A stretch of 64,000 nt of DNA from Marinicella marina (GTDB taxonomy: Bacteria; Pseudomonadota; Gammaproteobacteria; Xanthomonadales; Marinicellaceae). The stretch spans positions 434,001 to 498,000 of the forward strand of contig NZ_JASJNC010000001.1 in assembly GCF_030065545.1 (NCBI RefSeq). The letters run 5' to 3'. A program made the translations under genes and the position numbers. The notes beneath the pieces are model-generated. The model was not told the DNA's origin. It saw only the letters and a list, made by a program, of their open reading frames with translations, and did not search any database. Positions 1-64,000 of this stretch are shown piece after piece. Numbering within the stretch: the stretch's first letter is position 1; every line of letters starts with the position of its first letter.

Positions 1-116
1 AAATCACTCAGTATTTGATCAAACTCAGGCGGTTTATTGCCACCTGGCCGGTTGTTGTTCGGCCGATTGTTATTGGGCTTGTTGTTGCCCGAATTGCCAG
101 GTTCATTCCAAGGCAT
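1..116 (-). CDS. hflK: HflK N-terminus (partial, runs off the window)
   Basis: The first 38 codons are present, starting at the ATG at 116 and reading MPWNEPGN followed by an Asn/Pro/Gly-rich stretch. This start matches the HflK family, whose members begin M(A/P)WNEPGN with a low-complexity tail before the first membrane segment. HflK is the inner-membrane SPFH-domain partner of HflC and modulates the FtsH protease. The gene follows hflX on the same strand with a 16-bp gap, which is the classic hfq-hflX-hflK-hflC order. The membrane and SPFH parts lie outside the window, so the call rests on the N-terminal motif and position. Confidence 0.85.
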   Translation of the reverse strand, partial: MPWNEPGNSGNNKPNNNRPNNNRPGGNKPPEFDQILSD

Positions 117-132
117 AGGTTTCTCCAGTTAG

Positions 133-1473
133 TTACCAGTTTTGTGGGTTTTCGTTAATTGCGATGTCGTTTTCATTCAGTAACTCACTCACAAAATGAG
201 CACCTTCATCATCGCCTTTGGCTAATTGTCGCCATTTTTCTATCGGTAATTCTACCTCAAGTTGCCATTGACCTAAATCATCAAAGGACTCATCGCGTAT
301 GGCGTCCAGTTGATAAAACTGAGCCCGCAATTTCGCTTGATTCATAGGTAAGACAAAGCTAAGAGCTACATGGGTACGATGCAGCCGTTCTTCAATGGCT
401 TTAAGCAATAAATCGATGCCTAAATTTTTATGGGCTGAGACCCATACCCGGTCCGGCGATCCTGCTTCACCGGGCTGCCATGCTGGTTTGGCACCGGATT
501 GATCAATTTTGTTGAATACTTCAATCACCGGCACATCATCAATTTCTAATTCGCCCAATACCTTATAAACCTCATTCATGTGATCACGGTGTTCTGGGTT
601 GCTGTCATCAATCACATGTAACAGCACATCGGCATCCAATGCTTCTTGTAAGGTGGCACGGAATGCAGCCACCAGCTCATGCGGTAAATCACGCACAAAA
701 CCAACGGTGTCACTGATCACCGCTTGGGAACCTTGAATCGCGGTGAATTGTCTGACGGTAGGGTCCAAGGTGGCAAACAGCTGGTCTTTGGCATACACCT
801 CAGCATCAGTGATTAAATTAAACAAAGTCGATTTACCCGCGTTGGTGTAACCCACCAGTGCCATCATTTTGGTGCCTGATTTTTTACGCTGTTTGCGGCC
901 TTGTTCACGTTGACGCATGACTTTATCCAGCTTGGCATTCAGAGACTTAACCCGTGCATTGAGTAAGCGGCGGTCAGTTTCTAGTTGGGTTTCACCGGGT
1001 CCCCGCATACCGATACCACCTTTTTGTCGCTCTAGGTGAGTCCAGCCACGTACCAAGCGTGTAGACATATGTTTTAATTGCGCCAGTTCTACTTGTAATT
1101 GACCTTCGTATGAGCGGGCTCTTTGGGCAAAAATATCAAGGATTAGGGTGCGCCGATCCAGTACGCGTGCCTTAACCAGTGCTTCCAGATTACGTTCCTG
1201 AATGGGGCTCAATGCGGCATCGACCACCACCACATCAGCCTCGTGAATTTTAACTGCTTCGGCCAGCTCTTCTGCTTTACCGCTACCGATGTAGTATTTT
1301 GAATCGACTGTTTGACGGGTACTGGTGATGACATCAAAAATTTCTGCACCAGCAGTGGTCACTAATTCGCGAAACTCAGCAATGCGATCGGGTTGTTCAG
1401 CGCGTTGTGAACGTTGCATCGGTGTGGGACACAGTAATACCGCGCGGTCACCTCTTTCGGAACGATCAAACAT
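133..1473 (-). CDS. hflX: HflX ribosome-associated GTPase
   Basis: The 446-residue product has the HflX layout: an N-terminal domain of about 195 residues including the GMRGPGETQLETDRR segment, then a TrmE/Era-like G domain. The P loop GYTNAGKS is at about 208-215, the G3 motif DTVGF at 255-259 and NKID at 321-324. Known HflX proteins bind the 50S subunit and split stalled or heat-damaged ribosomes. It lies between hfq and hflK as in many gammaproteobacteria. A 433-bp gap with a tandem repeat separates it from hfq, so it may not be co-transcribed with hfq here. The ATG at 1473 is kept as start. Confidence 0.95.
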   Translation of the reverse strand: MFDRSERGDRAVLLCPTPMQRSQRAEQPDRIAEFRELVTTAGAEIFDVITSTRQTVDSKYYIGSGKAEELAEAVKIHEADVVVVDAALSPIQERNLEALVKARVLDRRTLILDIFAQRARSYEGQLQVELAQLKHMSTRLVRGWTHLERQKGGIGMRGPGETQLETDRRLLNARVKSLNAKLDKVMRQREQGRKQRKKSGTKMMALVGYTNAGKSTLFNLITDAEVYAKDQLFATLDPTVRQFTAIQGSQAVISDTVGFVRDLPHELVAAFRATLQEALDADVLLHVIDDSNPEHRDHMNEVYKVLGELEIDDVPVIEVFNKIDQSGAKPAWQPGEAGSPDRVWVSAHKNLGIDLLLKAIEERLHRTHVALSFVLPMNQAKLRAQFYQLDAIRDESFDDLGQWQLEVELPIEKWRQLAKGDDEGAHFVSELLNENDIAINENPQNW

Positions 1474-1478
1474 CGTAG

Positions 1479-1745
1479 GTGTCTCGCTTGCCTTCTTTCG
1501 TCGTTCCTCCGAAAACCGGCCGTGCTCGAGAATTCAATGAGCCAATCTCTGATTCGCTTTGCTCACCAACCGATTGCCATGGGTGCGTGTCTCGCTTGCC
1601 TTCTTTCGTCGTTCCTCCGAAAACCGGCCGTGCTCGAGAATTCAATGAGCCAATCTCTGATTCGCTGAGCTCACCAACCGATTGCCATGGGTGCGTGTCT
1701 CGCTTGCCTTCTTTTCTCATGCTTCGAAAAACCGGCTGCGCTAGG
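1479..1745. repeat. 108-bp tandem repeat (about 2.5 copies) between hflX and hfq
   Basis: Two nearly identical 108-bp units begin at 1479 and 1587, and a diverged partial third begins at 1695. Each unit starts GTGTCTCGCTTGCC and contains CGAAAACCGGCCGTGCTCGAG. The period equals 36 codons, so frames on both strands stay open. On the minus strand it reads as repeated peptide units ending KEGKRDTHPWQSVGE. The stretch 1474-1907 otherwise holds only the hfq terminator and no convincing gene. Confidence 0.9.
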
Positions 1746-1850
1746 TTAATTAAATAAGCCTGGGTCGGGTTGGATTTGACTTTGTTCATACCTAACAAAA
1801 GATGGGTCATTCTGGGTTGTTTTATCATCAGTGGGTTTATGACGTTCAAT

Positions 1851-1882
1851 AAAAAAGCAGTTCCAATTTTTGAAACTGCTTC
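1851..1882 (-). terminator. Intrinsic terminator downstream of hfq
   Basis: On the minus strand an 8-bp stem, AAGCAGTT paired with AACTGCTT, closes an 11-nt loop and runs into six T residues (1851-1856). It starts about 25 bp after the hfq stop codon. Confidence 0.75.
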
Positions 1883-1907
1883 AATCAACTTGCTATTGAG
1901 TGGTGTA

Positions 1908-2147
1908 TCAGTCTTCGTCATCCTGTTGGATTTTATAAGTGCTGACATTTTTCGCAGGTACGATGGTAGAAATGGCATGTTTATAAACCAGTTGGTTGGT
2001 GGTGTTGTTCAACACGATGACAAACTGATCAAATGATTCAACCGTTCCTTGTAATTTAATGCCATTCATTAAAAACACAGAAACCGGAATGCGGTCTTTT
2101 CTCAGTGCGTTTAAAAAAGGGTCTTGTAATGTTTGTGATTTAGACAT
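1908..2147 (-). CDS. hfq: RNA chaperone Hfq
   Basis: The 79-residue product begins [17 protein letters not shown] and carries the Sm1 core (NGIKLQG...FDQFVIVL) and the Sm2 signature YKHAIS. Hfq forms a hexameric ring that pairs sRNAs with mRNAs. The open frame extends six codons upstream, to 2165. I chose the ATG at 2147 because AAGG lies 8 nt before it and the product then starts where Hfq normally does. The C-terminal tail is short and ends in acidic residues (QQDDED). miaA, the usual upstream neighbour, is absent: a divergent methyltransferase gene lies there instead. Confidence 0.97.
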
Positions 2148-2182
2148 GATGGTTACCTTACTCATTATTATTATTTGATGTT

Positions 2183-2211
2183 ATTTTAACACAGCTTGGA
2201 ATCGACCAATA
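2183..2211 (-). promoter_or_regulatory. Possible sigma-70 promoter of hfq
   Basis: The -10 is TAAAAT (2183-2188) and a weak -35, TATTGG (2206-2211), lies at 17-bp spacing upstream of hfq on the minus strand. The -10 is good but the -35 is poor. Confidence 0.35.
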
Positions 2212-2350
2212 GCTATCTGTATGAATTCAATGTATGGTTGAATGACATAATCTCAACTTTGCCCAATCAATTTGAGCTGATTCTTTCAGGAAGTGTCTTT
2301 TCCTACAGAACAATAAGTATATAATTCATTCAAAAAAATCCTTGTAACTG

Positions 2351-3268
2351 ATGATAGTAAACAAAATTCATAACCACGAACAATACACAGAGTATGCCAC
2401 TGATCAGGTTGAGGTTTTTAAACAAAGGTACCTAGAAACTCTAGAACTCGAACAAATAAACTCGAATAAAGACCTAACATTTACATTCAAAGGTTACTCG
2501 ATACCGGCGAATAAGGAAGTGGACTTCTTGGTTGATTGGCAGCATTCAGATGGTGTAAATATTAACTGGCGTGAACGTTTGGTGTGTCCGGAGACCCAGC
2601 TGTGTAACAGGCTCAGAGCAAGTTATCACTTAATGATTGATCATGTTGAAGTTAAACCGGAAGATTGTATTTATATCACAGAGCAAGTCACACCGTTTTA
2701 CCGTTTTTTGAAGCAAAAATTTCCCGATATAATAGGCAGCGAATATATTGAAAGTGGTGTTGCAAGTGGACAAAAAAGTGAACAGGGTGTACGTCACGAA
2801 GACTTGACTGATTTAAGTTTTAAAACCAATAGCATAGACCATATATTTTCCTTTGATGTTCTAGAACATGTCCCAAATTACAATAGGGCACTGAAGGAAT
2901 GTTTGCGGGTGTTGAAGCCGAACGGATCGATACTGATGTCGTTTCCTTTTGATTGTCAGGCTGAAAAGAATTTAGTCAGAGCGAGTATCAAAAAAGATGG
3001 TTCAATTGAACACCATGTTGAACCTGAATACCATGGTGATCCGACCAATGACAGCGGCATTCTCAGTTTTTATACATTTGGATGGGAGTTATTGGATGAA
3101 ATGCGAAAAATGGGCTTTAAGGATGTGTATGTTGCCTCATATTGGTCGCATGAATTTGGTTATCTGGGACCAGAACAAGTTTCAATCATTGCCAAGAAAT
3201 CAAAACTCAGGGGGTTTATTCACATGCTAAAAGGGATGCTTACAGACGCATTAAATTATTTCAAATAA
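2351..3268 (+). CDS. Class I SAM-dependent methyltransferase
   Basis: The 305-residue protein has a Methyltransferase_11-like core in its second half, with FSFDVLEHVPN (about 170-180) and ECLRVLKPNGSILMSFPF (about 192-209), the usual motif II and motif III strands. The first ~115 residues are not recognised, and the glycine-rich SAM loop is degenerate. No signal peptide is seen. It stands alone, divergent from hfq and convergent with the large beta-helix gene. The substrate is unknown. A role in surface glycan or envelope modification is possible from the neighbouring genes but is inference. Confidence 0.75.
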   Translation: MIVNKIHNHEQYTEYATDQVEVFKQRYLETLELEQINSNKDLTFTFKGYSIPANKEVDFLVDWQHSDGVNINWRERLVCPETQLCNRLRASYHLMIDHVEVKPEDCIYITEQVTPFYRFLKQKFPDIIGSEYIESGVASGQKSEQGVRHEDLTDLSFKTNSIDHIFSFDVLEHVPNYNRALKECLRVLKPNGSILMSFPFDCQAEKNLVRASIKKDGSIEHHVEPEYHGDPTNDSGILSFYTFGWELLDEMRKMGFKDVYVASYWSHEFGYLGPEQVSIIAKKSKLRGFIHMLKGMLTDALNYFK

Positions 3269-3300
3269 ACTTATAGCTCACTTTTGTCTGGGTCTGGAGA

Positions 3301-6300
3301 TCAATCACAACCACTTACGTTACCCGAGGTTTGTTGGGTTAAATTATCAATGACTTGACCACCGTCATTGCATAGAATGGAAGCACCATTTTGTGCGATT
3401 ACACCAGCCATGTTTTTAGTTATGGTGGTATTGCTTATATTGACTTTGGTGTTTTCTCCAGTGGCGCTGATTCCCCATCCCAAACCATACTCTATTAAAC
3501 TGTCAGTTAATGTTAAACCTCCTCCTGATCGAAGGTAAAGGCCCTCCTTTTCTTGACGATTTATATGTAGGCTTTGAGCTGTAACTTTTCCATTTTCAGA
3601 AATGGTCAAACCTTCACCCAGGTTTTCAAGCATTTCTAAACTGTTGATATTCAGCGTGGCGTTACTTACAAAAATGGCATGGTCTCCAGTATTTTGGTTT
3701 ACTGCTATAGTGTTAGCGTTAAATATATGAGAATCATTTCTGACAAAAAGACCTATATTGTGGTTGTTGACGATTTCATTGTTTTCAAAAACGGCAACGT
3801 CCGCGTTGTTCGCCACTTGAACCCCACTTGAGTTGGAATTAAAGGTATTCCAAGCCACCTGTTCTACGGATGCATTATTAAGAATGGCAAGCCCATTTTT
3901 AGCATCCAAGCAATCTTCACATCGGCCATTAAAATTACTGAAGTTGCTATTTATTTTTGATGTTGTGACATCAGACGCAAGAAAGATTCCACTGAGGCCA
4001 TTTTCTAAAACTTCGTTACCAGAAATTGACTCAATGGCTGATCTTTTTTGAATAGCAATCCCATTGCCACTGTTAAAGTTCACTTGATTACTTAAGATGT
4101 TTGTTGCGCTTGAATCTTCAAAGACTGCGATGCCACCCGGTAAATTATTATTAACGGTATTATTGGTTATGTTTTTTGCATGTGAAAACTCGGTAACTAA
4201 AATACCAGTGCCCACTTGAGAAAGTTGGCCACCGCCGTTGTAATAAAGAGAGTTACCGATAATGTCACCGGTTAATTCAGGCCTAATACCTGTGCCAGTA
4301 TACCTGTTGTTGATTTCAATACCCGAAATACCGTTATGATTGGCTTTGTTGTTGATGATTGAGTACTGACCACCTTGGCTGACCAAAATACCATCTGCAC
4401 GTTGGTCATTGGCTACGTTCTTGTAAATACACACACCAAATAGCTCTGGGCAGCCTGGCGCAGCCGGGATGACACCATTGTTACTGCTGATATATGAGGC
4501 GCTGGCCACAATGCCAGATTCACTGTTAGCAACAACATAATTATTGTCTATCATCAAACGATCCACTGAGTTGGCGCCAACACCAAATCTTGCATTGCCA
4601 GTTAAATAATTATGATCTACTCTTACATTGTCTGAATTGTTAATAAAAATACCCGCTGCCTGAGAGTTTTTGATGGTTAAGCCAGAGATTCTGACATTTT
4701 CTACATTGCTGATTTGCATTGCAGTTACCCTTGAACCATCAAATCGGAATGAGTATTCAGCATCGATAATTGTGTTTTCTGGATTTTCACCGCGAATCCA
4801 CACATTGTTCTTAACAGGGTTTACATTGGGGTTTCTGCTGCCGATTGGGAGAGTTTCATCGGTTGTTGAAGGAGCGTATGTTCCTGACCTGATGTGGTAG
4901 ACAACATTTGAACTATTGGTTTTTGTGATAGCTTTAGTTATGCTTTTGTAAGGCCTTGAGCTGGTACCTAATTGAGGCCCATTGTAATTAGCATCGACAA
5001 ACACATGTTTTAAGGGAGTTGTTGTAAATTCAGCAAGTGAGTAATCTGGTGATTCAGGAAGGCTAACAGGTTCAATAGGTTCTGGCGTATTAAGTTCAGT
5101 TACCAGGGTTTCTCTTGAGCGGTTAGCTAGAGAAATAACTAAGTTACTGGCACCTTTGTTTCCATAAGTGGGTGCTGCAAATGAATTAATAGTTACATCT
5201 TGTGATTGCTTCACACAAAATCCTGCAAAAGCTTTTTGGTCAGCAAAAGTTTCATACTTTGAGAAATGGCCACCAATAACAACCCCGCCCTGAAATCCGC
5301 CACCAGCACGATTGATAAAGCTTGTTGAAATATCTGCCAAAAACTCTCCTGCAGGCGCTCCTGATTTGCTCCTGACGCTGAAATAGTAAAACCCAGGTGA
5401 TAGTTCACCACTTAAATTCAAACCTGAAGAGCCAGAAACGGTACCCAGAATATTTTCACCATCCAGGTTTTTTAAACTGACATCGACAAGCGGTGTAGCG
5501 CCTGTGTAAGAAATAACTCGAGTAATTTCAATATTGATACTTTGCTTTTCACCAGTGCTGTTAGCAATGTTAAAGCCACCGTATCCTGGTGAACCGCCAT
5601 TTTCTTTGAAGTTTGATTTTAAAATAAGGCCACCTTGAAGAGTACGGTCTGTTCCTTTCAATTTGATTTCTTTACCCCACACACCTCCACTGGCAAAACG
5701 TTGTTGAAAGGCCTCAGCAAAATAAAATCCGGGACAAGCTAAGGAGGTATCAATACCTAAAGTGTAGTTAATTTGTGGCTCACCCGGACTATCAAACAGT
5801 GGCAACTCTTCAGTAATCAACTCATCGAAATTTAAAGATGACAAGTTGGCATTGGGTCCTTTTTCTATGGCAGCAAGCTTGCCATCAAATACAGCCAGAG
5901 CTGTGTAGGCCAGATTTTCATCATTTTTAATTCTAACAGCGGTTGTTGATTTTTCACTCAAATCAACCTGTGTTAACCAATAACTGTTTGAGTTTGCAAC
6001 CATGAAAACATCGGGGTCAGAGGTTGGAATGACATCAGTTGGTGATAGGCCAACGGGCCACTCGAGCTTTTGTTTGTGGTTTAATATCGCTTGTGGTTGC
6101 GAGCGAAGACTAACATCAAAAATGTTGACACTTCGACCATTCAGATTAGCCACAATCAATTTAGTTTTGTCTGAATTTAAGGTCATGCTAGATGGGTCAT
6201 AGCCAACATCTATTTTCTTTAAAATTTTCCACCGCGGTCTCTGGATAACAAAGCCGGTTGAATCAATTTCTATGACAGCAATGGACTTTTCACCACCCAA

Positions 6301-6882
6301 AGATACATATGCATATTGAATCGTATCTGAATGTCGGTAAATTTCAAAATCTCTGGGATCAACACCAATTCTTGGTGATGAATAATAGTAGCTTAAATTA
6401 TTCAAGTTGATGACATTAACATCGCCTGTTGTACTGCCTGTGATGTAAGCTAAATTACCCATAATTTTTATGTTGCTGGGCCGAGGTGTGGTGCTGATGT
6501 CTTTAATAACATCACCTGTCTCAGGATTAATAATGGTTAGCGAACTTTGGTCACCAAATAAAGCTGCCACTGCTAAACCATCTAATTCTGAACCTGGGTT
6601 GTTGGTATAGTTTTCATTGTTTTCGATAAAAACAGCTTTCGTCATCCTCAGTCTAATGCGGTGAGACTTAATGATCTGGTTGGTTGTCAAGTCAACAATA
6701 ACCAGGTTAGGAGTTGTTGCAGTAGCTGGTGAATGCAGTGAGATAACGGCAAAATTTTCATTTGAGCTGATATCAATTGACAAGGGGCTGCCGCCAATAA
6801 ACAGTTCTTCTAGGGCGTAACTTTGATAAGGTACAAGTAAAAAAAATAAGAATGAAATACAGGCTAGTTTACGATTTTCCAT
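3301..6882 (-). CDS. Secreted beta-propeller plus right-handed beta-helix protein
   Basis: The 1193-residue protein starts with a signal peptide (MENRKLACISFLFFLLVPYQSYA). Residues ~25-360 show YVTN/NHL-like propeller repeats, such as NIFDVSL and KLIVANLNGRSV. A middle region of ~370-600 is unassigned. From ~640 a DUF1565-like entry (VFVDANYNGPQLGTSSRPYKS) leads into many NosD/PbH1-type beta-helix coils rich in N-x-x-x-x-N-x-I/V (for example VRVDHNYLTGNARFGVGAN). Such helices bind or process polysaccharides or act as surface scaffolds. No catalytic residues are assigned. It ends in SGNVSGCD without a recognised anchor. Confidence 0.7.
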   Translation of the reverse strand: MENRKLACISFLFFLLVPYQSYALEELFIGGSPLSIDISSNENFAVISLHSPATATTPNLVIVDLTTNQIIKSHRIRLRMTKAVFIENNENYTNNPGSELDGLAVAALFGDQSSLTIINPETGDVIKDISTTPRPSNIKIMGNLAYITGSTTGDVNVINLNNLSYYYSSPRIGVDPRDFEIYRHSDTIQYAYVSLGGEKSIAVIEIDSTGFVIQRPRWKILKKIDVGYDPSSMTLNSDKTKLIVANLNGRSVNIFDVSLRSQPQAILNHKQKLEWPVGLSPTDVIPTSDPDVFMVANSNSYWLTQVDLSEKSTTAVRIKNDENLAYTALAVFDGKLAAIEKGPNANLSSLNFDELITEELPLFDSPGEPQINYTLGIDTSLACPGFYFAEAFQQRFASGGVWGKEIKLKGTDRTLQGGLILKSNFKENGGSPGYGGFNIANSTGEKQSINIEITRVISYTGATPLVDVSLKNLDGENILGTVSGSSGLNLSGELSPGFYYFSVRSKSGAPAGEFLADISTSFINRAGGGFQGGVVIGGHFSKYETFADQKAFAGFCVKQSQDVTINSFAAPTYGNKGASNLVISLANRSRETLVTELNTPEPIEPVSLPESPDYSLAEFTTTPLKHVFVDANYNGPQLGTSSRPYKSITKAITKTNSSNVVYHIRSGTYAPSTTDETLPIGSRNPNVNPVKNNVWIRGENPENTIIDAEYSFRFDGSRVTAMQISNVENVRISGLTIKNSQAAGIFINNSDNVRVDHNYLTGNARFGVGANSVDRLMIDNNYVVANSESGIVASASYISSNNGVIPAAPGCPELFGVCIYKNVANDQRADGILVSQGGQYSIINNKANHNGISGIEINNRYTGTGIRPELTGDIIGNSLYYNGGGQLSQVGTGILVTEFSHAKNITNNTVNNNLPGGIAVFEDSSATNILSNQVNFNSGNGIAIQKRSAIESISGNEVLENGLSGIFLASDVTTSKINSNFSNFNGRCEDCLDAKNGLAILNNASVEQVAWNTFNSNSSGVQVANNADVAVFENNEIVNNHNIGLFVRNDSHIFNANTIAVNQNTGDHAIFVSNATLNINSLEMLENLGEGLTISENGKVTAQSLHINRQEKEGLYLRSGGGLTLTDSLIEYGLGWGISATGENTKVNISNTTITKNMAGVIAQNGASILCNDGGQVIDNLTQQTSGNVSGCD

Positions 6883-6967
6883 TACAGTCAGTCCTTGTGT
6901 GTGGTGAGAACATCTTATTTTAAAGTTGTCTTGGTGTTATTACCATTAAAACTCAAATTCTACAGCT

Positions 6968-9112
6968 TTAAAACCCAGAAACAATAACCCGTTGGTTATT
7001 TTTATCTGTAACAGTATTATCATGGTTTTCGTTTGGTTTGATGCAAACCATATAGGTTTGACAGGTGAATTCCTTATACTCAACCTTTAACTGGTCTAAA
7101 ACTTGCCGGTTTTCTTCTACATCAATTCCAAACAGAAGTAGGGTTGATTGACTGTCACTGGGAACTCGTTGAAGGAAAGTTAGTAGACTGCTCAATTCGG
7201 AAAAATTCAGCATATGTTCAATTATTTGTGTTTGATGATTGATATTGATTAAAAACAAACCTTTTCTCCCATACATCTCAGGGGTTAACACAAATCCATT
7301 ATTTCTGAAATTTGGTTTTAAACTATTACCTCCAATGGTTATATCAACAATTTTTGTGTAATCTTTTTCATACAAAATTTCAATGACAGAATTGGCCTTG
7401 TATCGAAACTTTGATGGAATATTGAATCTTTCTGTGTATCCATATAGTTGGTGAATAACAGCCCGTTGGTCACAAAGATCAATGTCTTTACCTGGCTTAA
7501 CTTTTTTATTCAAGTCAAATTGACATTCAAAAGATAAAGGTTGAGCTTTACCATTGATATATAATTCATTTCTGGTCAGCATCGGACTACCGACCTCTCT
7601 ACCGAACTCATCACCCATAATAAAAGATACGTTGTGGTCAACCTCAAGTAAGCTAAGTATTGTGGGTGGCAAGTCGTAAAGACCCATGTTTGATGTTTTG
7701 ATGTCATTTTTTTCATCAATGATCAGTCCAAACAGATTTTTGTCATCAATTTTGTTTCCAAACAGATCTTGGGTATATGAAGTGCTGAACAAAGTATGGT
7801 CTCCGGTTATGATAACCGTGGTGTTTGTCAGCAGTCCTTGATTCACCAAATAATCCAAAAAATCACCCACTAAATAATCTGTGCAATGGATGGCATTTAT
7901 GAACAAGTCTTCTGAGTCTTTGTATTTTGGGCATGATGGTGATGGGTAGCCTTTTAAGTGAGTGCCTAAAGTAAGTAAACTTAAGTGGTATGGCTGGTCA
8001 AGTTGCTGAAGCTCATGAACTCTTGACTTGGCTTGATCAAACAAATCTGAGTCTTCCAAACCCCACCATGTCATTTGTTCTCCGAAATCTGCGTAGAAAT
8101 CTTCGCTACCCCAAACTTTATCATAGCCGTGATCTGATAAAAAATCCCCTTTGCCAGCAAAAGATTTCTTTGCACCCCCTAAAAACTCTTGATGATAGCC
8201 TGCGACCGATAAAACATCAGTAAAACATGGTATATCATAATAATACCTTTCTCCTGATGCCAAGGTATTATTACCCATTAACATGTTAGGTATAAAGCCA
8301 CAATGTGATGATATAAGGCCATCCATTGTGTAATGAGCCGTTGATATGTATGGTGAAATCAGGTGGTGTTGTTTTGCCATTTTGTCAAATTTAGGGGTCA
8401 GATCAGGGTAGTTTGGGTTGCCGACAAACAATGCGCTGAATGATTCTAAATATATAACAATTAAATTTTTATCTTTGTTCGTGTTGGCTACGATGTTTGA
8501 CTTGCTGGTTTTGATGTGATCGATGCCAATGAATTTCAGCTTTTTAATTTCACTTTCGTGCACACCACGAATGTTCATTAATTTGTTATATTCAATATAA
8601 CCTTCATATAGGCGCCCATATATAGTTTGATTAAAAAACAGGCCTATTAAAATAATAGATATCAACAACAGTAAAGCCCGAGTAATGGCTTTGGAGTTTT
8701 TATTCATGCCAAGAATAAAAACATTGATGGCTGTGGTGAGCATGATAAACACTAATAATGGCAGTTTATATTGCTTCACACCCAAAACAAAAGCATCCCA
8801 GTTGAGATGGGTAATGACTTCTGGACCAAAACCAATGCCTGAAAAATCAACAATCAAAGCCTCAACTAAAATGATGAAAACTGTGGATGTGATGACTAAT
8901 ACTTTGAGGACTTGGCTCAGCAATCTGGCTGGCTTTTTACCATGACTGACTGGAAAAAAGAACACAAAAGCAGCTACACCTAATGAACCCAGAATTAATT
9001 CAGTAAGAGTTAGGTTTTCAAAAAAAATATTTTTATTGTTTAGGTAGTTGGTCTCTGCAAAAACATATAAGAAGAAACCTATAAAGATGACTGATCCAAT
9101 TATTTTTTTCAT
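6968..9112 (-). CDS. LtaS/OpgB-type phosphoglycerol transferase (sulfatase family)
   Basis: The 714-residue membrane protein has about five hydrophobic segments in the first ~165 residues, then an extracytoplasmic sulfatase-fold domain. Family motifs are visible: the metal-binding Glu in IVIYLESFSALF, the nucleophile Thr in AHYTMDGLISSHCGF, and the metal site in TGDHTLFSTSY. These enzymes transfer phosphoglycerol or similar groups to envelope glycans. OpgB in enterobacteria modifies periplasmic glucans. About 170 residues after the catalytic domain are not recognised. Upstream lies a gene-poor region and downstream the beta-helix protein. The acceptor here is unknown. Confidence 0.8.
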   Translation of the reverse strand: MKKIIGSVIFIGFFLYVFAETNYLNNKNIFFENLTLTELILGSLGVAAFVFFFPVSHGKKPARLLSQVLKVLVITSTVFIILVEALIVDFSGIGFGPEVITHLNWDAFVLGVKQYKLPLLVFIMLTTAINVFILGMNKNSKAITRALLLLISIILIGLFFNQTIYGRLYEGYIEYNKLMNIRGVHESEIKKLKFIGIDHIKTSKSNIVANTNKDKNLIVIYLESFSALFVGNPNYPDLTPKFDKMAKQHHLISPYISTAHYTMDGLISSHCGFIPNMLMGNNTLASGERYYYDIPCFTDVLSVAGYHQEFLGGAKKSFAGKGDFLSDHGYDKVWGSEDFYADFGEQMTWWGLEDSDLFDQAKSRVHELQQLDQPYHLSLLTLGTHLKGYPSPSCPKYKDSEDLFINAIHCTDYLVGDFLDYLVNQGLLTNTTVIITGDHTLFSTSYTQDLFGNKIDDKNLFGLIIDEKNDIKTSNMGLYDLPPTILSLLEVDHNVSFIMGDEFGREVGSPMLTRNELYINGKAQPLSFECQFDLNKKVKPGKDIDLCDQRAVIHQLYGYTERFNIPSKFRYKANSVIEILYEKDYTKIVDITIGGNSLKPNFRNNGFVLTPEMYGRKGLFLININHQTQIIEHMLNFSELSSLLTFLQRVPSDSQSTLLLFGIDVEENRQVLDQLKVEYKEFTCQTYMVCIKPNENHDNTVTDKNNQRVIVSGF

Positions 9113-9560
9113 AAATACCAGTCCATTGAGGCGAGTGAAATAAAATTAAAAAAAAGCGATTTTATCATGTTTTTGTCACAGTTTTTTTTGTAAGGACTTC
9201 AAACATTTGTTTTTCGCTATAATTGTTATGAGAAATTTAATAACAACCTGATGTGAAAATAGAAATTGTTCTCACCTAATTCAGAGAATGGCAAGTTCAT
9301 GGCTCACAAAACTGGGCAGAGGGCATGGCATGATAATTACAGCGGAAGTAGTTGGAAAATATAATCAATTCCAATTGGTCAGACATTTACTGGTAATGTG
9401 GCGCACATGGTCTTTGAGGTGATGACGAAACCACACCAGTCTATCAGAGTGTTGAATACAGACGCACTCGTTAAATTAATTATTAAATGTAGGGAATATA
9501 AACACATCCGAAACATCGGTGTTTATTATATTTTATTACCTCAGTGGACTGGGCGGTTAG
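9113..9560. other. Gene-poor region, possible decayed reading frame
   Basis: No convincing gene is present. A plus-strand -10 box TATAAT (9218-9223) is followed by a 7-bp inverted repeat (TTGTTAT at 9223, ATAACAA at 9240-9246). From about 9265 to 9690 one plus-strand frame is open except for a single in-frame TAA near 9361, and it runs into the end of the opposing lipoprotein gene. The translated pieces (for example TGQRAWHDNYSGSSW) were not recognised. Confidence 0.4.
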
Positions 9561-10340
9561 TTAAAAATCATGCGCTAAAAAATCTGTATAAACCGATGTT
9601 AAACCATGTTCCTTTTGATAGTTTTTGGCTTCGGCCAGATTGTTTATGGTATGAACGTAAGATGGAATATAAGGTTCATTTAGCATTTTAGCCAAGCCTT
9701 GTTTGGCCCTGTGCTGTGGCATGGTTATAGCATATAAATCCATTTGTCTATAGGCATCAATTACGGCTTTGTTTTCCTTCGGGAATTGATACAATGTCCA
9801 AATTAATAACTCATAACCCAAGTCTTTAGTTGCTTGATACTCTTCCGGCTGGTAAATTTGTGGTATCACTCTTTGATTGGCATTTTCAATGCTATGTTTG
9901 ATTAGCTTAAGTCCCTGAATATTGTTATGTTTTATATCGGTCACAATATAAGCATTTGGATGACTAATTAGCCATTGGTTCAAGCTTTCCAGGTTACATG
10001 GCTTCAGTGACAAGTTTGGATGAAGCAACTGATTGAACTCAGCCAAAGTTAAGGGCTTTTCACCATGGTAATCAAGTAACCATTTGGGCGTTCTGTCCCA
10101 ATCATGTAAACAGACCAGTTGTGAGTCGCTGGTCCAAGAAAAGTCTATTTCAAACAACTCATAGCCTCTTTCATAATTGAAGTTTAATGCTTGAAATGAG
10201 TTAGTGTAGGTTTTTCCATCAATACCACCGCCAGCATGTGCTATGGCTGTAATTTTGGGTCCTTGCTGTTTGTTACAACTCAGCAAAAAAAGGCAAGATG
10301 AGAAGAAAAAAAGTTGAATAAAGCTTCTGAAAAGTTGCAT
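9561..10340 (-). CDS. GDPD-like phosphodiesterase lipoprotein
   Basis: From the ATG at 10340 the 259-residue product starts with a lipoprotein signal ending LFLLSC, so it should be anchored in the envelope. The frame can be read to 10388, but that would bury the signal. Glycerophosphodiester phosphodiesterase motifs follow: IAHAGG in place of the HRG motif, the E-x-D metal pair in FEIDF, and the second His in LHDWDRT. Known GDPD enzymes release glycerol-3-phosphate from phospholipid head groups. The canonical HRG arginine is replaced (HAG), so activity is uncertain. Confidence 0.7.
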   Translation of the reverse strand: MQLFRSFIQLFFFSSCLFLLSCNKQQGPKITAIAHAGGGIDGKTYTNSFQALNFNYERGYELFEIDFSWTSDSQLVCLHDWDRTPKWLLDYHGEKPLTLAEFNQLLHPNLSLKPCNLESLNQWLISHPNAYIVTDIKHNNIQGLKLIKHSIENANQRVIPQIYQPEEYQATKDLGYELLIWTLYQFPKENKAVIDAYRQMDLYAITMPQHRAKQGLAKMLNEPYIPSYVHTINNLAEAKNYQKEHGLTSVYTDFLAHDF

Positions 10341-10427
10341 CAAAAATGTTGAATGTCTTAAAAAGCTGCATTTTATCAAATTATCCAATACTGAGTTTTA
10401 ATGATTAAACCATGTGTTTCTGAGGCT

Positions 10428-10712
10428 TTATTGTGGGCTTAAAGTTGCCTGAAAATCATGTAACTTTTCTCTGGTTAAAAACCTGAGTCTAGAGCTGGCA
10501 ATTGGATAAGGTTTATCACCAACTTCGGCATCGTATAAATCCATTTCATCGGTGGTTGGGAAATCCAATCCCCCGCCTTCCAGCAGCACTGTTTTTATGC
10601 CCAAACTTTCTAATTCAAGGGCTATGGTGATGCCAGCAGCACCTGCACCGAGAATGCAGGCATCACAATCAACAGTTGTGCTTTTTAAATTATGGTAAAG
10701 GTCATTTATCAT
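10428..10712 (-). pseudogene. Truncated GMC-type FAD oxidoreductase (N-terminal fragment)
   Basis: This short product of about 94 residues contains a good FAD-binding Rossmann start (ILGAGAAGITIALELE) followed by LLEGGG and the RLRFL strand that precedes the substrate-binding part in GMC oxidoreductases. It then stops after TREKLHDFQATLSPQ, where intact relatives continue for several hundred residues. No continuation was found downstream. The fragment is too short to be an enzyme and looks like the remains of a deletion. It lies between the GDPD-like gene and a methyltransferase on the same strand. Confidence 0.65.
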
Positions 10713-10766
10713 GTTAATTTTTTTTAAATTACTCAAAACACTGTCGTTTACTTATTTAATCCATAA

Positions 10767-11852
10767 TTAATAAGCACGAATGGTATTTTTAGCAAGTATG
10801 TTGTGTTGGTTGTTGGGTTCAACATTTCCATCTGAGTTCATCACAGCCAACATCATGGTTGGTTTGATGGTGCCATCAGCCATCAATGCCTCGTCTGATT
10901 TTTGGACGTTATCAATGAATGCCAAGTCTTCGGGGTCATCGATGCTGAAGTTCGGTCCAAAATTTCTATCTACAAAAATGAGTATCAAGTTGGCGAAAGG
11001 TATAAACAGTTCAAATTCGAATCGCTCAACCAGCAAAGGTAACACATCTTGAGCCCTGATGCCTTCAAAACCTTCTCTGGAACAGTCGTGGTTGATGTAT
11101 TTTTTTTCGTGTCGGTTAAAAGCGTGGTTGTGTTTGTATTTATCCGGCATTTTATGCCAAATTTTATTCAATTCATCCAATGCTTCCGGCCAACGCATGT
11201 GACCATTTCTGCCAATCACATCTGAGGTGATGAACTTTCCGTTTTTCCGCATGGCTGATTTGATGTTGTCGAACAAATGTTCCAGCTCAACCACATGGTG
11301 AAGGCTTTGGTTGGCGATCACCAAGTCATATTTTTCGGCAGCTTTCCAGTGATTAAAGTCAGCCTGAAGAAATACCAAATGATCTCTCACTCCCTCGGTC
11401 TCAGCAAGCCGCATGCCGCGTTGAAACATGGCTTCATTGATGTCCATACATTGAATGATGAAGTTGCTATGTCCTGAGCTGGCTAGGCTTTTTGCTAACT
11501 TTATTTCGGTGTCACAATTACCCGCACCAATGCTGAGAATTTGGACTTTACTTTGTTCGCAGTTCTCAATGGCCATTTGAGCGTATTTGAAAAAAAACTC
11601 ATCAGGGTTGGAAAATCCGTAGGCTTGAAACTTGGGTACCAGATATTTGTTTGACCAGTAATGAAATATATCAGGTAAATCATTAACTTCCTCCTCTTGT
11701 GAAAACCTATTTATTTCAGCATTGAGTTGATTTGCGTAGGTTTGGGGTATCACTTTGTTTGCCAGTTTTTTATAGCGATGATAAAAAGGCCTCAGCACTG
11801 CTTTAATTGGTCTCGGCAGGATTTGTTTCAACTTTTCAAAGAGCTTTGTCAT
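10767..11852 (-). CDS. SAM-dependent methyltransferase
   Basis: The 361-residue protein has a class I methyltransferase core from about residue 100, with motif I VQILSIGAGNCDTE, the acidic strand CMDINEAMFQRG, ADFNHW, and NQSLHHVVEL. The N-terminal ~90 residues are basic and helical and the C-terminal ~90 are unassigned. It lies 9 bp downstream of the GtrB-like glycosyltransferase gene, which suggests a two-gene unit acting on a lipid-linked or surface sugar, though this is inference. The substrate is not known. Confidence 0.8.
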   Translation of the reverse strand: MTKLFEKLKQILPRPIKAVLRPFYHRYKKLANKVIPQTYANQLNAEINRFSQEEEVNDLPDIFHYWSNKYLVPKFQAYGFSNPDEFFFKYAQMAIENCEQSKVQILSIGAGNCDTEIKLAKSLASSGHSNFIIQCMDINEAMFQRGMRLAETEGVRDHLVFLQADFNHWKAAEKYDLVIANQSLHHVVELEHLFDNIKSAMRKNGKFITSDVIGRNGHMRWPEALDELNKIWHKMPDKYKHNHAFNRHEKKYINHDCSREGFEGIRAQDVLPLLVERFEFELFIPFANLILIFVDRNFGPNFSIDDPEDLAFIDNVQKSDEALMADGTIKPTMMLAVMNSDGNVEPNNQHNILAKNTIRAY

Positions 11853-11861
11853 TTGTTATTA

Positions 11862-12794
11862 TTATCCGTTGGGCGGCTGAAATTCATCGACCAAATACAA
11901 CGGTCGTTGTTTGCTTTCATTGAACATGCGTCCCAGGTATTCACCAATGATGCCCAAGGCGGTTAATTGGATGCCACCCAAAAACAAGATCACCACCATC
12001 AGGGAAGGATAACCGGGCACATCGCTGCCAAAAATCAGGGTTTGGGCGATGATGAAAGCACCATAGATAAAAGCAAATATCGCCACCGTCATGCCAATCC
12101 AAGTGGCAAAGCGCAGTGGCAGGTAGCTGAATGAGGTGATACCATCCAGCGCAAAACGCCACAGCTTGTTGTAGTTCCATTTGGTTTCACCGGCAGCCCG
12201 CGGTTCGCGCTCAAAGAAGATTTGTTTCTGTTTGTAGCCGACCCAAGCAAACAAGCCTTTCATGAAGCGGTTGCGTTCGCGCAGTTTGTTCACTGCTTGA
12301 TAGGCTCGTCGGGACATCAGACGAAAATCACCGGTGTCTTTGGGAATGTCAATTTTGCTCATGGAGTTGATGGTGCGATAGAACAAATTGGCCGTGGCTT
12401 TTTTGGCCATTGACTCACCGTGTCTGGCTTTGCGGGTGGCATAAACCACGTCATAGCCGGCATGCCACTGGGCCACCATTTCGGGAATCAGTTCAGGCGG
12501 ATCTTGTAAATCAACATCTATCACCACTGCGGCATCACTTGAGGCATGATCAAGCCCGGCGGTGACAGCGTATTCTTTACCAAAATTTCGACTCAAGGAA
12601 AGAAAACCAAAACGGGTATCGGCTTCGTGAATGGTTCTCATCATGGCCAAAGAGTCATCACTGGAACCGTCATCAATGAATATCACGCGCCATTCAACAT
12701 CGCAGTTTTGCATGGCAGATTGGATGCGTTCTTGGAACAAAGGCAGCACCGTTTGTTCATTAAAAACTGGGACAATGATGTCAATGGATGGCAT
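11862..12794 (-). CDS. GtrB/DPM1-type polyprenyl-phosphate glycosyltransferase
   Basis: The 310-residue GT2 enzyme begins MPSIDIIVPVFNEQ and has the family's DDGSSDDS loop and the DVDLQDPPE metal motif. Two hydrophobic segments near the C-terminus (about 230-255 and 265-290) match the GtrB/ArnC/DPM1 layout, in which a sugar is transferred from a nucleotide to undecaprenyl phosphate on the inner face of the membrane. A partner flippase and a GtrC-like transferase are not seen nearby. The methyltransferase gene directly downstream may act in the same pathway. Confidence 0.88.
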   Translation of the reverse strand: MPSIDIIVPVFNEQTVLPLFQERIQSAMQNCDVEWRVIFIDDGSSDDSLAMMRTIHEADTRFGFLSLSRNFGKEYAVTAGLDHASSDAAVVIDVDLQDPPELIPEMVAQWHAGYDVVYATRKARHGESMAKKATANLFYRTINSMSKIDIPKDTGDFRLMSRRAYQAVNKLRERNRFMKGLFAWVGYKQKQIFFEREPRAAGETKWNYNKLWRFALDGITSFSYLPLRFATWIGMTVAIFAFIYGAFIIAQTLIFGSDVPGYPSLMVVILFLGGIQLTALGIIGEYLGRMFNESKQRPLYLVDEFQPPNG

Positions 12795-12911
12795 ATTAGC
12801 ACAATGAATAAAAAAGGTATTTTAACCAATTTTTGAATTAAGTACGCCAATTTAAAAAAATCAGTTGTTGATGTCGATGTAACTTTTGGCGGTGTGCAGC
12901 GTTTATGAAAA

Positions 12912-12985
12912 TGACCCTGACAGATTTAAGGCATGACAACCTTTACACTCTCCTCTTATTGTCATGCCTTCGACCGGTCAGGGCC
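12912..12985. repeat. Long inverted repeat after the his operon
   Basis: A perfect 12-bp stem, AAGGCATGACAA (12928-12939) with TTGTCATGCCTT (12959-12970), has a 19-nt loop. It continues, after a 6/6 internal loop, into CCCTGAC (12915-12921) with GTCAGGG (12977-12983). There is no T tract, so it is not a standard intrinsic terminator. It lies between the hisD stop codon and the glycosyltransferase start and could protect mRNA 3' ends. Confidence 0.7.
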
Positions 12986-13007
12986 AAAGTGGCAGCGTCG
13001 AATTCGC

Positions 13008-14231
13008 TTATCCTTCCAATTGCTTGCGGATTTCGGCGCTTTTTTGGTGGTAAACCAGCCCTTCAGCAGCGGCCAGTTTGGCAGAAATATTAGCCAACAC
13101 ACCGCGACCGGTGCCATTGATTTTCTGCGTTGATAAAACTTTCAAGAACTGATGCACGCTCAAACCACCTGAGAACTTGGCAGCACCTGCTGTTGGTAGG
13201 GTGTGGTTGGGGCCGGCACAATAATCACCGAAAGCCACGGCTGAGTTTTCACCAATGAATAACGAGCCGTAGTTGGTGAACAGTGACTGCTTCAAGGATT
13301 CATCACACACCATCAAATGTTCAGGCGCGTAATCGTTGATAAATGCTATGGCCTGATCTTGGTCATCGGCATGAAGCAGCACAATGTTGTCATTATCCAA
13401 TAAAGCTTGGCCATCAGGATGATCAGCAATTAATTGGTTCAAGTCGGTTAACAGCTGTGATGACTCACTGACCACAATGCTGATGGCATTGGCATCGTGC
13501 TCGGCTTGGGCCAAAGCATCAAACATCAACCATTCCGGTTGTTTCACTTGGTTGGCATAAATTAACAACTCACTGGGGCCGGCCAAAGTATCAATCAAAG
13601 TGCGGTGCTGGACTTGGGCCTTGGCCTGATTGACGTAAGCATTACCTGGGCCAACAATCAAATTAACCGGTGCGGTTTCGCTGAAACCATAAGACAGGGC
13701 GCCAATGGCTTGCGCACCACCCAAGTGTAAAAACTGTGTGGCCCCAGCCAAACTGGCAGCGGCCAACAATGCAGGATGGTCGGATGGTGAACAGGCCACC
13801 CGCACTGGACAACCAGCCACTTGTGCTGGCGTTAAAGTCATCAGCGCGGTAGAAATCAGTGGAAATTGGCCGCCAGGAATGTAGGCGCCTATGCGTTCTA
13901 TGGGTTGGTAAACAAAGCCAAAGTCACCCATTTCATCACTGAAGGCATCGCTTTTGAGGGACTTAATTTGAAATTTACAGAATTTTTTGATGCGCATGTG
14001 AGCGCTTTGGATGGCTTCCTTAAGCCCAGTTGCTAATTCATACTCATCGAATGGTTTCAGTTCGATGTAGCTGGCATCTTGTTGGTCAATTTTTTGACTG
14101 ATGGCCTGGACCGCTTTGTCGCCGTGGTCCTTAATTTTACCCAAGATATTGGCAACGGTTGTTTCAACTTTGCTTTGGTCTTTGAAACTGGGCCTGATGT
14201 AGGCCTGAACTGATTGGAATTTATCGCTCAT
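13008..14231 (-). CDS. hisD: Histidinol dehydrogenase
   Basis: The 407-residue enzyme catalyses the last two steps, histidinol to histidine, with NAD and zinc. Family motifs include YIPGGQFPLISTALM, NLIVGPGNAYVNQAK, the zinc-binding ALAQAEHDANA (Gln and His) and FGDYCAGPNHTLPT. It is slightly shorter than the ~434-residue E. coli enzyme. It is the last gene of the his operon and overlaps the hisA/hisIE fusion by 11 bp. In E. coli hisD is second, so the order here is different. Confidence 0.97.
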   Translation of the reverse strand: MSDKFQSVQAYIRPSFKDQSKVETTVANILGKIKDHGDKAVQAISQKIDQQDASYIELKPFDEYELATGLKEAIQSAHMRIKKFCKFQIKSLKSDAFSDEMGDFGFVYQPIERIGAYIPGGQFPLISTALMTLTPAQVAGCPVRVACSPSDHPALLAAASLAGATQFLHLGGAQAIGALSYGFSETAPVNLIVGPGNAYVNQAKAQVQHRTLIDTLAGPSELLIYANQVKQPEWLMFDALAQAEHDANAISIVVSESSQLLTDLNQLIADHPDGQALLDNDNIVLLHADDQDQAIAFINDYAPEHLMVCDESLKQSLFTNYGSLFIGENSAVAFGDYCAGPNHTLPTAGAAKFSGGLSVHQFLKVLSTQKINGTGRGVLANISAKLAAAEGLVYHQKSAEIRKQLEG

Positions 14232-15456
14232 TGTTGCGGCTCCTCAAATCATTGACGATTTCTTGAAAGCTGACCCCTTTGGCTTTGGCCATCACCAAGG
14301 TGAAGAACAACAAATCAGCCGCTTCCCAACGCACGTGGTTGTGGTCGGTGGCCTCAATCAATTCATCGCATTCTTCTTTCAGTTTTTCAATTTGCAGTTC
14401 GTTGCTGGCGAAAAGTTTTTGCGTGAAAGACTGACCTTCATTTGATGCCAAACGTTGTTCGAACACTTCATCGAGGTAATCCAATGAATAGTTTTTACTT
14501 TGGCTGGCAAAACAAGAATAGCGCTCGAAATGACAGGCATTGTTGGTTTGTTCGACCAGAAACAGCAGCGTGTCACCATCGCAATCAACATCAACTTGAA
14601 GCAGTTTTTGGGTGTTGTTGCTGGTTAATCCTTTGGTCCACAGTTCCTCTCTGGATCGTGAGTAATAAGTGCCGGTGCGATTTTCTAAAGCATGTCGCAA
14701 AGACGCTTCAGATGAATAAGCCATCATCAGCACTTTTTGTGTTTTGGCATCTTGTACCACGGTTGGAATCAGGCTCATTTTATTGAAATCGACCAATGAC
14801 ATGAACGCATCGGTCAAGGACATCTTGCCAGAATAAATGGCCATACCAATTTGTGAGTTGGCGCCTTTGGCGTTGATCCATTGTAGGTCTTCATAACTGG
14901 TGATGCCGCCGGCCACTGTGACCGGAATGGGTGAGGCCTTAATCACGTCAGCGATGCGCTCTTGATCAATGCCTTGCATCATGCCTTCTTTTTTCACTTG
15001 GGTGTATAAAAATTCACCACAGTTTTGCGCCCAATCAGCGATGATGTCGAGAACTTTTACGTCTTGGGTTTTTTTCCAACCATGGGTGGTCAGGTAATCA
15101 TCCTTGGCATCAATGGCAAAAATCAATGCCTGTCTGGGTAGCTTTTTGACCCAGTCCTGGCTGGCTGAAGTGCCTAGAATGATTTTGGTGGCACCGGCAG
15201 CCAAGTAGTTTTTGGCGGTTTCTAAATCTCGAATACCACCGCCGACACGACATGGTCTGCGACGCAGTAATTGTTCTATCAAGGCTTGGTTGGAACCTTT
15301 GCCCATGGCTGCATCCAAATCAATGATGGCCACTTCACCGTACATGGCGAACTCATCCAATAAATCGAACACGTCCTCACGTTCGATGATTTTTTTGTCG
15401 CCTTGTTGTAGTTGAACGGCCTTGCCATCCATTAAATCAATACTTGGTATCAGCAT
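14221..15456 (-). CDS. hisA/hisIE: HisA-HisI-HisE three-domain fusion
   Basis: One 411-residue frame joins three enzymes. Residues 1-~222 are HisA (ProFAR isomerase, TIM barrel): PSIDLMDGK with catalytic Asp7, IFAIDAKDD with Asp116, and VGGGIRD. Residues ~226-316 are HisI (PRA-CH): YSRSREELWTKG, the metal site DCDGD (291-295), and Cys308 and Cys315. Residues ~325-411 are HisE (PRA-PH): EECDELIEA and WEAADLLFFTLV. The HisA part is a little shorter than the usual ~245 residues. An internal Met at 227 sits where a separate HisIE would start, but no stop or frameshift separates the parts. It overlaps hisF by 7 bp and hisD by 11 bp. Confidence 0.93.
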   Translation of the reverse strand: MLIPSIDLMDGKAVQLQQGDKKIIEREDVFDLLDEFAMYGEVAIIDLDAAMGKGSNQALIEQLLRRRPCRVGGGIRDLETAKNYLAAGATKIILGTSASQDWVKKLPRQALIFAIDAKDDYLTTHGWKKTQDVKVLDIIADWAQNCGEFLYTQVKKEGMMQGIDQERIADVIKASPIPVTVAGGITSYEDLQWINAKGANSQIGMAIYSGKMSLTDAFMSLVDFNKMSLIPTVVQDAKTQKVLMMAYSSEASLRHALENRTGTYYSRSREELWTKGLTSNNTQKLLQVDVDCDGDTLLFLVEQTNNACHFERYSCFASQSKNYSLDYLDEVFEQRLASNEGQSFTQKLFASNELQIEKLKEECDELIEATDHNHVRWEAADLLFFTLVMAKAKGVSFQEIVNDLRSRNNER

Positions 15457-16244
15457 CCTGTTTTCCTGATTTTTATGTTGTTGTCTATTAAAAATGATTT
15501 GATTTCACCCACCGTGTACTCACCGCGATGGAACAAACCAGCTGCCAGCACGGCATCGGCGCCGGCATGAATCGCATCTAAAAAGTCTTGTGGCCCTTTG
15601 GCACCACCTGATGCAATCACTTGTACTGGGAAGTCAGCGCCGAATTTTGCCAGTAAATCGGTATCAAATCCACTGCCAGTGCCATCTTTGTGCATCGCAG
15701 TTAATAATATTTCGCCGCATCCACGGTCGACCACTTGTTGAATCCATTGGTGGTAATCAACATCGACGCGCCTTGAGCCGCCATGGGTGTAGATGGCCAA
15801 GCTGCCATCGGCTTCGTGATTCACATCCACCGCCACCACAATGCTTTGTGAGCCATATTGTGTTGAGATTTCATTGATCAAAGCAGGCTTTTCCACTGCC
15901 ATGGTGTTCAAAGTGACCTTGTCAGCGCCGGCATGAAAGAATTTGTGCACATCATCCAAGGTTTTGATGCCACCACCGACTGCAAAAGGTATTGACAGCT
16001 CACAGGCCACTTGGCGCACCATTTCCAGTGCCGACTCTTGACCATCGACCGAGGCTTTGATGTCGAGAAATACCAGTTCATCAGCGCCTTGTTGTTCATA
16101 CAGTTTGGCCAGCTCAACCGGGTCGCCCATGTCCAGTAATTGTTTGAAGTTGGTGCCTTTCACAACGCGGCCATAAGCCACATCCAAGCACGGAATGACC
16201 CTGGCGGTTAAGTCAGAGTTTGAGTTTTCATCATCCACATACAT
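15450..16244 (-). CDS. hisF: Imidazole glycerol phosphate synthase, cyclase subunit
   Basis: The 264-residue TIM barrel has the HisF signature [17 protein letters not shown], with the catalytic Asp, and FLDIKAS and AVGGGIK. It receives ammonia from HisH and makes IGP and AICAR. A polar 11-residue extension ([11 protein letters not shown]) precedes the usual start. No internal ATG allows a shorter protein, and the extension is needed for the 14-bp overlap with hisH. The overlap with hisH suggests coupled translation of the two subunits. Confidence 0.97.
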
Positions 16245-16836
16245 GTTTGATCAGCTCCCGGCCAAATTGGCCTGATTTTTCTGGGTGAAATTGAAAGCCA
16301 TATAAATTGCCTCGTTGCACAGCGGCACAAAAGCTGCTGCCGTAATTGACTTTAGCGGTACCAAAGGGACATTCGGTGATGGCATAAGAATTGACAAAAT
16401 AAGCGAACTGATCTTTCATGGTGAGCTTATATGAGTTCAGTTGAGCCCATCCCACCATCGGTGTTTTGGGGTGTTGTAATTTGTGGCAGCGGCCATTGAA
16501 TAAGCCCAGCCCCGTGGCTTCAGGGTCTTCATCGCTGCCTTCAAACAACACCTGCATGCCGACACAAATACCCACCAGGCGTTTGCCGTTGCGCACCCAC
16601 TCCAACAGAAAGTCGTACCACCCCAGGTCTTTGATCTGTTGCATCACGTAAGCAAATCGGCCTTGACCGGGCATCACCAACACATCAAAATCACTGAGCA
16701 TTTTTAAGTCTGGTTTTTGTACCGTTTTCAGTTCACAACCGGCGGCTTCAATGGCCGTTTGTAGGCTGAGTAAATTACCTGAATTCAGATCAATCACCGC
16801 TACTCGGGTTTGGCTTCTGCCAACCAGCGCATTCAT
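16231..16836 (-). CDS. hisH: Imidazole glycerol phosphate synthase, glutaminase subunit
   Basis: The 201-residue class I amidotransferase carries the nucleophile Cys in VGICVGMQVLFEGSDE and the His/Glu pair of the triad in FQFHPEKSGQFG. It supplies ammonia to HisF. A leucine is normal in the nucleophile loop (GICLGMQ) and here it is Val, a mild change. It overlaps hisB by 4 bp upstream and hisF by 14 bp downstream. Confidence 0.96.
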   Translation of the reverse strand: MNALVGRSQTRVAVIDLNSGNLLSLQTAIEAAGCELKTVQKPDLKMLSDFDVLVMPGQGRFAYVMQQIKDLGWYDFLLEWVRNGKRLVGICVGMQVLFEGSDEDPEATGLGLFNGRCHKLQHPKTPMVGWAQLNSYKLTMKDQFAYFVNSYAITECPFGTAKVNYGSSFCAAVQRGNLYGFQFHPEKSGQFGRELIKHVCG

Positions 16837-17405
16837 AACACACCTTTGGTTGAACGTTCACCAGCCACCGGAGACAGTGCTTCTTTCAGCGCATAAGCCA
16901 TGGCTTTGAAAGCACTTTCTATCAAGTGGTGGTTGTTACGGAAATATTGGTTTTTTAAGTGCAGCGTGATTTTGCTGTTGATGCTGAAAGTATAGAAAAA
17001 GTGTTCCCACATTTCGGTGTTGATGCCACCCAGCATCGGTTGTGAGAAGGGCAGGTCGATCACCGCATAAGGGCGACCGCATAAATCAACCGCACATTGG
17101 GTTAAGGCCTCATCCATCGGTAATAAACGCTGACCGTAGCGCTGGGCTGGCATGGCTTGTTGCCATGCTTGGTAAAAAGCCTCACCCAAACAAATCGCCA
17201 CATCCTCAATACCGTGGTGATCATCGACCTCTAAATCGGCTGTGACCTGCAGTTGCATATTCCAGCCCGCATGCGATGCCAATTGATCTAACATGTGATC
17301 AAAAAACGGTAGGCCGGTGTTGATGTTTTTGTCTTTGGCATCACCGTTGATGTCGAGACCGAGCTCAATTTGGGTTTCCTTGGTGGATCTTTTGACTTCT
17401 ATCAT
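16833..17405 (-). CDS. hisB: Imidazoleglycerol-phosphate dehydratase (monofunctional)
   Basis: This 190-residue protein is the dehydratase only. It has FFDHMLDQLASHAGW, DDHHGIEDVAICLGEA and NNHHLIESAFKA, the His/Glu-rich manganese sites of the family. The N-terminal HAD-type histidinol phosphatase that is fused to HisB in enterobacteria is missing. A different HAD domain is instead fused to HisC in the gene just upstream, which overlaps this one by 4 bp. Confidence 0.97.
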   Translation of the reverse strand: MIEVKRSTKETQIELGLDINGDAKDKNINTGLPFFDHMLDQLASHAGWNMQLQVTADLEVDDHHGIEDVAICLGEAFYQAWQQAMPAQRYGQRLLPMDEALTQCAVDLCGRPYAVIDLPFSQPMLGGINTEMWEHFFYTFSINSKITLHLKNQYFRNNHHLIESAFKAMAYALKEALSPVAGERSTKGVL

Positions 17406-19057
17406 AACAATGTCTTCAGTTGGTTGATGTCATCCAGAACCACATCGGCTCCGGCTTGGTATAAATTGTCTTTGGCAGCAGTGGTGGTGGCACCGATTCC
17501 GATACAGATGCAGCCTGCAGCCGTGCCGGCTTGCATGTCATCCACAGTATCGCCACAAAACCATGCGCTATTTGCTGTCAGATTTCGCATCACTTTAAAC
17601 AAGCCTTCAGGGTCTGGTTTTTGTTGCGCCACATCATCGGCACTGACGATGAAGGCAGGCTCAATGTCCAGTTGTTTTACGCCTTGTAGGGCTTCTTGTC
17701 GCGGTCGGCCGGTGACCACCGCAGTTTTGGGATCATCATGGGTGCCGAACAGTTGTGCTTTGAGGGGTTGTTGCAACAGGTCTTGTTCTTGTTCAACCAA
17801 GCCTGGCTTGCCTTCACTGCCCAGGTAGAGGCTTTGAAAGGTGCTGACTACCTGCTCATAAGGTACTTCAGCGCCTTGGTTCTTGATCAATTCAGCAGTC
17901 AAAACCCAATCATTATTGAAGCCACCTTGAGCACGAACGGCCGCAACATCTTGGATGGTGACCATTTGTTCGGTGAGTAATTTAACGCTTTCGATGATAC
18001 ATTGGTCATAGCTTTGTGAGGTATCAATCAGTACCCCATCCATATCAAAGGCTATCAACTCGGGTTTTAAAACTGCCTGTAGTACCGCCATAAATCGGTC
18101 CATGTTCTCAGGAATGGTCAAACGCACCGCATTGGGCAGGCCACCCAGTTCGGTTTTGATCTGGATGTCAGCTTTGGCCATGGCACGGCCGAGCAATGAT
18201 TTTCGTTCCAAAGTGGTTTCAAACAGCAAAAAATTACCGCGACTGGGGCAGGGTTTGAGGCTACAATCAGTTAAAAATGCTGCCACCAGTTCGCGGTTTT
18301 TAGCGATTTGTTGACAGTAGCCTTTGATTTCATCGCGGGCGTTCCAAGCGGCTGTTGCCAGTTGTAGATTGGCTCTGGATACATTGAAAGGCATGGCTAT
18401 TTGTCGCCATTTCTCGACCAATGCCGGCTGACCAAAAATGTAACCAATGCGGGCACCAGCCAAGCCAAAGGCCTTAGAAAAGGTGCGCATGGTGATCAGG
18501 TTGTCATAAGCGGCATAGTTGATGGGTGCTGTCTCGCATGCAAACTCAACATAAGCCTCATCGAGGAATACTTTGGCGTTTTTGGCCGCAGCAGCTTCAA
18601 TCAAGTCGACCAACACCACATCGTCTAAATACTCGCCAGTGGGGTTATTGGGTCGGGTCAGTATCAACCATTGATCGGCTTGTAGGTTGGCCTTAAGTGC
18701 CTCCACATCAATCGATAAGTCGTCCTTTGCTGGGGTGAATGTGGTGTCATTCTGCCACACCATTTGGTTGTGGGTGTATTGGCTGAAGCAGGGTTCAGGC
18801 ACCAACAAGGATTGGTCATTGAGCTTGCAGTGTTTGTACAACAACTCGATGCTCTCATCACCGCCGTTGGTCAGCATCACACTGCCAGCGGCCAAGCTCA
18901 TGTCAGCAGCCATCAGCTGTTCTAACTGACTGCGATCAGGATAGCGCCACAAGGCATCAACATCCAGCTGAAAATCTCGCAACCAGCGTGGTTGAGAGTC
19001 AGCCCGTTCGTTGAAGTCGAGTTTTAATGGCGCTTTGTTTGCGGTCGGCTCGGACAT
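17402..19057 (-). CDS. hisC: HisC aminotransferase fused to a HAD phosphatase
   Basis: Residues 1-~330 are histidinol-phosphate aminotransferase (fold type I PLP enzyme): RPNNPTGEY, DEAYVEF, and the PLP lysine Lys195 in RTFSKAFGLAGARIGY. Residues ~332-551 are a complete subfamily IA HAD hydrolase: motif I FDMDGVLID (Asp338, Asp340), motif II TGRPR (Thr449), motif III Lys480 in QQKPDPEG and motif IV GDTVDD (Asp506, Asp507). Because HisB lacks a phosphatase domain, the HAD part is the best candidate for histidinol-phosphate phosphatase. That role is inferred from the missing step and the fusion. It lies 3 bp after hisG and overlaps hisB by 4 bp. Confidence 0.92.
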   Translation of the reverse strand: MSEPTANKAPLKLDFNERADSQPRWLRDFQLDVDALWRYPDRSQLEQLMAADMSLAAGSVMLTNGGDESIELLYKHCKLNDQSLLVPEPCFSQYTHNQMVWQNDTTFTPAKDDLSIDVEALKANLQADQWLILTRPNNPTGEYLDDVVLVDLIEAAAAKNAKVFLDEAYVEFACETAPINYAAYDNLITMRTFSKAFGLAGARIGYIFGQPALVEKWRQIAMPFNVSRANLQLATAAWNARDEIKGYCQQIAKNRELVAAFLTDCSLKPCPSRGNFLLFETTLERKSLLGRAMAKADIQIKTELGGLPNAVRLTIPENMDRFMAVLQAVLKPELIAFDMDGVLIDTSQSYDQCIIESVKLLTEQMVTIQDVAAVRAQGGFNNDWVLTAELIKNQGAEVPYEQVVSTFQSLYLGSEGKPGLVEQEQDLLQQPLKAQLFGTHDDPKTAVVTGRPRQEALQGVKQLDIEPAFIVSADDVAQQKPDPEGLFKVMRNLTANSAWFCGDTVDDMQAGTAAGCICIGIGATTTAAKDNLYQAGADVVLDDINQLKTLL

Positions 19058-19060
19058 TTT

Positions 19061-19909
19061 TTATACCACTTTACGAATTGGCAATTCAAGGATGTCGGTG
19101 GCACCGGCTTGTTTCAGTTTTGGAATCAAGTCTCTGGTGGCATTTTTCATGATGGCTGCGCGCACCGAATAGGCATCTGAATTGAACAGCTGACTGACGG
19201 TGGGTGAACGCATCGCTGGCAGCAGAGCAACGATTTTTTCGATGTTCTCACTCTGACAGTTCATTTCCAGTAACACCCTTTGGCGGGCATTCATGACGCC
19301 ATTAATCAATAACAGCATGTCATCAATGATGGCTTTTTTCTCAGGATCTTGCAGCGCTTGTTTGTTAGCAAAAAACTGCGTGGCACTCTCATAAACCACA
19401 TCACAAATCTTCAAGCGGTTGGCTTTGATGGTGGTGCCGGTGCTGGTGTTATCAATGATCATGTCGGCATCTTCAGGAGGGAACACTTCGGTGGCGCCGT
19501 AAGAGCGAATCAACTTTGCATCAAAGCCGTTCTTTTCCAAAAACTTTTCAGCCAGATTCATGTACTCAGTGGCGACAATGATTTTGCGTTGTTTCAGCGC
19601 TACATAATCCCAGTCTTCAGGAATACAAGCCACAATCTGTACCGGATTGAAGCCCAAAGGTTTGATGATTTCGACATCAGCGCCTTGCTCTGCAATCCAA
19701 TCGAGACCGGCGAAACCAATGTCATGCTGTCCCAGTTCAACCATGGATGGGATGTTTTGACCTTTCAGTAATTTGATTTCAAAACGCTCGTCGTTGCAGC
19801 CTGGGCGGTAGTTGCGGTCGCTGCCCATGACGTTGATGCCAATGTCGGCCAGAAGTTGGTCGATTGCGATTTGTAGCTTGCCTTTGGGTATGGCCATTTT
19901 AATTTTCAT
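19061..19909 (-). CDS. hisG: ATP phosphoribosyltransferase, long form
   Basis: The first enzyme of histidine synthesis, 282 residues from the ATG at 19909 (MKIKMAIPKGKLQ). The frame is open to 20011, but that part lies inside the attenuator. Family features are NYRPGC, DIGFAGLDWIAE, DNTSTGTTIKAN and the C-terminal regulatory domain ending ATDILELPIRKVV. It is therefore the self-standing long form that is usually feedback-inhibited by histidine and needs no HisZ. A weak GAGA lies before the start. It is the first structural gene after the tandem leader. Confidence 0.97.
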   Translation of the reverse strand: MKIKMAIPKGKLQIAIDQLLADIGINVMGSDRNYRPGCNDERFEIKLLKGQNIPSMVELGQHDIGFAGLDWIAEQGADVEIIKPLGFNPVQIVACIPEDWDYVALKQRKIIVATEYMNLAEKFLEKNGFDAKLIRSYGATEVFPPEDADMIIDNTSTGTTIKANRLKICDVVYESATQFFANKQALQDPEKKAIIDDMLLLINGVMNARQRVLLEMNCQSENIEKIVALLPAMRSPTVSQLFNSDAYSVRAAIMKNATRDLIPKLKQAGATDILELPIRKVV

Positions 19910-19950
19910 TGTGTTCGTCTCAGTCTTAAGTTTGTCGGCTTTAAATTTAG

Positions 19951-19982
19951 CCAAAAAAAACCCCGTATTTTCGACGGGGCTT
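19951..19982 (-). terminator. Histidine attenuator terminator 2
   Basis: On the minus strand a stem CCCCGT/ACGGGG with loop CGAAAAT is followed by eight T residues (19953-19960), 20 nt after the second leader peptide stop and 43 nt before hisG. A competing antiterminator can form: GACGGTGCT (20007-20015), just after the His codons, pairs with AGCCCCGTC of the 5' arm with one mismatch. Confidence 0.85.
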
Positions 19983-20001
19983 CGTGAATTATATGCGAAT
20001 C

Positions 20002-20076
20002 TCAGCAGCACCGTCTATGTATGTCGAAATGGTGATGGTGGTTGTTTCCAATGGTTTTGGTGTTGTTATTAATCAT
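20002..20076 (-). CDS. hisL: Second His-rich leader peptide
   Basis: The 24-codon frame ends HHHHFDIHRRCC-stop, with four consecutive His codons at 20029-20040 and a fifth four codons later. It is followed directly by a terminator that has an overlapping antiterminator arm, the arrangement of a classical histidine attenuator. No Shine-Dalgarno sequence is visible before its ATG (the region is AAC/CAA repeats), so its translation rate is uncertain. An in-frame extension to 20193 with no ATG is rejected. Confidence 0.75.
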   Translation of the reverse strand: MINNNTKTIGNNHHHHFDIHRRCC

Positions 20077-20114
20077 TGTTGTTATTGGTGTTTGTTGTTG
20101 GTTATTTTCAAAGC

Positions 20115-20148
20115 AAAAAAAAAGCCCCGTTTCGATGACGGGGCTTTT
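20115..20148 (-). terminator. Histidine attenuator terminator 1
   Basis: A perfect 11-bp stem, AAAAGCCCCGT (20148-20138) with ACGGGGCTTTT (20130-20120), has loop CATCGAA and runs into nine T residues on the minus strand. It follows the first leader peptide by 25 nt and precedes the second. ACGGGG at 20187-20182, inside the first leader peptide, can pair with its CCCCGT arm as an antiterminator. The hairpin could also act weakly on the plus strand. Confidence 0.85.
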
Positions 20149-20173
20149 ATAAGAATTCTTTTTCAAATTGGCA

Positions 20174-20233
20174 CTAAGCCACCCCGTTGGCAATTAACGT
20201 ATGGTGATGGATGTGTGCGAATCTTGTTATCAT
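20174..20233 (-). CDS. hisL: First His-rich leader peptide, probably leaderless
   Basis: A 19-codon frame encodes MITRFAHIHHHTLIANGVA, with His codons at positions 7, 9, 10 and 11. The sequence TRF-H-HHH resembles the E. coli HisL start. The stop codon lies 25 nt before terminator 1, and the segment after the His codons is complementary to that terminator's 5' arm. The promoter predicted just upstream would place the transcript start at about 20233-20235, so the AUG is at or next to the 5' end of the RNA. An in-frame ATG three codons upstream (20242) overlaps the -10 box and is less likely. Confidence 0.75.
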   Translation of the reverse strand: MITRFAHIHHHTLIANGVA

Positions 20234-20240
20234 GCTTCGC

Positions 20241-20269
20241 ATATTAAAGAAGCGCAATTTTTTTGTCAA
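20241..20269 (-). promoter_or_regulatory. Sigma-70 promoter of the his operon
   Basis: A perfect -35, TTGACA (20264-20269), is 17 bp from TAATAT (20241-20246) on the minus strand, just before the first leader peptide. It is the best promoter match I found in the window. Confidence 0.7.
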
Positions 20270-20284
20270 CACCTAAGTTGGCGT

Positions 20285-20313
20285 TTTAACCAAAAATCAA
20301 TAACGTGTATAAT
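20285..20313 (+). promoter_or_regulatory. Promoter of the FG-GAP gene
   Basis: A perfect -10, TATAAT (20308-20313), has a weak TTTAAC -35 at 17-bp spacing, 44 bp before the start codon. It is divergent from the his promoter. Confidence 0.5.
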
Positions 20314-20356
20314 CCGAATACCCAGATATACTTCAGCAAGGAGGCATTTATCAGTT

Positions 20357-22810
20357 ATGAAAAATTTTAGGAATACAATATACAATCTAAGTTTAGTTAT
20401 GCTGTTTTGGAGTTCGACAGCCTTTGGGTTTGACCAAACTCAAGCATGTTGTTCATTGGAAACAGCATCAATCGATAACACATTAATAAGTAAACTAGAA
20501 CCTGCAGTTGAAGGAAATGGCGGAGAATCTACTCGTTTTGCTGAACATGTGGTCGTTGGTGATCAGCACTTATTCGTCGGTGCCCGTGGCATGGCAGGTA
20601 CAGGCGTTGTCAATGTTTATCAAAATGATGGAGTAACTTGGCAACTGAGCCAAACGTTGCAGCCAGAGGATTTATATTCTCATGATGAATTTGGTGCATC
20701 TATCAGTTTATCTGGTGACTTTTTGATGGTTGGAACAGGCCAAAACAACCGAAACTTTTTTGACTCGGCTGGTGTTTACGTCTATCGATATGATGGCAAT
20801 GAATGGGTTGAGTTTCAGAAGATAGTCAACCCGAATGATGAGTTGGAGGGAATTTTTGGCTATCCAGTGGTGGCCAATGATTCCATGGTGTTGGTTGGTT
20901 TCAGAGGCACGTCTTTTGGCGTAGCCAGCAAGGTTTTTGTCTATCAGTTCGACGGTGACTCATGGTCATTGTCACAAACTCTGGAAGACGAACATGGCGA
21001 ACCCAGTTCAGCATTCAGTTACAGCATGGCTCTGAATAACGAAAGGGCTGTGATTGGCGCACCAGTGAATGGGTCGCAGGCAGACAGTAAAGCAGTCATT
21101 TACAACATCTTGGATAATAACTTGGTGTTTGATGAGGTCATTGCTTCACCAACGGCAGAAGCAAATACACCATTCCCAACCACCATTACGTTGGCAGCGG
21201 ATGAAATATTTTTAGGTGCATGGTCTGATAATGTTGCAGGCTCTTTCTCTGGGTCAGTTTATGTTTATACCAAGACCAATGAACAATGGAACCAAACACA
21301 AAGATTACTTCCAACTGGTCCGGGTGCCAGGTCCGGTGATTATTTTGGTCGCTCACTCAGTTATCTGAATGGTGAATTGGTGGTGGGAGCCAGTGGTGAT
21401 GGAGATGGTGTCGTTTATCTCTTTCAAAAACAGAACGAAAATTGGGTTGAACGACGCAGAATTACGCAACAAGATTTAGGCCAAGTAGCAGATGGTGTTT
21501 CTGATTTTGGCCGGTCAGTCGGAGTTTTAAATGACAACCTGGTGGTTGGAGCGGTTGGCGGATTCGACAATCCAGGTTCTGTTCACACCTTCAGCCGACC
21601 TGAAAATGGAGATTGGTCTGTGACATTCACAGCATATGCACCAGTAGGAGCGGCAAATCATAATTTTGGCAATGCCGTAAGCATGCATGGCAACCACCTC
21701 ATCATAGGCGCAATGCGGGACAAAGAAATTTATGAAGAAGGCGGGTCAGCCAGTATTTTTCAATGGCTAGAAAACAGTTGGCAATTGATGCAAATATTAA
21801 CCCCCAAGGATTTACAAACCAATTCAAGAGTGGGCTCAGCAGTCGCTATTCATGAGGATACTGCTGTGGTGGTTGCACATGACGGCTATTCACCCTCTGC
21901 AGACACCAGCGTGTTTTATGTTTACAAGCTTGAAAAAGACACTTGGATTGAACAGCAAAAGGTGGTCATTCCGCAAAGTCAAGATTCTGAGTATTACTAT
22001 GCATCGGTCTCCTTGTTTGATGATGTTATCGCCATAGGCGCCATTGGTTTCGAAAACCAACCTGGCAACATTGGTGCAGTATTTGTATTCAAAGAAGTGG
22101 CGGGCAGTTGGGTCCAGCAACAACAACTGATACCTGAAACCACCTCGAATTATTATCGCTTTGGTAAGTCAGTCAGTGTACAGGGCGACAGGCTTGCTGT
22201 TGGCAGTCAGACTGATGTTTCAGGTCAAGGAGCCGTATATATGTTTGAGTACAATATGGACAGCAGTTCATGGGTTCAAACCGACAAACTGCTGGCCAGT
22301 GATGGCGCAAGTGCTGATGAATTTGGCTATTCAGTCAATTTATCAGGAGATGACCTCATAATCGGCGCACCTGGAGATAATTTGTTTTATGAAATCTACC
22401 GCAAAGGTTCAGCCTATTTTTTTCATAACAATCAAGGCCTGTGGACAGAATCACTGAAAGTTGAGTATGACGTCGCTGTACCAATGGCATATACTTTTGG
22501 TTCATCTGTCAGCCTGGACAATGACACAGCGGTCATTGGCACAGGGTATTTTGATAGAAATTCGAGTCTACCTTATTACGATATGGGCGAGGTTTTTGTC
22601 TATAAAAAGACCAATCAACTATGGCAAAGAGCCATGATTTTGGATAACCCGAACCCACAAGAGCTGGGTGGCTTTGGTCTGGCCGTTGATATATCCAATG
22701 ATAAGGTGGTTGTGGGGTCACGTTTTGATGATGCGCGAGGTACCGATTCAGGTGCTGCTTATGTTTTCGACATACCGCCTGACGCGATCTTTTATGATGG
22801 ATTTGATTGA
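20357..22810 (+). CDS. Secreted FG-GAP (integrin-alpha-like) repeat protein
   Basis: The start at 20357 has an AAGGAGG box 12 nt upstream and gives 817 residues with a signal peptide (MKNFRNTIYNLSLVMLFWSSTAFG). The rest is a chain of about 12-14 repeats of the type DxFGxSVSLxGDxLVVGAxxD followed by GSVYVF, which fold as a beta-propeller and often bind calcium. The far C-terminus is DAIFYDGFD-stop, a tail shared with the choice-of-anchor I protein at 50.4 kb. Likely exported or surface bound. The ligand is unknown. The in-frame stretch 20201-20356 before the start is promoter and leader, not coding. Confidence 0.8.
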   Translation: MKNFRNTIYNLSLVMLFWSSTAFGFDQTQACCSLETASIDNTLISKLEPAVEGNGGESTRFAEHVVVGDQHLFVGARGMAGTGVVNVYQNDGVTWQLSQTLQPEDLYSHDEFGASISLSGDFLMVGTGQNNRNFFDSAGVYVYRYDGNEWVEFQKIVNPNDELEGIFGYPVVANDSMVLVGFRGTSFGVASKVFVYQFDGDSWSLSQTLEDEHGEPSSAFSYSMALNNERAVIGAPVNGSQADSKAVIYNILDNNLVFDEVIASPTAEANTPFPTTITLAADEIFLGAWSDNVAGSFSGSVYVYTKTNEQWNQTQRLLPTGPGARSGDYFGRSLSYLNGELVVGASGDGDGVVYLFQKQNENWVERRRITQQDLGQVADGVSDFGRSVGVLNDNLVVGAVGGFDNPGSVHTFSRPENGDWSVTFTAYAPVGAANHNFGNAVSMHGNHLIIGAMRDKEIYEEGGSASIFQWLENSWQLMQILTPKDLQTNSRVGSAVAIHEDTAVVVAHDGYSPSADTSVFYVYKLEKDTWIEQQKVVIPQSQDSEYYYASVSLFDDVIAIGAIGFENQPGNIGAVFVFKEVAGSWVQQQQLIPETTSNYYRFGKSVSVQGDRLAVGSQTDVSGQGAVYMFEYNMDSSSWVQTDKLLASDGASADEFGYSVNLSGDDLIIGAPGDNLFYEIYRKGSAYFFHNNQGLWTESLKVEYDVAVPMAYTFGSSVSLDNDTAVIGTGYFDRNSSLPYYDMGEVFVYKKTNQLWQRAMILDNPNPQELGGFGLAVDISNDKVVVGSRFDDARGTDSGAAYVFDIPPDAIFYDGFD

Positions 22811-22964
22811 TCTGTTCCTTAAAAATTCCGTGAGTCGCGGTGAAGTTGATTCATGTTTTTAGCAGCAAACAATGGTTTTTTTAGAGTTTCAGCGGGTTGA
22901 TAGAGTAAGGTGTATTTTTGTCGGTTGAATCATTTAAGCAATGTATAAATTGGTTTAATCATCA

Positions 22965-23420
22965 ATGAAAATCCTATTTTTAATTGCAGTGTTATTCCTA
23001 TCAGCTTGTGGCGCGCGTCATTCAGCAGCTGATTCAGCCAGTGTACTTGATCAACTCTATGCGCAATTTCAAGGCTGGCAGGGGACACCTTATCGCCTCG
23101 GCGGTTACGATAAGAGCGGCATTGATTGTTCCGGTTTTGTGGTCCAAACATACAGTGATTTATTCAATCGCCAGTTACCCAGAACCACCACTGCCCAGTC
23201 TAAAGTGGGTAAAAAAATCAAACGCCATGAGTTGCAGGCCGGTGATTTGGTGTTTTTTAAAATAAAAAACCGCGGCAAACTGCGCCACGTCGGTATTTAC
23301 CTCTCGGGTGATCAATTTTTACACGCCTCCACTTCAAAAGGAGTAACGATCTCAAGTTTACAAAACAGCTATTGGCGTGAGCACTACTCCCTAAGTCGAC
23401 GCATGCTATCAATTGATTAA
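22965..23420 (+). CDS. NlpC/P60 family lipoprotein endopeptidase
   Basis: The 151-residue protein has a lipoprotein signal ending FLSAC (cleavage before Cys15) and an NlpC/P60 cysteine peptidase domain: YRLGGYDKSGIDCSGFV with the nucleophile Cys, LRHVGIYL with the catalytic His, and FLHAS. This is the size and layout of MepS/Spr and NlpC, which cut the mDAP-D-Ala or D-Glu-mDAP links in peptidoglycan. It is a single gene between the FG-GAP gene and the convergent trkH. Confidence 0.9.
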   Translation: MKILFLIAVLFLSACGARHSAADSASVLDQLYAQFQGWQGTPYRLGGYDKSGIDCSGFVVQTYSDLFNRQLPRTTTAQSKVGKKIKRHELQAGDLVFFKIKNRGKLRHVGIYLSGDQFLHASTSKGVTISSLQNSYWREHYSLSRRMLSID

Positions 23421-23459
23421 AGTGTTTGAGAGTGACTGCTATTCCAATTGAATCATTGT

Positions 23460-24776
23460 TCAAATAACCAAATCATTGTCCGATTCCTCTTCCCTGCTTT
23501 CGTCTGTTGAAGAAATGGCTACTCCAAAAGTCATGATGCCAACCCTGCCCATGAACATCAAGAGAATAATTATGACCTTACCCAACTCAGTCAGGTCAGC
23601 AGTCAAGCCCATGCTGAGGCCAACAGTACCCATGGCTGAAATTGCCTCAAAAGTAATTACTTGAAGGTTGTGATTTTGTGTTAACAGCAACAGAGTAACT
23701 GCAATAAAAAGTACAGTCAGATAAAAAACCAACGAGGCCGTCGCTAATTGAACTCGATCTTGAGTAAGTGGTCGTTTTTTTAATCGAATCATGTCACGAC
23801 GTTTTAAAGTACTTTTCATAGAGGCAAACAAAACGGCCAAAGTGGTAGATTTCAAACCGCCTCCAGTTCCTGAGGGCGATGCACCAAATACCATGAGAAA
23901 ATATAAAATCATTATCATTGCTGCTGAGATTTCACCGATAGGAATGGTATTAAAACCAACTGTGGTGGTGGAGGTCATGACCTGAAAAAAAGCAGCGAGC
24001 AACCTTTCCCAAGGCATCAAACTTTGAATACTTGGCTCGAAAGCGAACAACAAAAAAGTGCCTGCCATGGAAAAATACAGGGTGATTTGTAGGATGACTT
24101 TACTGGAAAAATGTAGGTTCTTGATTTTACCTGTGATGCTGTTCCACACGTCAGCAACCACAATGAAACCTATGGCGCCTAAATAACTCAATGCAGCGAT
24201 GGTCAGGTTGAGGTACGCGTTGTTGCTGAAACTTTCGAAACTGTTTGAAAATAAACTAAACCCTGCTGTACAAAACGCAGAAATACTGTGAAATATAGCT
24301 GTCCATAGGGCTTGGTCTACATCATTGAAACTAAATATCAGGTACAGTAAAAGCGCTCCAACTGCTTCACAAATCAAAGTGAAATAAATCACCACTTTGA
24401 TAAATTGTAATGGGTTAAAGTCAGCTGGCAGTGAAAAAGTATGCTTGGTCAGTTCTTTTCTGGCTCCCGTGAGTTTAGAACGCATGGCAATCAAAACAAA
24501 TGAACCGAAGGTCATATAACCAATACCACCTATTTGGATACAAAACAGGATAATCAATTGTCCGAAAAAAGAATAATTACTGCCAGGATCGACCGTAACA
24601 AGACCTGTGGTTGAAACTGCCGAAACGGCAATAAATAAATTGTCAAGCCCAGTTGTGGCTTGATTTTGTGCCCATGGCAATGACAGTAAAACCCAACCCA
24701 AGAGCACATAGGACAGGTAACCGAATACAAGTAAGGTCGCAGGATCAAAGTTTTTGATGCGTTTGATGTTAGGCAT
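23460..24776 (-). CDS. TrkH/KtrB-type potassium uptake channel subunit
   Basis: The 438-residue membrane protein has four repeated pore loops with the selectivity residues VSTTGL, CTAGFS, TTVGFN and GTVGLS, the M1-P-M2 fourfold design of SKT family K+ transporters. At ~440 residues it is closer to KtrB than to E. coli TrkH (483). These proteins need a cytosolic RCK subunit (KtrA/TrkA), which is not encoded in this window. It stands alone, convergent with the NlpC gene. Confidence 0.88.
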   Translation of the reverse strand: MPNIKRIKNFDPATLLVFGYLSYVLLGWVLLSLPWAQNQATTGLDNLFIAVSAVSTTGLVTVDPGSNYSFFGQLIILFCIQIGGIGYMTFGSFVLIAMRSKLTGARKELTKHTFSLPADFNPLQFIKVVIYFTLICEAVGALLLYLIFSFNDVDQALWTAIFHSISAFCTAGFSLFSNSFESFSNNAYLNLTIAALSYLGAIGFIVVADVWNSITGKIKNLHFSSKVILQITLYFSMAGTFLLFAFEPSIQSLMPWERLLAAFFQVMTSTTTVGFNTIPIGEISAAMIMILYFLMVFGASPSGTGGGLKSTTLAVLFASMKSTLKRRDMIRLKKRPLTQDRVQLATASLVFYLTVLFIAVTLLLLTQNHNLQVITFEAISAMGTVGLSMGLTADLTELGKVIIILLMFMGRVGIMTFGVAISSTDESREEESDNDLVI

Positions 24777-24943
24777 AAATTTATAAGTAATTTGGCTGTA
24801 AGCATAATAACTAAAATAAACGATTAAATCACATAAATTTTAATTCTTCTTTATGTGCCATAAGTGACTGTTTTTAGAAAGTATGTGAACCTTTCACTGA
24901 TTATGTAATCTATCAAGTATCTATTTATTTAAGAGGTGATGGC

Positions 24944-25726
24944 ATGAATGGTTTTCATATGGACTACGAAGTGTTTTTATTCATTGGCGTGGTGCTGACT
25001 TTGGCGGCTTGGCTGTGGACTAAATTCAAAAAGCTGCAGCGCAGTGACAACAAGCGCTTACAAACCATCGTCGCTGTGGGCAGTTTCTTTCCCTTGTTAT
25101 TGATCGTGTTCTCGTTTCGTTCCTTTGCTTATGAGCCGTTTCGCATTCCATCCTCATCAATGATGCCAACACTGCTCACTGGCGATTTCATTTATGTCGA
25201 TAAAACCGCCTATGGTGTTAAGTTACCGATTGTACACAACACCCTCATAGAAACCGGTACACCACAACGCGGTGATGTGATGGTGTTTCGTTCCGTCGAA
25301 GATCCCGCCACCGACGTGATCAAGCGCGTTGTTGGGATTCCTGGTGACCACATCAGATATGATGAGCGAACCAAACAAATATTCGTTAATGGTGAAGCCT
25401 TACCCGAAACATTTGAAGGTCCTTATAACGGATTTCATGATGACATCAATCCCAACGGGCTCAATCAAAGGGCTACCATAACGGGTGAAGTTGAGCACAA
25501 AATACTGCACTCTGATCGGGTCAGGCATCGCTACGCACACCGTGAATTGGTGGTGCCCGAAGGGCATTATTTTGGTATGGGTGATAACCGCGATTTCAGT
25601 GCCGACAGCCGGGTTTGGGGTTTGATTCCAGAGCGGAACATAGTTGGTCAAGCCAAAGGCATCTGGATGCACTGGCGCCCCAGTGCTTTTATCGACGGTT
25701 TAAAGCGAATTGGTACCCAGCTTTGA
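24944..25726 (+). CDS. lepB: Signal peptidase I
   Basis: The 260-residue inner-membrane protease begins after an AGAGGTG box. Two hydrophobic segments (about 9-26 and 43-62) precede the periplasmic domain. The catalytic Ser lies in FRIPSSSMMPTLL and the general-base Lys in DVIKRVVGIPGD. GDNRDFSADSRVWG is the conserved box E. It removes signal peptides from Sec and Tat substrates. The usual lepA-lepB-rnc-era neighbourhood is absent: the SRAP gene follows after 13 bp. Confidence 0.95.
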   Translation: MNGFHMDYEVFLFIGVVLTLAAWLWTKFKKLQRSDNKRLQTIVAVGSFFPLLLIVFSFRSFAYEPFRIPSSSMMPTLLTGDFIYVDKTAYGVKLPIVHNTLIETGTPQRGDVMVFRSVEDPATDVIKRVVGIPGDHIRYDERTKQIFVNGEALPETFEGPYNGFHDDINPNGLNQRATITGEVEHKILHSDRVRHRYAHRELVVPEGHYFGMGDNRDFSADSRVWGLIPERNIVGQAKGIWMHWRPSAFIDGLKRIGTQL

Positions 25727-25739
25727 TATAATAAGTGCC

Positions 25740-26396
25740 ATGTGCGGTGCTTATAACGTCATCAATAACCCATTCACTGATTCGATCACTGAAGCCTTGG
25801 GTGTTTCCTCAGTAGAAACCCGAGGCATCCGTGCGCCGGCATCGATGATTCAGATAGTCACCGAAGATGCCAATGACCGTTATTTAGAAGAGGCCAAATG
25901 GTGGTTGTTACTGGGTAAGGACGGTAAACCCAATTACCAATACGCCACTTTTAACAGCCGCTACGACAAGCTTTACTCATCACCCCTGACCAAAGGCTTG
26001 TTCCGAACTTCACGCTGCCTGATTCCTGCCTCCAGTTTCATTGAGGGCCAAGATAAAAAATACCACGAAATCACCACCGAACGCGGCGCATTGGCACTGG
26101 GCGGTATTTATAAACAGTACCAAGTGGATGGTGAAACCCTGACAACCGCTTCCATCATCACCTGCCCGGGTAACCCCAAATTAGAAAACATTCACCGCAA
26201 GTCGATACCCTTGATGATTGATGTGGATGATGAGTCCTTGGTCGATATGTGGTTGGATAACAGCATGACCAACAGCGAGGCTTTCAAGCCACTGCTGAAT
26301 GAAAAAATCACCCAAAACCTGATCGCGATACCTGTGCAAGGTGCGCGCGATTTAACGTCCAGAGATGAGGCCATTGAGATCACTGCCGATGAGTAA
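25740..26396 (+). CDS. yedK: SRAP domain abasic-site protein (YedK/HMCES family)
   Basis: The frame can be read from 25710, but the real start is the ATG at 25740, because Cys2 (MCGAYN) is the catalytic residue exposed after Met removal. The 218-residue product has the family features FNSRYDKL, RCLIPASSFIE, and ITCPGNP..IHRKSIPLMI (the active-site His). Members form a thiazolidine cross-link with abasic sites in single-stranded DNA. The start of umuD overlaps its end by 8 bp, which links it to the SOS-type genes. A TATAAT box overlaps the start region. Confidence 0.93.
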   Translation: MCGAYNVINNPFTDSITEALGVSSVETRGIRAPASMIQIVTEDANDRYLEEAKWWLLLGKDGKPNYQYATFNSRYDKLYSSPLTKGLFRTSRCLIPASSFIEGQDKKYHEITTERGALALGGIYKQYQVDGETLTTASIITCPGNPKLENIHRKSIPLMIDVDDESLVDMWLDNSMTNSEAFKPLLNEKITQNLIAIPVQGARDLTSRDEAIEITADE

Positions 26397-26808
26397 AGTT
26401 ACCCTGATTAAACCCAAAACATCCCGTGTTGATTTACCTTTTTACGAATCCAAAGTACCCGCTGGTTTCCCCTCGCCAGCCACTGAATACCTGGGCGACA
26501 CCTTGGACTTGAACGATTATTTGATCAACAACAAAACCGCCACCTTCTTCGCCAAAGTCGAAGGTGATTCGATGATGGGTGCGGGTATTCTTGAAGGTGA
26601 CTTACTGGTTATCGACCGCTCCAAACCACCCAAACACAACAGCATTGTGGTCGCCGTGGTCGACAATGAATTCACCGTCAAACGCCTGTGCACCGAAGAC
26701 GGCATTGAATTGCGCCCCGAAAACCCCGCCTACCAACCGATCAAACTCACCGGCGAACTAGAAATGCAAATCTGGGGCGTGGTGACGAGTATCGTTAGGA
26801 AGTTGTGA
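26389..26808 (+). CDS. umuD: UmuD-like S24 peptidase
   Basis: From the ATG at 26389 the product is 139 residues, the size of UmuD. The self-cleavage site fits Ala-Gly in VPAGFPSPA (about residues 23-24). The catalytic Ser is in VEGDSMMGAGI and the Lys in FTVKRL. After RecA-stimulated self-cleavage UmuD' works with UmuC as DNA polymerase V. It is translationally coupled to the SRAP gene. Its normal partner umuC is found only at 34866, beyond 8 kb of repeats and small genes. No clear LexA box was found before the operon. Confidence 0.92.
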   Translation: MSKVTLIKPKTSRVDLPFYESKVPAGFPSPATEYLGDTLDLNDYLINNKTATFFAKVEGDSMMGAGILEGDLLVIDRSKPPKHNSIVVAVVDNEFTVKRLCTEDGIELRPENPAYQPIKLTGELEMQIWGVVTSIVRKL

Positions 26809-26827
26809 GGGAGTTTAAAAAATAGCC

Positions 26828-26849
26828 GTAGGATGGGCTCCGCCCATCA
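26828..26849 (+). repeat. REP palindrome copy a
   Basis: GTAG followed by the palindrome GATGGGC-TCC-GCCCATC. It forms an inverted pair with copy b, 150 bp overall, just after umuD. Confidence 0.9.
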
Positions 26850-26955
26850 AAACTCGGTCTAACAACGGCAAAGTGTTGAAAATTTGGTGCTTTCCCTACT
26901 TTAAAAAAAAGACAACTCTAAATTAAGCTTGAAACAATGATGTAAAATTTCATAA

Positions 26956-26977
26956 TGATGGGCAGAGCCCATCCTAC
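26956..26977 (-). repeat. REP palindrome copy b
   Basis: Reverse-oriented copy with TCT loop. It provides a false upstream ATG (MMGRAHPT) for the ankyrin gene. Confidence 0.9.
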
Positions 26978-27002
26978 AGTTCTACAGTTCTTAGACATAA
27001 AC

Positions 27003-27704
27003 ATGAAAACAGCCAACCCATACTCAAAATCAAATGGACCAATTATTCAAAGAAGAAAACCGTTTCAAGACATCAGACTCCTTAAAGCTGCTCGTGATGG
27101 TACAGTTGAAAACGTTCTGGGGCTGATCAATCGTGGATGCGATGTTGAAGAACATGACAAGAATAATTTGACGCCGCTGCTTATTGCCTGTGCTTACGGT
27201 AACCTCCAAGCCGTTAAAGCATTGATAGAGTCTGGTGCAAATATTGCGCATAAAGATAAAAAGGGCTTTGACGCTTGGTCTATCACTACTTCGTATGGAG
27301 ATTTTAAAGGAATTGTTGTAAGCCCCTATACTGAAATAATGCCTTTGATTAATAAGCAGAAGTCAGATGAATATTTTAAACAGTTGTTAGATGCAGCCAA
27401 ATACGATGAATCTGTCCGAGTTGCAAGGTATTGGAAAAGTATAGAAACAGCTTTACGATTAGCAGGTAAGTTCCTAACAAAACCTCACATGTTCAAACTC
27501 GAAGAAAGGGCGTTGGAAGAATATAAAAACTTCGAGGATAAAGCATTCTTCGAACGTTCAATCAATGAACTAGCTGAGATTGCAAAAGATCATGGAAGTA
27601 AGAAAGGTCTATGGAGAAGACTGAGCAAAATTGCAAAACAAATGGGCTTGTCAAATAAGGCCGAAGAGTATGAAGCTATATTTCATAGCACACTGCAAAA
27701 GTAA
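27003..27704 (+). CDS. Ankyrin-repeat protein
   Basis: The 233-residue product (start at 27003; the longer frame from 26955 is only REP sequence) has two to three ankyrin repeats at about 20-100, with the typical NLTPLLIACAYGNLQAVKALIESGANI and a second DKKGFDAWSITTSYGDF. The C-terminal ~130 residues are helical, charged and unassigned (RWSINELAEIAKDHGSK-like stretch near the end). No signal peptide is present, so it should be cytosolic. It lies between two REP elements. The partner protein and role are unknown. Confidence 0.7.
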   Translation: MKTANPYSKSNGPIIQRRKPFQDIRLLKAARDGTVENVLGLINRGCDVEEHDKNNLTPLLIACAYGNLQAVKALIESGANIAHKDKKGFDAWSITTSYGDFKGIVVSPYTEIMPLINKQKSDEYFKQLLDAAKYDESVRVARYWKSIETALRLAGKFLTKPHMFKLEERALEEYKNFEDKAFFERSINELAEIAKDHGSKKGLWRRLSKIAKQMGLSNKAEEYEAIFHSTLQK

Positions 27705-27713
27705 GGTAGCACC

Positions 27714-27735
27714 GTAGGATGGGCTCTGCCCATCA
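27714..27735 (+). repeat. REP palindrome copy c (left side of RAYT)
   Basis: GATGGGC-TCT-GCCCATC preceded by GTAG, 5 bp from the end of the transposase gene. It forms an inverted pair with copy d. Confidence 0.92.
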
Positions 27736-27740
27736 AAACA

Positions 27741-28277
27741 TTAATGGTAATCCTTCAGCTCAGTAAAATCACACCAATTGGAATCATAAAACCCCTTCTC
27801 AACAAAACGCTTGAATGACGAATACTGCCATTCAGCGGGTTTTTCAACCAACCCGTGTTTGACAGGGTTGTAGTGAATATAGTCGGTTAAATGGTTTAAA
27901 TCTGATTCATTGCGAATGGTATGTTCATAAAACCTCCTTTGCCATACCCCACTTTCCCTTTTCTTTGTTTTGCTTTTTGATACTTCGTTAGAGAGCTCCG
28001 ATCTTATTTTTTTTGGTAAACTTTTTGTGAAGTTGATTTTTATCAATGAAACTATTTTTGGATAATCAGATACACAACGGGGCCTAATAATCATGTGAAA
28101 GTGATCCGGCATGATAACAATCGCATGAACCTCAAACTGAATTTGAGATTGAACTGTTTTAAAAGCTAATTTGAGATCGGTTACATGCTCTGTTAAGAGT
28201 TTACGGTGTCGGTTGTTGATAGCCACAGTGATAAAAACACAGCTGTTTTCAACGAAAACCCTTCTAAAATTGGGCAT
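27741..28277 (-). CDS. REP-associated tyrosine transposase (RAYT, Y1 family)
   Basis: The 178-residue protein (ATG at 28277; a TTG two codons upstream is less likely) is an IS200-like Y1 transposase. It has the HUH motif in IMPDHFHMIIRP, GVWQRRFYEHTIRNESDL, and the catalytic-tyrosine region YIHYNPVKHGLVEKPAEWQYSSF typical of RAYTs. RAYTs nick and move REP palindromes. This gene is immediately enclosed by an inverted pair of REPs (27714 and 28317), and ten more copies are nearby. The frame is intact, so it may be active. Confidence 0.92.
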   Translation of the reverse strand: MPNFRRVFVENSCVFITVAINNRHRKLLTEHVTDLKLAFKTVQSQIQFEVHAIVIMPDHFHMIIRPRCVSDYPKIVSLIKINFTKSLPKKIRSELSNEVSKSKTKKRESGVWQRRFYEHTIRNESDLNHLTDYIHYNPVKHGLVEKPAEWQYSSFKRFVEKGFYDSNWCDFTELKDYH

Positions 28278-28316
28278 ATGCAAATTCTAACATAACACTG
28301 TTATTAGACAGATTTT

Positions 28317-28338
28317 TGATGGGCGGAGCCCATCCTAC
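28317..28338 (-). repeat. REP palindrome copy d (right side of RAYT)
   Basis: Reverse copy with loop GGA on the plus strand, 39 bp upstream of the RAYT start codon. Confidence 0.92.
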
Positions 28339-28452
28339 GTATCTCCTGCTGTCTTAAGCATGGTAGATATCCTGTGATTACTGGAAAAACACCCACCTGG
28401 GTTCCTGCGCTCGCCTTCGGGCTCGGCTGGAACGACGGTTTTGGGGAGTATT

Positions 28453-28474
28453 GTAGGATGGGCTCCGCCCATCA
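28453..28474 (+). repeat. REP palindrome copy e
   Basis: Forward copy, 20 bp after the stop codon of the TetM-like GTPase gene. Confidence 0.9.
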
Positions 28475-28494
28475 CAAACAGAGCTTGATACAAC

Positions 28495-30465
28495 TCACAG
28501 CGCCCCGCGCGCTTGCAGAATCCATTTGTCTCGATCTAGGGAACTGACGCCGCGGTACTCGCGGGTTTGGCCTTGGGCCAGTTCGCACGGTTGGTAGTTC
28601 AGTAAGCGGCTGGAGAACTTGGCTTTGCCGCCACTTTTTGAGGCCAGTTGTACCGGGTAATCAATCGATGTGGCCGCAGGGATTTGGGCGTTTAATGTGA
28701 AACGTTCGCCGACAATATCCGGGCTCTCAGAGACGCCACGCATTTTAGTGATGTCGCTGCTGATGGTACCGAGTAGGTCTAAGGGCGCGGTGATTTTTAC
28801 TGCCAATATCGGTTCCAGTAATTGGGTGCCAGATAACACCAAGCCATTCATGATGGCCATCGGTGTGGCAATGGCGAAATCCCCTGAGCGGCTGTGGACG
28901 TTGTGGTCTTCACCCGCGACTAAAGTGATTTCTACATCGGTCACTTGCCAGCCCTTGGTGCCCTGTTTCAGCGCTTGGGGCAGGGTTGCTTCGATTTCTT
29001 TTTGGTATTTTGCGGCCACGTCATTGTGCGATACTTTGGACTCAAAAGTCACACCGCTACCAAGTTCACCTGGCTTTAATTTAACTTCCATGATCGCCCA
29101 GCAGGGTTTCGGCATCCAGTACCGCTCATAGCCCAAAGCCGTCTTGATTGGGGTTTCTTGGTAAATGATGGTTGGTTCTTCGAACGTTGCGTTTAAGCCA
29201 TAACGATCAAGTAACTGCGCCGCCAAGATTTCAATTTGAATTTTACCGGCTATTTTGATGTGTAATTCCCGGATGTCGGCCAGCCACTCTAAATCCAACA
29301 TCGGATCTTCAGCCGAGAGCTGCTGTAAGGCCTGCGCCAATTGGGGAAATTCAGCCGCCTTATCCGCTTTCACTTGCACCGTTAACAAGGGCGCTGAAAA
29401 ACGCGCCACCCTCGGCACCAAAGCAGCGTCACCAAACACATCACCCACTTGCGCATCCGCAAGGCCACTGACCACACCGATGTCACCCGAAGGAACCACA
29501 TCAACGGCCACGTACTTGCCTTGGTGTACTTGTTTGATTTGGCTGATTTTTTGTTCAATTTTTACCCCATGACGCTCAGTGATGACCACTTCCCTGGGCA
29601 GGATTTGGCCGGAAAACACCCGGATATAAGCCATGCGACCTAAGGTCTTATCGTGTTCAATTTTAAACACCACCGCTGACAGTTCACTGCTTGAATCAGC
29701 GTTTTCATGTTCAGCTTCAGCCGGTAAATAACGCACAATGGCATCCATCAATGCCTCAATACCCAAACCCAATTTACCCACCCCACACAAAACAGGCACC
29801 AAGTCACCGCTCACAGTCGCTGATTTTAAGGCCGCATCCAATGCCTTGAAACCAATGGCTTCGCCTTCTAAAAAGCGCTCCAATAAGCCCTCATCAAGCT
29901 CAACCACTTGTTCAATTTGTTGCTCTGAGACAGCGTGTTCAGACCAAGCTCTGTGCAAAGACACATGTGCTTCACCGGCATTATCAGCGGATTGCAAAAC
30001 AAAACACCGCACAGCGAATTCCTTTTCCAATTCCTCAATCACCGCAGCCACATCAGCACCCATGCGATCCACTTTATTGATGAACACCAAGGTCGGAATC
30101 TGCATGTCTCTCAGCGCATGGAAGACGGTCAGGGTTTGTGCTTGTACCCCTTCCACCGCACTTAAAACCAAAACAGCCGCATCCAAAGTCAACAAAGAAC
30201 GCTCCACCTCCGAACTGAAATCCACATGGCCCGGGGTATCAATGATGTTAACTTGCTGCCCTTTCCAAGTGAAACTGGCCGTGGCCAAACGCACCGAAAT
30301 ACCCCGCTCACGCTCCACCGCCAAGTGATCGGTGGCAGAAGTGCCCTGATCAACACTGCCCGCCTGGCGCAAAGCCCCCGCCGCAAACAGCATCTGTTCA
30401 GTCACAGTGGTTTTCCCCGCATCCACATGCGCCAATACACCAATATTCAAAATGGACTTCGTCAT
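28495..30465 (-). CDS. TetM/EF-G-like translational GTPase
   Basis: The 656-residue protein has the TetM/TetO domain order: a G domain with AHVDAGKT (G1), ERERGISVR (G2 region), DTPGHVDF (G3) and NKVDRMG (G4), then EF-G-like domains II-V. Its length is close to Tet(M) (639). Known ribosomal protection proteins expel tetracycline from the 30S subunit. Chromosomal homologues often have other or unknown ribosomal roles, so resistance is not claimed. It lies inside the REP-rich island but its base use looks like the core genes. A second REP lies just upstream of its start. Confidence 0.8.
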   Translation of the reverse strand: MTKSILNIGVLAHVDAGKTTVTEQMLFAAGALRQAGSVDQGTSATDHLAVERERGISVRLATASFTWKGQQVNIIDTPGHVDFSSEVERSLLTLDAAVLVLSAVEGVQAQTLTVFHALRDMQIPTLVFINKVDRMGADVAAVIEELEKEFAVRCFVLQSADNAGEAHVSLHRAWSEHAVSEQQIEQVVELDEGLLERFLEGEAIGFKALDAALKSATVSGDLVPVLCGVGKLGLGIEALMDAIVRYLPAEAEHENADSSSELSAVVFKIEHDKTLGRMAYIRVFSGQILPREVVITERHGVKIEQKISQIKQVHQGKYVAVDVVPSGDIGVVSGLADAQVGDVFGDAALVPRVARFSAPLLTVQVKADKAAEFPQLAQALQQLSAEDPMLDLEWLADIRELHIKIAGKIQIEILAAQLLDRYGLNATFEEPTIIYQETPIKTALGYERYWMPKPCWAIMEVKLKPGELGSGVTFESKVSHNDVAAKYQKEIEATLPQALKQGTKGWQVTDVEITLVAGEDHNVHSRSGDFAIATPMAIMNGLVLSGTQLLEPILAVKITAPLDLLGTISSDITKMRGVSESPDIVGERFTLNAQIPAATSIDYPVQLASKSGGKAKFSSRLLNYQPCELAQGQTREYRGVSSLDRDKWILQARGAL

Positions 30466-30520
30466 GCCCGAACTATAACACTTCTGCTGATGTCAGTACC
30501 ACACTGCCGGATGAACCACT

Positions 30521-30542
30521 GTAGGATGGGCTCCGCTCATCA
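30521..30542 (+). repeat. REP palindrome copy f
   Basis: Forward copy with one mismatch in the right arm (GCTCATC), upstream of the TetM-like gene. Confidence 0.85.
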
Positions 30543-30616
30543 GAAATTAAAGAACTGTCTTTGTGATATGGCTACATCACTGCGTAACTCACAATGACTT
30601 GTGTTAATATTTGTTC

Positions 30617-30683
30617 TTTTAAGCGCATTAAAATACGCAAATATGACGTTATATGGCACCAATGCATATATGATAAATTGTTA
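30617..30683 (+). repeat. attC-like repeat copy 1
   Basis: This shares with copies 2 and 3 the block GCAAATATGACGTTATATGG, an outer GCATT/AATGC inverted repeat and an AAATTGTTA end. GTTA lies 11 nt before the start codon of the next small gene, where an integron core site would be. Confidence 0.5.
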
Positions 30684-30694
30684 TAAATCAGAGC

Positions 30695-30943
30695 ATGAAA
30701 CTTTTTAGGCGCAAACCTGTTGAGTACTGGATTAAGCATCAGCAGAAGCTTAAAAGAGATATACAACTTAAGTCACGGATTGCTTTGTTTCTTATCATTC
30801 TCTATATGCTTTTAGGAGCTTATAATTTTTTACTGCTGGTTATAGTAATTTCTATAACGGGATATATCTTCTTAGATCTATTAGTTGATATTTTGTCTAT
30901 GAAAGAGGTAAAAACTAGATTGAGGTCAACAAATGATACGTAA
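30695..30943 (+). CDS. Small two-helix membrane protein, unknown
   Basis: The 82-residue product is basic at the N-terminus (MKLFRRKPVEYWIKHQQKLKR), then has one or two closely spaced hydrophobic helices (about 30-66: LFLIILYMLLGAY and FLLLVIVISITGYIFLDLLV). It is not recognised. It starts right after attC-like copy 1, and its stop codon is followed by CAAGC, so the TAACAA attC start motif is present at its end. An inverted REP pair follows. Confidence 0.5.
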   Translation: MKLFRRKPVEYWIKHQQKLKRDIQLKSRIALFLIILYMLLGAYNFLLLVIVISITGYIFLDLLVDILSMKEVKTRLRSTNDT

Positions 30944-30957
30944 CAAGCAAAAGTTCT

Positions 30958-30979
30958 GTAGGATGGGCTCCGCCCATCA
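30958..30979 (+). repeat. REP palindrome copy g
   Basis: Forward copy. It forms a 138-bp inverted REP pair (REPIN-like) with copy h. Confidence 0.9.
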
Positions 30980-31073
30980 AAAATCAGCGAAAATACTATA
31001 ATTGACGTGAGCATTCCATTGTTGAATGTTTATTGAGTAGTAACATCCAAGAAGCTGTATTATTATTGTGTTG

Positions 31074-31095
31074 TGATGGGCAGAGCCCATCCTAC
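31074..31095 (-). repeat. REP palindrome copy h
   Basis: Reverse copy, second half of the pair with copy g, directly before attC-like copy 2. Confidence 0.9.
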
Positions 31096-31113
31096 GAGTC
31101 TAAAATTTTAGGT

Positions 31114-31178
31114 TTTTAAGTGCATTAAATACCCAAATATGACGTTATATGGCATCAATGCACACATGTTAAATTATT
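31114..31178 (+). repeat. attC-like repeat copy 2
   Basis: Close to copy 1 (about 85% by eye). Perfect TGCATT/AATGCA outer arms enclose the ATATGACGTTATAT near-palindrome. The end is decayed (ATTATTA in place of TTGTTA). Confidence 0.5.
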
Positions 31179-31203
31179 AAAAAGCAATAAGCAGATTGAA
31201 TGT

Positions 31204-31695
31204 ATGAATAGATTGTTTTTCTTGTTTTTTTGCTCAGTCGTTTCATCGGTTTTAGCCCAAGAAATATATTACGACGGCTTATCTGGTGCATCAGCTAAAG
31301 CGCAATGGCGCGTTGGTTTTGACTGCGAAGTTCATGATTTTAAATTCACCGAACTTTCGCATCACGCCGGAGTTAAGGAAGCAGCCACGAAGGCATTCAG
31401 CCGCATGACGAAGCCCACTGTTACCGAGCCGAGCATGGATATCAAAACGGAATTTGACGAAAACATGAAACTTACCCTCGTCAAACCTGAGTTATGGCAG
31501 AAAAAGATAATTCCCGTTCCTGGTTCAGGTGTGGATGAGTATAGCTATTTAACGTGTTTCATCTACAAAGATAAGGCTCCAAGATGGGAGCTGTTGACAG
31601 TTTTTAATGAAGGGCGGGAAAGTCGTAAAAAACTGTTAACCAAAAAAGACATTGATGGACTTGGGCTTTACCATGCAACATTCGAGGTAGAGTGA
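31204..31695 (+). CDS. Secreted protein of unknown function
   Basis: The 163-residue product has a signal peptide (MNRLFFLFFCSVVSSVLAQ) and a soluble mature part with two cysteines (FDCEVHDF and LTCFIYKD) that could form a disulfide. The family is not recognised. It is the second gene of the cassette-like row, after attC-like copy 2, and is followed 8 bp after its stop codon by a MITE-like element. Periplasmic location is inferred from the signal peptide. Confidence 0.55.
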   Translation: MNRLFFLFFCSVVSSVLAQEIYYDGLSGASAKAQWRVGFDCEVHDFKFTELSHHAGVKEAATKAFSRMTKPTVTEPSMDIKTEFDENMKLTLVKPELWQKKIIPVPGSGVDEYSYLTCFIYKDKAPRWELLTVFNEGRESRKKLLTKKDIDGLGLYHATFEVE

Positions 31696-31703
31696 TTTTT
31701 GAT

Positions 31704-31892
31704 CTCGCTCCCAAGCTCCAGCTGCCTTAAGGACCCAACTGTTGGTGGTCATGCACAGGGATTTGTTTTCGCAGGGGTGATTTGTAGAAAACCAATTTAA
31801 AAAATGTTGATTCAGCCTTTTATCATTGCTAAATTATTTACAGTGTTATTTAAGAGCCCTATGAATTCCCAAGCCGGAGCTTGGGAACTAGG
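31704..31892. mobile_element. MITE-like element, copy 1
   Basis: A 189-bp element with terminal inverted repeats of about 18 bp: it starts CTCGCTCCCAAGCTCC and ends GGAGCTTGGGAACTAGG. The interior is strongly similar to copy 2 at 34511 (for example GTTGGTGGTCATGCACAG, CTAAATTATTTAC, CCCTATGAATTCCCAAGC). It has no coding capacity. Confidence 0.8.
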
Positions 31893-31933
31893 AAAAGCCG
31901 CGTAGATACTCTGTTGCCCCTTAGCCCAAAGTT

Positions 31934-32212
31934 ATGTGTAAGCTAAAGAATATGGAATATCATTCGAATACAGATTTATTTGAAGCTATTGAAGAGCTAC
32001 AGAAGTCTCTGGCTTCGTCTGGAAACGAAGAGGCTAGTAATTTGATTGCGGAAGGTTTGTCAGGTTTAAATGGTCTCACTGATGGCTGGGCTGTGCTATT
32101 TGAATCATTAAGAACTATTAATAACAAATACGGCACCAGCTTTTCTAAGCAACAAAGCGCCGAACTAAACAACCTTCAAAGCACTGTTCATAAGGCGATG
32201 CATCGTGTGTAA
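31934..32212 (+). CDS. Small helical protein, unknown
   Basis: The product is 92 residues from the ATG at 31934, or 86 from a second ATG at 31952 (MEYHSNTDLF). It is soluble and mostly helical (EAIEELQKSLASSGNEEASNLIAEGLSGLNGL). No family is recognised. Its start lies in GTTATGTG, resembling an integron core site (GTTAnnn). Just after its stop codon comes ACACAAC, nearly the complement of that core, so it has the outline of a gene cassette. Confidence 0.5.
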   Translation: MCKLKNMEYHSNTDLFEAIEELQKSLASSGNEEASNLIAEGLSGLNGLTDGWAVLFESLRTINNKYGTSFSKQQSAELNNLQSTVHKAMHRV

Positions 32213-32215
32213 AAT

Positions 32216-32325
32216 ACACAACAATTGAATCAATGGGGTCAGAGAAATTGATTTAAAATTGAACGCACTTAAATACGCAAATATGACGATATACAGCGCA
32301 TATGCACATATGAAAATTGTTAGGC
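32216..32325 (+). repeat. attC-like site, 110 bp (copy 3)
   Basis: It starts ACACAACAATT and ends AATTGTTAGGC, so the outer 7 bp (AACAATT/AATTGTT) are inverted, and GTTAGGC fits the attC core GTTRRRY. The 3' part carries the AAATACGCAAATATGACG block of copies 1 and 2. Its size is like a long VCR-type site. Confidence 0.5.
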
Positions 32326-32329
32326 TAAT

Positions 32330-32731
32330 ATGAATCTTGAACAAATGTATGAAGTCTTGTTGACTTATATTTATTTTATGTTTCCATATCCAACAGGATA
32401 CTTTTTTTATGCAACGGAGATGGGATTTATTGAGTATGCAATAGCTTGGATGCTTGTCGGTCTGTCAATTGCTTACGGGTTACATCGCTGGGCACCGCGA
32501 TTGTTTTTTAAGTTGTGGATTGTGGTGTGGTTCATGCCAGGCACACTTATTTGTGGTAGTGCCACTCTTATTCCATGGATCACGTCATTATTTTGGTTAG
32601 GAAATGAAAGTTATTGCGTTACATTGTTGTCCACAATTACATGTTTGGCTCTCAACTTATTAGTTGTCTTTACTTTAGCGTCAGTTTTTAGGAAATTAAG
32701 ACAACCGACTTCTGATATTAAAGATGCCTAA
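32330..32731 (+). CDS. Small integral membrane protein, unknown
   Basis: The 133-residue protein has about four hydrophobic segments (roughly 9-30, 33-50, 58-82 and 95-118) and a short polar C-terminus. The family is not recognised. It starts 4 bp after a GTTAGGC core, and its stop codon lies inside GCCTAAC, the exact complement of that core. That is what the two ends of one integron cassette look like. Confidence 0.5.
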   Translation: MNLEQMYEVLLTYIYFMFPYPTGYFFYATEMGFIEYAIAWMLVGLSIAYGLHRWAPRLFFKLWIVVWFMPGTLICGSATLIPWITSLFWLGNESYCVTLLSTITCLALNLLVVFTLASVFRKLRQPTSDIKDA

Positions 32732-32779
32732 CAAAATAATGCATGTTACCAGCAAGTTGGTACCTGAGTTTAGGCGTTA
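32726..32779 (+). repeat. attC-like site, short (about 54-57 bp)
   Basis: GCCTAAC at 32726-32732 matches the RYYYAAC box. TTTAGGCGTTAT at the other end gives a GCCTAA/TTAGGC inverted pair, and TACCA/TGGTA forms an inner stem. The size equals a minimal 59-base element. The right core (GTTATTT) fits GTTRRRY poorly. Confidence 0.45.
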
Positions 32780-32801
32780 TTTAACGAAATAAAGGGTAGA
32801 C

Positions 32802-33293
32802 ATGAATAAAGGTAAACTGACTTTTTTCTGCGGAAAAATGGGTGCGGGGAAGTCAACTAAAGCCAGTGAAATGGCACAGGATGGCAACACAGTATTGATT
32901 TCAGAAGATGAATGGCTTGCGTCGCTGTACCCAAATAAAATCTCATCACTCAACGACTATATTGAATACTCAAATCTACTTAAACCACAGATTAAAAAAC
33001 TTGTACAATCTATTTTGTCTTCCGGAACTGATGTGGTCATGGACTTCCCAGCAAATACTCGCTCACAAAGAGATTGGTTTCGGAGTATTTTCTCGGAAAT
33101 CGGTGCCCCACATAATTTGATATACATTGATATACCCAATGAAGTCTGCCTAGAACAAATCGAGAAAAGGCGTACAGAACAGCCTGAAAGAGCAAATACT
33201 GATACGCCGGACATGTTTGAACAAGTTACAAAGTATTTTACGGCTCCAACATCAGAGGAAGGTTTCAATACAACCATAGTATCTTCGAGCTGA
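32802..33293 (+). CDS. P-loop kinase-like ATPase (AAA_33 / zeta-like)
   Basis: The 163-residue protein has a Walker A loop FFCGKMGAGKSTKASE at about 8-23, then SEDEWLA, DVVMDFPANTRSQRDWF, and IYIDIPNEVCLEQIEKRRTEQPER, which is the lid arginine region of small kinases such as shikimate, gluconate or zeta-type enzymes. The substrate is unknown, and no antitoxin-like partner gene is adjacent. It is the last gene of the cassette-like row with an attC-like site at its start. A TTTGAGG/CCTCAAA hairpin without a T tract follows the gene. Confidence 0.7.
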   Translation: MNKGKLTFFCGKMGAGKSTKASEMAQDGNTVLISEDEWLASLYPNKISSLNDYIEYSNLLKPQIKKLVQSILSSGTDVVMDFPANTRSQRDWFRSIFSEIGAPHNLIYIDIPNEVCLEQIEKRRTEQPERANTDTPDMFEQVTKYFTAPTSEEGFNTTIVSSS

Positions 33294-33395
33294 AAATAAA
33301 TAGATTGATTTATTCATCATTTGAGGAATGACTCACCTCAAAGCGCTATTCCAGTTATTGATATAGCGATGTAAAATATAATGCCTAAAATATTG

Positions 33396-33417
33396 TGATG
33401 GGCAGAGCCCATCCTAC
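33396..33417 (-). repeat. REP palindrome copy i
   Basis: Reverse copy. The ~46 bp before it (from 33350, with ATAGCGATGTAAAATATAAT) are repeated almost exactly before copy k (34043-34089). It creates a false MMGRAHPT start for the next gene. Confidence 0.9.
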
Positions 33418-33433
33418 TTGGCTGGGATATATC

Positions 33434-33904
33434 ATGCTACGAACTCTTACAACAATAATGGTCTTAATATCTGGAGCACAGGTTATGGCCGAATCAATGG
33501 ATTCAATAATCGAAGGGAAGTCCATTGAAATAACCGGCTTTGATTGTGCCGAGAAAAGTGTGCACATGATCGAATGGTTGGGTCTTGGTAAAGATTATCG
33601 TAAGTTTGTGGTTTCTGATGTTGAAAGCGAACTTTATAAACAACAGCCAGGGTCACAACTCTTAAAATTGCATTGTATTGGTAATCCTGAATTGTTAACT
33701 GGTGCACTGCCACAAAATAGTGACGAGTCGAAAGCTATCCTTACACGCTTTTCAGCAACCTTTCCATTGGAGGCAACAGTCAACCTTGGTGGTGAAGTTT
33801 GGATTTTAACTATCGACCAAAATTACTACGCCGAAAATCTCAATATCCCAAATGAGCGTAAGCTAACACAAAACTTCAATGTCAAAGGCAGCGCCAAGCA
33901 ATGA
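33434..33904 (+). CDS. Secreted protein of unknown function
   Basis: From the ATG at 33434 the product is 156 residues with a signal peptide (MLRTLTTIMVLISGAQVMA). The frame open from 33395 is REP sequence and is not used. The mature part has two cysteines (GFDCAEKS and LHCIGNPE). The cysteine spacing and length are loosely similar to the secreted protein at 31204, but I see no convincing sequence match. A REP lies directly upstream and an inverted MITE fragment downstream. Confidence 0.5.
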   Translation: MLRTLTTIMVLISGAQVMAESMDSIIEGKSIEITGFDCAEKSVHMIEWLGLGKDYRKFVVSDVESELYKQQPGSQLLKLHCIGNPELLTGALPQNSDESKAILTRFSATFPLEATVNLGGEVWILTIDQNYYAENLNIPNERKLTQNFNVKGSAKQ

Positions 33905-33920
33905 ATTTAACCAGGCCAAA

Positions 33921-33959
33921 CAGTAGGGCCTTTAAGGCAGCTGGAGCTTAGGAACTAGG
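33921..33959 (-). mobile_element. Fragment of the MITE-like element (inverted)
   Basis: On the minus strand this reads CTAGTTCCTAAGCTCCAG then CTGCCTTAAAGGCCCTACTG, matching the left ~39 bp of the two full copies. Confidence 0.7.
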
Positions 33960-34013
33960 AATAAAAATGAAGCACGAGCCAATAGACATAAAAGGCGTAT
34001 TATTATTGTTTTG

Positions 34014-34035
34014 TGATGGGCAGAGCCCATCCTAC
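34014..34035 (-). repeat. REP palindrome copy j
   Basis: Reverse copy, preceded by a TATTATTATTG stretch as in copy h and followed by TTGGCTG as in copy i. Confidence 0.9.
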
Positions 34036-34089
34036 TTGGCTGTTCCAGTTGTTGGTATAGCGATGTAAAATATAATGCCTAAAATATTG

Positions 34090-34111
34090 TGATGGGCATA
34101 GCCCATCCTAC
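34090..34111 (-). repeat. REP palindrome copy k
   Basis: Reverse copy with an ATA loop. The upstream ~46 bp duplicate those before copy i. Confidence 0.9.
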
Positions 34112-34156
34112 ATGGTTTCTTTTCAACTGAGCTTGGGAACTAGAATATAATAAAAA

Positions 34157-34483
34157 ATGAAATTAGAAAACTGTACAAAAATTTATGACTACCTGCTCGA
34201 GCAGGATGGAGCGGGTGTTTCGGCAGCAACGATTGCCAAAGATTTGCAGATGGCGCCGGCAGAGGTCGAGGCCTGTTTGAACACATTGAATACAAGCTTC
34301 ATCAAGGTCAATGGCACGGACAGCTACACAGTCAACAAGGCAGAGGGTTTTGATCAGGCATCAATGGTCAAAGAGTTTGAGGAGAAATGTGCCACTAAAA
34401 ACATGTCTTTGTTCTGGTATATGATCTTTTTCACCATTGGCATTTCATTGATAACGGTGTTCACTGCAACCAACAACACGTAA
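34157..34483 (+). CDS. Small protein: winged-helix-like domain plus C-terminal membrane helix
   Basis: The 108-residue product starts with about 65 residues that look like a small helix-turn-helix (YDYLLEQDGAGVSAATIAKDLQ, then APAEVEACLNTLN) and ends in one hydrophobic helix (about 83-105, FWYMIFFTIGISLITVFTA). The family is not recognised. A membrane-tethered DNA-binding or sensor protein is one reading, by inference only. It is preceded by a fragment of the MITE right end (GAGCTTGGGAACTAG) and followed by the full second copy. Confidence 0.45.
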   Translation: MKLENCTKIYDYLLEQDGAGVSAATIAKDLQMAPAEVEACLNTLNTSFIKVNGTDSYTVNKAEGFDQASMVKEFEEKCATKNMSLFWYMIFFTIGISLITVFTATNNT

Positions 34484-34510
34484 AAAACATCGCGCTGTTA
34501 ATTCTTTAAT

Positions 34511-34698
34511 CTCGTTCCCAAGCTTCAGCTGCCTTAAGGGCCCTGCTGTTGGTGGTCATGCACAGAGATTTGTAATCGCAGGGGTGATTTGTAGGTAACC
34601 GATTTAAAATTGTTTATTTGGCCTTTTACCAATGCTAAATTATTTACTGTGTTATTTAAGAACCCTATGAATTCCCAAGCAGGAGCTTGGGAACTAGG
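34511..34698. mobile_element. MITE-like element, copy 2
   Basis: A 188-bp element with the same terminal inverted repeats as copy 1 (CTCGTTCCCAAGCTTC at the start, GGAGCTTGGGAACTAGG at the end). With copy l and the RAYT remnant it fills the 382-bp gap between 34484 and 34865, where no gene is seen. Confidence 0.8.
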
Positions 34699-34707
34699 AA
34701 AATAATC

Positions 34708-34763
34708 CTTCTAAAGTTTGGCATATGCAAATTTGAGCATATCACTGTAATTAGATAGCATTG
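34708..34763 (-). pseudogene. Remnant of a second RAYT start region
   Basis: On the minus strand ATGCCAAACTTTAGAAGG encodes MPNFRR, the first six residues of the RAYT at 28277. The ~40 bp before it match that gene's upstream flank up to its REP. The rest of the gene is absent and the MITE copy begins 9 bp away. Confidence 0.7.
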
Positions 34764-34785
34764 TGATGGGCAGAGCCCATCCTAC
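34764..34785 (-). repeat. REP palindrome copy l
   Basis: Reverse copy in the same place relative to the RAYT remnant as copy d to the intact RAYT. Confidence 0.9.
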
Positions 34786-34865
34786 ATGGTTTCTTTTTAA
34801 CTGAGCTTCAATTCTTTAAAAATCACTTCTCACTTTTCGCGAATCGGGGGTATGATAATTGCCCC

Positions 34866-36125
34866 ATGATTGCGCTGTGTGATGTCAATAATTTCTATGT
34901 GTCTTGTGAGCGGGTGTTTAATCCGAGCTTACAAAACCGGCCGGTGATCGTCTTGTCCAACAACGACGGCTGTGCGGTGGCGCGCTCCAATGAAGTGAAA
35001 AATTTGGGCGTGAAGATGGGCGCACCGCTGCATCAGATCAAAGACCTCATCAGGCAGCACAACATCGCGGTGTTTTCCTCCAACTACATCCTCTATGGCG
35101 ATATGTCGCAGCGAGTGGATGACATCATTGGTTTGTACAGTGATCAGGTGGAGAATTACAGCATCGATGAATCGTTCATCCGCTTCAAAGGTTTTGAGCA
35201 TTTGAACCTGACTAAGCACTGCCAGAAGCTGGTGAAGCAGATTGATCAGTGGTTGGGCTTGCCGGTTTGTGTCGGTTTGGCACCGTCGAAAACATTGGCT
35301 AAAATCGCCAATCATTACGCCAAAAGTCTTAAAGTTGACGGTAACGTGCTGGATTTGTCGCATGAGTACCACATCAAACAAGCGCTCGAACACTTACCGG
35401 TGGGTGAGATTTGGGGCATTGGGCGTCGCCTGTCACAACACCTCAGTGACATGGGTATCGAGACCGCTTTGCAGTTGCGTGATGCCGATCGCAAAACCCT
35501 GCGCAAACGTTTTTCGGTCAATATGGAGCGCACCATCATGGAGCTGCGTGGGGTGGCTTGTATTGAGTTTGATGCCGATCCGGAGAAGAAAAAAGAAATC
35601 GTCTGCACCCGTTCTTTTGGTAACAAATCCAGTGACTATCAGGTGCTGCGTGAGGCCATTGCATATCATGTGACCCGTGGCTGTGTGACCTTGCGTGAAC
35701 AAGACTCGATGGCACAATGTTTAACCGTGGGCATCAAAACCAATCCATTCAGCAAGAACGACCAACAATACACCAACTCCATCACCATCCAGCTGCCACA
35801 GCCCAGTGATTACACCGGCCATTTCCTGGCGGCTGCGACCCATGCTTTGAAGCGCATTTTTAAACCGCATTACCAGTACAAAAAAGTCGGTATCATGCTG
35901 TCTAACTTGAGTGATAAAGGCAGCGCGCAACAAGACATTTTCAACCCGGTTGCGGTGAGTGAAAAAAACAGCGATTTGATGCGGGCTTTGGATGCGGTGA
36001 ATGACCGTTTTGGTAAAGGCAAGTTACGCAGCGGCACCGAAGGTTTTACCAAGGAGTGGGTGATGCGCTCAGAGAGAAAATCGAAAGAATTCACCACCAA
36101 CTGGCGGCATCTGATCAAGGTCTGA
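34866..36125 (+). CDS. umuC: UmuC-type Y-family DNA polymerase
   Basis: The 419-residue protein is full length for UmuC (422 in E. coli). It begins [20 protein letters not shown] with the first metal Asp. It carries SIDESF with the other acidic residues, the [12 protein letters not shown] finger/palm region, [13 protein letters not shown] (HhH) and a C-terminal little-finger domain. With UmuD' it makes the error-prone polymerase V. The matching umuD lies 8 kb upstream on the same strand, so the pair cannot easily share one transcript. No LexA box was seen; a TATGATAAT -10-like box precedes the start. Confidence 0.95.
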
Positions 36126-36150
36126 TCGACCAGTGCATTCACTCAGGCAG

Positions 36151-36507
36151 TCAGTCAAGCAGGGTTTTGAGGCGCAGCTTGAGGCCGTGATAAAGCAGCC
36201 AAGCCAGCAGCACCCCAGTGACATTCATCAACATATCCAGCCACTCAAAATAACGATGTGGCGTCAGTGCCTGCAGCCATTCCAGGCCGATACCGAGCGC
36301 AATCAGGCCCGCCGTGATTCGGTACTTGAAAGCGTGGTAAGCATGGTAAAACCAATAAGCCAGAAAACAGTAACTGCTCAGGTGCAGCCATTTGTCGCTG
36401 TGAGGGATTTGGGTTTGGGGTTGTGGCAGTTTAATCAGTGATAAAACCACCAGAGCGACTGTCATCAACCAAGCAATCAGTTTAATCCAGTTTTTCTTAC
36501 TCAGCAT
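36151..36507 (-). CDS. VanZ-like membrane protein
   Basis: From the ATG at 36507 the product is 118 residues with four predicted helices. The VanZ-like features are HSDKWLHLSSYCFLAYWFY, GIGLEWLQALTPHRYFEWLDMLMNVTGVLLAW. Small VanZ-like proteins are common and of unknown role. The frame can be read to 36564, but that part lies inside the upstream glycosyltransferase gene. I prefer the start that overlaps that gene by only 11 bp, which implies translational coupling. Confidence 0.75.
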   Translation of the reverse strand: MLSKKNWIKLIAWLMTVALVVLSLIKLPQPQTQIPHSDKWLHLSSYCFLAYWFYHAYHAFKYRITAGLIALGIGLEWLQALTPHRYFEWLDMLMNVTGVLLAWLLYHGLKLRLKTLLD

Positions 36508-37582
36508 GCGAGCCACCCAGTAAATCAGCATACATTGGTTTGAGTTTTTGCCAGCCCAAATCAACCACCGCAGCGGCTAAATTTTGCGGCTTCAACAGCA
36601 ATGCCAGAATGCTTTGTGCTTGTTGTTTCGGCGTGGCACTGGGGTATAAATTCTCAGGCGGATAATACTCGGGGTAGACCAGGCGATCAGGTGCCACTGG
36701 CAGGCAGCCACAAGCCACTGCTTCTAACATGGCGATGCCTTGAAAGTCGTGCTGGGCAGTGGATAACACCACATCGGCGCGCTGTAAAATGGCCAAATAT
36801 GCATCGCGATCCTCAACATAACCGAGGTTCAGGCATTGGTCGCGGTGGGCATCGATGATGCTTTGCATGGCTGGGGGTGTTTGTTTGAACTGTTGGCCCA
36901 AGATATGAAACTTGATCTGCTCATGACCTCGGCACAAGCGCAGCAGTTCGAGTAAGGTTTCTGGCCCTTTGTCGTGCTCCCAGCGGTGATTCCAGATGAC
37001 TTCAAGGCAGGGCTTTTTGTTGTTGTCGGTTTGTTGTTGAATTGGCCTGGCATCGTCTCTGATGGGGACCGGTAACAGCTGGGCTTTGGCTTTGAGCCGC
37101 TGGGGTAAATCAGCCGGCGTGCCATCGGGCATCTTTTTAATGAATGCGCCCACGCCGCTGATGAAGCTGTCGCGGTTGAACTGAGAATTGAATACCAGCA
37201 CATCGGCCACCATGGCGGCATAGATGCTGCGCAACTGCATTTCAGCCAAACCTTGTTGCTTGTTATTCACCGGATAAGCGAATTGGTTTTCGTGGAAATA
37301 AAGCAGTTTTCGCGCCGGGTTCAAATGGGGGTATAAAGCCAACAGGGTACTCAGGTCGGTCATGGAAGTGGCCAACACCACGTCGTAATCAGCTGACAAT
37401 TCAGTGTCACTTTGTTGTTGAAAACTCATGGCGTTACCGCCCATGCGCCAAGAAAAATAACGGTCTTTCAAGGTCAGCAGCTGCCACTTAAATTGGGGCA
37501 GGCCGCTGATCAGCTGCTGGTGCCAGTAGCGGTGTGACTGGGCGTCATAAGCTGATATCAGCAGTATCCGTGGTTTATGCAC
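36497..37582 (-). CDS. Queuosine-tRNA mannosyltransferase-like glycosyltransferase (DUF3524)
   Basis: The 361-residue protein has the DUF3524 N-terminal domain (LLISAYDAQSHRYWHQQL, then FKWQLLTLKDRYFSWRMGGN) and a GT4-like C-terminal half (IWNHRWEHDKGPETLLELL, and DFQGIAMLEAVACGCLPV with the sugar-nucleotide Glu). This layout is that of vertebrate GTDC1/QTMAN, which mannosylates queuosine in tRNA-Asp. Bacterial homologues are known by sequence, but the bacterial substrate is not shown here. The gene overlaps the VanZ-like gene and is 18 bp after the kinase gene's end region on the opposite side of a short gap. aspS lies 2.3 kb away. Confidence 0.8.
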   Translation of the reverse strand: MHKPRILLISAYDAQSHRYWHQQLISGLPQFKWQLLTLKDRYFSWRMGGNAMSFQQQSDTELSADYDVVLATSMTDLSTLLALYPHLNPARKLLYFHENQFAYPVNNKQQGLAEMQLRSIYAAMVADVLVFNSQFNRDSFISGVGAFIKKMPDGTPADLPQRLKAKAQLLPVPIRDDARPIQQQTDNNKKPCLEVIWNHRWEHDKGPETLLELLRLCRGHEQIKFHILGQQFKQTPPAMQSIIDAHRDQCLNLGYVEDRDAYLAILQRADVVLSTAQHDFQGIAMLEAVACGCLPVAPDRLVYPEYYPPENLYPSATPKQQAQSILALLLKPQNLAAAVVDLGWQKLKPMYADLLGGSHAE

Positions 37583-37600
37583 CTGGTTTTTATGATCGAC

Positions 37601-39634
37601 TTATTGTTTGTTTTTTAAATCTTGTTTGAGGCGATCAACAAATTCCATCACCGCATCCTGTGCCGTCTCGGTGGCGTTCAAACTGGTGTAGCTCAATTGG
37701 CTGCCATAGCCGTTACCAATTGAATCACCAGTGGCCAAATCATAGCTATCGATGTCCAACTGGGCATTAACCAATTGTGATTGACGGCCGTAGTATTCCA
37801 GGGTTTGTTCGCCGACGTAATTGACATTGGCAATGATCATGGCCTCGCCACCGTAAGCATCGAGTTTAGTTTTGATCGCGGCCAGATCGACACCTTGGGC
37901 CATCACTTGTGACAAGCCTGGTACGAACTGCTCATTCAGCACTTTGATGTTATCGCGCTTCAACTCTGCCTCAAGAATTTTTTCAATCGGGTTGGCCACT
38001 GCTGGATCACCGAATACCAACACCGCAATGCCTTTGTCTTTTTTCACCACTTTGGGCTTTCTGATCACAGGTTTGGTTTGTTTCTCAACAAATTCATCCA
38101 GGTTATTGGTCACAGTTTTGCTGCTGTTATCAACCGCAGCAAGGGTGGCTTGAGTGATGGTGGCTTGTGCTTGCTCAATTTTTTCGTTGTTGATCACAGG
38201 CTGTTGTATCACCTGATCGGTGGTTTGTTGTGGTGTTGTTGTTTGATTAGCTGCCAAGGCCTGATCCGAACCAGTGACCTGATTCGAAGATGCCGGAACA
38301 CTGGCTACCAAATTCTCATTGGCGCTGTTCACAGCAGGGTTGGCAGCAGTTGTATCAGTCATGCGGTCAGCCGCTGTCATGTCGCTGGCTTGTTGAGTGA
38401 CTGCATCTGTCGAGGCTGAACTGTTATCAGCTGTGGTTGTGGTGGCAGCGCTGTTGTTCTTTTGGTTCATCTCGTTGTTGATGGCGGCCAGCTCTTCAGG
38501 TGACTTCAGGTTCACATCGGCCAGCTCCATGTCCTGCTTGCTGTCATCGCTGAGCAAGGTCATGGCCTGTTTGTCGCTGTTATCAAAGGGTGAAGGGATG
38601 TAGCCTTCATGCATGCCCACCGCACCCAAGCCAACAGCAACGGCCAGGGCCAATACGCCCCACACGGCTTTGTTGGATTTTTTATGACTTTTAGGTACCA
38701 CGGTATCAATGGTACTGGCATTCGGCAGGGTCACTTGTTGTGACACACTGGGCGCTTTCTTCTCGGGTTTGACTGAGATGGCCTGGCTAGTGATGTCAGC
38801 CAGGCTCAACTCGATCGACGAGGGCCCCAAATGTTTGATCACTTCCTGGCAAGACTGAAAACGCTCTTCGGGATTTTTGGCAATCATCTTTTGTAAGATG
38901 TAGCTGGTTTTCTTATCGACTTTTTTGTTGATGGCGCGAATGTCTGGAATATCAGCTTGTACCACTTCCAACATCAAACCCAAAGGACTGTCATTCTCAA
39001 ACGGCACTTTACCTGCCAACATTTCATAAAACACAATACCCAAAGCAAAAATATCAGAGCGGGCATCGACATCATTGCCAGTACAAACTTCTGGAGATAA
39101 ATACCCAGGAGTACCGACAAATTCACCGGTGTTGGTCAGTTTGTCGCCATATTCACGGGTTTGGGCGATGCCAAAGTCAACCACTTTAACGGTGCCATCA
39201 TCGCACAGCATCAAGTTAGCGGGTTTGATGTCGCGGTGCACCAAGTCACGGTCATGCGCAATGGCCAAACCAGCACAGGCTTGGCGCAAAATTTCTTTGG
39301 CATGAGAGACGGTCAAAACTTTGTTGCCACGCAGTAGGTCATCCAAAGAAACACCTTCAATGAATTCCATAGCAAAATAGGGTTGGTTGGCTTCCATACC
39401 AATGAAATAGACCTGTATCACATTGGGGTGGTTGATGGCTGCCATGCTTTTGGCTTCGCGGGTGAAACGCTCAATCAAGCCCTCATCACCCAGCAGGTGC
39501 TCGCCCAATGCTTTGATCGCCACGTGCCTGTTCAGTGAGGGTTCCCACGCTTTATACACCACACCCATGCCACCACGGCCCAATTCTGAGACCACTTCAT
39601 AGTGACCAAACTTTTTCTTTAATTCTTCAGACAT
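37601..39634 (-). CDS. Membrane-anchored Ser/Thr protein kinase
   Basis: From the ATG at 39634 (677 residues; the frame is open to 39670) the protein has a full Hanks-type kinase domain: GRGGMGVVYKA (P loop), VAIKAL (Lys), HRDIKPANLML (catalytic loop), DFGIAQ, GTPGYLSPEV. A juxtamembrane stretch and one membrane helix (AVWGVLALAVAVGLGAVG, about 325-345) follow, then a Gln/Thr/Asn-rich linker. The ~130-residue C-terminal periplasmic domain contains GIAVLVFGDPAVANPIEKIL and GEAMIIANVNYVGEQ, similar in style to TolB-N/curli-assembly-type domains but unassigned. PASTA repeats are absent. A sensor function is inferred. Confidence 0.85.
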   Translation of the reverse strand: MSEELKKKFGHYEVVSELGRGGMGVVYKAWEPSLNRHVAIKALGEHLLGDEGLIERFTREAKSMAAINHPNVIQVYFIGMEANQPYFAMEFIEGVSLDDLLRGNKVLTVSHAKEILRQACAGLAIAHDRDLVHRDIKPANLMLCDDGTVKVVDFGIAQTREYGDKLTNTGEFVGTPGYLSPEVCTGNDVDARSDIFALGIVFYEMLAGKVPFENDSPLGLMLEVVQADIPDIRAINKKVDKKTSYILQKMIAKNPEERFQSCQEVIKHLGPSSIELSLADITSQAISVKPEKKAPSVSQQVTLPNASTIDTVVPKSHKKSNKAVWGVLALAVAVGLGAVGMHEGYIPSPFDNSDKQAMTLLSDDSKQDMELADVNLKSPEELAAINNEMNQKNNSAATTTTADNSSASTDAVTQQASDMTAADRMTDTTAANPAVNSANENLVASVPASSNQVTGSDQALAANQTTTPQQTTDQVIQQPVINNEKIEQAQATITQATLAAVDNSSKTVTNNLDEFVEKQTKPVIRKPKVVKKDKGIAVLVFGDPAVANPIEKILEAELKRDNIKVLNEQFVPGLSQVMAQGVDLAAIKTKLDAYGGEAMIIANVNYVGEQTLEYYGRQSQLVNAQLDIDSYDLATGDSIGNGYGSQLSYTSLNATETAQDAVMEFVDRLKQDLKNKQ

Positions 39635-39846
39635 AACCTTTTCCCAACCTGATTTTTCTATATCGAGCATACCATTATAATGACAGCTGTTGAATATCAG
39701 CTTAACGCAAAAATCGCTGTTTTGTGAAGTACATCACTTTCAAATGTATATTTTAAGCGGTTTTAGCCACTAAATAGCATCATTCTTAATGGTTTGTTGG
39801 TAACTGTTAAGGTAAAATTGCTCGCTTTTTTAAACGATTGAATGTC

Positions 39847-41625
39847 ATGCGGAATGAGTTTTGTGGTCAGGTTACGGAAAAATACCTCGATCAAAAAGTA
39901 GAAGTTTGTGGTTGGGTTGGAAACAGACGCGACCATGGTGGGGTGATTTTTATTGATTTACGCGACCACACCGGGTTGGTTCAGGTCGTGGTTGAGCCAG
40001 ATAATGAAGCGGCTTTTAAGATTGCTGATGGCGCACGCTATGAATATTGTTTGCGCGTGACCGGTACGGTCAGAAATCGCCCAGCTGGACAAAACAACGA
40101 CAAATTAGCCACTGGCCAAATCGAAGTGGTGGTCGATGATTACCACGTGCTGAACCCGTCCAAGGCTTTGCCCTTCATGTTGGATGAAAATCCGGGTGAA
40201 AACATCCGTTTACAGTACCGTTATTTGGATTTGCGTCGCGATAACATGCAACACAACATGCGCCTGCGTTCAAAACTAACCCACGCATTGCGCAGTCACT
40301 TGCATGGCAATGATTTCTTGGACATTGAAACACCGATTTTAACCAAAGCCACACCAGAGGGTGCTCGTGACTTTTTGGTGCCCTCACGCATGAACCAAGG
40401 TCAATTTTATGCCATGCCACAATCACCGCAGCTATTCAAACAGTTGTTGATGATGTCAGGGATGGACCGCTACTACCAAATTGCGCGCTGTTTCCGCGAT
40501 GAAGATTTACGTGCCGATCGTCAACCTGAGTTCACTCAATTAGACATCGAGATGGCTTTTGTGGAGCAAGAAGATGTGCTGAACATGGCAGAAACCTTAA
40601 TCCGTGATACCTTCAAAACAGTCATGGATGTTGAGTTGGCCAGCCCGTTCCCGCGCATGACGTATGCCGAGGCCATGCGTCGCTATGGTTCTGATAAACC
40701 TGATTTACGCATTGATCTGGAATTGGTCGATGTCGCTGATGCGGTCAAAGATTCAGAATTCAAAGTGTTCTCAGCACCTGCCAATGACCCCAAAGGTCGA
40801 GTGGCGGTGTTGAAAGTGCCTCAAGGCGGTGCTAATTTCACCCGCAAGCAAATTGATGAATACGAACCTTACGCGCGTCGTTTTGGTGCCCGCGGTTTGG
40901 CTTGGATCAAAGTCAATGACAAAGCAGCCGGCAAGGACGGCTTACAATCTCCCATTGTTAAGTTCCTCAGTGACGATGCCTTGGCGGGTATTTTGTCATC
41001 AACCGCAGCAGAAGACGGTGATTTGTTGTTCTTTGGTGCCGGTAAATACAACGAAGTGACTCAATTCATGGGTGCTTTGCGTTTGAAAGTCGGTCAAGAC
41101 ATTGGTCGCGTTAAGGACGAATGGGCGCCGCTGTGGGTGGTTGACTTCCCCATGTTCGAATACAACGACGATGAAGACCGCTGGGATGCCTTGCATCACC
41201 CGTTCACTGCACCCACAGGTTCGGTAGAAGAATTACAAGCAAACCCCGGTGAGGCTTTGTCAAAAGGTTATGACATGGTGCTCAATGGCGTCGAGCTGGG
41301 TGGCGGTTCAATCCGTATCCACGATCAAAAAATGCAATCAGCTGTGTTGGAATTATTGGGCATCAGCGAGCAGCAAGCAGAAGATAAATTCGGTTTCCTA
41401 CTGGAAGCGCTGCAATACGGTTGTCCACCACACGGTGGTATCGCTTTTGGGGTTGATCGCATGGCCACTTTGATGTGTGATGAAGAGTCGATTCGTGAAG
41501 TGATTGCTTTCCCGAAAACATCTTCAGGCCATTGTCCATTGACTCAAGCACCTTCCAACATTGATGCAGAGCAATTGGCTGAAGCCCACATTCAGGTCAT
41601 AGAGCCAGAAGACGAAGATGAATAA
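39847..41625 (+). CDS. aspS: Aspartyl-tRNA synthetase
   Basis: The class II synthetase has 592 residues from the ATG at 39847. A TTG three codons upstream is less likely, because bacterial AspRS starts MR(T/N)xxCG. It has the N-terminal OB fold ([13 protein letters not shown]), motif 2 ([21 protein letters not shown]), the GAD insertion domain and motif 3 (GIAFGVDRM). The size and insertion are those of the bacterial type. A lipase-like gene follows after 6 bp. Confidence 0.98.
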
Positions 41626-41631
41626 CAACTG

Positions 41632-42246
41632 ATGAGTACCACAGCAGATACTGCTGTTGTTTTGGTCCACGGCTTGTTCATGAAGCGGTGGACCTGGTCA
41701 TCTTATCGCCGCAGGCTCGAGGGCAGCGGCTTCAAAACCTATACCTTTGCTTATAAAACCACGCGTCAGTCGATTGATTTGAGTGCGTTACAGTTGGCCG
41801 CTTTTGTCAATTCCAGACCTGAGACAACGGTGCATTTGGTGGTGCACTCGATGGGTGGGATCTTAACCATGCGGGCACTGCCTAAAATCAACAAACCGGG
41901 TAAACTGTTGATGTTGGGTTCGCCCATCAAAGGTTCTCGTGTGGCTCATAAACTCAAGCGCATGGGCTGGCACAACGGCATATTAAAACATGCCACTGAA
42001 CCACTGACCAGCGGTGTGGTGGCACCCACCGTGTTCAGAACCACCATGATGATTGCTGGCACCTCACCTTATGGCATGGGCCGGGTGATTGAAAAGAAAC
42101 TCGGGCCCAGTGACGGTACCGTGGCCATTGATGAAACCCAAGCTGACTGGCTGGATTACCACGAAGAAATTGATGCCAACCATTTTGGATTGTTGAATAA
42201 CAAATCAGCCATCGAAAAGACCATAGCGTTTTTCAAACAGGACTGA
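41632..42246 (+). CDS. Alpha/beta-hydrolase, lipase-like
   Basis: The 204-residue protein has the fold's oxyanion loop (VLVHGLFM) and nucleophile elbow (VVHSMGG, Ser about 79), with a likely acid (SDGTVAID) and His (DANHFGLL) to complete the triad. This is the PGAP1/lipase-class-2-like layout. No signal peptide is seen, so it is probably cytosolic. It is 6 bp after aspS and likely co-transcribed with it. The substrate is unknown. Confidence 0.82.
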   Translation: MSTTADTAVVLVHGLFMKRWTWSSYRRRLEGSGFKTYTFAYKTTRQSIDLSALQLAAFVNSRPETTVHLVVHSMGGILTMRALPKINKPGKLLMLGSPIKGSRVAHKLKRMGWHNGILKHATEPLTSGVVAPTVFRTTMMIAGTSPYGMGRVIEKKLGPSDGTVAIDETQADWLDYHEEIDANHFGLLNNKSAIEKTIAFFKQD

Positions 42247-42332
42247 ACCATCCGCAATTAACCATAATTCACATTTTCATCAGAACATGATTTGTTAGAA
42301 TATGGTTTTTTTATTAAGTCAAGGAACCTGAT

Positions 42333-43232
42333 ATGAACCAAGCAGCTGAACAAAACGAAGCCGTGGCGCAAGAGGGCGCGGCCACTGAACCAAGCTTAAT
42401 TGAACAAATTCAAAATAAAATCACCGAGTATATATCTGACCCTGCGTTATTGATAGACATTGCCCAGTCTTTGATTTTGGCGCTGTTGATTTTTTGGGTG
42501 GGTAAGCGCATCGCGCGGTTTGTCAGTAACATGATTGGAAAAGGCCTGACTCGATCGGGCAATGAAGTCATTTTAGTGAACTTTATCCAGAACATCGTTT
42601 ATTACGTGTTGTTGGTGGTGGTGATTGTCATGGCATTGGGACAATTGGGTGTACAGACCACTTCATTGATTGCGGTCATGGGTGCCGCTGGCCTGGCTGT
42701 CGGCTTGGCTTTGAAAGATTCGTTGTCTAATTTGGCCTCAGGAGTGATGTTGGTATTGACCAGACCATTCAAACGCGGTGATTTTGTTGAAGTGGCAGGG
42801 ACACAAGGTAAAGTTACCGAGATTAAATTATTCAGTACCATCATGCACTCAACAGATAACAAAGAGATGATCATTCCAAACGGTCAAATCACTGCTGATG
42901 TCATCACCAATTACACCACAGAAGCCACCCGCCGGATTGATTTGGTGATTGGGGTCTCATATGACGATGACATCCACAAAGCGAAACAAATACTGATGGA
43001 TACCATCAGTGGCCATGAGTTGGTGCTGAGTGATCCGAAACCCAATGTGATGTTGAAAGATTTGGGTGCATCAAGCGTTGATTTTGCGGTCAGGCCTTGG
43101 GTCAAGACCGATGATTATTGGACTGTTTACGGTGACTTGATGGAACAGATCAAGACCAACATTGAAGCAGCTGGCTTGAGTTTCCCATACCCGCAACAAG
43201 ATGTGCACATGCACCAGGTTAATCAAGATTGA
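42333..43232 (+). CDS. mscS: Small-conductance mechanosensitive channel
   Basis: The 299-residue protein matches MscS in size (286). Three membrane helices lie at about 38-60, 78-105 and 110-145. The pore helix TM3 is Gly/Ala-rich (VMGAAGLAVGLALKDSLSNLASG), followed by the beta domain (LTRPFKRGDFVEV, MIIPNGQI, TNYT). It opens on membrane tension to release osmolytes. The N-terminal 25 residues are acidic. A strong terminator follows. Confidence 0.94.
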   Translation: MNQAAEQNEAVAQEGAATEPSLIEQIQNKITEYISDPALLIDIAQSLILALLIFWVGKRIARFVSNMIGKGLTRSGNEVILVNFIQNIVYYVLLVVVIVMALGQLGVQTTSLIAVMGAAGLAVGLALKDSLSNLASGVMLVLTRPFKRGDFVEVAGTQGKVTEIKLFSTIMHSTDNKEMIIPNGQITADVITNYTTEATRRIDLVIGVSYDDDIHKAKQILMDTISGHELVLSDPKPNVMLKDLGASSVDFAVRPWVKTDDYWTVYGDLMEQIKTNIEAAGLSFPYPQQDVHMHQVNQD

Positions 43233-43257
43233 TTTAATTCAATGAATTAACTGTAAC

Positions 43258-43290
43258 AAGGGCTGAATAAAAATTCGGCCCTTTTATTTT
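43258..43290 (+). terminator. Intrinsic terminator of mscS
   Basis: AAGGGCTGAAT pairs with ATTCGGCCCTT (one G-U pair) around an AAAA loop and is followed by TTATTTT. It overlaps the last codons of the opposing methyltransferase gene. Confidence 0.85.
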
Positions 43291-44021
43291 CTGGCCAACG
43301 CCACCAAACGCTCCGCACCCAGATCATAATCATCTTGCGACAATGAACCAAAAATGCGTACATCAGTGAAGCCTGCTTGTTGCAGCATTTGTGACAGTTC
43401 GTTAGCAGAATAGACAAAGTGTTCATAAGCCCAGCGGTGGGCCTGGTTGTCACGAACCAGAATCCACTCATTGGAATAAACAGACATGTTTTCAATCAGC
43501 AAAGGACGTTCAAAACGTATGTCACCGTTGTCATATTCGGTGCAATGAACCGGTTCAATGGCATGCGCTGCTTGTTCTTTACCAAAGGTATCAATAACCA
43601 AGCTGCCACCCTGATTCAACCACTGATAGGCGTTCTCCAGTACCCGCTGGTTTTCTGTCGGGGTGGGGTAGTAGCCAAATGAAGTGAATAAGTTGGTGAT
43701 CAGGTCAAACTTCTGTTGCGGTTGATAGTTCAATAAGTCGCTGTGAACTAAATTGGCGCTGAGCTTTTGTTGTTCTATATGATTGGCTGCTTGGTTCAAT
43801 AGGAAACCACTTAAGTCAACGCCAGTGACTGCCAAGTGTTTTCGCGCGAAACCCAAAACATGTCTGCCTGGACCACAAGCCAAATCGAGCACGGTTTTCA
43901 CTGGATGGTCTACCAGTTCCAGTATTTGTTGGCACTGTTGATTGGCTACATCGAAACTTTCTTGATCAAACATACAATCATAAAAGATGGCCCACATTTC
44001 GTTGTCGTCGTACCAAGGCAT
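43284..44021 (-). CDS. Class I SAM-dependent methyltransferase
   Basis: The 245-residue protein has motif I VLDLACGPGRHVLGFA, the SAM-ribose acid in VTGVDLSGFLL, motif II FDLITNLFTSFGYYP and motif III LNQGGSLVIDTFG. These are common to the Methyltransferase_25 group. There is no signal peptide and the substrate is not known. It is convergent with mscS, whose terminator hairpin lies in its 3' end. Confidence 0.88.
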   Translation of the reverse strand: MPWYDDNEMWAIFYDCMFDQESFDVANQQCQQILELVDHPVKTVLDLACGPGRHVLGFARKHLAVTGVDLSGFLLNQAANHIEQQKLSANLVHSDLLNYQPQQKFDLITNLFTSFGYYPTPTENQRVLENAYQWLNQGGSLVIDTFGKEQAAHAIEPVHCTEYDNGDIRFERPLLIENMSVYSNEWILVRDNQAHRWAYEHFVYSANELSQMLQQAGFTDVRIFGSLSQDDYDLGAERLVALARK

Positions 44022-44035
44022 GTTTTTCTCAGCGC

Positions 44036-44070
44036 AAAAAAAAAGACACTTTAAATCAAAAGTGTCTTTT
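44036..44070 (-). terminator. Intrinsic terminator of the yegP gene
   Basis: A 12-bp stem, AAAAGACACTTT with AAAGTGTCTTTT, has a 6-nt loop and on the minus strand ends in nine T residues (44036-44044). It begins 33 bp after the YegP stop codon. Confidence 0.85.
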
Positions 44071-44102
44071 AATGAAGTTATTAATTGATTTAGATAATGA
44101 GC

Positions 44103-44435
44103 TTATCTTTCATCAACGGTGGTCGCATCGGCAGCATTTTTAGCCACTGAAGCCATACCGTTTTTACAGCCACTGTCAGTTTTGTACATTTGAGACCGTC
44201 CAATTTCTTGGCCATTATTGGCTTTCAATACAAAGTAAGTGCGCCCGTCTTTGGCTTCTCTGCATTCGAACTTAGACTCATCTCCTGCATTGGCTTTGAC
44301 TGATTCAATGCCGTTTTCACAACCCGAGGCTGAACTGTAGCCTTGAGACTGAAGGATGACTTCGCCATTGCCTGCTTTTAATACAAAATAATCTTTACCG
44401 TCTTTACCCTTTGTTATACAAAATTTTCCTGCCAT
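44103..44435 (-). CDS. yegP: YegP family protein (two DUF1508 repeats)
   Basis: The 110-residue protein is a tandem of two ~50-residue DUF1508 units: KDYFVLKAGNGEVILQSQGYSSASGCENGIESV and RTYFVLKANNGQEIGRSQMYKTDSGCKNGMASV. This matches E. coli YegP (110 residues), a soluble protein of unknown role. It is a single gene with its own terminator. Confidence 0.93.
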   Translation of the reverse strand: MAGKFCITKGKDGKDYFVLKAGNGEVILQSQGYSSASGCENGIESVKANAGDESKFECREAKDGRTYFVLKANNGQEIGRSQMYKTDSGCKNGMASVAKNAADATTVDER

Positions 44436-44605
44436 GATTATAAACTCTCAAATGGGGTGATCCTCACACGGGCGTTTTCGCTTGCCACTGATCACATTAC
44501 AAATAATAACATCCATAGAGGACATTTACCTTTATCCATATTAAAATAGAGGATTCATAATGTAAAACACATATTACGAAATTTTACAATTGACTTGAGA
44601 AAAAT

Positions 44606-46777
44606 TTGACACAAAGATTCTTTATTGTGCTGTTTGGCACGCTCATCAACTTCGCACCCCTCATCGCCCAGGCTGACTTGAGCAGCTGTCCTGCTGTTGA
44701 TGTGAAAATTAATGCGGTACAAAAACATTGTATAGAGCAAACCAGCACGCCCGGAAAAATTGGTTTGTTGGCCAAGCGTTCGGCCGTCATTGAGCCAGGT
44801 GAGTTTTTGTTGGACGGTGACATTTGCATCATCCAAGATGAATTGCGGATGATGACACCCAAGCTGATTTACCATCAGGCTGAGGGTGAATTCGATAGTG
44901 AGGGTGGCGTGATGCTACAAAACGGTGCGCAAAGAATCAGTGCGGCACAAGCCAAATTCTTCTCGGAAGACATGAGCGCCCAACTGGAACAAGTTGATTT
45001 CTTTTTGCGAGACTCAGACATGAACGGCCAAGCCAGTAACATGTTCTTGCAAAAAAACCGTTCAAAACTCGATAACCTGACTTTTTCAACCTGCTCACCT
45101 GAACAGCGTGACTGGGAAATCATCGCCCAATCTGCTCAGTTGGATCATGAGAAAGGCGTAGGCACTTTCAAGCACGTCAGCCTGCGCTTTAAGGATGTAC
45201 CCATTTTCTACGTACCTTGGGCCAAACTACCGTTGAATGATGATCGACGCAGTGGCTTATTGATGCCGCAAATTTCCTATTCTGATAATACTGGTTTGGA
45301 TTTGGCGTTGCCTTATTACCTCAACATCGCGCCACAGGTGGATGCCACTTTGACACCCCGGTTTTTACAACAACACGGTTTGATGTTGGGTGCTGAGTTA
45401 CGCTACCTGAGCCCGCGATCGAATGGCATTTTTTCGGGAACCTATCTGCCAGATGATGATCGCAGAAACCGTGACCGCGGATTGATTGAATACAACCACC
45501 GCACCCGTTTTGCGCAGGGTTGGTCATTCAACAGTGATTTAAACCATGTCACAGACTCACAGTACTATGAAGATTTTGCCTCCAGCTCATTTCTGACGGC
45601 CACACCTTATTTGCGCAGTGCCATCAATGTTCGAGGCAACGGTTTGAATTGGCGCTTTTTTGCTGGCATCAATGACTACCAAGTATTGAGCCAAAACATC
45701 ACAGCTGCCAATGAACCTTATCAGACCTTTCCTGAAATCGCTTTTGACTGGTTCGAATATGATTACCGCCGCCAGTTGAACTACGGTATCAGCACTGAAC
45801 TAATCAACTTCTATCGTGAGGATTCGGTCGGTGCATGGCGCAGTGACATCACGCCTTGGGTTGAAAAACAATGGTCCAACGCATGGGGTTTCATCAAACC
45901 CAAACTGCAGTACCGCAGCACCTACTACCAGTTTGATGATGAACGAGAAGACCTCAGCAGGAATTTGCCGATTGCTTCATTGGACATGGGCATGACCTTT
46001 GAAAAAAGCAGTACCGACGGTTATAAAACCATTGAGCCTCGGTTGTTTTATGTGTATGCCCCCGATCGTGATCAAAGTGACATTCCAATTTTTGATTCAC
46101 GTGAATTAACTTTTGGATCATCGCTGCTGTTTCAGACCAACCGTTTTTCTGGTGGCGATAGACAATCAGACATGAACCAAGTGGCTGCCGCTTTGACCCA
46201 TCGCAGCTTTACTGCCACGGGTCGTGAACAATGGAACCTCACAGTCGGTCAGATCAAGTATTTTGATGACCAAAGCGTGCAAATCAACAATCAGCCTGAA
46301 GATTTAACGAAATCTCCATTAGTGGTTGAATACAATCACTTCCTGAGTAAATATTGGAATGCTGGGTTGAGTATTCATTATGACCAAGTCAACTCGGAAA
46401 TGGAGCGGGGCATGTTTCGGGTCCAGAGAATAACCCCCAAACAGCAAGTTTTTAATTTTGCCTACCGCTTCAGACGCAATCAATTGGAACAGTTTGACAC
46501 TTCATTTGTCTTACCTATCAAGGACCAACACCGCATCATTGCCAGGTGGAACTACTCAACCAAATTTGATAAAACCATTGAGGCGGTCTTTGGTTACGAA
46601 AGAAAAAGTTGTTGTTGGGCATTTCGCCTGTTGGGTAGGCACTATTTGACTGATGAAAATGGTCAATCAAACAACGGCATATACGCAGAAATACAACTCA
46701 ACGGCTTGGGTTCAGTTGGCAGGAACCCAAGGCGCATATTGAAACAAACCATAGCAGGATATAACGAGGCTTTTTAA
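44606..46777 (+). CDS. lptD: LPS-assembly outer-membrane protein LptD
   Basis: The 723-residue protein starts at a TTG (44606, with GAGA upstream). The signal peptide is MTQRFFIVLFGTLINFAPLIAQA. It has an OstA-like jellyroll domain (about 60-170) and a long C-terminal barrel. Cysteines stand at the positions used for the LptD disulfides: two near the N-terminus (SSCPAVD, KHCIEQ), one in FSTCSPEQ and the pair SCCWAF near the C-terminus. With LptE it inserts LPS in the outer membrane. It is somewhat shorter than E. coli LptD (784). surA starts 1 bp after it, as in E. coli. Confidence 0.96.
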   Translation: MTQRFFIVLFGTLINFAPLIAQADLSSCPAVDVKINAVQKHCIEQTSTPGKIGLLAKRSAVIEPGEFLLDGDICIIQDELRMMTPKLIYHQAEGEFDSEGGVMLQNGAQRISAAQAKFFSEDMSAQLEQVDFFLRDSDMNGQASNMFLQKNRSKLDNLTFSTCSPEQRDWEIIAQSAQLDHEKGVGTFKHVSLRFKDVPIFYVPWAKLPLNDDRRSGLLMPQISYSDNTGLDLALPYYLNIAPQVDATLTPRFLQQHGLMLGAELRYLSPRSNGIFSGTYLPDDDRRNRDRGLIEYNHRTRFAQGWSFNSDLNHVTDSQYYEDFASSSFLTATPYLRSAINVRGNGLNWRFFAGINDYQVLSQNITAANEPYQTFPEIAFDWFEYDYRRQLNYGISTELINFYREDSVGAWRSDITPWVEKQWSNAWGFIKPKLQYRSTYYQFDDEREDLSRNLPIASLDMGMTFEKSSTDGYKTIEPRLFYVYAPDRDQSDIPIFDSRELTFGSSLLFQTNRFSGGDRQSDMNQVAAALTHRSFTATGREQWNLTVGQIKYFDDQSVQINNQPEDLTKSPLVVEYNHFLSKYWNAGLSIHYDQVNSEMERGMFRVQRITPKQQVFNFAYRFRRNQLEQFDTSFVLPIKDQHRIIARWNYSTKFDKTIEAVFGYERKSCCWAFRLLGRHYLTDENGQSNNGIYAEIQLNGLGSVGRNPRRILKQTIAGYNEAF

Positions 46778-46778
46778 C

Positions 46779-48038
46779 ATGAGAAACACCTTAATCATTT
46801 TATTTTTAACTACAACTTTCGTGGCCACTGGCCAGGAATTATTAGACGAAATCGTCGCGGTTGTTGATGATAATGTCATCATGCGATCTGAACTGGATCG
46901 TGCCACTGAATCAATCAAAAAACAAATCGAAGCCAGTGGTAACCAAACACCACCTGCTGAAATTCTGAATTCGCAAGTCTTAGAACGATTGATTATCCAA
47001 GAAATTCAAATCGCTCGTGCCGAACAGGCAGGTATCAGAATACCTGACAATGAAATTGATGCGGCTTTGGCCAACATTGCTGCGCAAAATGGTCTGACCT
47101 TGGAACAGATGCAACAAGCGGTTGAGAGTGATGGTTTCAGTTTTGCTGATTTTCGTCGTGACATGAAACGTGACATGCAAGCTGAGCGGGTTAGATACGC
47201 CTATGCCAACTCCACAGTCAAAATCAGCGACCATGAAATAGACTTGTTCTTGGCTGATAATGAATTGGATCAGGGCGAAGTTGAAATTCAACACATTCTG
47301 ATAGCTACCAGCAGTGATAACGATGCATCAGCCACTGAAGCGGCGCAAACGGAGGCCAATGAGTTGTATGAAAAGATTCAATCAGGTGAAAATTTTGCCG
47401 CATTGGCCACACAGTTTTCTGATGGCCAAAAAGCCCTGGAAGGTGGTCGCTTGGGTTGGCGCCCAGTTAACCAGCTGCCACCCTTGTTTGCTGATCAAGT
47501 GACCTTGATGTCACCTGGCGAAGTAACGCGACCCATCCGCTCTCCCAGTGGGTTTCATATCTTGAAATTGTTGGATAAAAAAAGCGAAACCATCAAAACA
47601 GTCGATCAATACAACATGCTTCACATCATGATTGAAACAGACGAAGTTGTTTCAGCCCGCGATGGCATGGAGATTGCCAATGGTTTACATGAAAAGATCA
47701 TGGCAGGCGAAGATTTTTCAAAATTGGCTGAAGAACATTCAGACGATCATTCATCGGCACCATTGGGTGGTGATATGGGTTGGTTTGAAATCAATAAATT
47801 TGGTCCTCGCATGGCAGATGTCATAGCCGGCCTTGAAGTCAACGAAGTGTCGAACCCCTTCCAAACTGATGTCGGATGGCACATCATCAAGTTTCTGGGT
47901 AAAAAAGAAGCGGACGTAACCACTGAATTCAGGCGGGAACAAGCGAGTAACGCCATCAGACAACGCAAAGTTGAAGAAGAAATCGAATCATGGATCAGAC
48001 AGATCCGTGGTGAAGCATTTGTTGATATCAGACTTTGA
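46779..48038 (+). CDS. surA: Periplasmic chaperone / peptidyl-prolyl isomerase SurA
   Basis: The 419-residue protein has a signal peptide (MRNTLIILFLTTTFVATG), the SurA N-terminal chaperone domain (LLDEIVAVVDDNVIMRSELD), and two PpiC parvulin domains (about 168-270, with EIQHILIATSS and GGRLGWRPV, and 282-385, with NMLHIMIETDE and LGGDMGWFEI). It escorts outer-membrane proteins, including LptD, whose gene precedes it by 1 bp. Confidence 0.97.
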   Translation: MRNTLIILFLTTTFVATGQELLDEIVAVVDDNVIMRSELDRATESIKKQIEASGNQTPPAEILNSQVLERLIIQEIQIARAEQAGIRIPDNEIDAALANIAAQNGLTLEQMQQAVESDGFSFADFRRDMKRDMQAERVRYAYANSTVKISDHEIDLFLADNELDQGEVEIQHILIATSSDNDASATEAAQTEANELYEKIQSGENFAALATQFSDGQKALEGGRLGWRPVNQLPPLFADQVTLMSPGEVTRPIRSPSGFHILKLLDKKSETIKTVDQYNMLHIMIETDEVVSARDGMEIANGLHEKIMAGEDFSKLAEEHSDDHSSAPLGGDMGWFEINKFGPRMADVIAGLEVNEVSNPFQTDVGWHIIKFLGKKEADVTTEFRREQASNAIRQRKVEEEIESWIRQIRGEAFVDIRL

Positions 48039-48059
48039 TGGCAGTTAAAGCCTAGTCTC

Positions 48060-48977
48060 ATGATAGCTATTACTCTGGGAGAGCCAGCTGGGATAGGGGT
48101 GGAATTGGTGGCTCAACTGGCAGCCAAAAATGAACTCAAAGGTTGTGTTTTGATCGGTGATGAAAACTTCATCTGCCAAAACATACCAGAAGCATCGGCA
48201 CTGACCATCAGGCACATACCTTTGGCCGCCAAGGCAAAGGCAGGACAGCTTAATGCGCTTAATTCAGCTTATGTGTTAGAAACCATCAAAACAGCCACTT
48301 TAGGCTGTCTCAGTGGTGAGTATGATGCGATGGTGACAGCGCCTATCCACAAAGGCATCATCAATGATGCGGGTATACCGTTTTCGGGACACACTGAATA
48401 CCTGGCAGAATTAACCCATACCCCACAAGTGGTGATGATGCTGTTGAATTCAGTGATGCGGGTCGCGCTGGTGACCACGCACATCCCGTTAAAGGACGTT
48501 TCAAAACAGGTCACTGCTGAGCAAATAAAATCAGTTACGCACATTTTGTACCAAGACTTAAAACATAAGTTTGGTATTCAACAGCCCAGTATTGCTGTGT
48601 GTGGTTTGAATCCACACGCCGGTGAAGGTGGCCATATTGGTCAAGAAGAGCTAGAAACCATTATTCCAGCTTTGGATGACTTGAGAATGGCGGGGCTGTA
48701 TATTCATGGCCCGATTCCAGCAGACACCTTGTTCACGCCGAATAAAGTCAAAAACTATGATGCCATTTTGGCGATGTACCACGATCAGGGTTTGGCACCA
48801 TTGAAGTATGCGGGTTTTGGTGAATCGGTGAACATCACCTTGGGCTTGCCCATCATTCGTACCAGTGTGGATCACGGTACGGCTTTGGACATTGTTGGTC
48901 AAGGCAAAGCCGACGCGGGCAGTCTGCGTGCGGCACTTCAATTGGCTAAGGATTGTGTGCAAAGGACGGTTTTATGA
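48060..48977 (+). CDS. pdxA: 4-hydroxythreonine-4-phosphate dehydrogenase
   Basis: The 305-residue enzyme of pyridoxal-5-phosphate synthesis has GEPAGIGVELV at the start, VTAPIHKGIIN, the metal-binding GHTEYLAEL, and AMYHDQGLAPLKYAGFGESVNITLGLP. It is about 20 residues shorter than the E. coli enzyme. It follows surA by 21 bp and overlaps rsmA by 4 bp (ATGA), the usual surA-pdxA-rsmA order. Confidence 0.97.
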   Translation: MIAITLGEPAGIGVELVAQLAAKNELKGCVLIGDENFICQNIPEASALTIRHIPLAAKAKAGQLNALNSAYVLETIKTATLGCLSGEYDAMVTAPIHKGIINDAGIPFSGHTEYLAELTHTPQVVMMLLNSVMRVALVTTHIPLKDVSKQVTAEQIKSVTHILYQDLKHKFGIQQPSIAVCGLNPHAGEGGHIGQEELETIIPALDDLRMAGLYIHGPIPADTLFTPNKVKNYDAILAMYHDQGLAPLKYAGFGESVNITLGLPIIRTSVDHGTALDIVGQGKADAGSLRAALQLAKDCVQRTVL

Positions 48978-49735
48978 AAGCCAAAAAATCACTGGGACAA
49001 AACTTCCTCCAAGATGAAGGCGTCATTCACAACATCGTCAAAATCATCAACCCACAAGCCGATGACCGGCTGATAGAGATTGGTCCAGGTCATGGCGCCA
49101 TCACTGAACACCTACAGGCCAGTGGTGCAGAATTGCAGCTGATTGAGCTGGACACTGACTTGATCCCCATTTTAAGTGAGCGTTTTGCTGCATCAAGCAA
49201 CGTCACTTTACACCATTTGGATGCTTTGAAATTACAGCTCAAAAATGGACCTTATAAAGTGGTTGGTAACCTGCCATACAACATATCATCACCATTACTG
49301 ATCAGCATGTTGTACCAAGCCAGCCAAATTGAACAAATGGTGTTTATGCTGCAAAAAGAGGTGGTACAACGCATTTGTGCACCACCAGGTGAAAAGTTAT
49401 TTGGTCGTTTATCGGTGATGTTGCAGCACCGCTTTGAATGTTTGGGACATTTAAGCATTCCGCCGGAAGCGTTTAATCCACAACCCAAAGTGGACTCACA
49501 AATCATTCAACTGATCACCAAGCAAAACCCAACACAAGTGCCGTTGCCGGAACTGGAAGCATTGGTCAAACAGTCTTTCGCCATGCGCCGCAAAACCATC
49601 CGCAACAACTTAAAAGGCATGATCAGTGTCGAACAAATTGAGCAAGTGGGTATTGACCCAAGTCAGCGCCCAGAGACCATCAGTGTGGCTCAGTTCGAAC
49701 AATTAACCTTGCAGTACATTGAAAGCAAAAAATAA
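48974..49735 (+). CDS. rsmA: 16S rRNA dimethyladenosine methyltransferase
   Basis: The 253-residue protein starts at the ATG at 48974 (MKAKKSLGQNFLQD, the family's standard start; the open frame begins 21 bp earlier). It has motif I IEIGPGHGAITE, VVGNLPYNISSPLL (the NLPY catalytic motif) and the C-terminal rRNA-binding FAMRRKTIRNNLKG. It dimethylates two adenines near the 3' end of 16S rRNA. It overlaps pdxA by 4 bp. Confidence 0.97.
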   Translation: MKAKKSLGQNFLQDEGVIHNIVKIINPQADDRLIEIGPGHGAITEHLQASGAELQLIELDTDLIPILSERFAASSNVTLHHLDALKLQLKNGPYKVVGNLPYNISSPLLISMLYQASQIEQMVFMLQKEVVQRICAPPGEKLFGRLSVMLQHRFECLGHLSIPPEAFNPQPKVDSQIIQLITKQNPTQVPLPELEALVKQSFAMRRKTIRNNLKGMISVEQIEQVGIDPSQRPETISVAQFEQLTLQYIESKK

Positions 49736-49738
49736 AAC

Positions 49739-50338
49739 ATGCTAATCAAACAGTTTGTTGATATACCCAGTTGTTTCATCACGGCCACCGATACCGATGC
49801 TGGTAAAACTTACATTTCTTGTCAAATCCTCAAAGCGTGGAAAAACCAAGGATTAACTGTGGGTGCTTTCAAACCAATTGCATCCGGTGCCATCTGGCAA
49901 GGTGGTCAGCTGGTCAGTGAAGATGCGCTTGAATTGGCCAAAGTGACGGGACAAACATTGAGTGAAATCAACCCTTATACATTTGAACATCCCGCATCAC
50001 CACACATTGCGGATGTCGATGGCCAGTTTAATATGTCTGAATGCCTGGATTTATTTCAGCAATTAAACAACAAATACGACCGTGTATTGGTGGAGGGTGT
50101 CGGCGGTTGGTGTGTGCCATTGAGTGAGAATCTGATGCTGAAAGACTTGGCCATTGCTGTGCAATTACCAGTGGTGATGGTGGCCAGAATTGGTTTGGGT
50201 TGTATCAACCACAGCCTACTGACCATCGAGAAAATCAAACAAGACAGTGATTTGTATCACGGTTGGATTGCCAATGTCATTGAAGCCGAATTCACAGATA
50301 TTGATAGCAACATACAAGCCATTGTTGACAGGAGTTAG
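49739..50338 (+). CDS. bioD: Dethiobiotin synthetase
   Basis: The 199-residue ATP-dependent enzyme has the modified P loop FITATDTDAGKTYIS, the substrate lysine in AFKPIASGA, and the EGVGGWCVPL loop. It closes the ureido ring of dethiobiotin from DAPA and CO2. It is 3 bp after rsmA. Other bio genes are not in the window, so bioD is unlinked from them here or they lie elsewhere. Confidence 0.92.
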   Translation: MLIKQFVDIPSCFITATDTDAGKTYISCQILKAWKNQGLTVGAFKPIASGAIWQGGQLVSEDALELAKVTGQTLSEINPYTFEHPASPHIADVDGQFNMSECLDLFQQLNNKYDRVLVEGVGGWCVPLSENLMLKDLAIAVQLPVVMVARIGLGCINHSLLTIEKIKQDSDLYHGWIANVIEAEFTDIDSNIQAIVDRS

Positions 50339-50444
50339 GCCAGCGTCATGAAAACATCATCTGAATTAAACACAAGCACAACATAAGACACCTAAACTTC
50401 TCCGGATTAATTGCTCCTTACTATTAATCCTATGAGAGGTTCTG

Positions 50445-51980
50445 ATGAGAATAAAACACCCCATTAAGATGCTGGCTTTGTTGGCCATGAGTTGCCACAG
50501 CCATGCCGCCATTCAATTAGAGAAAATCAATCAATTATCGACTGGGCTGGGCGAAAGCTCCGGTGAAATATCAAGTTACGACAGCAACAGCCAGAAATTA
50601 TTTGTGATCAATTCAGGCTTTGCATCATTCAGTATTTTTGATTTCTCGACGCCATTACAGGCTGGTGCCAGTACCACCATCGATCTCAGTTCATTCGGCG
50701 CTGGTCCTAACAGCATAGCCAGCCACGATGGCATGGTTGCTGTGGCAGTTCAAGCCGATGCGGTTACTGACAATGGTACGGTTGAGTTTTTTGACACCAA
50801 CGGGGTGCACCAAAGAACGTTAACGGTTGGTGCTTTGCCGGACATGCTGACTTTCAATCAAGACGGCAGCCAGTTGATTGTGGCCAATGAAGGTGAGCCG
50901 GATGCCGGCATCAATCCTTTGGGCTCAGTGAGCATCATTGATATGTCTATGGGCGTGGCCAACGCCACTGTAGCCACTTTGGACTTTACTGCATTCAATG
51001 CCGGTCAACCCAGGAACAACGAGCTGCCTGCTGATCTGATTATTGCGCCCAATCAAGCAGTGGCTGAGGATTTAGAACCAGAATACGTTGCGATCAGTGC
51101 CGATGGAAGCCAGGCTTTTGTGACCTTACAAGAGAACAATGCCGTGGCTGTGGTGGATTTAATCAATCCCGCCATCAACAGCATCCAAGCACTGGGTTTC
51201 AAAGACCACAGCTTACCGGGCAATGAATTGGATCCCAGTGACAGTGATGGTCCCAAAGCTAATGGTGCTATCAACATCAATAACTGGCCGGTGAGCGGCA
51301 TTTACATGCCTGATGCGATTGCTGCCGTGAACATCAACAACAACGATTATTACCTCACCGCCAACGAAGGTGATGCGCGGGATGAAGATGCCCGCATCAA
51401 AGACCTGGTATTAGATCCGATCAGCTTCCCCAACGCAGCAGACCTGCAACAAGATGCCCAGTTGGGTCGCCTGGATGCGCAAACCAATCTGGGTAGCGGT
51501 CCAAACGGATACACCGAGCTGTATGTTTATGGTGGTCGTTCTTTCTCTATCTGGGATGCCAGCAGTGGTGTCCAAGTGTTTGACTCTGGCAGTGAGGTTG
51601 CTTTTAAAATTGCTGAATTGAACCCTGAGTTATTCAATGCCAATAACGCTTCAGCAGATGACTTTGATCAACGCAGTGACAACAAAGGCGCTGAACCGGA
51701 AGGCATCACCACTGCACGCATCAATGGGAAAAATTATGCTTTTATTGGTTTAGAGCGTGTGGGTGGCATCATGGTTTATGACATCACTGATCCGGCTTTG
51801 GCCAGTTTTGAAAGTTATCAGCCAGCCACCGATGGTGATGTGGCGCCTGAAGGATTATTATTTATCCCTGGTGAGAGCAACGCCACTGGCGAAAACTTGC
51901 TGTTGGTGAGCTATGAGGATACCGGCACCATCGGGGTGTTTCGATTGATTGATGTGATTTTCAACAACAGTTTTGAATAA
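50445..51980 (+). CDS. Choice-of-anchor I family secreted protein
   Basis: The 511-residue protein has a signal peptide (MRIKHPIKMLALLAMSCHSHAA) and a propeller-like body typical of the choice-of-anchor I family: LIVANEGEPDAG, EYVAISADGSQAFVTLQENNAVAVVDL, YYLTANEGDARDED, GAEPEGI, and FIGLERVGGIMVYD. It ends VIFNNSFE-stop. This tail resembles that of the FG-GAP protein at 20.4 kb and may be a shared export or anchoring signal. The substrate and enzyme activity are unknown. Confidence 0.82.
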   Translation: MRIKHPIKMLALLAMSCHSHAAIQLEKINQLSTGLGESSGEISSYDSNSQKLFVINSGFASFSIFDFSTPLQAGASTTIDLSSFGAGPNSIASHDGMVAVAVQADAVTDNGTVEFFDTNGVHQRTLTVGALPDMLTFNQDGSQLIVANEGEPDAGINPLGSVSIIDMSMGVANATVATLDFTAFNAGQPRNNELPADLIIAPNQAVAEDLEPEYVAISADGSQAFVTLQENNAVAVVDLINPAINSIQALGFKDHSLPGNELDPSDSDGPKANGAININNWPVSGIYMPDAIAAVNINNNDYYLTANEGDARDEDARIKDLVLDPISFPNAADLQQDAQLGRLDAQTNLGSGPNGYTELYVYGGRSFSIWDASSGVQVFDSGSEVAFKIAELNPELFNANNASADDFDQRSDNKGAEPEGITTARINGKNYAFIGLERVGGIMVYDITDPALASFESYQPATDGDVAPEGLLFIPGESNATGENLLLVSYEDTGTIGVFRLIDVIFNNSFE

Positions 51981-52192
51981 GTGCAATAGATTAAGAACTA
52001 CCAAGCCCTATGTCAGCTCACGGGGTGTTGTCTATATGAAATTAAAACCAAAAAGTTGATTATGGCGGTCACAACAGGCTTCAGGTCATCATGCTGGGCG
52101 AGAGTCAGTGGCCCTTGACTTAAAAGTAACATACTGCCAAGTGAAGATGCCTGTTATTAACAAAATCAATTTATACAGCTGTGGAGCTTAAG

Positions 52193-52230
52193 CAAAAAGC
52201 GCTTTACCGAAAGGGATTTCAGTAAAGCGT
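52193..52230 (-). terminator. Intrinsic terminator of the ABC export operon
   Basis: On the minus strand CGCTTTACTGAAA pairs with TTTCGGTAAAGCG around a short loop and is followed by CTTTTT, about 20 bp after the permease stop codon. Confidence 0.8.
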
Positions 52231-52249
52231 TTAATTGGATTGAGGACTT

Positions 52250-53488
52250 TTAATTTTTTTGCAGTGCTTGTATGGGGTCTAATTCAGCGGCTTGTTTGGC
52301 GGGATAGTAACCAAAGGCCACACCTGTGATTAAACACACGCCGACAGCCAGTATGATGGAAAAGAAACTCCAAGCCACCGGCCAACTGGCCAAAGACTGG
52401 ATCAAGAACGAGAGCACAATGCCCATGATGATCCCCAGCATGGCCCCGACGGCCGCGATGGTCGCACTTTCAATCAAAAACTGGTTTTTGATATCCACCT
52501 TGCGCGCACCTAAGGCCCTTAATAAACCGATTTCTTTGGTTCGCTCCAGTACTGTAGCCAGCATGATGTTCATGATGCCGATGCCACCGACCAACAAAGA
52601 GATGCCGGCAATACTGGACATCACAATGGTGAATATTTGTTGGGTCTGGTTTTGTTGGTTAAGCAGCGATGCAGGCACAATGATTTGGTAATCATCGATG
52701 TTGCCATGGCGGCGTTTAAGCAATCGATCGATGGCCACTGAAGCCATTTGTGGTTTGATTGATTCATCCAATCCAACTCTTATGGTATCCAATTGACTCT
52801 CTAGCATTTCTAATTTCAGGCGTTTGAATGCCGTTTCAACTGGAATAAAAATTTGGTTGTGTTCAGCACCCAGTTTGATGCCTTGGATTTCATCTTTGGA
52901 TAATTCATCCTTGCGCAGAATTCCAATCACTTCGACCCACAAGTGATTGATCTTGATGCGTTGACCCAGGGCGTCTCCAGCCGGAAACAATGAATCGGCC
53001 GCCTCTGAACCAATCACGGCCACTTGGGCAAAACCTTTGTTATCTTTATCATCAAACAGGCGACCCTCTGAAACTTCCAGATTAGACATGGAAAAACAAC
53101 TGGGTGAAACGGCTTTAACAGCGCCGTCCGAGTTGGCATTCACCGAAAAAAGGCTCCAAGTTTTGAGGGTTTTTTCGCCACAAGTTTGTTCAACAAAAGG
53201 CAGGCTGTCTTGCAGGGCCCGCACGTCGTTCATTGATAAACCCAAGGTGTCTTCGCGAATTTCTTTCAGGGTTTCCTGGTCAAAGGTTTTTTCTTCAATC
53301 ACCAAGTTGCGCAGGCCCATTTTTTCGATCAAACGGGTGGCTTCGGCCTGTGCGCCTTCACCGATACTGAGCATGGCAATTACTGCACCCACACCAAAAA
53401 CCATTCCCAAAAGGGTCAGCAAGGTGCGCAGTTTGTGGTGCATCATCTCTGATATGGCATGACGTAAATTGATGGTTATGGCATTCAC
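52250..53488 (-). CDS. MacB-type ABC transporter permease
   Basis: The 412-residue protein has the MacB/FtsX layout: one membrane helix after MMHHKLRTLLTLLGMVFGVGAVIAML, a MacB periplasmic core domain (about 50-270) and three C-terminal helices with RTKEIGLLRALGARK before them. It lacks its own ATPase domain. The start is a GTG at 53488 whose GTGA overlaps the stop of the upstream adaptor gene. It is the last gene of a five-gene operon with the ATPase at the front. Confidence 0.9.
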   Translation of the reverse strand: MNAITINLRHAISEMMHHKLRTLLTLLGMVFGVGAVIAMLSIGEGAQAEATRLIEKMGLRNLVIEEKTFDQETLKEIREDTLGLSMNDVRALQDSLPFVEQTCGEKTLKTWSLFSVNANSDGAVKAVSPSCFSMSNLEVSEGRLFDDKDNKGFAQVAVIGSEAADSLFPAGDALGQRIKINHLWVEVIGILRKDELSKDEIQGIKLGAEHNQIFIPVETAFKRLKLEMLESQLDTIRVGLDESIKPQMASVAIDRLLKRRHGNIDDYQIIVPASLLNQQNQTQQIFTIVMSSIAGISLLVGGIGIMNIMLATVLERTKEIGLLRALGARKVDIKNQFLIESATIAAVGAMLGIIMGIVLSFLIQSLASWPVAWSFFSIILAVGVCLITGVAFGYYPAKQAAELDPIQALQKN

Positions 53489-54696
53489 AATCGAGCCTCC
53501 GCAATGACACCAGCTGGTTGCGACAGTGCAATCACATCTCCATCAGTTAAACCAGCTTCAATGGTACATAAGCTGGAACTACAGAACCCGGTGGTGACGG
53601 TGTGTTGTTTAAAGCTGTTACCGTCCTGAATGAATACCCAAGTGTTCTCTTGTTCTCGGAATACTGTCTGGATAGGTACCACCAAGCCGCTGTCTTGTTC
53701 AATCACACGGATGCTGGCATTCAGTCTTTGGCCCGGTTTGAGTTGCTCGTTATCAGTGGCATCTAAGCCGACAATTACAGTGAAGTATTTAACGGGATTA
53801 TCACGCTCTTTCGGTTGTGCTGTTTTACTGATGGAGCTGACTGTGCCTTCAAAAGAACTGTCAGGAAAAGCGTGCAATGAAACGGTCACCGCCACACCTT
53901 CCTTAATCCCAATGGCCTCCACTTCAGGTACATAAACTTTGGCTTGCATGGCACTTAAGTCAGGTAGTTTGGCCAGCTTGGAACCTGGGAAAATAGATTT
54001 ACCTGGTTCAGGTAAAGAGCCATCCCAACTGGGTTCCAAAACAAACAAGCCATCGTGCGGCGCCTTGATTTCGAGCGCACTTAAACTGGCATTGTTCATT
54101 TCTAGTTTGGCCACTTGCTTTTGTTTGTTACTATGCAGCACGGCTTTTTCTGTTTCAGACTTCTCCTCAAAGTTGTCTTCTATTTTATCGATGTGATCGG
54201 CTTTGGCCTTAAGAAAGTCTTCGTTGTCACCTGCCTCAATCATTTCAATCTTGGTGTATAACAATGGGTCATCGATGTTGAATTGTTTGGCCAGATCGTA
54301 TTCAAAGTCTATGACCTGTGATTCAGCGTCAAAGCTGAATTTGGTGTTGTCAATTTCGCGGTCTTTGGCCATCATGGAGTACATGATTTTTTGGATTTCA
54401 AAACTGGTCTCATCCACTTCCAATTGAAAACTGCTGCCATCAAAACGAGCCACAACCTCGCCTTCTTTGACGTTGGTAAACTGCGGTGCAATCCAGGCCA
54501 AGGTTTGTGGTCGGCGTGATGCTGTCGGTGCAGTTATCGGGGTCGATTTGACTGCCTCTAATTCACCTTCGGCATGTATTTCAAACACCACTTTGTCAGT
54601 GGCCACTGAAATAACAGGGGTGGTGTCTTTGTCTTCACTGCTGCAGCCAACCAACAACAAAACCCATACAATTAAATAGCTGAAGTTACGCATCAT
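53485..54696 (-). CDS. HlyD/MacA-type periplasmic adaptor lipoprotein
   Basis: The 403-residue product has a lipoprotein signal (LLLVGCSSEDKD) and the MacA-like order of hairpin and lipoyl halves with a beta barrel: QFTNVKEGEVVARFDGS, a helical stretch (about 105-195), LEIKAPHDGLFVL, and a membrane-proximal C-terminal domain (VVPIQTVFREQENTWVFI). It is the third adaptor gene in a row. It overlaps the second adaptor gene by 4 bp and the permease gene by 4 bp. Confidence 0.85.
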   Translation of the reverse strand: MMRNFSYLIVWVLLLVGCSSEDKDTTPVISVATDKVVFEIHAEGELEAVKSTPITAPTASRRPQTLAWIAPQFTNVKEGEVVARFDGSSFQLEVDETSFEIQKIMYSMMAKDREIDNTKFSFDAESQVIDFEYDLAKQFNIDDPLLYTKIEMIEAGDNEDFLKAKADHIDKIEDNFEEKSETEKAVLHSNKQKQVAKLEMNNASLSALEIKAPHDGLFVLEPSWDGSLPEPGKSIFPGSKLAKLPDLSAMQAKVYVPEVEAIGIKEGVAVTVSLHAFPDSSFEGTVSSISKTAQPKERDNPVKYFTVIVGLDATDNEQLKPGQRLNASIRVIEQDSGLVVPIQTVFREQENTWVFIQDGNSFKQHTVTTGFCSSSLCTIEAGLTDGDVIALSQPAGVIAEARL

Positions 54697-55643
54697 GTCT
54701 CCGATAAAATGGTTGCCTTGATACTCATGCCCGGACGCATAATTTCAAGATTGAGGTCATTGATAGCGACTGTTGCATCCAAGATTTTCGAGGGTTGATT
54801 CTTCGACTTGGTGCGTACCACTTTGGATAAGGATTTTATGGTTCCCGTGAACTCCATATCTGGATAAGCATCCAATACAAAACTGACTGTTTGGCCCTCA
54901 GCAACCCTAGACATGTCGTTCTCTTTGATTTCCAACTGCGCTACAATTTGTTCTAAATCAGCCACTTCGGTCACCCGTGCGCCACCCCAAACATTATCAC
55001 CCACTGCATATTTGTTGTTGTTCCAGTCGGTTTGGTGCATCACAATGCCTTTGCGATTGGAGATGATGCGCATGCTTTTAATGGATTCATTCAGTTCGCT
55101 CACCTCAGCACTCAACTTGGCGATGTTGGCCTTCAGGATATCTATCTCAGTGTTCAGTCTTTCGTTGGTCAAGCGCCGGTCATCAAGGGCGTGTTGGTAT
55201 TCAAGTTTTGCCAGTTCAAAATTAAGCTGATTTTCCTCGTACTCGTTCAAGGCAATCACACTTTTGGGCAGTTCGGCTTTTCGTTGTGCTTTATCAAGCA
55301 ACATTTTCTTTTCTTCAACCGCCAAGTTTTTGTTCTGAATGGTTTCAACTTTCCCCACTTCGGTATTTTTCAATTCAGATTGTTTGATGTTAAGTTCACC
55401 TTGTTTATCCAACAGACGCTCTTTGAGCTGATCTGTTTTGAACATCAACACCGGTTGACCAGGATTTACTTGGCTGCCATCGGGTGCCATAAAGGCGATG
55501 GTGTATTGCCAAATTCGGCGAATTTTAGGTGGCGAGTAGTTATCTGTTTCTAAGGCCTTTAATTCACCGTTGGCGGCAAAATCAGCTGCATCAACGGCAT
55601 GGAAAGATGCCATCAAGGCAAGAAATATTAATATGTGTTTCAT
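54693..55643 (-). CDS. HlyD-like periplasmic adaptor (second)
   Basis: The 316-residue product starts at the ATG at 55643, with GAGG 6 nt upstream (the frame opens 12 bp earlier with GTG). It has a signal peptide (MKHILIFLALMASFHAVDA), a lipoyl-like half (SQVNPGQPVLMFKTDQL), a long coiled coil (about 80-200, with many Lys/Glu) and a beta-barrel domain (VTEVADLEQIVAQLEI, GQTVSFVLDAYPDMEFTG). It lacks a C-terminal membrane-proximal domain. It starts 1 bp after the stop of the first adaptor gene. Confidence 0.8.
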   Translation of the reverse strand: MKHILIFLALMASFHAVDAADFAANGELKALETDNYSPPKIRRIWQYTIAFMAPDGSQVNPGQPVLMFKTDQLKERLLDKQGELNIKQSELKNTEVGKVETIQNKNLAVEEKKMLLDKAQRKAELPKSVIALNEYEENQLNFELAKLEYQHALDDRRLTNERLNTEIDILKANIAKLSAEVSELNESIKSMRIISNRKGIVMHQTDWNNNKYAVGDNVWGGARVTEVADLEQIVAQLEIKENDMSRVAEGQTVSFVLDAYPDMEFTGTIKSLSKVVRTKSKNQPSKILDATVAINDLNLEIMRPGMSIKATILSET

Positions 55644-55644
55644 T

Positions 55645-56583
55645 TCAGACCTCACTCAGTTTGACCAGGGCACTCATACCTGGCAATAATTCTATGTCAT
55701 CGGCGCCATTGAGGCTGACTTCTACCTCGTAATACAGGCCGTCGCCCCAATCGTTTTTATCTCTGCCGCCGGAAGAAATTGAAGTGATTTCACCGTTCAC
55801 TTGGGCATTGGGCAGCGCGTCAAATGACACTTTGACTGCTTTGCCTTGGGTGATCTTCGGTACATCGATGGCGTTGACCCAAGCTTTGACTTTCATGTTT
55901 TGTTTTTTCGACACCCTAAGGATTTCCATACCACTGTTGGCTTGATCACCCACTTGGTATTTGCTGCCAGTGCGCGGGTGTGCAGCATAGATGACATATC
56001 CTGATTGGTCAGCGGTGATACTCAAGGCTGCTAATTGACCTTGCCAGTAAGTTAATTCTTGTTGTTTCTGTTGTAGACCTAATTCGATTTCTAATTCCTT
56101 TTCTCGTTTGTTTTTGATGATGGTATTGAGTTCGTTCTCAGCATCATTCAAATCTTTGATGGACTTCTTTAGCGCCAACTGACGTTCCTTGAATTCCAAT
56201 TCACCGATGAAATTAACCGGTACATCGGCTTTGAGCTGAGCCACCTTGCGGGTTACTTTGGCTCGTTCAAAAGCGAGGTTGGCGTTGTTTAAATCGATTT
56301 CGATTTGAATCATGTCGCGTTTGGCACTGGCTTTGAATACGTCTAATTGTTCGACTTTACTCTCGATGGTGCTGTCGACTTCGCTGCCGTCTATGCGTAC
56401 CAGAAAATCACCTGCTTCAACAAAGCTGCCTTCGTCTATCATTTCAGCAATCTTGGCCTGCCAACCTCTGACCTGCGGCATATTAATGACTTGGGTTTGG
56501 CTGGATTCTACGGTGCCTGTGTACATATCAGCATGGCTGAGTGCAGTGACAAACATGAGTGTAAGTATGAGTGATTTTTTCAT
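55645..56583 (-). CDS. HlyD-like periplasmic adaptor (first)
   Basis: The 312-residue product starts at the ATG at 56583, whose ATGA overlaps the stop of the ATPase gene; the frame open to 56691 lies inside that gene. It has a signal peptide (MKKSLILTLMFVTALSHA), MIDEGSFVEAGDFLVRIDGS (lipoyl half), a coiled coil (about 65-165, KELEIELGLQQKQQEL) and GEITSISSGGRDKNDWGDG in the barrel domain. The layout is like the next adaptor, and the two may be diverged paralogues. Confidence 0.82.
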   Translation of the reverse strand: MKKSLILTLMFVTALSHADMYTGTVESSQTQVINMPQVRGWQAKIAEMIDEGSFVEAGDFLVRIDGSEVDSTIESKVEQLDVFKASAKRDMIQIEIDLNNANLAFERAKVTRKVAQLKADVPVNFIGELEFKERQLALKKSIKDLNDAENELNTIIKNKREKELEIELGLQQKQQELTYWQGQLAALSITADQSGYVIYAAHPRTGSKYQVGDQANSGMEILRVSKKQNMKVKAWVNAIDVPKITQGKAVKVSFDALPNAQVNGEITSISSGGRDKNDWGDGLYYEVEVSLNGADDIELLPGMSALVKLSEV

Positions 56584-57245
56584 GAGATGATTTTCCCGTC
56601 TAAAAAATGAATGGTGCGCCCGGCATTTTCCGCAATATCGGGTTCGTGGGTCACCATCACAATGGTCTGGCCTGACTGGTTCAATGAACACAGCAAGTCG
56701 ATGATTTGCTGAGAGATGGCGCTGTCAAGGTTGCCGGTGGGTTCATCGGCCAACAGCACGGCAGGTTGATTAATCAATGAGCGGGCAATGGCCACGCGCT
56801 GAATCTGACCACCTGACATTTCATTGGGCATGTGATGTACGCGTTCACCCAAGCCCACTTGGCGCAATAAATCCTTGGCTCGTTCCTCGCCACCTTGTTG
56901 TTTTTCTGGAGAAGCAAAGCGCAATGGCACCATAACATTTTCCAGTGCACTGAGCCTTGGCAACAAGTGAAAGCCCTGAAACACAAAGCCAATGTGGTCG
57001 TTGCGAATTTGGCTCAAAGCATCATCATCCAGTGAGCTGACATCCTGATTAGCCAGTTGGTAATGGCCGGAGGTGGGCTTGTCCATGCACCCGAGGATGT
57101 TCAACATGGTTGACTTACCTGAACCTGACCGCCCCATGATGGCCACAAATTCACCGGTACCGATGCTTAAATCAACATGATCCAGTGCAGTGATGGTTTC
57201 ACCTTGGGTTTGATAAATTTTTGAGATTTGTTTCAGTTCCAGCAT
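56580..57245 (-). CDS. ABC transporter ATPase (LolD/MacB group)
   Basis: The 221-residue ATPase starts at the ATG at 57245 (MLELKQISKIYQTQGE). It has Walker A GRSGSGKST, the signature MSGGQIQRVAIAR (Met replaces the usual Leu), Walker B VLLADEPTGNLD and the H-loop VTHEPDIA. It would drive the permease encoded four genes downstream. It is the first gene of the operon, after a gap from the cco cluster. The start could be upstream by up to 15 codons, but the family start is at 57245. Confidence 0.9.
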   Translation of the reverse strand: MLELKQISKIYQTQGETITALDHVDLSIGTGEFVAIMGRSGSGKSTMLNILGCMDKPTSGHYQLANQDVSSLDDDALSQIRNDHIGFVFQGFHLLPRLSALENVMVPLRFASPEKQQGGEERAKDLLRQVGLGERVHHMPNEMSGGQIQRVAIARSLINQPAVLLADEPTGNLDSAISQQIIDLLCSLNQSGQTIVMVTHEPDIAENAGRTIHFLDGKIIS

Positions 57246-57400
57246 CCGCTTATGGGTCCCTAATGATTGTTGATAAGTGTATTGAATCAATGATACGGAT
57301 AAACAGTGTCAAAAGTATCTTATTTATTGATTGTCAAAAGACTGATTAAGTTCAAACATTCTAAGCAGTATTTGTGCACGAATTGTGAAAATGCTGGGTT

Positions 57401-58117
57401 TCAGGGGATACAAAGGTCCAAAACAGCTGATAATTCAGTAAAAAACACGTTATCTGCTGGAATCAAAGCATGAGCGAACCAGGGTGATGCCAAAATCCAC
57501 AAACCAAGGATAAAGATGAATAAGCCGGAAATTGAGCGCAAAACCACCCCAAAGGAGCTGTTCAACAGGAACTTGATAACCACTTGAGAAAGCAGTAGCG
57601 GCAGCAGCGTGCCCAAGCCGAAGAACAGCATAAAACCAGCACCGCGCCACACATCTGCAGTGGTGGCAGCAACAATCAGCATGCCATACAACAAACCACA
57701 AGGAATCAGGCCCCAGAGCAATCCTTTGCCAAAGACCGCGGAGAGTGTGGTAGATGACTGCAATCGTTTCATTTGTTGACTGACTTGCGGCCAAAATGGC
57801 AAGGGCTTTTGTAGTACCAGCCATTTTGCTCTGTCTTTAAAGATAAGTACCAAGCCGGTGAGTATTAACATCACGCCCATCATAGAACGCAAAAACAAGC
57901 CCCACGCGCCCAAGTTAAGTTGTAACGAAAGGCCTTGGACCAAGCCGGCAAACAAAGCGCCTAAAAGGGTATAAGTGGTGATTCGACCGAGATTAGTGAC
58001 CAGGGTTTGGCGGTGGTTTTGTCGCTGGCACAACACACTACAGACGCCGCCACACATGGCAATACAGTGAAAACCTGAAAAAAAACCAATCAGTAAGGGT
58101 GTGATGATGGCTGACAT
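57401..58117 (-). CDS. TauE/SafE-like membrane protein of the cco cluster
   Basis: The 238-residue protein has about six hydrophobic segments and the motif FFSGFHCIAMCGGVCSVLC near the N-terminus, the HCxxMCGG signature of the sulfite-exporter TauE/SafE-like family that often follows ccoS. The cysteines suggest copper or other metal handling during cbb3 oxidase assembly, by inference from position. It lies 3 bp after ccoS and is the last gene of the cluster. Confidence 0.85.
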   Translation of the reverse strand: MSAIITPLLIGFFSGFHCIAMCGGVCSVLCQRQNHRQTLVTNLGRITTYTLLGALFAGLVQGLSLQLNLGAWGLFLRSMMGVMLILTGLVLIFKDRAKWLVLQKPLPFWPQVSQQMKRLQSSTTLSAVFGKGLLWGLIPCGLLYGMLIVAATTADVWRGAGFMLFFGLGTLLPLLLSQVVIKFLLNSSFGVVLRSISGLFIFILGLWILASPWFAHALIPADNVFFTELSAVLDLCIP

Positions 58118-58120
58118 CGC

Positions 58121-58330
58121 TCAGTCGGTGGTGTCCTCGGTTTTATCTTTGGTTTGTTTCTCTGAGGTTTTTTTGGCACGATTGAAGGGCTCATTTTTAT
58201 CGTCCAAGATGGAGTACGCTGGGCTATCCAAATCATCAAACTGATTTTTATTGATGGCCCAAATCAACGACCAAACGGCCAGTCCGGCCAGTACCAAACT
58301 GAGTAGTACCAAAATAAATACCATATTCAT
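58121..58330 (-). CDS. ccoS: cbb3 oxidase assembly protein CcoS
   Basis: The 69-residue protein has one N-terminal membrane helix (LVLLSLVLAGLAVWSLIWAI) followed by NKNQFDDLDSPAYSILDDK, the CcoS signature. It is needed for cofactor insertion in the cbb3 oxidase. The tail after residue 50 is Lys/Asp/Thr-rich. It lies downstream of ccoI on the same strand. Confidence 0.93.
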   Translation of the reverse strand: MNMVFILVLLSLVLAGLAVWSLIWAINKNQFDDLDSPAYSILDDKNEPFNRAKKTSEKQTKDKTEDTTD

Positions 58331-58408
58331 GTCAAGTCTGAGGCCTCAAATGTTTTGTTGATAAATGTGGTGGTTGCATAGGTGTTCAGTGGTTCTGTTT
58401 GAGCTGGT

Positions 58409-60799
58409 TTATTTCAGCAGTCTGCGTGAATTAAATACCACCAGCAGTGAGCTTAATGACATCCCAATTGCCGCCATCCAAGGTGCCAACAGACCCATCA
58501 TGGCCACTGGCGTCACACTGAGATTATATACCAAAGACCAAATCAGGTTTTGTTTGATGATGGCATGGGTTTTGCTGGAGATATCCAGCGCCTTGACCAC
58601 CGGTGCGAGCGACTTACCTAACACAATCATGTCTGAGGCTGAATGGGCTAGGTGGGCGCCTTGTTTTAAACTGATCGAAACATCCGCTTGTGACAGCACT
58701 GGTGCATCGTTAACCCCATCTCCAACCATCACGCAAGCAGCGCCAGCTTGTTGTTGTGCGGCCAAGTGGTTGATTTTTTGTTCGGCTTTGAGTTCGCCAT
58801 GGTATTCTTTGATGCTCAGTTTAGTGGCCCATTTGGCCACGGTTGCGGCATTATCACCACTGAGAATGGCTTGTGGTTTTTGCACTTTTTGGAGGTGCTT
58901 CAACAATTTTTTAGTGCCCGCACGAACCGGTACATCCAACTCAAACACAGCAACGACCTGTCGGTCCTTGGCCAACAAGATTTGGGTGTACGCTGAATCA
59001 GTATCGATTTGTGGAATCGCAACATTTAGGGATTGTAACCAATGGCGGCTGCCCATATGCCATTCAGCAGCTCCTGTCTCATCGCTGATTTGACCGCTAA
59101 CTCCTCGACCAGCTAATTCTTTGGCATTTATCACCGGTAATATTTCTGGGTATTGGAATGCGGAGGCAATTGGGTGGTTGCTGACTTGTTGCAAGCTGCT
59201 GCATATCTGCAGCAATTTATTTTTATCGTAGTCAGTCAAAATGTGTTGTTGGTGGATGCTGAGTTTGTCTTCAGTCAGGGTGCCTGTTTTATCAAAAAAC
59301 CAACGATCGGTTTTGGCCAAGCGAGTAATGGCGTCGGTGTTATTGACTAAAATACCCTGACGCAACAAATGCACGCCTGAGGCGGTTAATGCCGTAGGTG
59401 TTGCCAGTGAAAGTGCACACGGGCAGGTGGCAATCAATACCGCCAACAGGGCCGTCATCAAAGCATCACTTTGGTTCATGCCATACCAAATGGTGGTGGC
59501 CAGTGCCAGAAACAGCACCCCAGCGACGAAATAACTGGCTATCTGATCTACCAGTTGTAGGCTGGCAGGTTTTTTACTTTGTGCCAATTCCATCAAATCA
59601 GCCAGCTTGGCCAAGAAACTGTTCTGATTATTGACACTGGTGGTGAAAACCAATTGACCATTTTGTAGGGTGGCGCCAGCATAAATAGTATCGCCAGGGC
59701 CTTTGTTTAATGATTGTGACTCACCGGTCAGGATGGCCTCGTTGACCTGACCCTGGCCTTCATCAACCACGCCATCACAGGGAATGGTCTCACCGGCTTT
59801 GACCAGTAATTGATCGCCTTTGTTGATTTGGTTCAGAGGCACGGTCTCCGAGGTGCCCTGATTCAACCTGATGGCACTGACTGGAATCAAGGCAAAAAGT
59901 GATTCACGCACGTTCATGCCTTGGTGTTTGACCTGGGACTCGACATAACGCCCTAATAGCAGGAAAAAGATGAACATGGTCATGGAGTCAAAATAGACAT
60001 GGCCCTGTTGTTTGAAGCTCAGATAGATGCTGACAAAGTAGGCCAGAGAAATCGACAAAGCCACTGGCACATCCATACCTAAATGTCGGTTCCTCAGGTC
60101 ACGGATGGCATTGTTGACGAAACTCATGCCAGAATAAAAATAAACTGCGGTGGCAATCAGCATGCTGATCATCAAGAAAAATCTTTGAATGTGTGGTGCC
60201 ACGGTAAAATCTTCAGGCGAATAAAGTGGCACAGCCAAGGTCATGATAAACATCATGCCAAAGCCAGCCACAGCAATCTTTTTCAGTTGGTCTTTGCGGG
60301 CTTCATCAGCGGGGTTTTCACTGCTGTTTTGTTGCATGGGCTGGTAACCTAAAGTCTCAATCTGAGCAAAAATTTCACTGAGTTTGATCAGTTTTGGATT
60401 GAATTCAACTTGTAGGTTTTGGGTGACGGTGTTGATGCGCAGTTCACGAATGCCTGGTCGGTCAGCGAGGACTTTTTGCAGCAGCCAACCACAGGCGCTG
60501 CAATACATGCCTTCCACCTTAATGGTGACCTGAACTGTCTCATCGTCCAATACTTGCGTCAGTTCACTGAACACGTCTTTGGCGTCTAGGTGTTGCCAGC
60601 TGGTGGGCTTGTTACCGACCTGTTCGGCGGGTAACTGGCCTTGACGGTATTGATAAAAAACTTCGTGGTCGTTATCGGCAAGGAACAGTGCCACGGCTTG
60701 ACAACCGATACAACACATGGGTTGTTCCTGACCAGCAATTTCAGCAGTCAGGTGGCAGCCTTTAGGAACTGTTTCGCCGCAATGAAAGCAGGCGGTCAT
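58409..60799 (-). CDS. ccoI: Copper-exporting P1B ATPase CcoI/FixI
   Basis: The 796-residue protein starts with a Cys-rich section (CFHCGETVPKG, CCIGCQAVALF) and an HMA domain (MYCSACGWLLQKVL). It has about eight membrane helices with the copper motif CPC (ATCPCALSLATP), the phosphorylation site DKTGTLTED, and GDGVNDAPVLSQADV. The domain order matches CcoI, which delivers copper for the cbb3 oxidase. It sits between ccoS and the short ccoH-like gene. Confidence 0.96.
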   Translation of the reverse strand: MTACFHCGETVPKGCHLTAEIAGQEQPMCCIGCQAVALFLADNDHEVFYQYRQGQLPAEQVGNKPTSWQHLDAKDVFSELTQVLDDETVQVTIKVEGMYCSACGWLLQKVLADRPGIRELRINTVTQNLQVEFNPKLIKLSEIFAQIETLGYQPMQQNSSENPADEARKDQLKKIAVAGFGMMFIMTLAVPLYSPEDFTVAPHIQRFFLMISMLIATAVYFYSGMSFVNNAIRDLRNRHLGMDVPVALSISLAYFVSIYLSFKQQGHVYFDSMTMFIFFLLLGRYVESQVKHQGMNVRESLFALIPVSAIRLNQGTSETVPLNQINKGDQLLVKAGETIPCDGVVDEGQGQVNEAILTGESQSLNKGPGDTIYAGATLQNGQLVFTTSVNNQNSFLAKLADLMELAQSKKPASLQLVDQIASYFVAGVLFLALATTIWYGMNQSDALMTALLAVLIATCPCALSLATPTALTASGVHLLRQGILVNNTDAITRLAKTDRWFFDKTGTLTEDKLSIHQQHILTDYDKNKLLQICSSLQQVSNHPIASAFQYPEILPVINAKELAGRGVSGQISDETGAAEWHMGSRHWLQSLNVAIPQIDTDSAYTQILLAKDRQVVAVFELDVPVRAGTKKLLKHLQKVQKPQAILSGDNAATVAKWATKLSIKEYHGELKAEQKINHLAAQQQAGAACVMVGDGVNDAPVLSQADVSISLKQGAHLAHSASDMIVLGKSLAPVVKALDISSKTHAIIKQNLIWSLVYNLSVTPVAMMGLLAPWMAAIGMSLSSLLVVFNSRRLLK

Positions 60800-60818
60800 C
60801 TTATTTAATTGGTCTCAT

Positions 60819-61001
60819 TCAGTCTTTTTCAATCTGAAACTTATTCTGCTTAATAATCACTTGTGGGGCATTTTGTTGGGCAATGTAAACGGTGATCAAA
60901 CCGGCAACCACAGCGCTGGCCGGTAAAGATATCACGAACCACAACCACGGGTATTTGTACCAGGGTAAGTTTTTATAGTTTTTTTGTTTTGAATTTTTCA
61001 T
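60819..61001 (-). CDS. ccoH: Short FixH/CcoH-like membrane protein
   Basis: The 60-residue product has the N-terminal FixH signature, a basic start and NLPWYKYPWLWFVISLPASAVVAGLITVYIA, then only ~15 more residues. FixH/CcoH proteins are normally around 150-170 residues with a periplasmic domain, which is missing here. No frameshifted remainder was seen before ccoI. It sits at the expected place between ccoG and ccoI and overlaps ccoG by 4 bp. It may be a reduced but functional anchor or a truncated gene. Confidence 0.75.
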   Translation of the reverse strand: MKNSKQKNYKNLPWYKYPWLWFVISLPASAVVAGLITVYIAQQNAPQVIIKQNKFQIEKD

Positions 61002-62389
61002 TTGTTGTATCCGAAATATTTCACTTTCTCTGCAGCAGAATCGCTGCCATCACTGCTTATTTTAGTGACAGTGACTTCTATGGTGTGAATTTTCTTATTG
61101 GCAGCGTCTTTGGCCGCTTGAATTTTAATGGGTACCGTAACCAACTGGCCGGGCTCAGCACTGATGCCAGTCTCATTCATACCCAACACTACCTTGAGGC
61201 CATCAATGCCACTGGCATTGACCTCATATTGAGCTGCCTCATTGCCTTTGTTCATGACTTTTAAGGTGTAGACATTTTCAATGGTAGCAGAATCAACGAT
61301 GCGGTAAAAAGTGTTGCGATCGTGAATCAGGTTCATATCAATGGCGCTGCGATTAACTAATGCCACACCAAATGATGCAACCAATGTCATCAAGATGATG
61401 AAATAAACAATTGTTCTGGGTCGAAGGATGTGGGTTGGTCTGCCTTCCAAAGCATTTTCAGTGGTGTATTTTATCAAGCCTTTTGGCATGCCACTTTTTT
61501 CCATCACATCATCACACGCATCTATGCAAGCAGCACAGGCAATACATTCGTACTGCAGACCGTCACGGATATCGATACCTGTTGGACACACCTGAACACA
61601 CAAGGTGCAATCAATACAGTCGCCTGGGTTTTCAACTTCGCGGCGTTTTTTACCGCGCATTCTGGGCTCGCCACGCTGTTCGTCATAGGAGATGATCAGC
61701 GTTTCTTTATCAAACATGGCGCTTTGAAAGCGGGCATATGGACACATGTAGAGGCACACTTGTTCGCGCAGAAAGCCAGCATTGCCGTATGTGGCAAAAG
61801 AATAAAAGAACAGCCAAAACATTTCCCAAGGGCCTAGGGTCCACTGCCAAACTTGCATCGACAGTTCCTTGATGGGGGTGAAAAAGCCAACGAAGGTGAA
61901 GCCAGTCCAGAGCGCAAAGGTGATCCACAAAAACTGTTTGCTGAATTTTCTGAAGATTTTTTCACGCGTCCAAGGGGCTTTGTCCAGTTTCATGCGTTTG
62001 TTGCGGTTGCCTTCAGCCAATTGCTCTAACCAAATAAACACTTCAGTCCAGACGGTTTGAGGGCAGGCATAACCGCACCACAACCGACCGGCCAATGCAG
62101 TGAAGAAGAACAGTGAAAAAGCGGCAATGATCAGCATCAAAGCCAGAAAGATAAAATCTTGTGGCCACAGGGTGATGCCAAAAATATGGAATCGCCTTTG
62201 CGGCAAGTCAAACAACACGGCTTGTTCGCCACCCCAGCTGATCCAAGGCAGTAAATAAAATAAGCCAAGTAACAGCCACACAGCTAATTTACGTTTGAAT
62301 TGAAACCGTCCTTTGACTTCTCTTGGGTATATTTTTTCGTGGGCTTTATACAGGCTCAGCTCAACAGGCTTGGTATCTTGGTTGGACAT
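60998..62389 (-). CDS. ccoG: Cytochrome c oxidase accessory ferredoxin CcoG
   Basis: The 463-residue membrane protein has about five hydrophobic segments, the CcoG block GYACPQTVWTEVFIWLEQ, two 4Fe-4S motifs (CIDCTLCVQVCP and CIACAACIDACD at about 255-300) and a C-terminal immunoglobulin-like domain (about 345-460). CcoG is proposed to reduce Cu(II) for cbb3 oxidase assembly. It overlaps the short ccoH by 4 bp and follows the orf at 62398. Confidence 0.95.
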   Translation of the reverse strand: MSNQDTKPVELSLYKAHEKIYPREVKGRFQFKRKLAVWLLLGLFYLLPWISWGGEQAVLFDLPQRRFHIFGITLWPQDFIFLALMLIIAAFSLFFFTALAGRLWCGYACPQTVWTEVFIWLEQLAEGNRNKRMKLDKAPWTREKIFRKFSKQFLWITFALWTGFTFVGFFTPIKELSMQVWQWTLGPWEMFWLFFYSFATYGNAGFLREQVCLYMCPYARFQSAMFDKETLIISYDEQRGEPRMRGKKRREVENPGDCIDCTLCVQVCPTGIDIRDGLQYECIACAACIDACDDVMEKSGMPKGLIKYTTENALEGRPTHILRPRTIVYFIILMTLVASFGVALVNRSAIDMNLIHDRNTFYRIVDSATIENVYTLKVMNKGNEAAQYEVNASGIDGLKVVLGMNETGISAEPGQLVTVPIKIQAAKDAANKKIHTIEVTVTKISSDGSDSAAEKVKYFGYNK

Positions 62390-62397
62390 GGGTTTGT

Positions 62398-62712
62398 TTA
62401 CGCGTTGGGGTTACGTTTGGCCAATTTGGTTCTGGGCAGAGCCAACACCAAACCACTGAACAATGCGGCAGAGAAGGTGAAGACCCAAAAGAACATGAAG
62501 CCCAATGCGTAACCCTGCCATTGTGAGACATCAACGCCAAAACTTGACAGTTGTCCCAGATAGGCAGGGTCAAACAGGGCAAAAAACACCATGGATTCAA
62601 CCGCGGCGGTAAAAAATGAAACCCACAATACAATCGCCATACGGCGCCAGAAAATTCGTTTGATTTGTCTTTCGTTAAATCCTTGGTTTTTTACTATGGG
62701 TTCAGTTGTCAT
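62398..62712 (-). CDS. Small membrane protein between ccoP and ccoG
   Basis: The 104-residue product has two hydrophobic helices (about 25-47 and 68-90) separated by FDPAYLGQLSSFGVDVSQWQ. It is not a known Cco subunit by sequence. The genes are tight on both sides (about 8 bp to ccoG, 21 bp to ccoP), so it is likely co-transcribed with them. A role in cbb3 assembly or stability is inference from position only. Confidence 0.7.
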   Translation of the reverse strand: MTTEPIVKNQGFNERQIKRIFWRRMAIVLWVSFFTAAVESMVFFALFDPAYLGQLSSFGVDVSQWQGYALGFMFFWVFTFSAALFSGLVLALPRTKLAKRNPNA

Positions 62713-62733
62713 GATGGTTTCAGTTGTATAGGT

Positions 62734-63618
62734 TTATTTGTTACTCAATGAATAAACATAAGCCGCTACCAGCTTGATGCGGTTTTCATCCAATATTTCA
62801 CTTTGTGACGGCATGTTGCCATTGAGGCCTTCATAAAGCGCCGTTTCAATGATTTCATGCGAACCATACAACCAAATGTCATCGGTCAGGTTAGGCGCGC
62901 CCAAAGCAGCAATACCTTTGCCTTCGGGGCCATGACAAGCGACACAAAACATCCCAAATTTAGCTTCGCCTTCAGCCGCCAAAGCGCCATCGTGATCGAT
63001 GCCAGATAAGCTTCTGACATAAGCAGCGACTTGTTTCACACCATCATCACCCAATGCAGGGGCCCAAGGAGGCATCACGCCCATGCGACCATTATTTAAA
63101 GTGTAAAGAATGTCGGCATATTCACCGCCCCAATTCCAATCGTCATCATTGAGGTTGGGAAAACCGGTTGCGCCACCGGCATCAGAGCCGTGGCATTGGG
63201 CACAGTTGTTGGCGAAAATTCTTTGGCCCAGAAGCATGGCCTGATCATCTTGAATCAGCTCATCTAAAGGTTTGTTGATAAAACCAGCAAAAGACTTATC
63301 GCGTGCATCGTTTACTTTGGCATAGTTGGCTTCAAAGCGATTAATTTGAGTCCACTCTTTGCTGCCTTTGAAATTACCCATACCAGGATAAAGGTACAAA
63401 TAAGCGATTGAGAAAACAATGGTAATCACAAACAACCACAACCACCAACGTGGCATGGGGTTATCTAATTCCGTTAAATCTTCATCCCACACGTGACCGG
63501 TGGTGTTATCGGCTCGTTTATCCACTTTTTTCTTTGAGGTGGCAAATAACAGCCACAAATAAGCAATGATGTGGGCAACAACCACAATAATTACTGTCCA
63601 ATGCCAAAAATTACTCAT
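62734..63618 (-). CDS. ccoP: cbb3 oxidase diheme subunit CcoP
   Basis: The 294-residue protein has a CcoP N-terminal domain with two membrane helices (about 5-25 and 55-75; DELTELDNPMPRWWLWLF-like block) and two c-type heme sites (CAQCHG about 138 and CVACHG about 225), each in a cytochrome c fold. It passes electrons to CcoO and CcoN. Its ATG overlaps the end of ccoQ by 8 bp. Confidence 0.96.
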   Translation of the reverse strand: MSNFWHWTVIIVVVAHIIAYLWLLFATSKKKVDKRADNTTGHVWDEDLTELDNPMPRWWLWLFVITIVFSIAYLYLYPGMGNFKGSKEWTQINRFEANYAKVNDARDKSFAGFINKPLDELIQDDQAMLLGQRIFANNCAQCHGSDAGGATGFPNLNDDDWNWGGEYADILYTLNNGRMGVMPPWAPALGDDGVKQVAAYVRSLSGIDHDGALAAEGEAKFGMFCVACHGPEGKGIAALGAPNLTDDIWLYGSHEIIETALYEGLNGNMPSQSEILDENRIKLVAAYVYSLSNK

Positions 63619-63775
63619 GAGTTTTCTCCTCAGTTTTGTCGGTTATTTCATCATCATCTTTTAATGCCATTTGTGACATTTCATCAAACTTGGCTTTGTT
63701 TTTCTTACTCCAAGCCCATGCTACGATGCCAAGAAAGACCACCAGTAACAGACCTGTATATATTCCACTGATCAT
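63611..63775 (-). CDS. ccoQ: cbb3 oxidase small subunit CcoQ
   Basis: The 54-residue frame starts MISGIYTGLLLVVFLGIVAW, with one membrane helix, then WSKKNKAKFDEMSQMALKDD and an acidic tail. This is the CcoQ/FixQ pattern. It lies between ccoO and ccoP and overlaps the ccoP start. Confidence 0.9.
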   Translation of the reverse strand: MISGIYTGLLLVVFLGIVAWAWSKKNKAKFDEMSQMALKDDDEITDKTEEKTHE

Positions 63776-63787
63776 ATTAACTGCTCC

Positions 63788-64000
63788 TTATTGGTAGCGT
63801 TTAGGCATGGCTGTGCCCAAATCTTGTAAATATGCCACCAACGCATCAAGTTGGGTTTTACCTTCGATGCTGGTTGCGGCGTTGGCAATTTGTTCATCAG
63901 AGTAAGGGTGACCTAACATTTGTAGTACCTTCATACTGGCAACGGTTTCCTCAACGTCGATTTCAGTCTCAGCCAACCAAGGGTAACCTGGCATGTTTGA
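63788..64000 (-). CDS. ccoO: cbb3 oxidase monoheme subunit CcoO, C-terminus (partial)
   Basis: The last ~70 residues are present, with MPGYPWL, ETVASMKVLQMLGHPY and LDALVAYLQDLGTAMPKRY, which end most CcoO proteins. The heme site and the rest, and ccoN, lie outside the window. It is 12 bp upstream of ccoQ. Confidence 0.92.
   Translation of the reverse strand, partial: SNMPGYPWLAETEIDVEETVASMKVLQMLGHPYSDEQIANAATSIEGKTQLDALVAYLQDLGTAMPKRYQ

Follow-up and report, generated by a model that had tools for sequence, protein, structure and literature searches.

The question raised by this locus is whether the leader of a histidine operon can hold not one but two complete attenuators for the same amino acid. 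Textbook bacteria possess a single histidine checkpoint, while the Marinicella leader apparently possesses two, and the doubled form is present in two lineages of relatives. The window, that is the whole stretch of 64,000 nucleotides that was analysed, stems from a Marinicella genome (G000), and the nearest named hisG loci are those of M. sediminis, M. litoralis, M. meishanensis and of Marinicella MAGs. On the minus strand the elements follow each other in the order promoter, peptide 1, terminator 1, peptide 2, terminator 2 and hisG:

20241 to 20269, minus strand: sigma-70-like promoter, TTGACA and TAATAT with a spacing of 17 bp, 10 of 12 consensus matches
20234 to 20240, minus strand: 7-nt gap between the -10 box and the ATG of peptide 1, predicted transcription start at or adjoining the ATG (leaderless)
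20174 to 20233, minus strand: module 1 leader peptide, MITRFAHIHHHTLIANGVA, stop included, 19 codons with four His
20182 to 20187, minus strand: core of the putative module 1 antiterminator, ACGGGG, over codons 16-18 of peptide 1, duplex with its own arm −12.7 kcal/mol
20148 to 20120, minus strand: terminator 1 (20115 to 20148 with its T tract), −16.4 kcal/mol
20002 to 20076, minus strand: module 2 leader peptide, MINNNTKTIGNNHHHHFDIHRRCC, stop included, 24 codons with HHHH and one further His
20007 to 20015, minus strand: core of the putative module 2 antiterminator, GACGGTGCT, over the final codons of peptide 2, duplex with its own arm −9.2 kcal/mol
19983 to 19957, minus strand: terminator 2 (19953 to 19983 with its T tract), −12.0 kcal/mol
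19061 to 19909, minus strand: hisG, ATP phosphoribosyltransferase, first gene after the leader (TIGR00070, 153.9 bits, above its cut-off)
13026 to 19057, minus strand: the remaining his genes, namely a hisC-HAD fusion, hisB, hisH, hisF, a hisA-hisIE fusion and hisD
13026 to 14183, minus strand (447026 to 448183 in the source genome): hisD, the last gene of the run (PF00815)

Most of this anatomy had been described in an earlier note on the same DNA, and the promoter, the two peptides with their His codons and the complementarity of ACGGGG with CCCCGT in module 1 and of GACGGTGCT with AGCCCCGTC (one mismatch) in module 2 are indeed present in the sequence. The same applies to terminator 2 with its 6-bp stem and eight T, a stem to which A:U and G:U pairs can be added. 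For terminator 1, an 11-bp stem and nine T had been claimed; both counts can be found, but four bases were counted in both. Since AAAA:TTTT pairs take up four of the nine T, terminator 1 can be read in two ways, with a G+C-rich stem of 7 bp and nine T or with a stem of 11 bp and five free T. Each module contains, ahead of a biosynthetic gene, a leader reading frame in which codons of the amino acid made by the operon are frequent, and in each a predicted intrinsic terminator lies between the reading frame and that gene.

Some further features of the region may be mentioned. On the minus strand, the hisC gene carries a fused HAD-type hydrolase domain (17402 to 19057), which possibly acts as histidinol-phosphatase, and hisA is fused to hisIE (14221 to 15456). 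A long divergent reading frame on the plus strand (20201 to 22810, protein end ...IFYDGFD) has a listed start that overlaps the his leader; judged from the sequence, an ATG at 20357 behind GGAGG is the more likely start.

An arrangement of this kind is not readily produced by chance. When modules were defined as a reading frame of 8 to 45 codons with at least three His in eight, followed by a hairpin of −10 kcal/mol or lower in front of a T tract, the 336-nt leader yielded two of them, and none of 1000 dinucleotide shuffles of these 336 nt contained even a single His reading frame with a terminator. Applied to both strands of the whole 64 kb, the rule returned the two leader modules and one other match, at 26901 on the minus strand, where a short His-containing reading frame is followed by a hairpin and a T tract; it looks like a chance occurrence. 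As a positive control, E. coli hisL was recovered as one reading frame with one terminator at a slightly looser energy limit, in agreement with the single module that the earlier note had ascribed to the E. coli his leader. At gathering thresholds, nothing in the window matched an Rfam family. When 19890 to 20300 was scanned permissively, both modules resembled Trp_leader (27.1 and 18.9 bits against a cut-off of 41) and, below threshold as well, Thr_leader, while His_leader (RF00514) was absent among the 37 matches listed for this interval up to an E value of 5. The leaders assembled in this work supply many attenuator examples, and the Rfam His_leader model finds none in the window.

We propose, with a probability of about 80%, that the leader contains two complete ribosome-mediated transcription attenuators, both sensing charged tRNA-His and placed in series on one transcript before hisG. 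This proposal is built, by sequence and comparison, on the two putative modules and their order, their presence in many relatives, the complementarity of each module to its own terminator arm and one conserved promoter; from these we infer actual termination at both terminators, kinetic antitermination, independence of the two modules and a benefit of the doubling. While a ribosome is slowed at the His codons, the segment that spans the final codons of the peptide would stay uncovered. This segment would pair with the terminator's 5' arm before the hairpin has been completed, so that RNA polymerase would continue. A ribosome that has reached the stop codon would instead cover the antiterminator segment and the terminator would form. 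As both terminators would have to be passed, read-through would equal the product of two probabilities, and the predicted effect is a reduced basal expression under ample histidine supply together with a steeper increase under shortage.

The switch was modelled with the leading edge of the ribosome 15 nt past the first base of the P site, and the free RNA was folded at a stage when the terminator's 3' arm is still to be transcribed. If the A site held the first His codon, upstream pairing of the terminator's 5' arm had a mean probability above 0.5 in all 66 modules of the double leaders; if it held the stop codon, this value was below 0.5 in all 66. For the window the respective figures are 0.63 and 0.03 in module 1 and 0.76 and 0.32 in module 2, such that an exclusive antiterminator that depends on the ribosome position is predicted for both modules before the 3' arm is made. 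Shuffling of the segment between the His codons and the terminator lowered the mean value for the stalled ribosome from 0.755 to 0.431, and in all 90 modules, including those of single leaders, the observed value was higher than the mean of the shuffles, although for each window module three of 40 shuffles still reached the observed value. In the absence of a ribosome the upstream pairing of the 5' arm was intermediate (group means 0.22-0.58). With the full hairpin present, equilibrium favours the terminator despite a stalled ribosome (group means 0.83-0.92; 0.94 and 0.89 in the window). Antitermination would therefore have to be kinetic and take place during transcription, and it is generally held that attenuators switch during transcription.

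The match between each antiterminator and its own terminator was examined next. In 13 representative double leaders, the mean duplex energy of module 2 segments was −14.42 kcal/mol with their own arms and −11.51 kcal/mol with permuted arms, the corresponding values for module 1 being −13.23 and −12.15 kcal/mol; in neither case did any of 20,000 permutations reach the observed value, a figure that overstates the number of independent cases because the rows are related. The clearest case is module 2 of G015, in which all three segments have changed together, with CCCTGTTG in the 5' arm, CAACAG in the antiterminator and CAACAGGG in the 3' arm; in module 2 of Kangiella GAGCGACGGTGG is set against CCCGTTGCTC. 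Compared with plain shuffles, 13 of 14 Marinicellaceae module-1 segments and 19 of 19 Kangiella module-2 segments reached p<0.05, but only six of 14 Marinicellaceae module-2 segments and only seven of 19 Kangiella module-1 segments did so. When the two arms of one genome are compared, the segment of module 2 pairs better with its own arm than with the module 1 arm in nine of 14 Marinicellaceae and in 19 of 19 Kangiella doubles, and the module-2 segment of the window pairs better with the arm of G047 (−11.1 kcal/mol) than with its own (−9.2 kcal/mol).

These data bear on the possibility that only one module regulates, the other being a leftover copy or a terminator that lets a fixed share of polymerases through and just lowers the basal level. 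It is in line with this idea that G016 and ten other Marinicellaceae leaders manage with one module and that terminator 2 of the window is the weaker one (−12.0 compared with −16.4 kcal/mol) and has a mismatched antiterminator. On the other hand, His codons, terminator and upstream pairing are kept in both modules by 33 of 33 intact doubles, the matching of segment and own arm holds for both modules, and diverged module-2 arms (G015, G042, the G001 group and Kangiella) are accompanied by a matching antiterminator. We consider regulation by one module unlikely and favour two working attenuators in series, a reading that had been advanced in the earlier note and that is supported by the anatomy, the folds, the own-arm complementarity and the 33 intact doubles.

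These 33 intact double leaders come from two families and all contain a second His reading frame. The 26 hisG leaders of the Marinicellaceae comprise 14 doubles, one double cut by a contig end and 11 singles. Within Marinicella, 17 of 18 genomes contain hisG, with twelve double and five single leaders; the nine leaders of the sister genus g3 comprise two complete doubles, six singles and that of G041, whose contig starts part-way through the 3' arm of a first terminator, after which a complete second module follows. In the Kangiellaceae hisG was found in 36 of 40 genomes, and the 31 leaders scanned comprise 19 doubles and 12 singles. Three terminators, the second one in G001 and in G011 and the first one in G047, had escaped an initial terminator rule and were recovered by an energy-based one. 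Genomes without a hisG match at the cut-off are G010, G018, G020, G022, G024, G043 and G044, of which G024 has a distant match. G010 belongs to the genus of the window and is 97% complete; its his operon may have been lost or replaced.

Relatives lacking one module, which the earlier note had named as evidence against its proposal, thus exist in 11 of 26 Marinicellaceae and 12 of 31 Kangiellaceae leaders. In these single leaders no second module was found within 480 nt of hisG, and module 2 of G016 was removed by a single deletion; as judged from the sequences, single leaders are read as loss of a whole unit and not as decay of a non-functional module. Some of them contain stray His reading frames or terminators farther upstream. 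In a wider survey, none of 40 stretches upstream of hisG from the class (one of only 262 bases) carried a His reading frame with a terminator. No module was seen in the ten loci from the order (L127-L136), and three of 29 loci from the class (L137-L165) had one (L150, L151 and L152); in this survey the HisG matches are distant, some gene starts are uncertain and the genomes represent part of the class. In five genomes, no leader reading frame with a terminator was present directly upstream of trpE (five loci), acetolactate synthase (three) or leuA (five), which is weak evidence, as other genes may lead these operons.

A tree of 71 HisG rows (G023, with hisG split over contigs, was left out) places the 19 Kangiellaceae doubles, among them named Kangiella records, in one clade without exception (98/91), the Pleionea/Aliikangiella-type rows, all single, in another (94/81) and the 25 Marinicellaceae rows in a third (99/100), in which singles occupy five separate places. 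At least six changes between single and double are needed on this tree. The tree alone cannot separate gain from loss, but the singles are nested among doubles and G016 is sister to the window, and we therefore favour loss within the Marinicellaceae. A single origin of the tandem is suggested by the tree and may apply, but a comparison of the modules by position between Marinicellaceae and Kangiella gave no decisive preference, with the concordant assignment better in 163 of 266 pairs. HisG of Marinicella is 55-65% identical to that of the Kangiellaceae and their kin and about 25-33% identical to matches elsewhere in the order, a contrast by which the his operon of Marinicella looks horizontally acquired.

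In G016, the nearest relative of the window with a HisG that is 95% identical, the alignment of the single-module leader with that of the window spans module 1 with its terminator and resumes immediately upstream of hisG; one clean deletion has taken module 2 and terminator 2. The two alignment pieces overlap by 35 G016 bases, and these are terminator sequence, which fits a deletion of module 2 by recombination between two similar terminators. Such an easy route of loss, together with the frequent change indicated by singles in five Marinicellaceae places on the tree, speaks for the rival view that the doubling is a transient outcome of duplication and has no lasting effect. The nineteen Kangiella rows, which form one clade and are double without exception, argue against this, as does the strong difference in peptides and arms between modules 1 and 2 of one genome, seen both in the window and in Kangiella, and a merely transient duplication appears quite improbable to us. 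The pair formed by the window and G016, a natural double and a natural single, offers a direct test of whether serial attenuators for the same signal sharpen and deepen the response.

The serial arrangement requires that both modules reside on one RNA. A promoter with at least nine of 12 consensus positions precedes module 1 in 24 of 24 scorable Marinicellaceae and in 24 of 31 Kangiellaceae leaders. Upstream of module 2, this score is reached in two of 13 Marinicellaceae, at differing positions, and in none of 19 Kangiella stretches scored, and a promoter between the modules was consequently rejected as a conserved feature. In the window, the consensus scan found no qualifying hexamer pair upstream of module 2; a weak promoter-like match, which speaks against the serial reading, lies inside this module (20017 to 19988, minus strand). 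As no promoter for module 2 is conserved, the modules should act one after the other on the same transcript and multiply their read-through, and for two independent steps in series logarithmic sensitivities add, which is algebra and not a measurement.

On such a transcript the modules could also be coupled as a relay, in that antitermination in module 1 frees the 3' arm of terminator 1 for pairing with the 5' arm of terminator 2, by which polymerase would be helped past the latter. In the Marinicellaceae doubles this cross pairing (mean −14.7 kcal/mol) comes close to the own pairing of terminator 2 (−16.5 kcal/mol). It may simply follow from shared terminator sequence, and in Kangiella it is weak (−10.7 compared with −18.1 kcal/mol for own pairing), which indicates that a relay is not a kept feature of the tandem. 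We regard it as very improbable and retain two independent attenuators.

The start of the transcript deserves attention as well. Of 55 leaders examined for the distance between promoter and first start codon, 48 had a promoter scoring at least 9 and seven, all from Kangiellaceae, had none; G041 and G009 were excluded because the contig start is too near. The first in-frame ATG or GTG follows the -10 box after 6-7 nt in 24 of 24 Marinicellaceae and after 6-8 nt in 24 of 24 Kangiellaceae leaders. The gaps are of 20 and 18 different sequences, respectively, so it is the spacing and not the letters that is kept. Transcription is thus predicted to start at or next to the ATG and the first peptide to be leaderless, which provides a predicted leaderless leader peptide in Gammaproteobacteria. 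This bears the possibility that the two modules answer to different translation states, module 1 as a leaderless and module 2 as an internal start, and that the pair also reports initiation capacity. The kept gap of 6-8 nt at module 1 would suit this view, as would module 2 of the window, whose start is internal to the RNA and lacks an evident Shine-Dalgarno sequence. However, the short gap is common to single and double leaders and occurs in 17 of 17 scorable singles, so leaderlessness is not tied to the tandem. Furthermore, a Shine-Dalgarno-like 4-mer precedes only 12 of 41 long ATG reading frames of the window (8.7% in random 15-mers), and with such scarcity its absence before module 2 says little. 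A sensing of translation states therefore seems improbable in comparison with two attenuators that both respond to charged tRNA-His.

Taken together, we tentatively put forward a combined scenario, which we hold to be possible though short of an even chance. Homotypic serial ribosome-mediated attenuation would here be described from nature for the first time: one amino acid would be read by two leader-peptide attenuators, of which the first is leaderless, and together they would gate the his operon in a pseudo-cooperative manner. This layout would predate the split between the his operons of Kangiella and Marinicella, would have reached the Marinicellaceae along with a his operon that differs from those elsewhere in the order, and would since have been reduced to a single module on several occasions, one or more of them through recombination between the two terminators. 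A search of the open literature, which did not extend to a 2004 survey of proteobacterial attenuators that may hold an earlier mention, yielded no serial ribosome-mediated attenuators for the same amino acid with their own intrinsic terminators in one leader.

The closest functional counterpart is the his leader of E. coli and Salmonella (RF00514), which likewise combines a leader peptide with His codons, alternative pairing and an intrinsic terminator before hisG. In Salmonella, the peptide is described as having 16 codons, seven of them for His, with the terminator as the default state (PMC4046918), and the his attenuator has been modelled as a single, sensitive module (PMC1183508). The Marinicella leader differs from hisL by two modules instead of one, by shorter His runs in the window and by the lack of a match of its modules to Rfam His_leader. 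hisL forms a set of hairpins A-F, while the window modules were modelled with a single antiterminator segment each, and the beginning of hisL in E. coli lies at some distance downstream of the promoter while the first peptide of the window is predicted to be leaderless. Leader peptides of attenuators at whose ATG transcription starts have been described for trpL of Sinorhizobium meliloti and for leuL, trpL and ilvL of Streptomyces lividans (PMC7298713, PMC8079986). There the start was measured and here it is predicted; those attenuators serve other amino acids and, from what these accounts convey, apparently consist of single modules. In the rimP leader of some Gammaproteobacteria, a second terminator is located in tandem upstream, with a potential antiterminator (PMC2965389), and the relevant section of that paper describes this leader without amino-acid leader peptides, unlike the window modules.

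Tandems of two complete switches for the same signal are represented by homotypic or 'pseudo-cooperative' riboswitches, for which a steeper, more 'digital' curve is described (PMC9481103). This offers a parallel for a sharper response from the his tandem, with the difference that those switches, as portrayed there, are ligand-binding aptamers whereas the window modules would rely on translating ribosomes. Each of the two his modules is classical when taken by itself. What appears to be new, as far as the literature covered shows, is the presence of two for the same amino acid in one leader, and the nearest known system is the mgtCBR leader of Salmonella, in which two short reading frames, mgtM and mgtP, each have their own switch and act additively and independently (PMC3641672). 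By that description, mgtCBR responds to two signals, ATP and proline, through stem-loops unlike intrinsic terminators, while the Marinicella leader appears to read one amino acid twice, each time in front of an intrinsic terminator.
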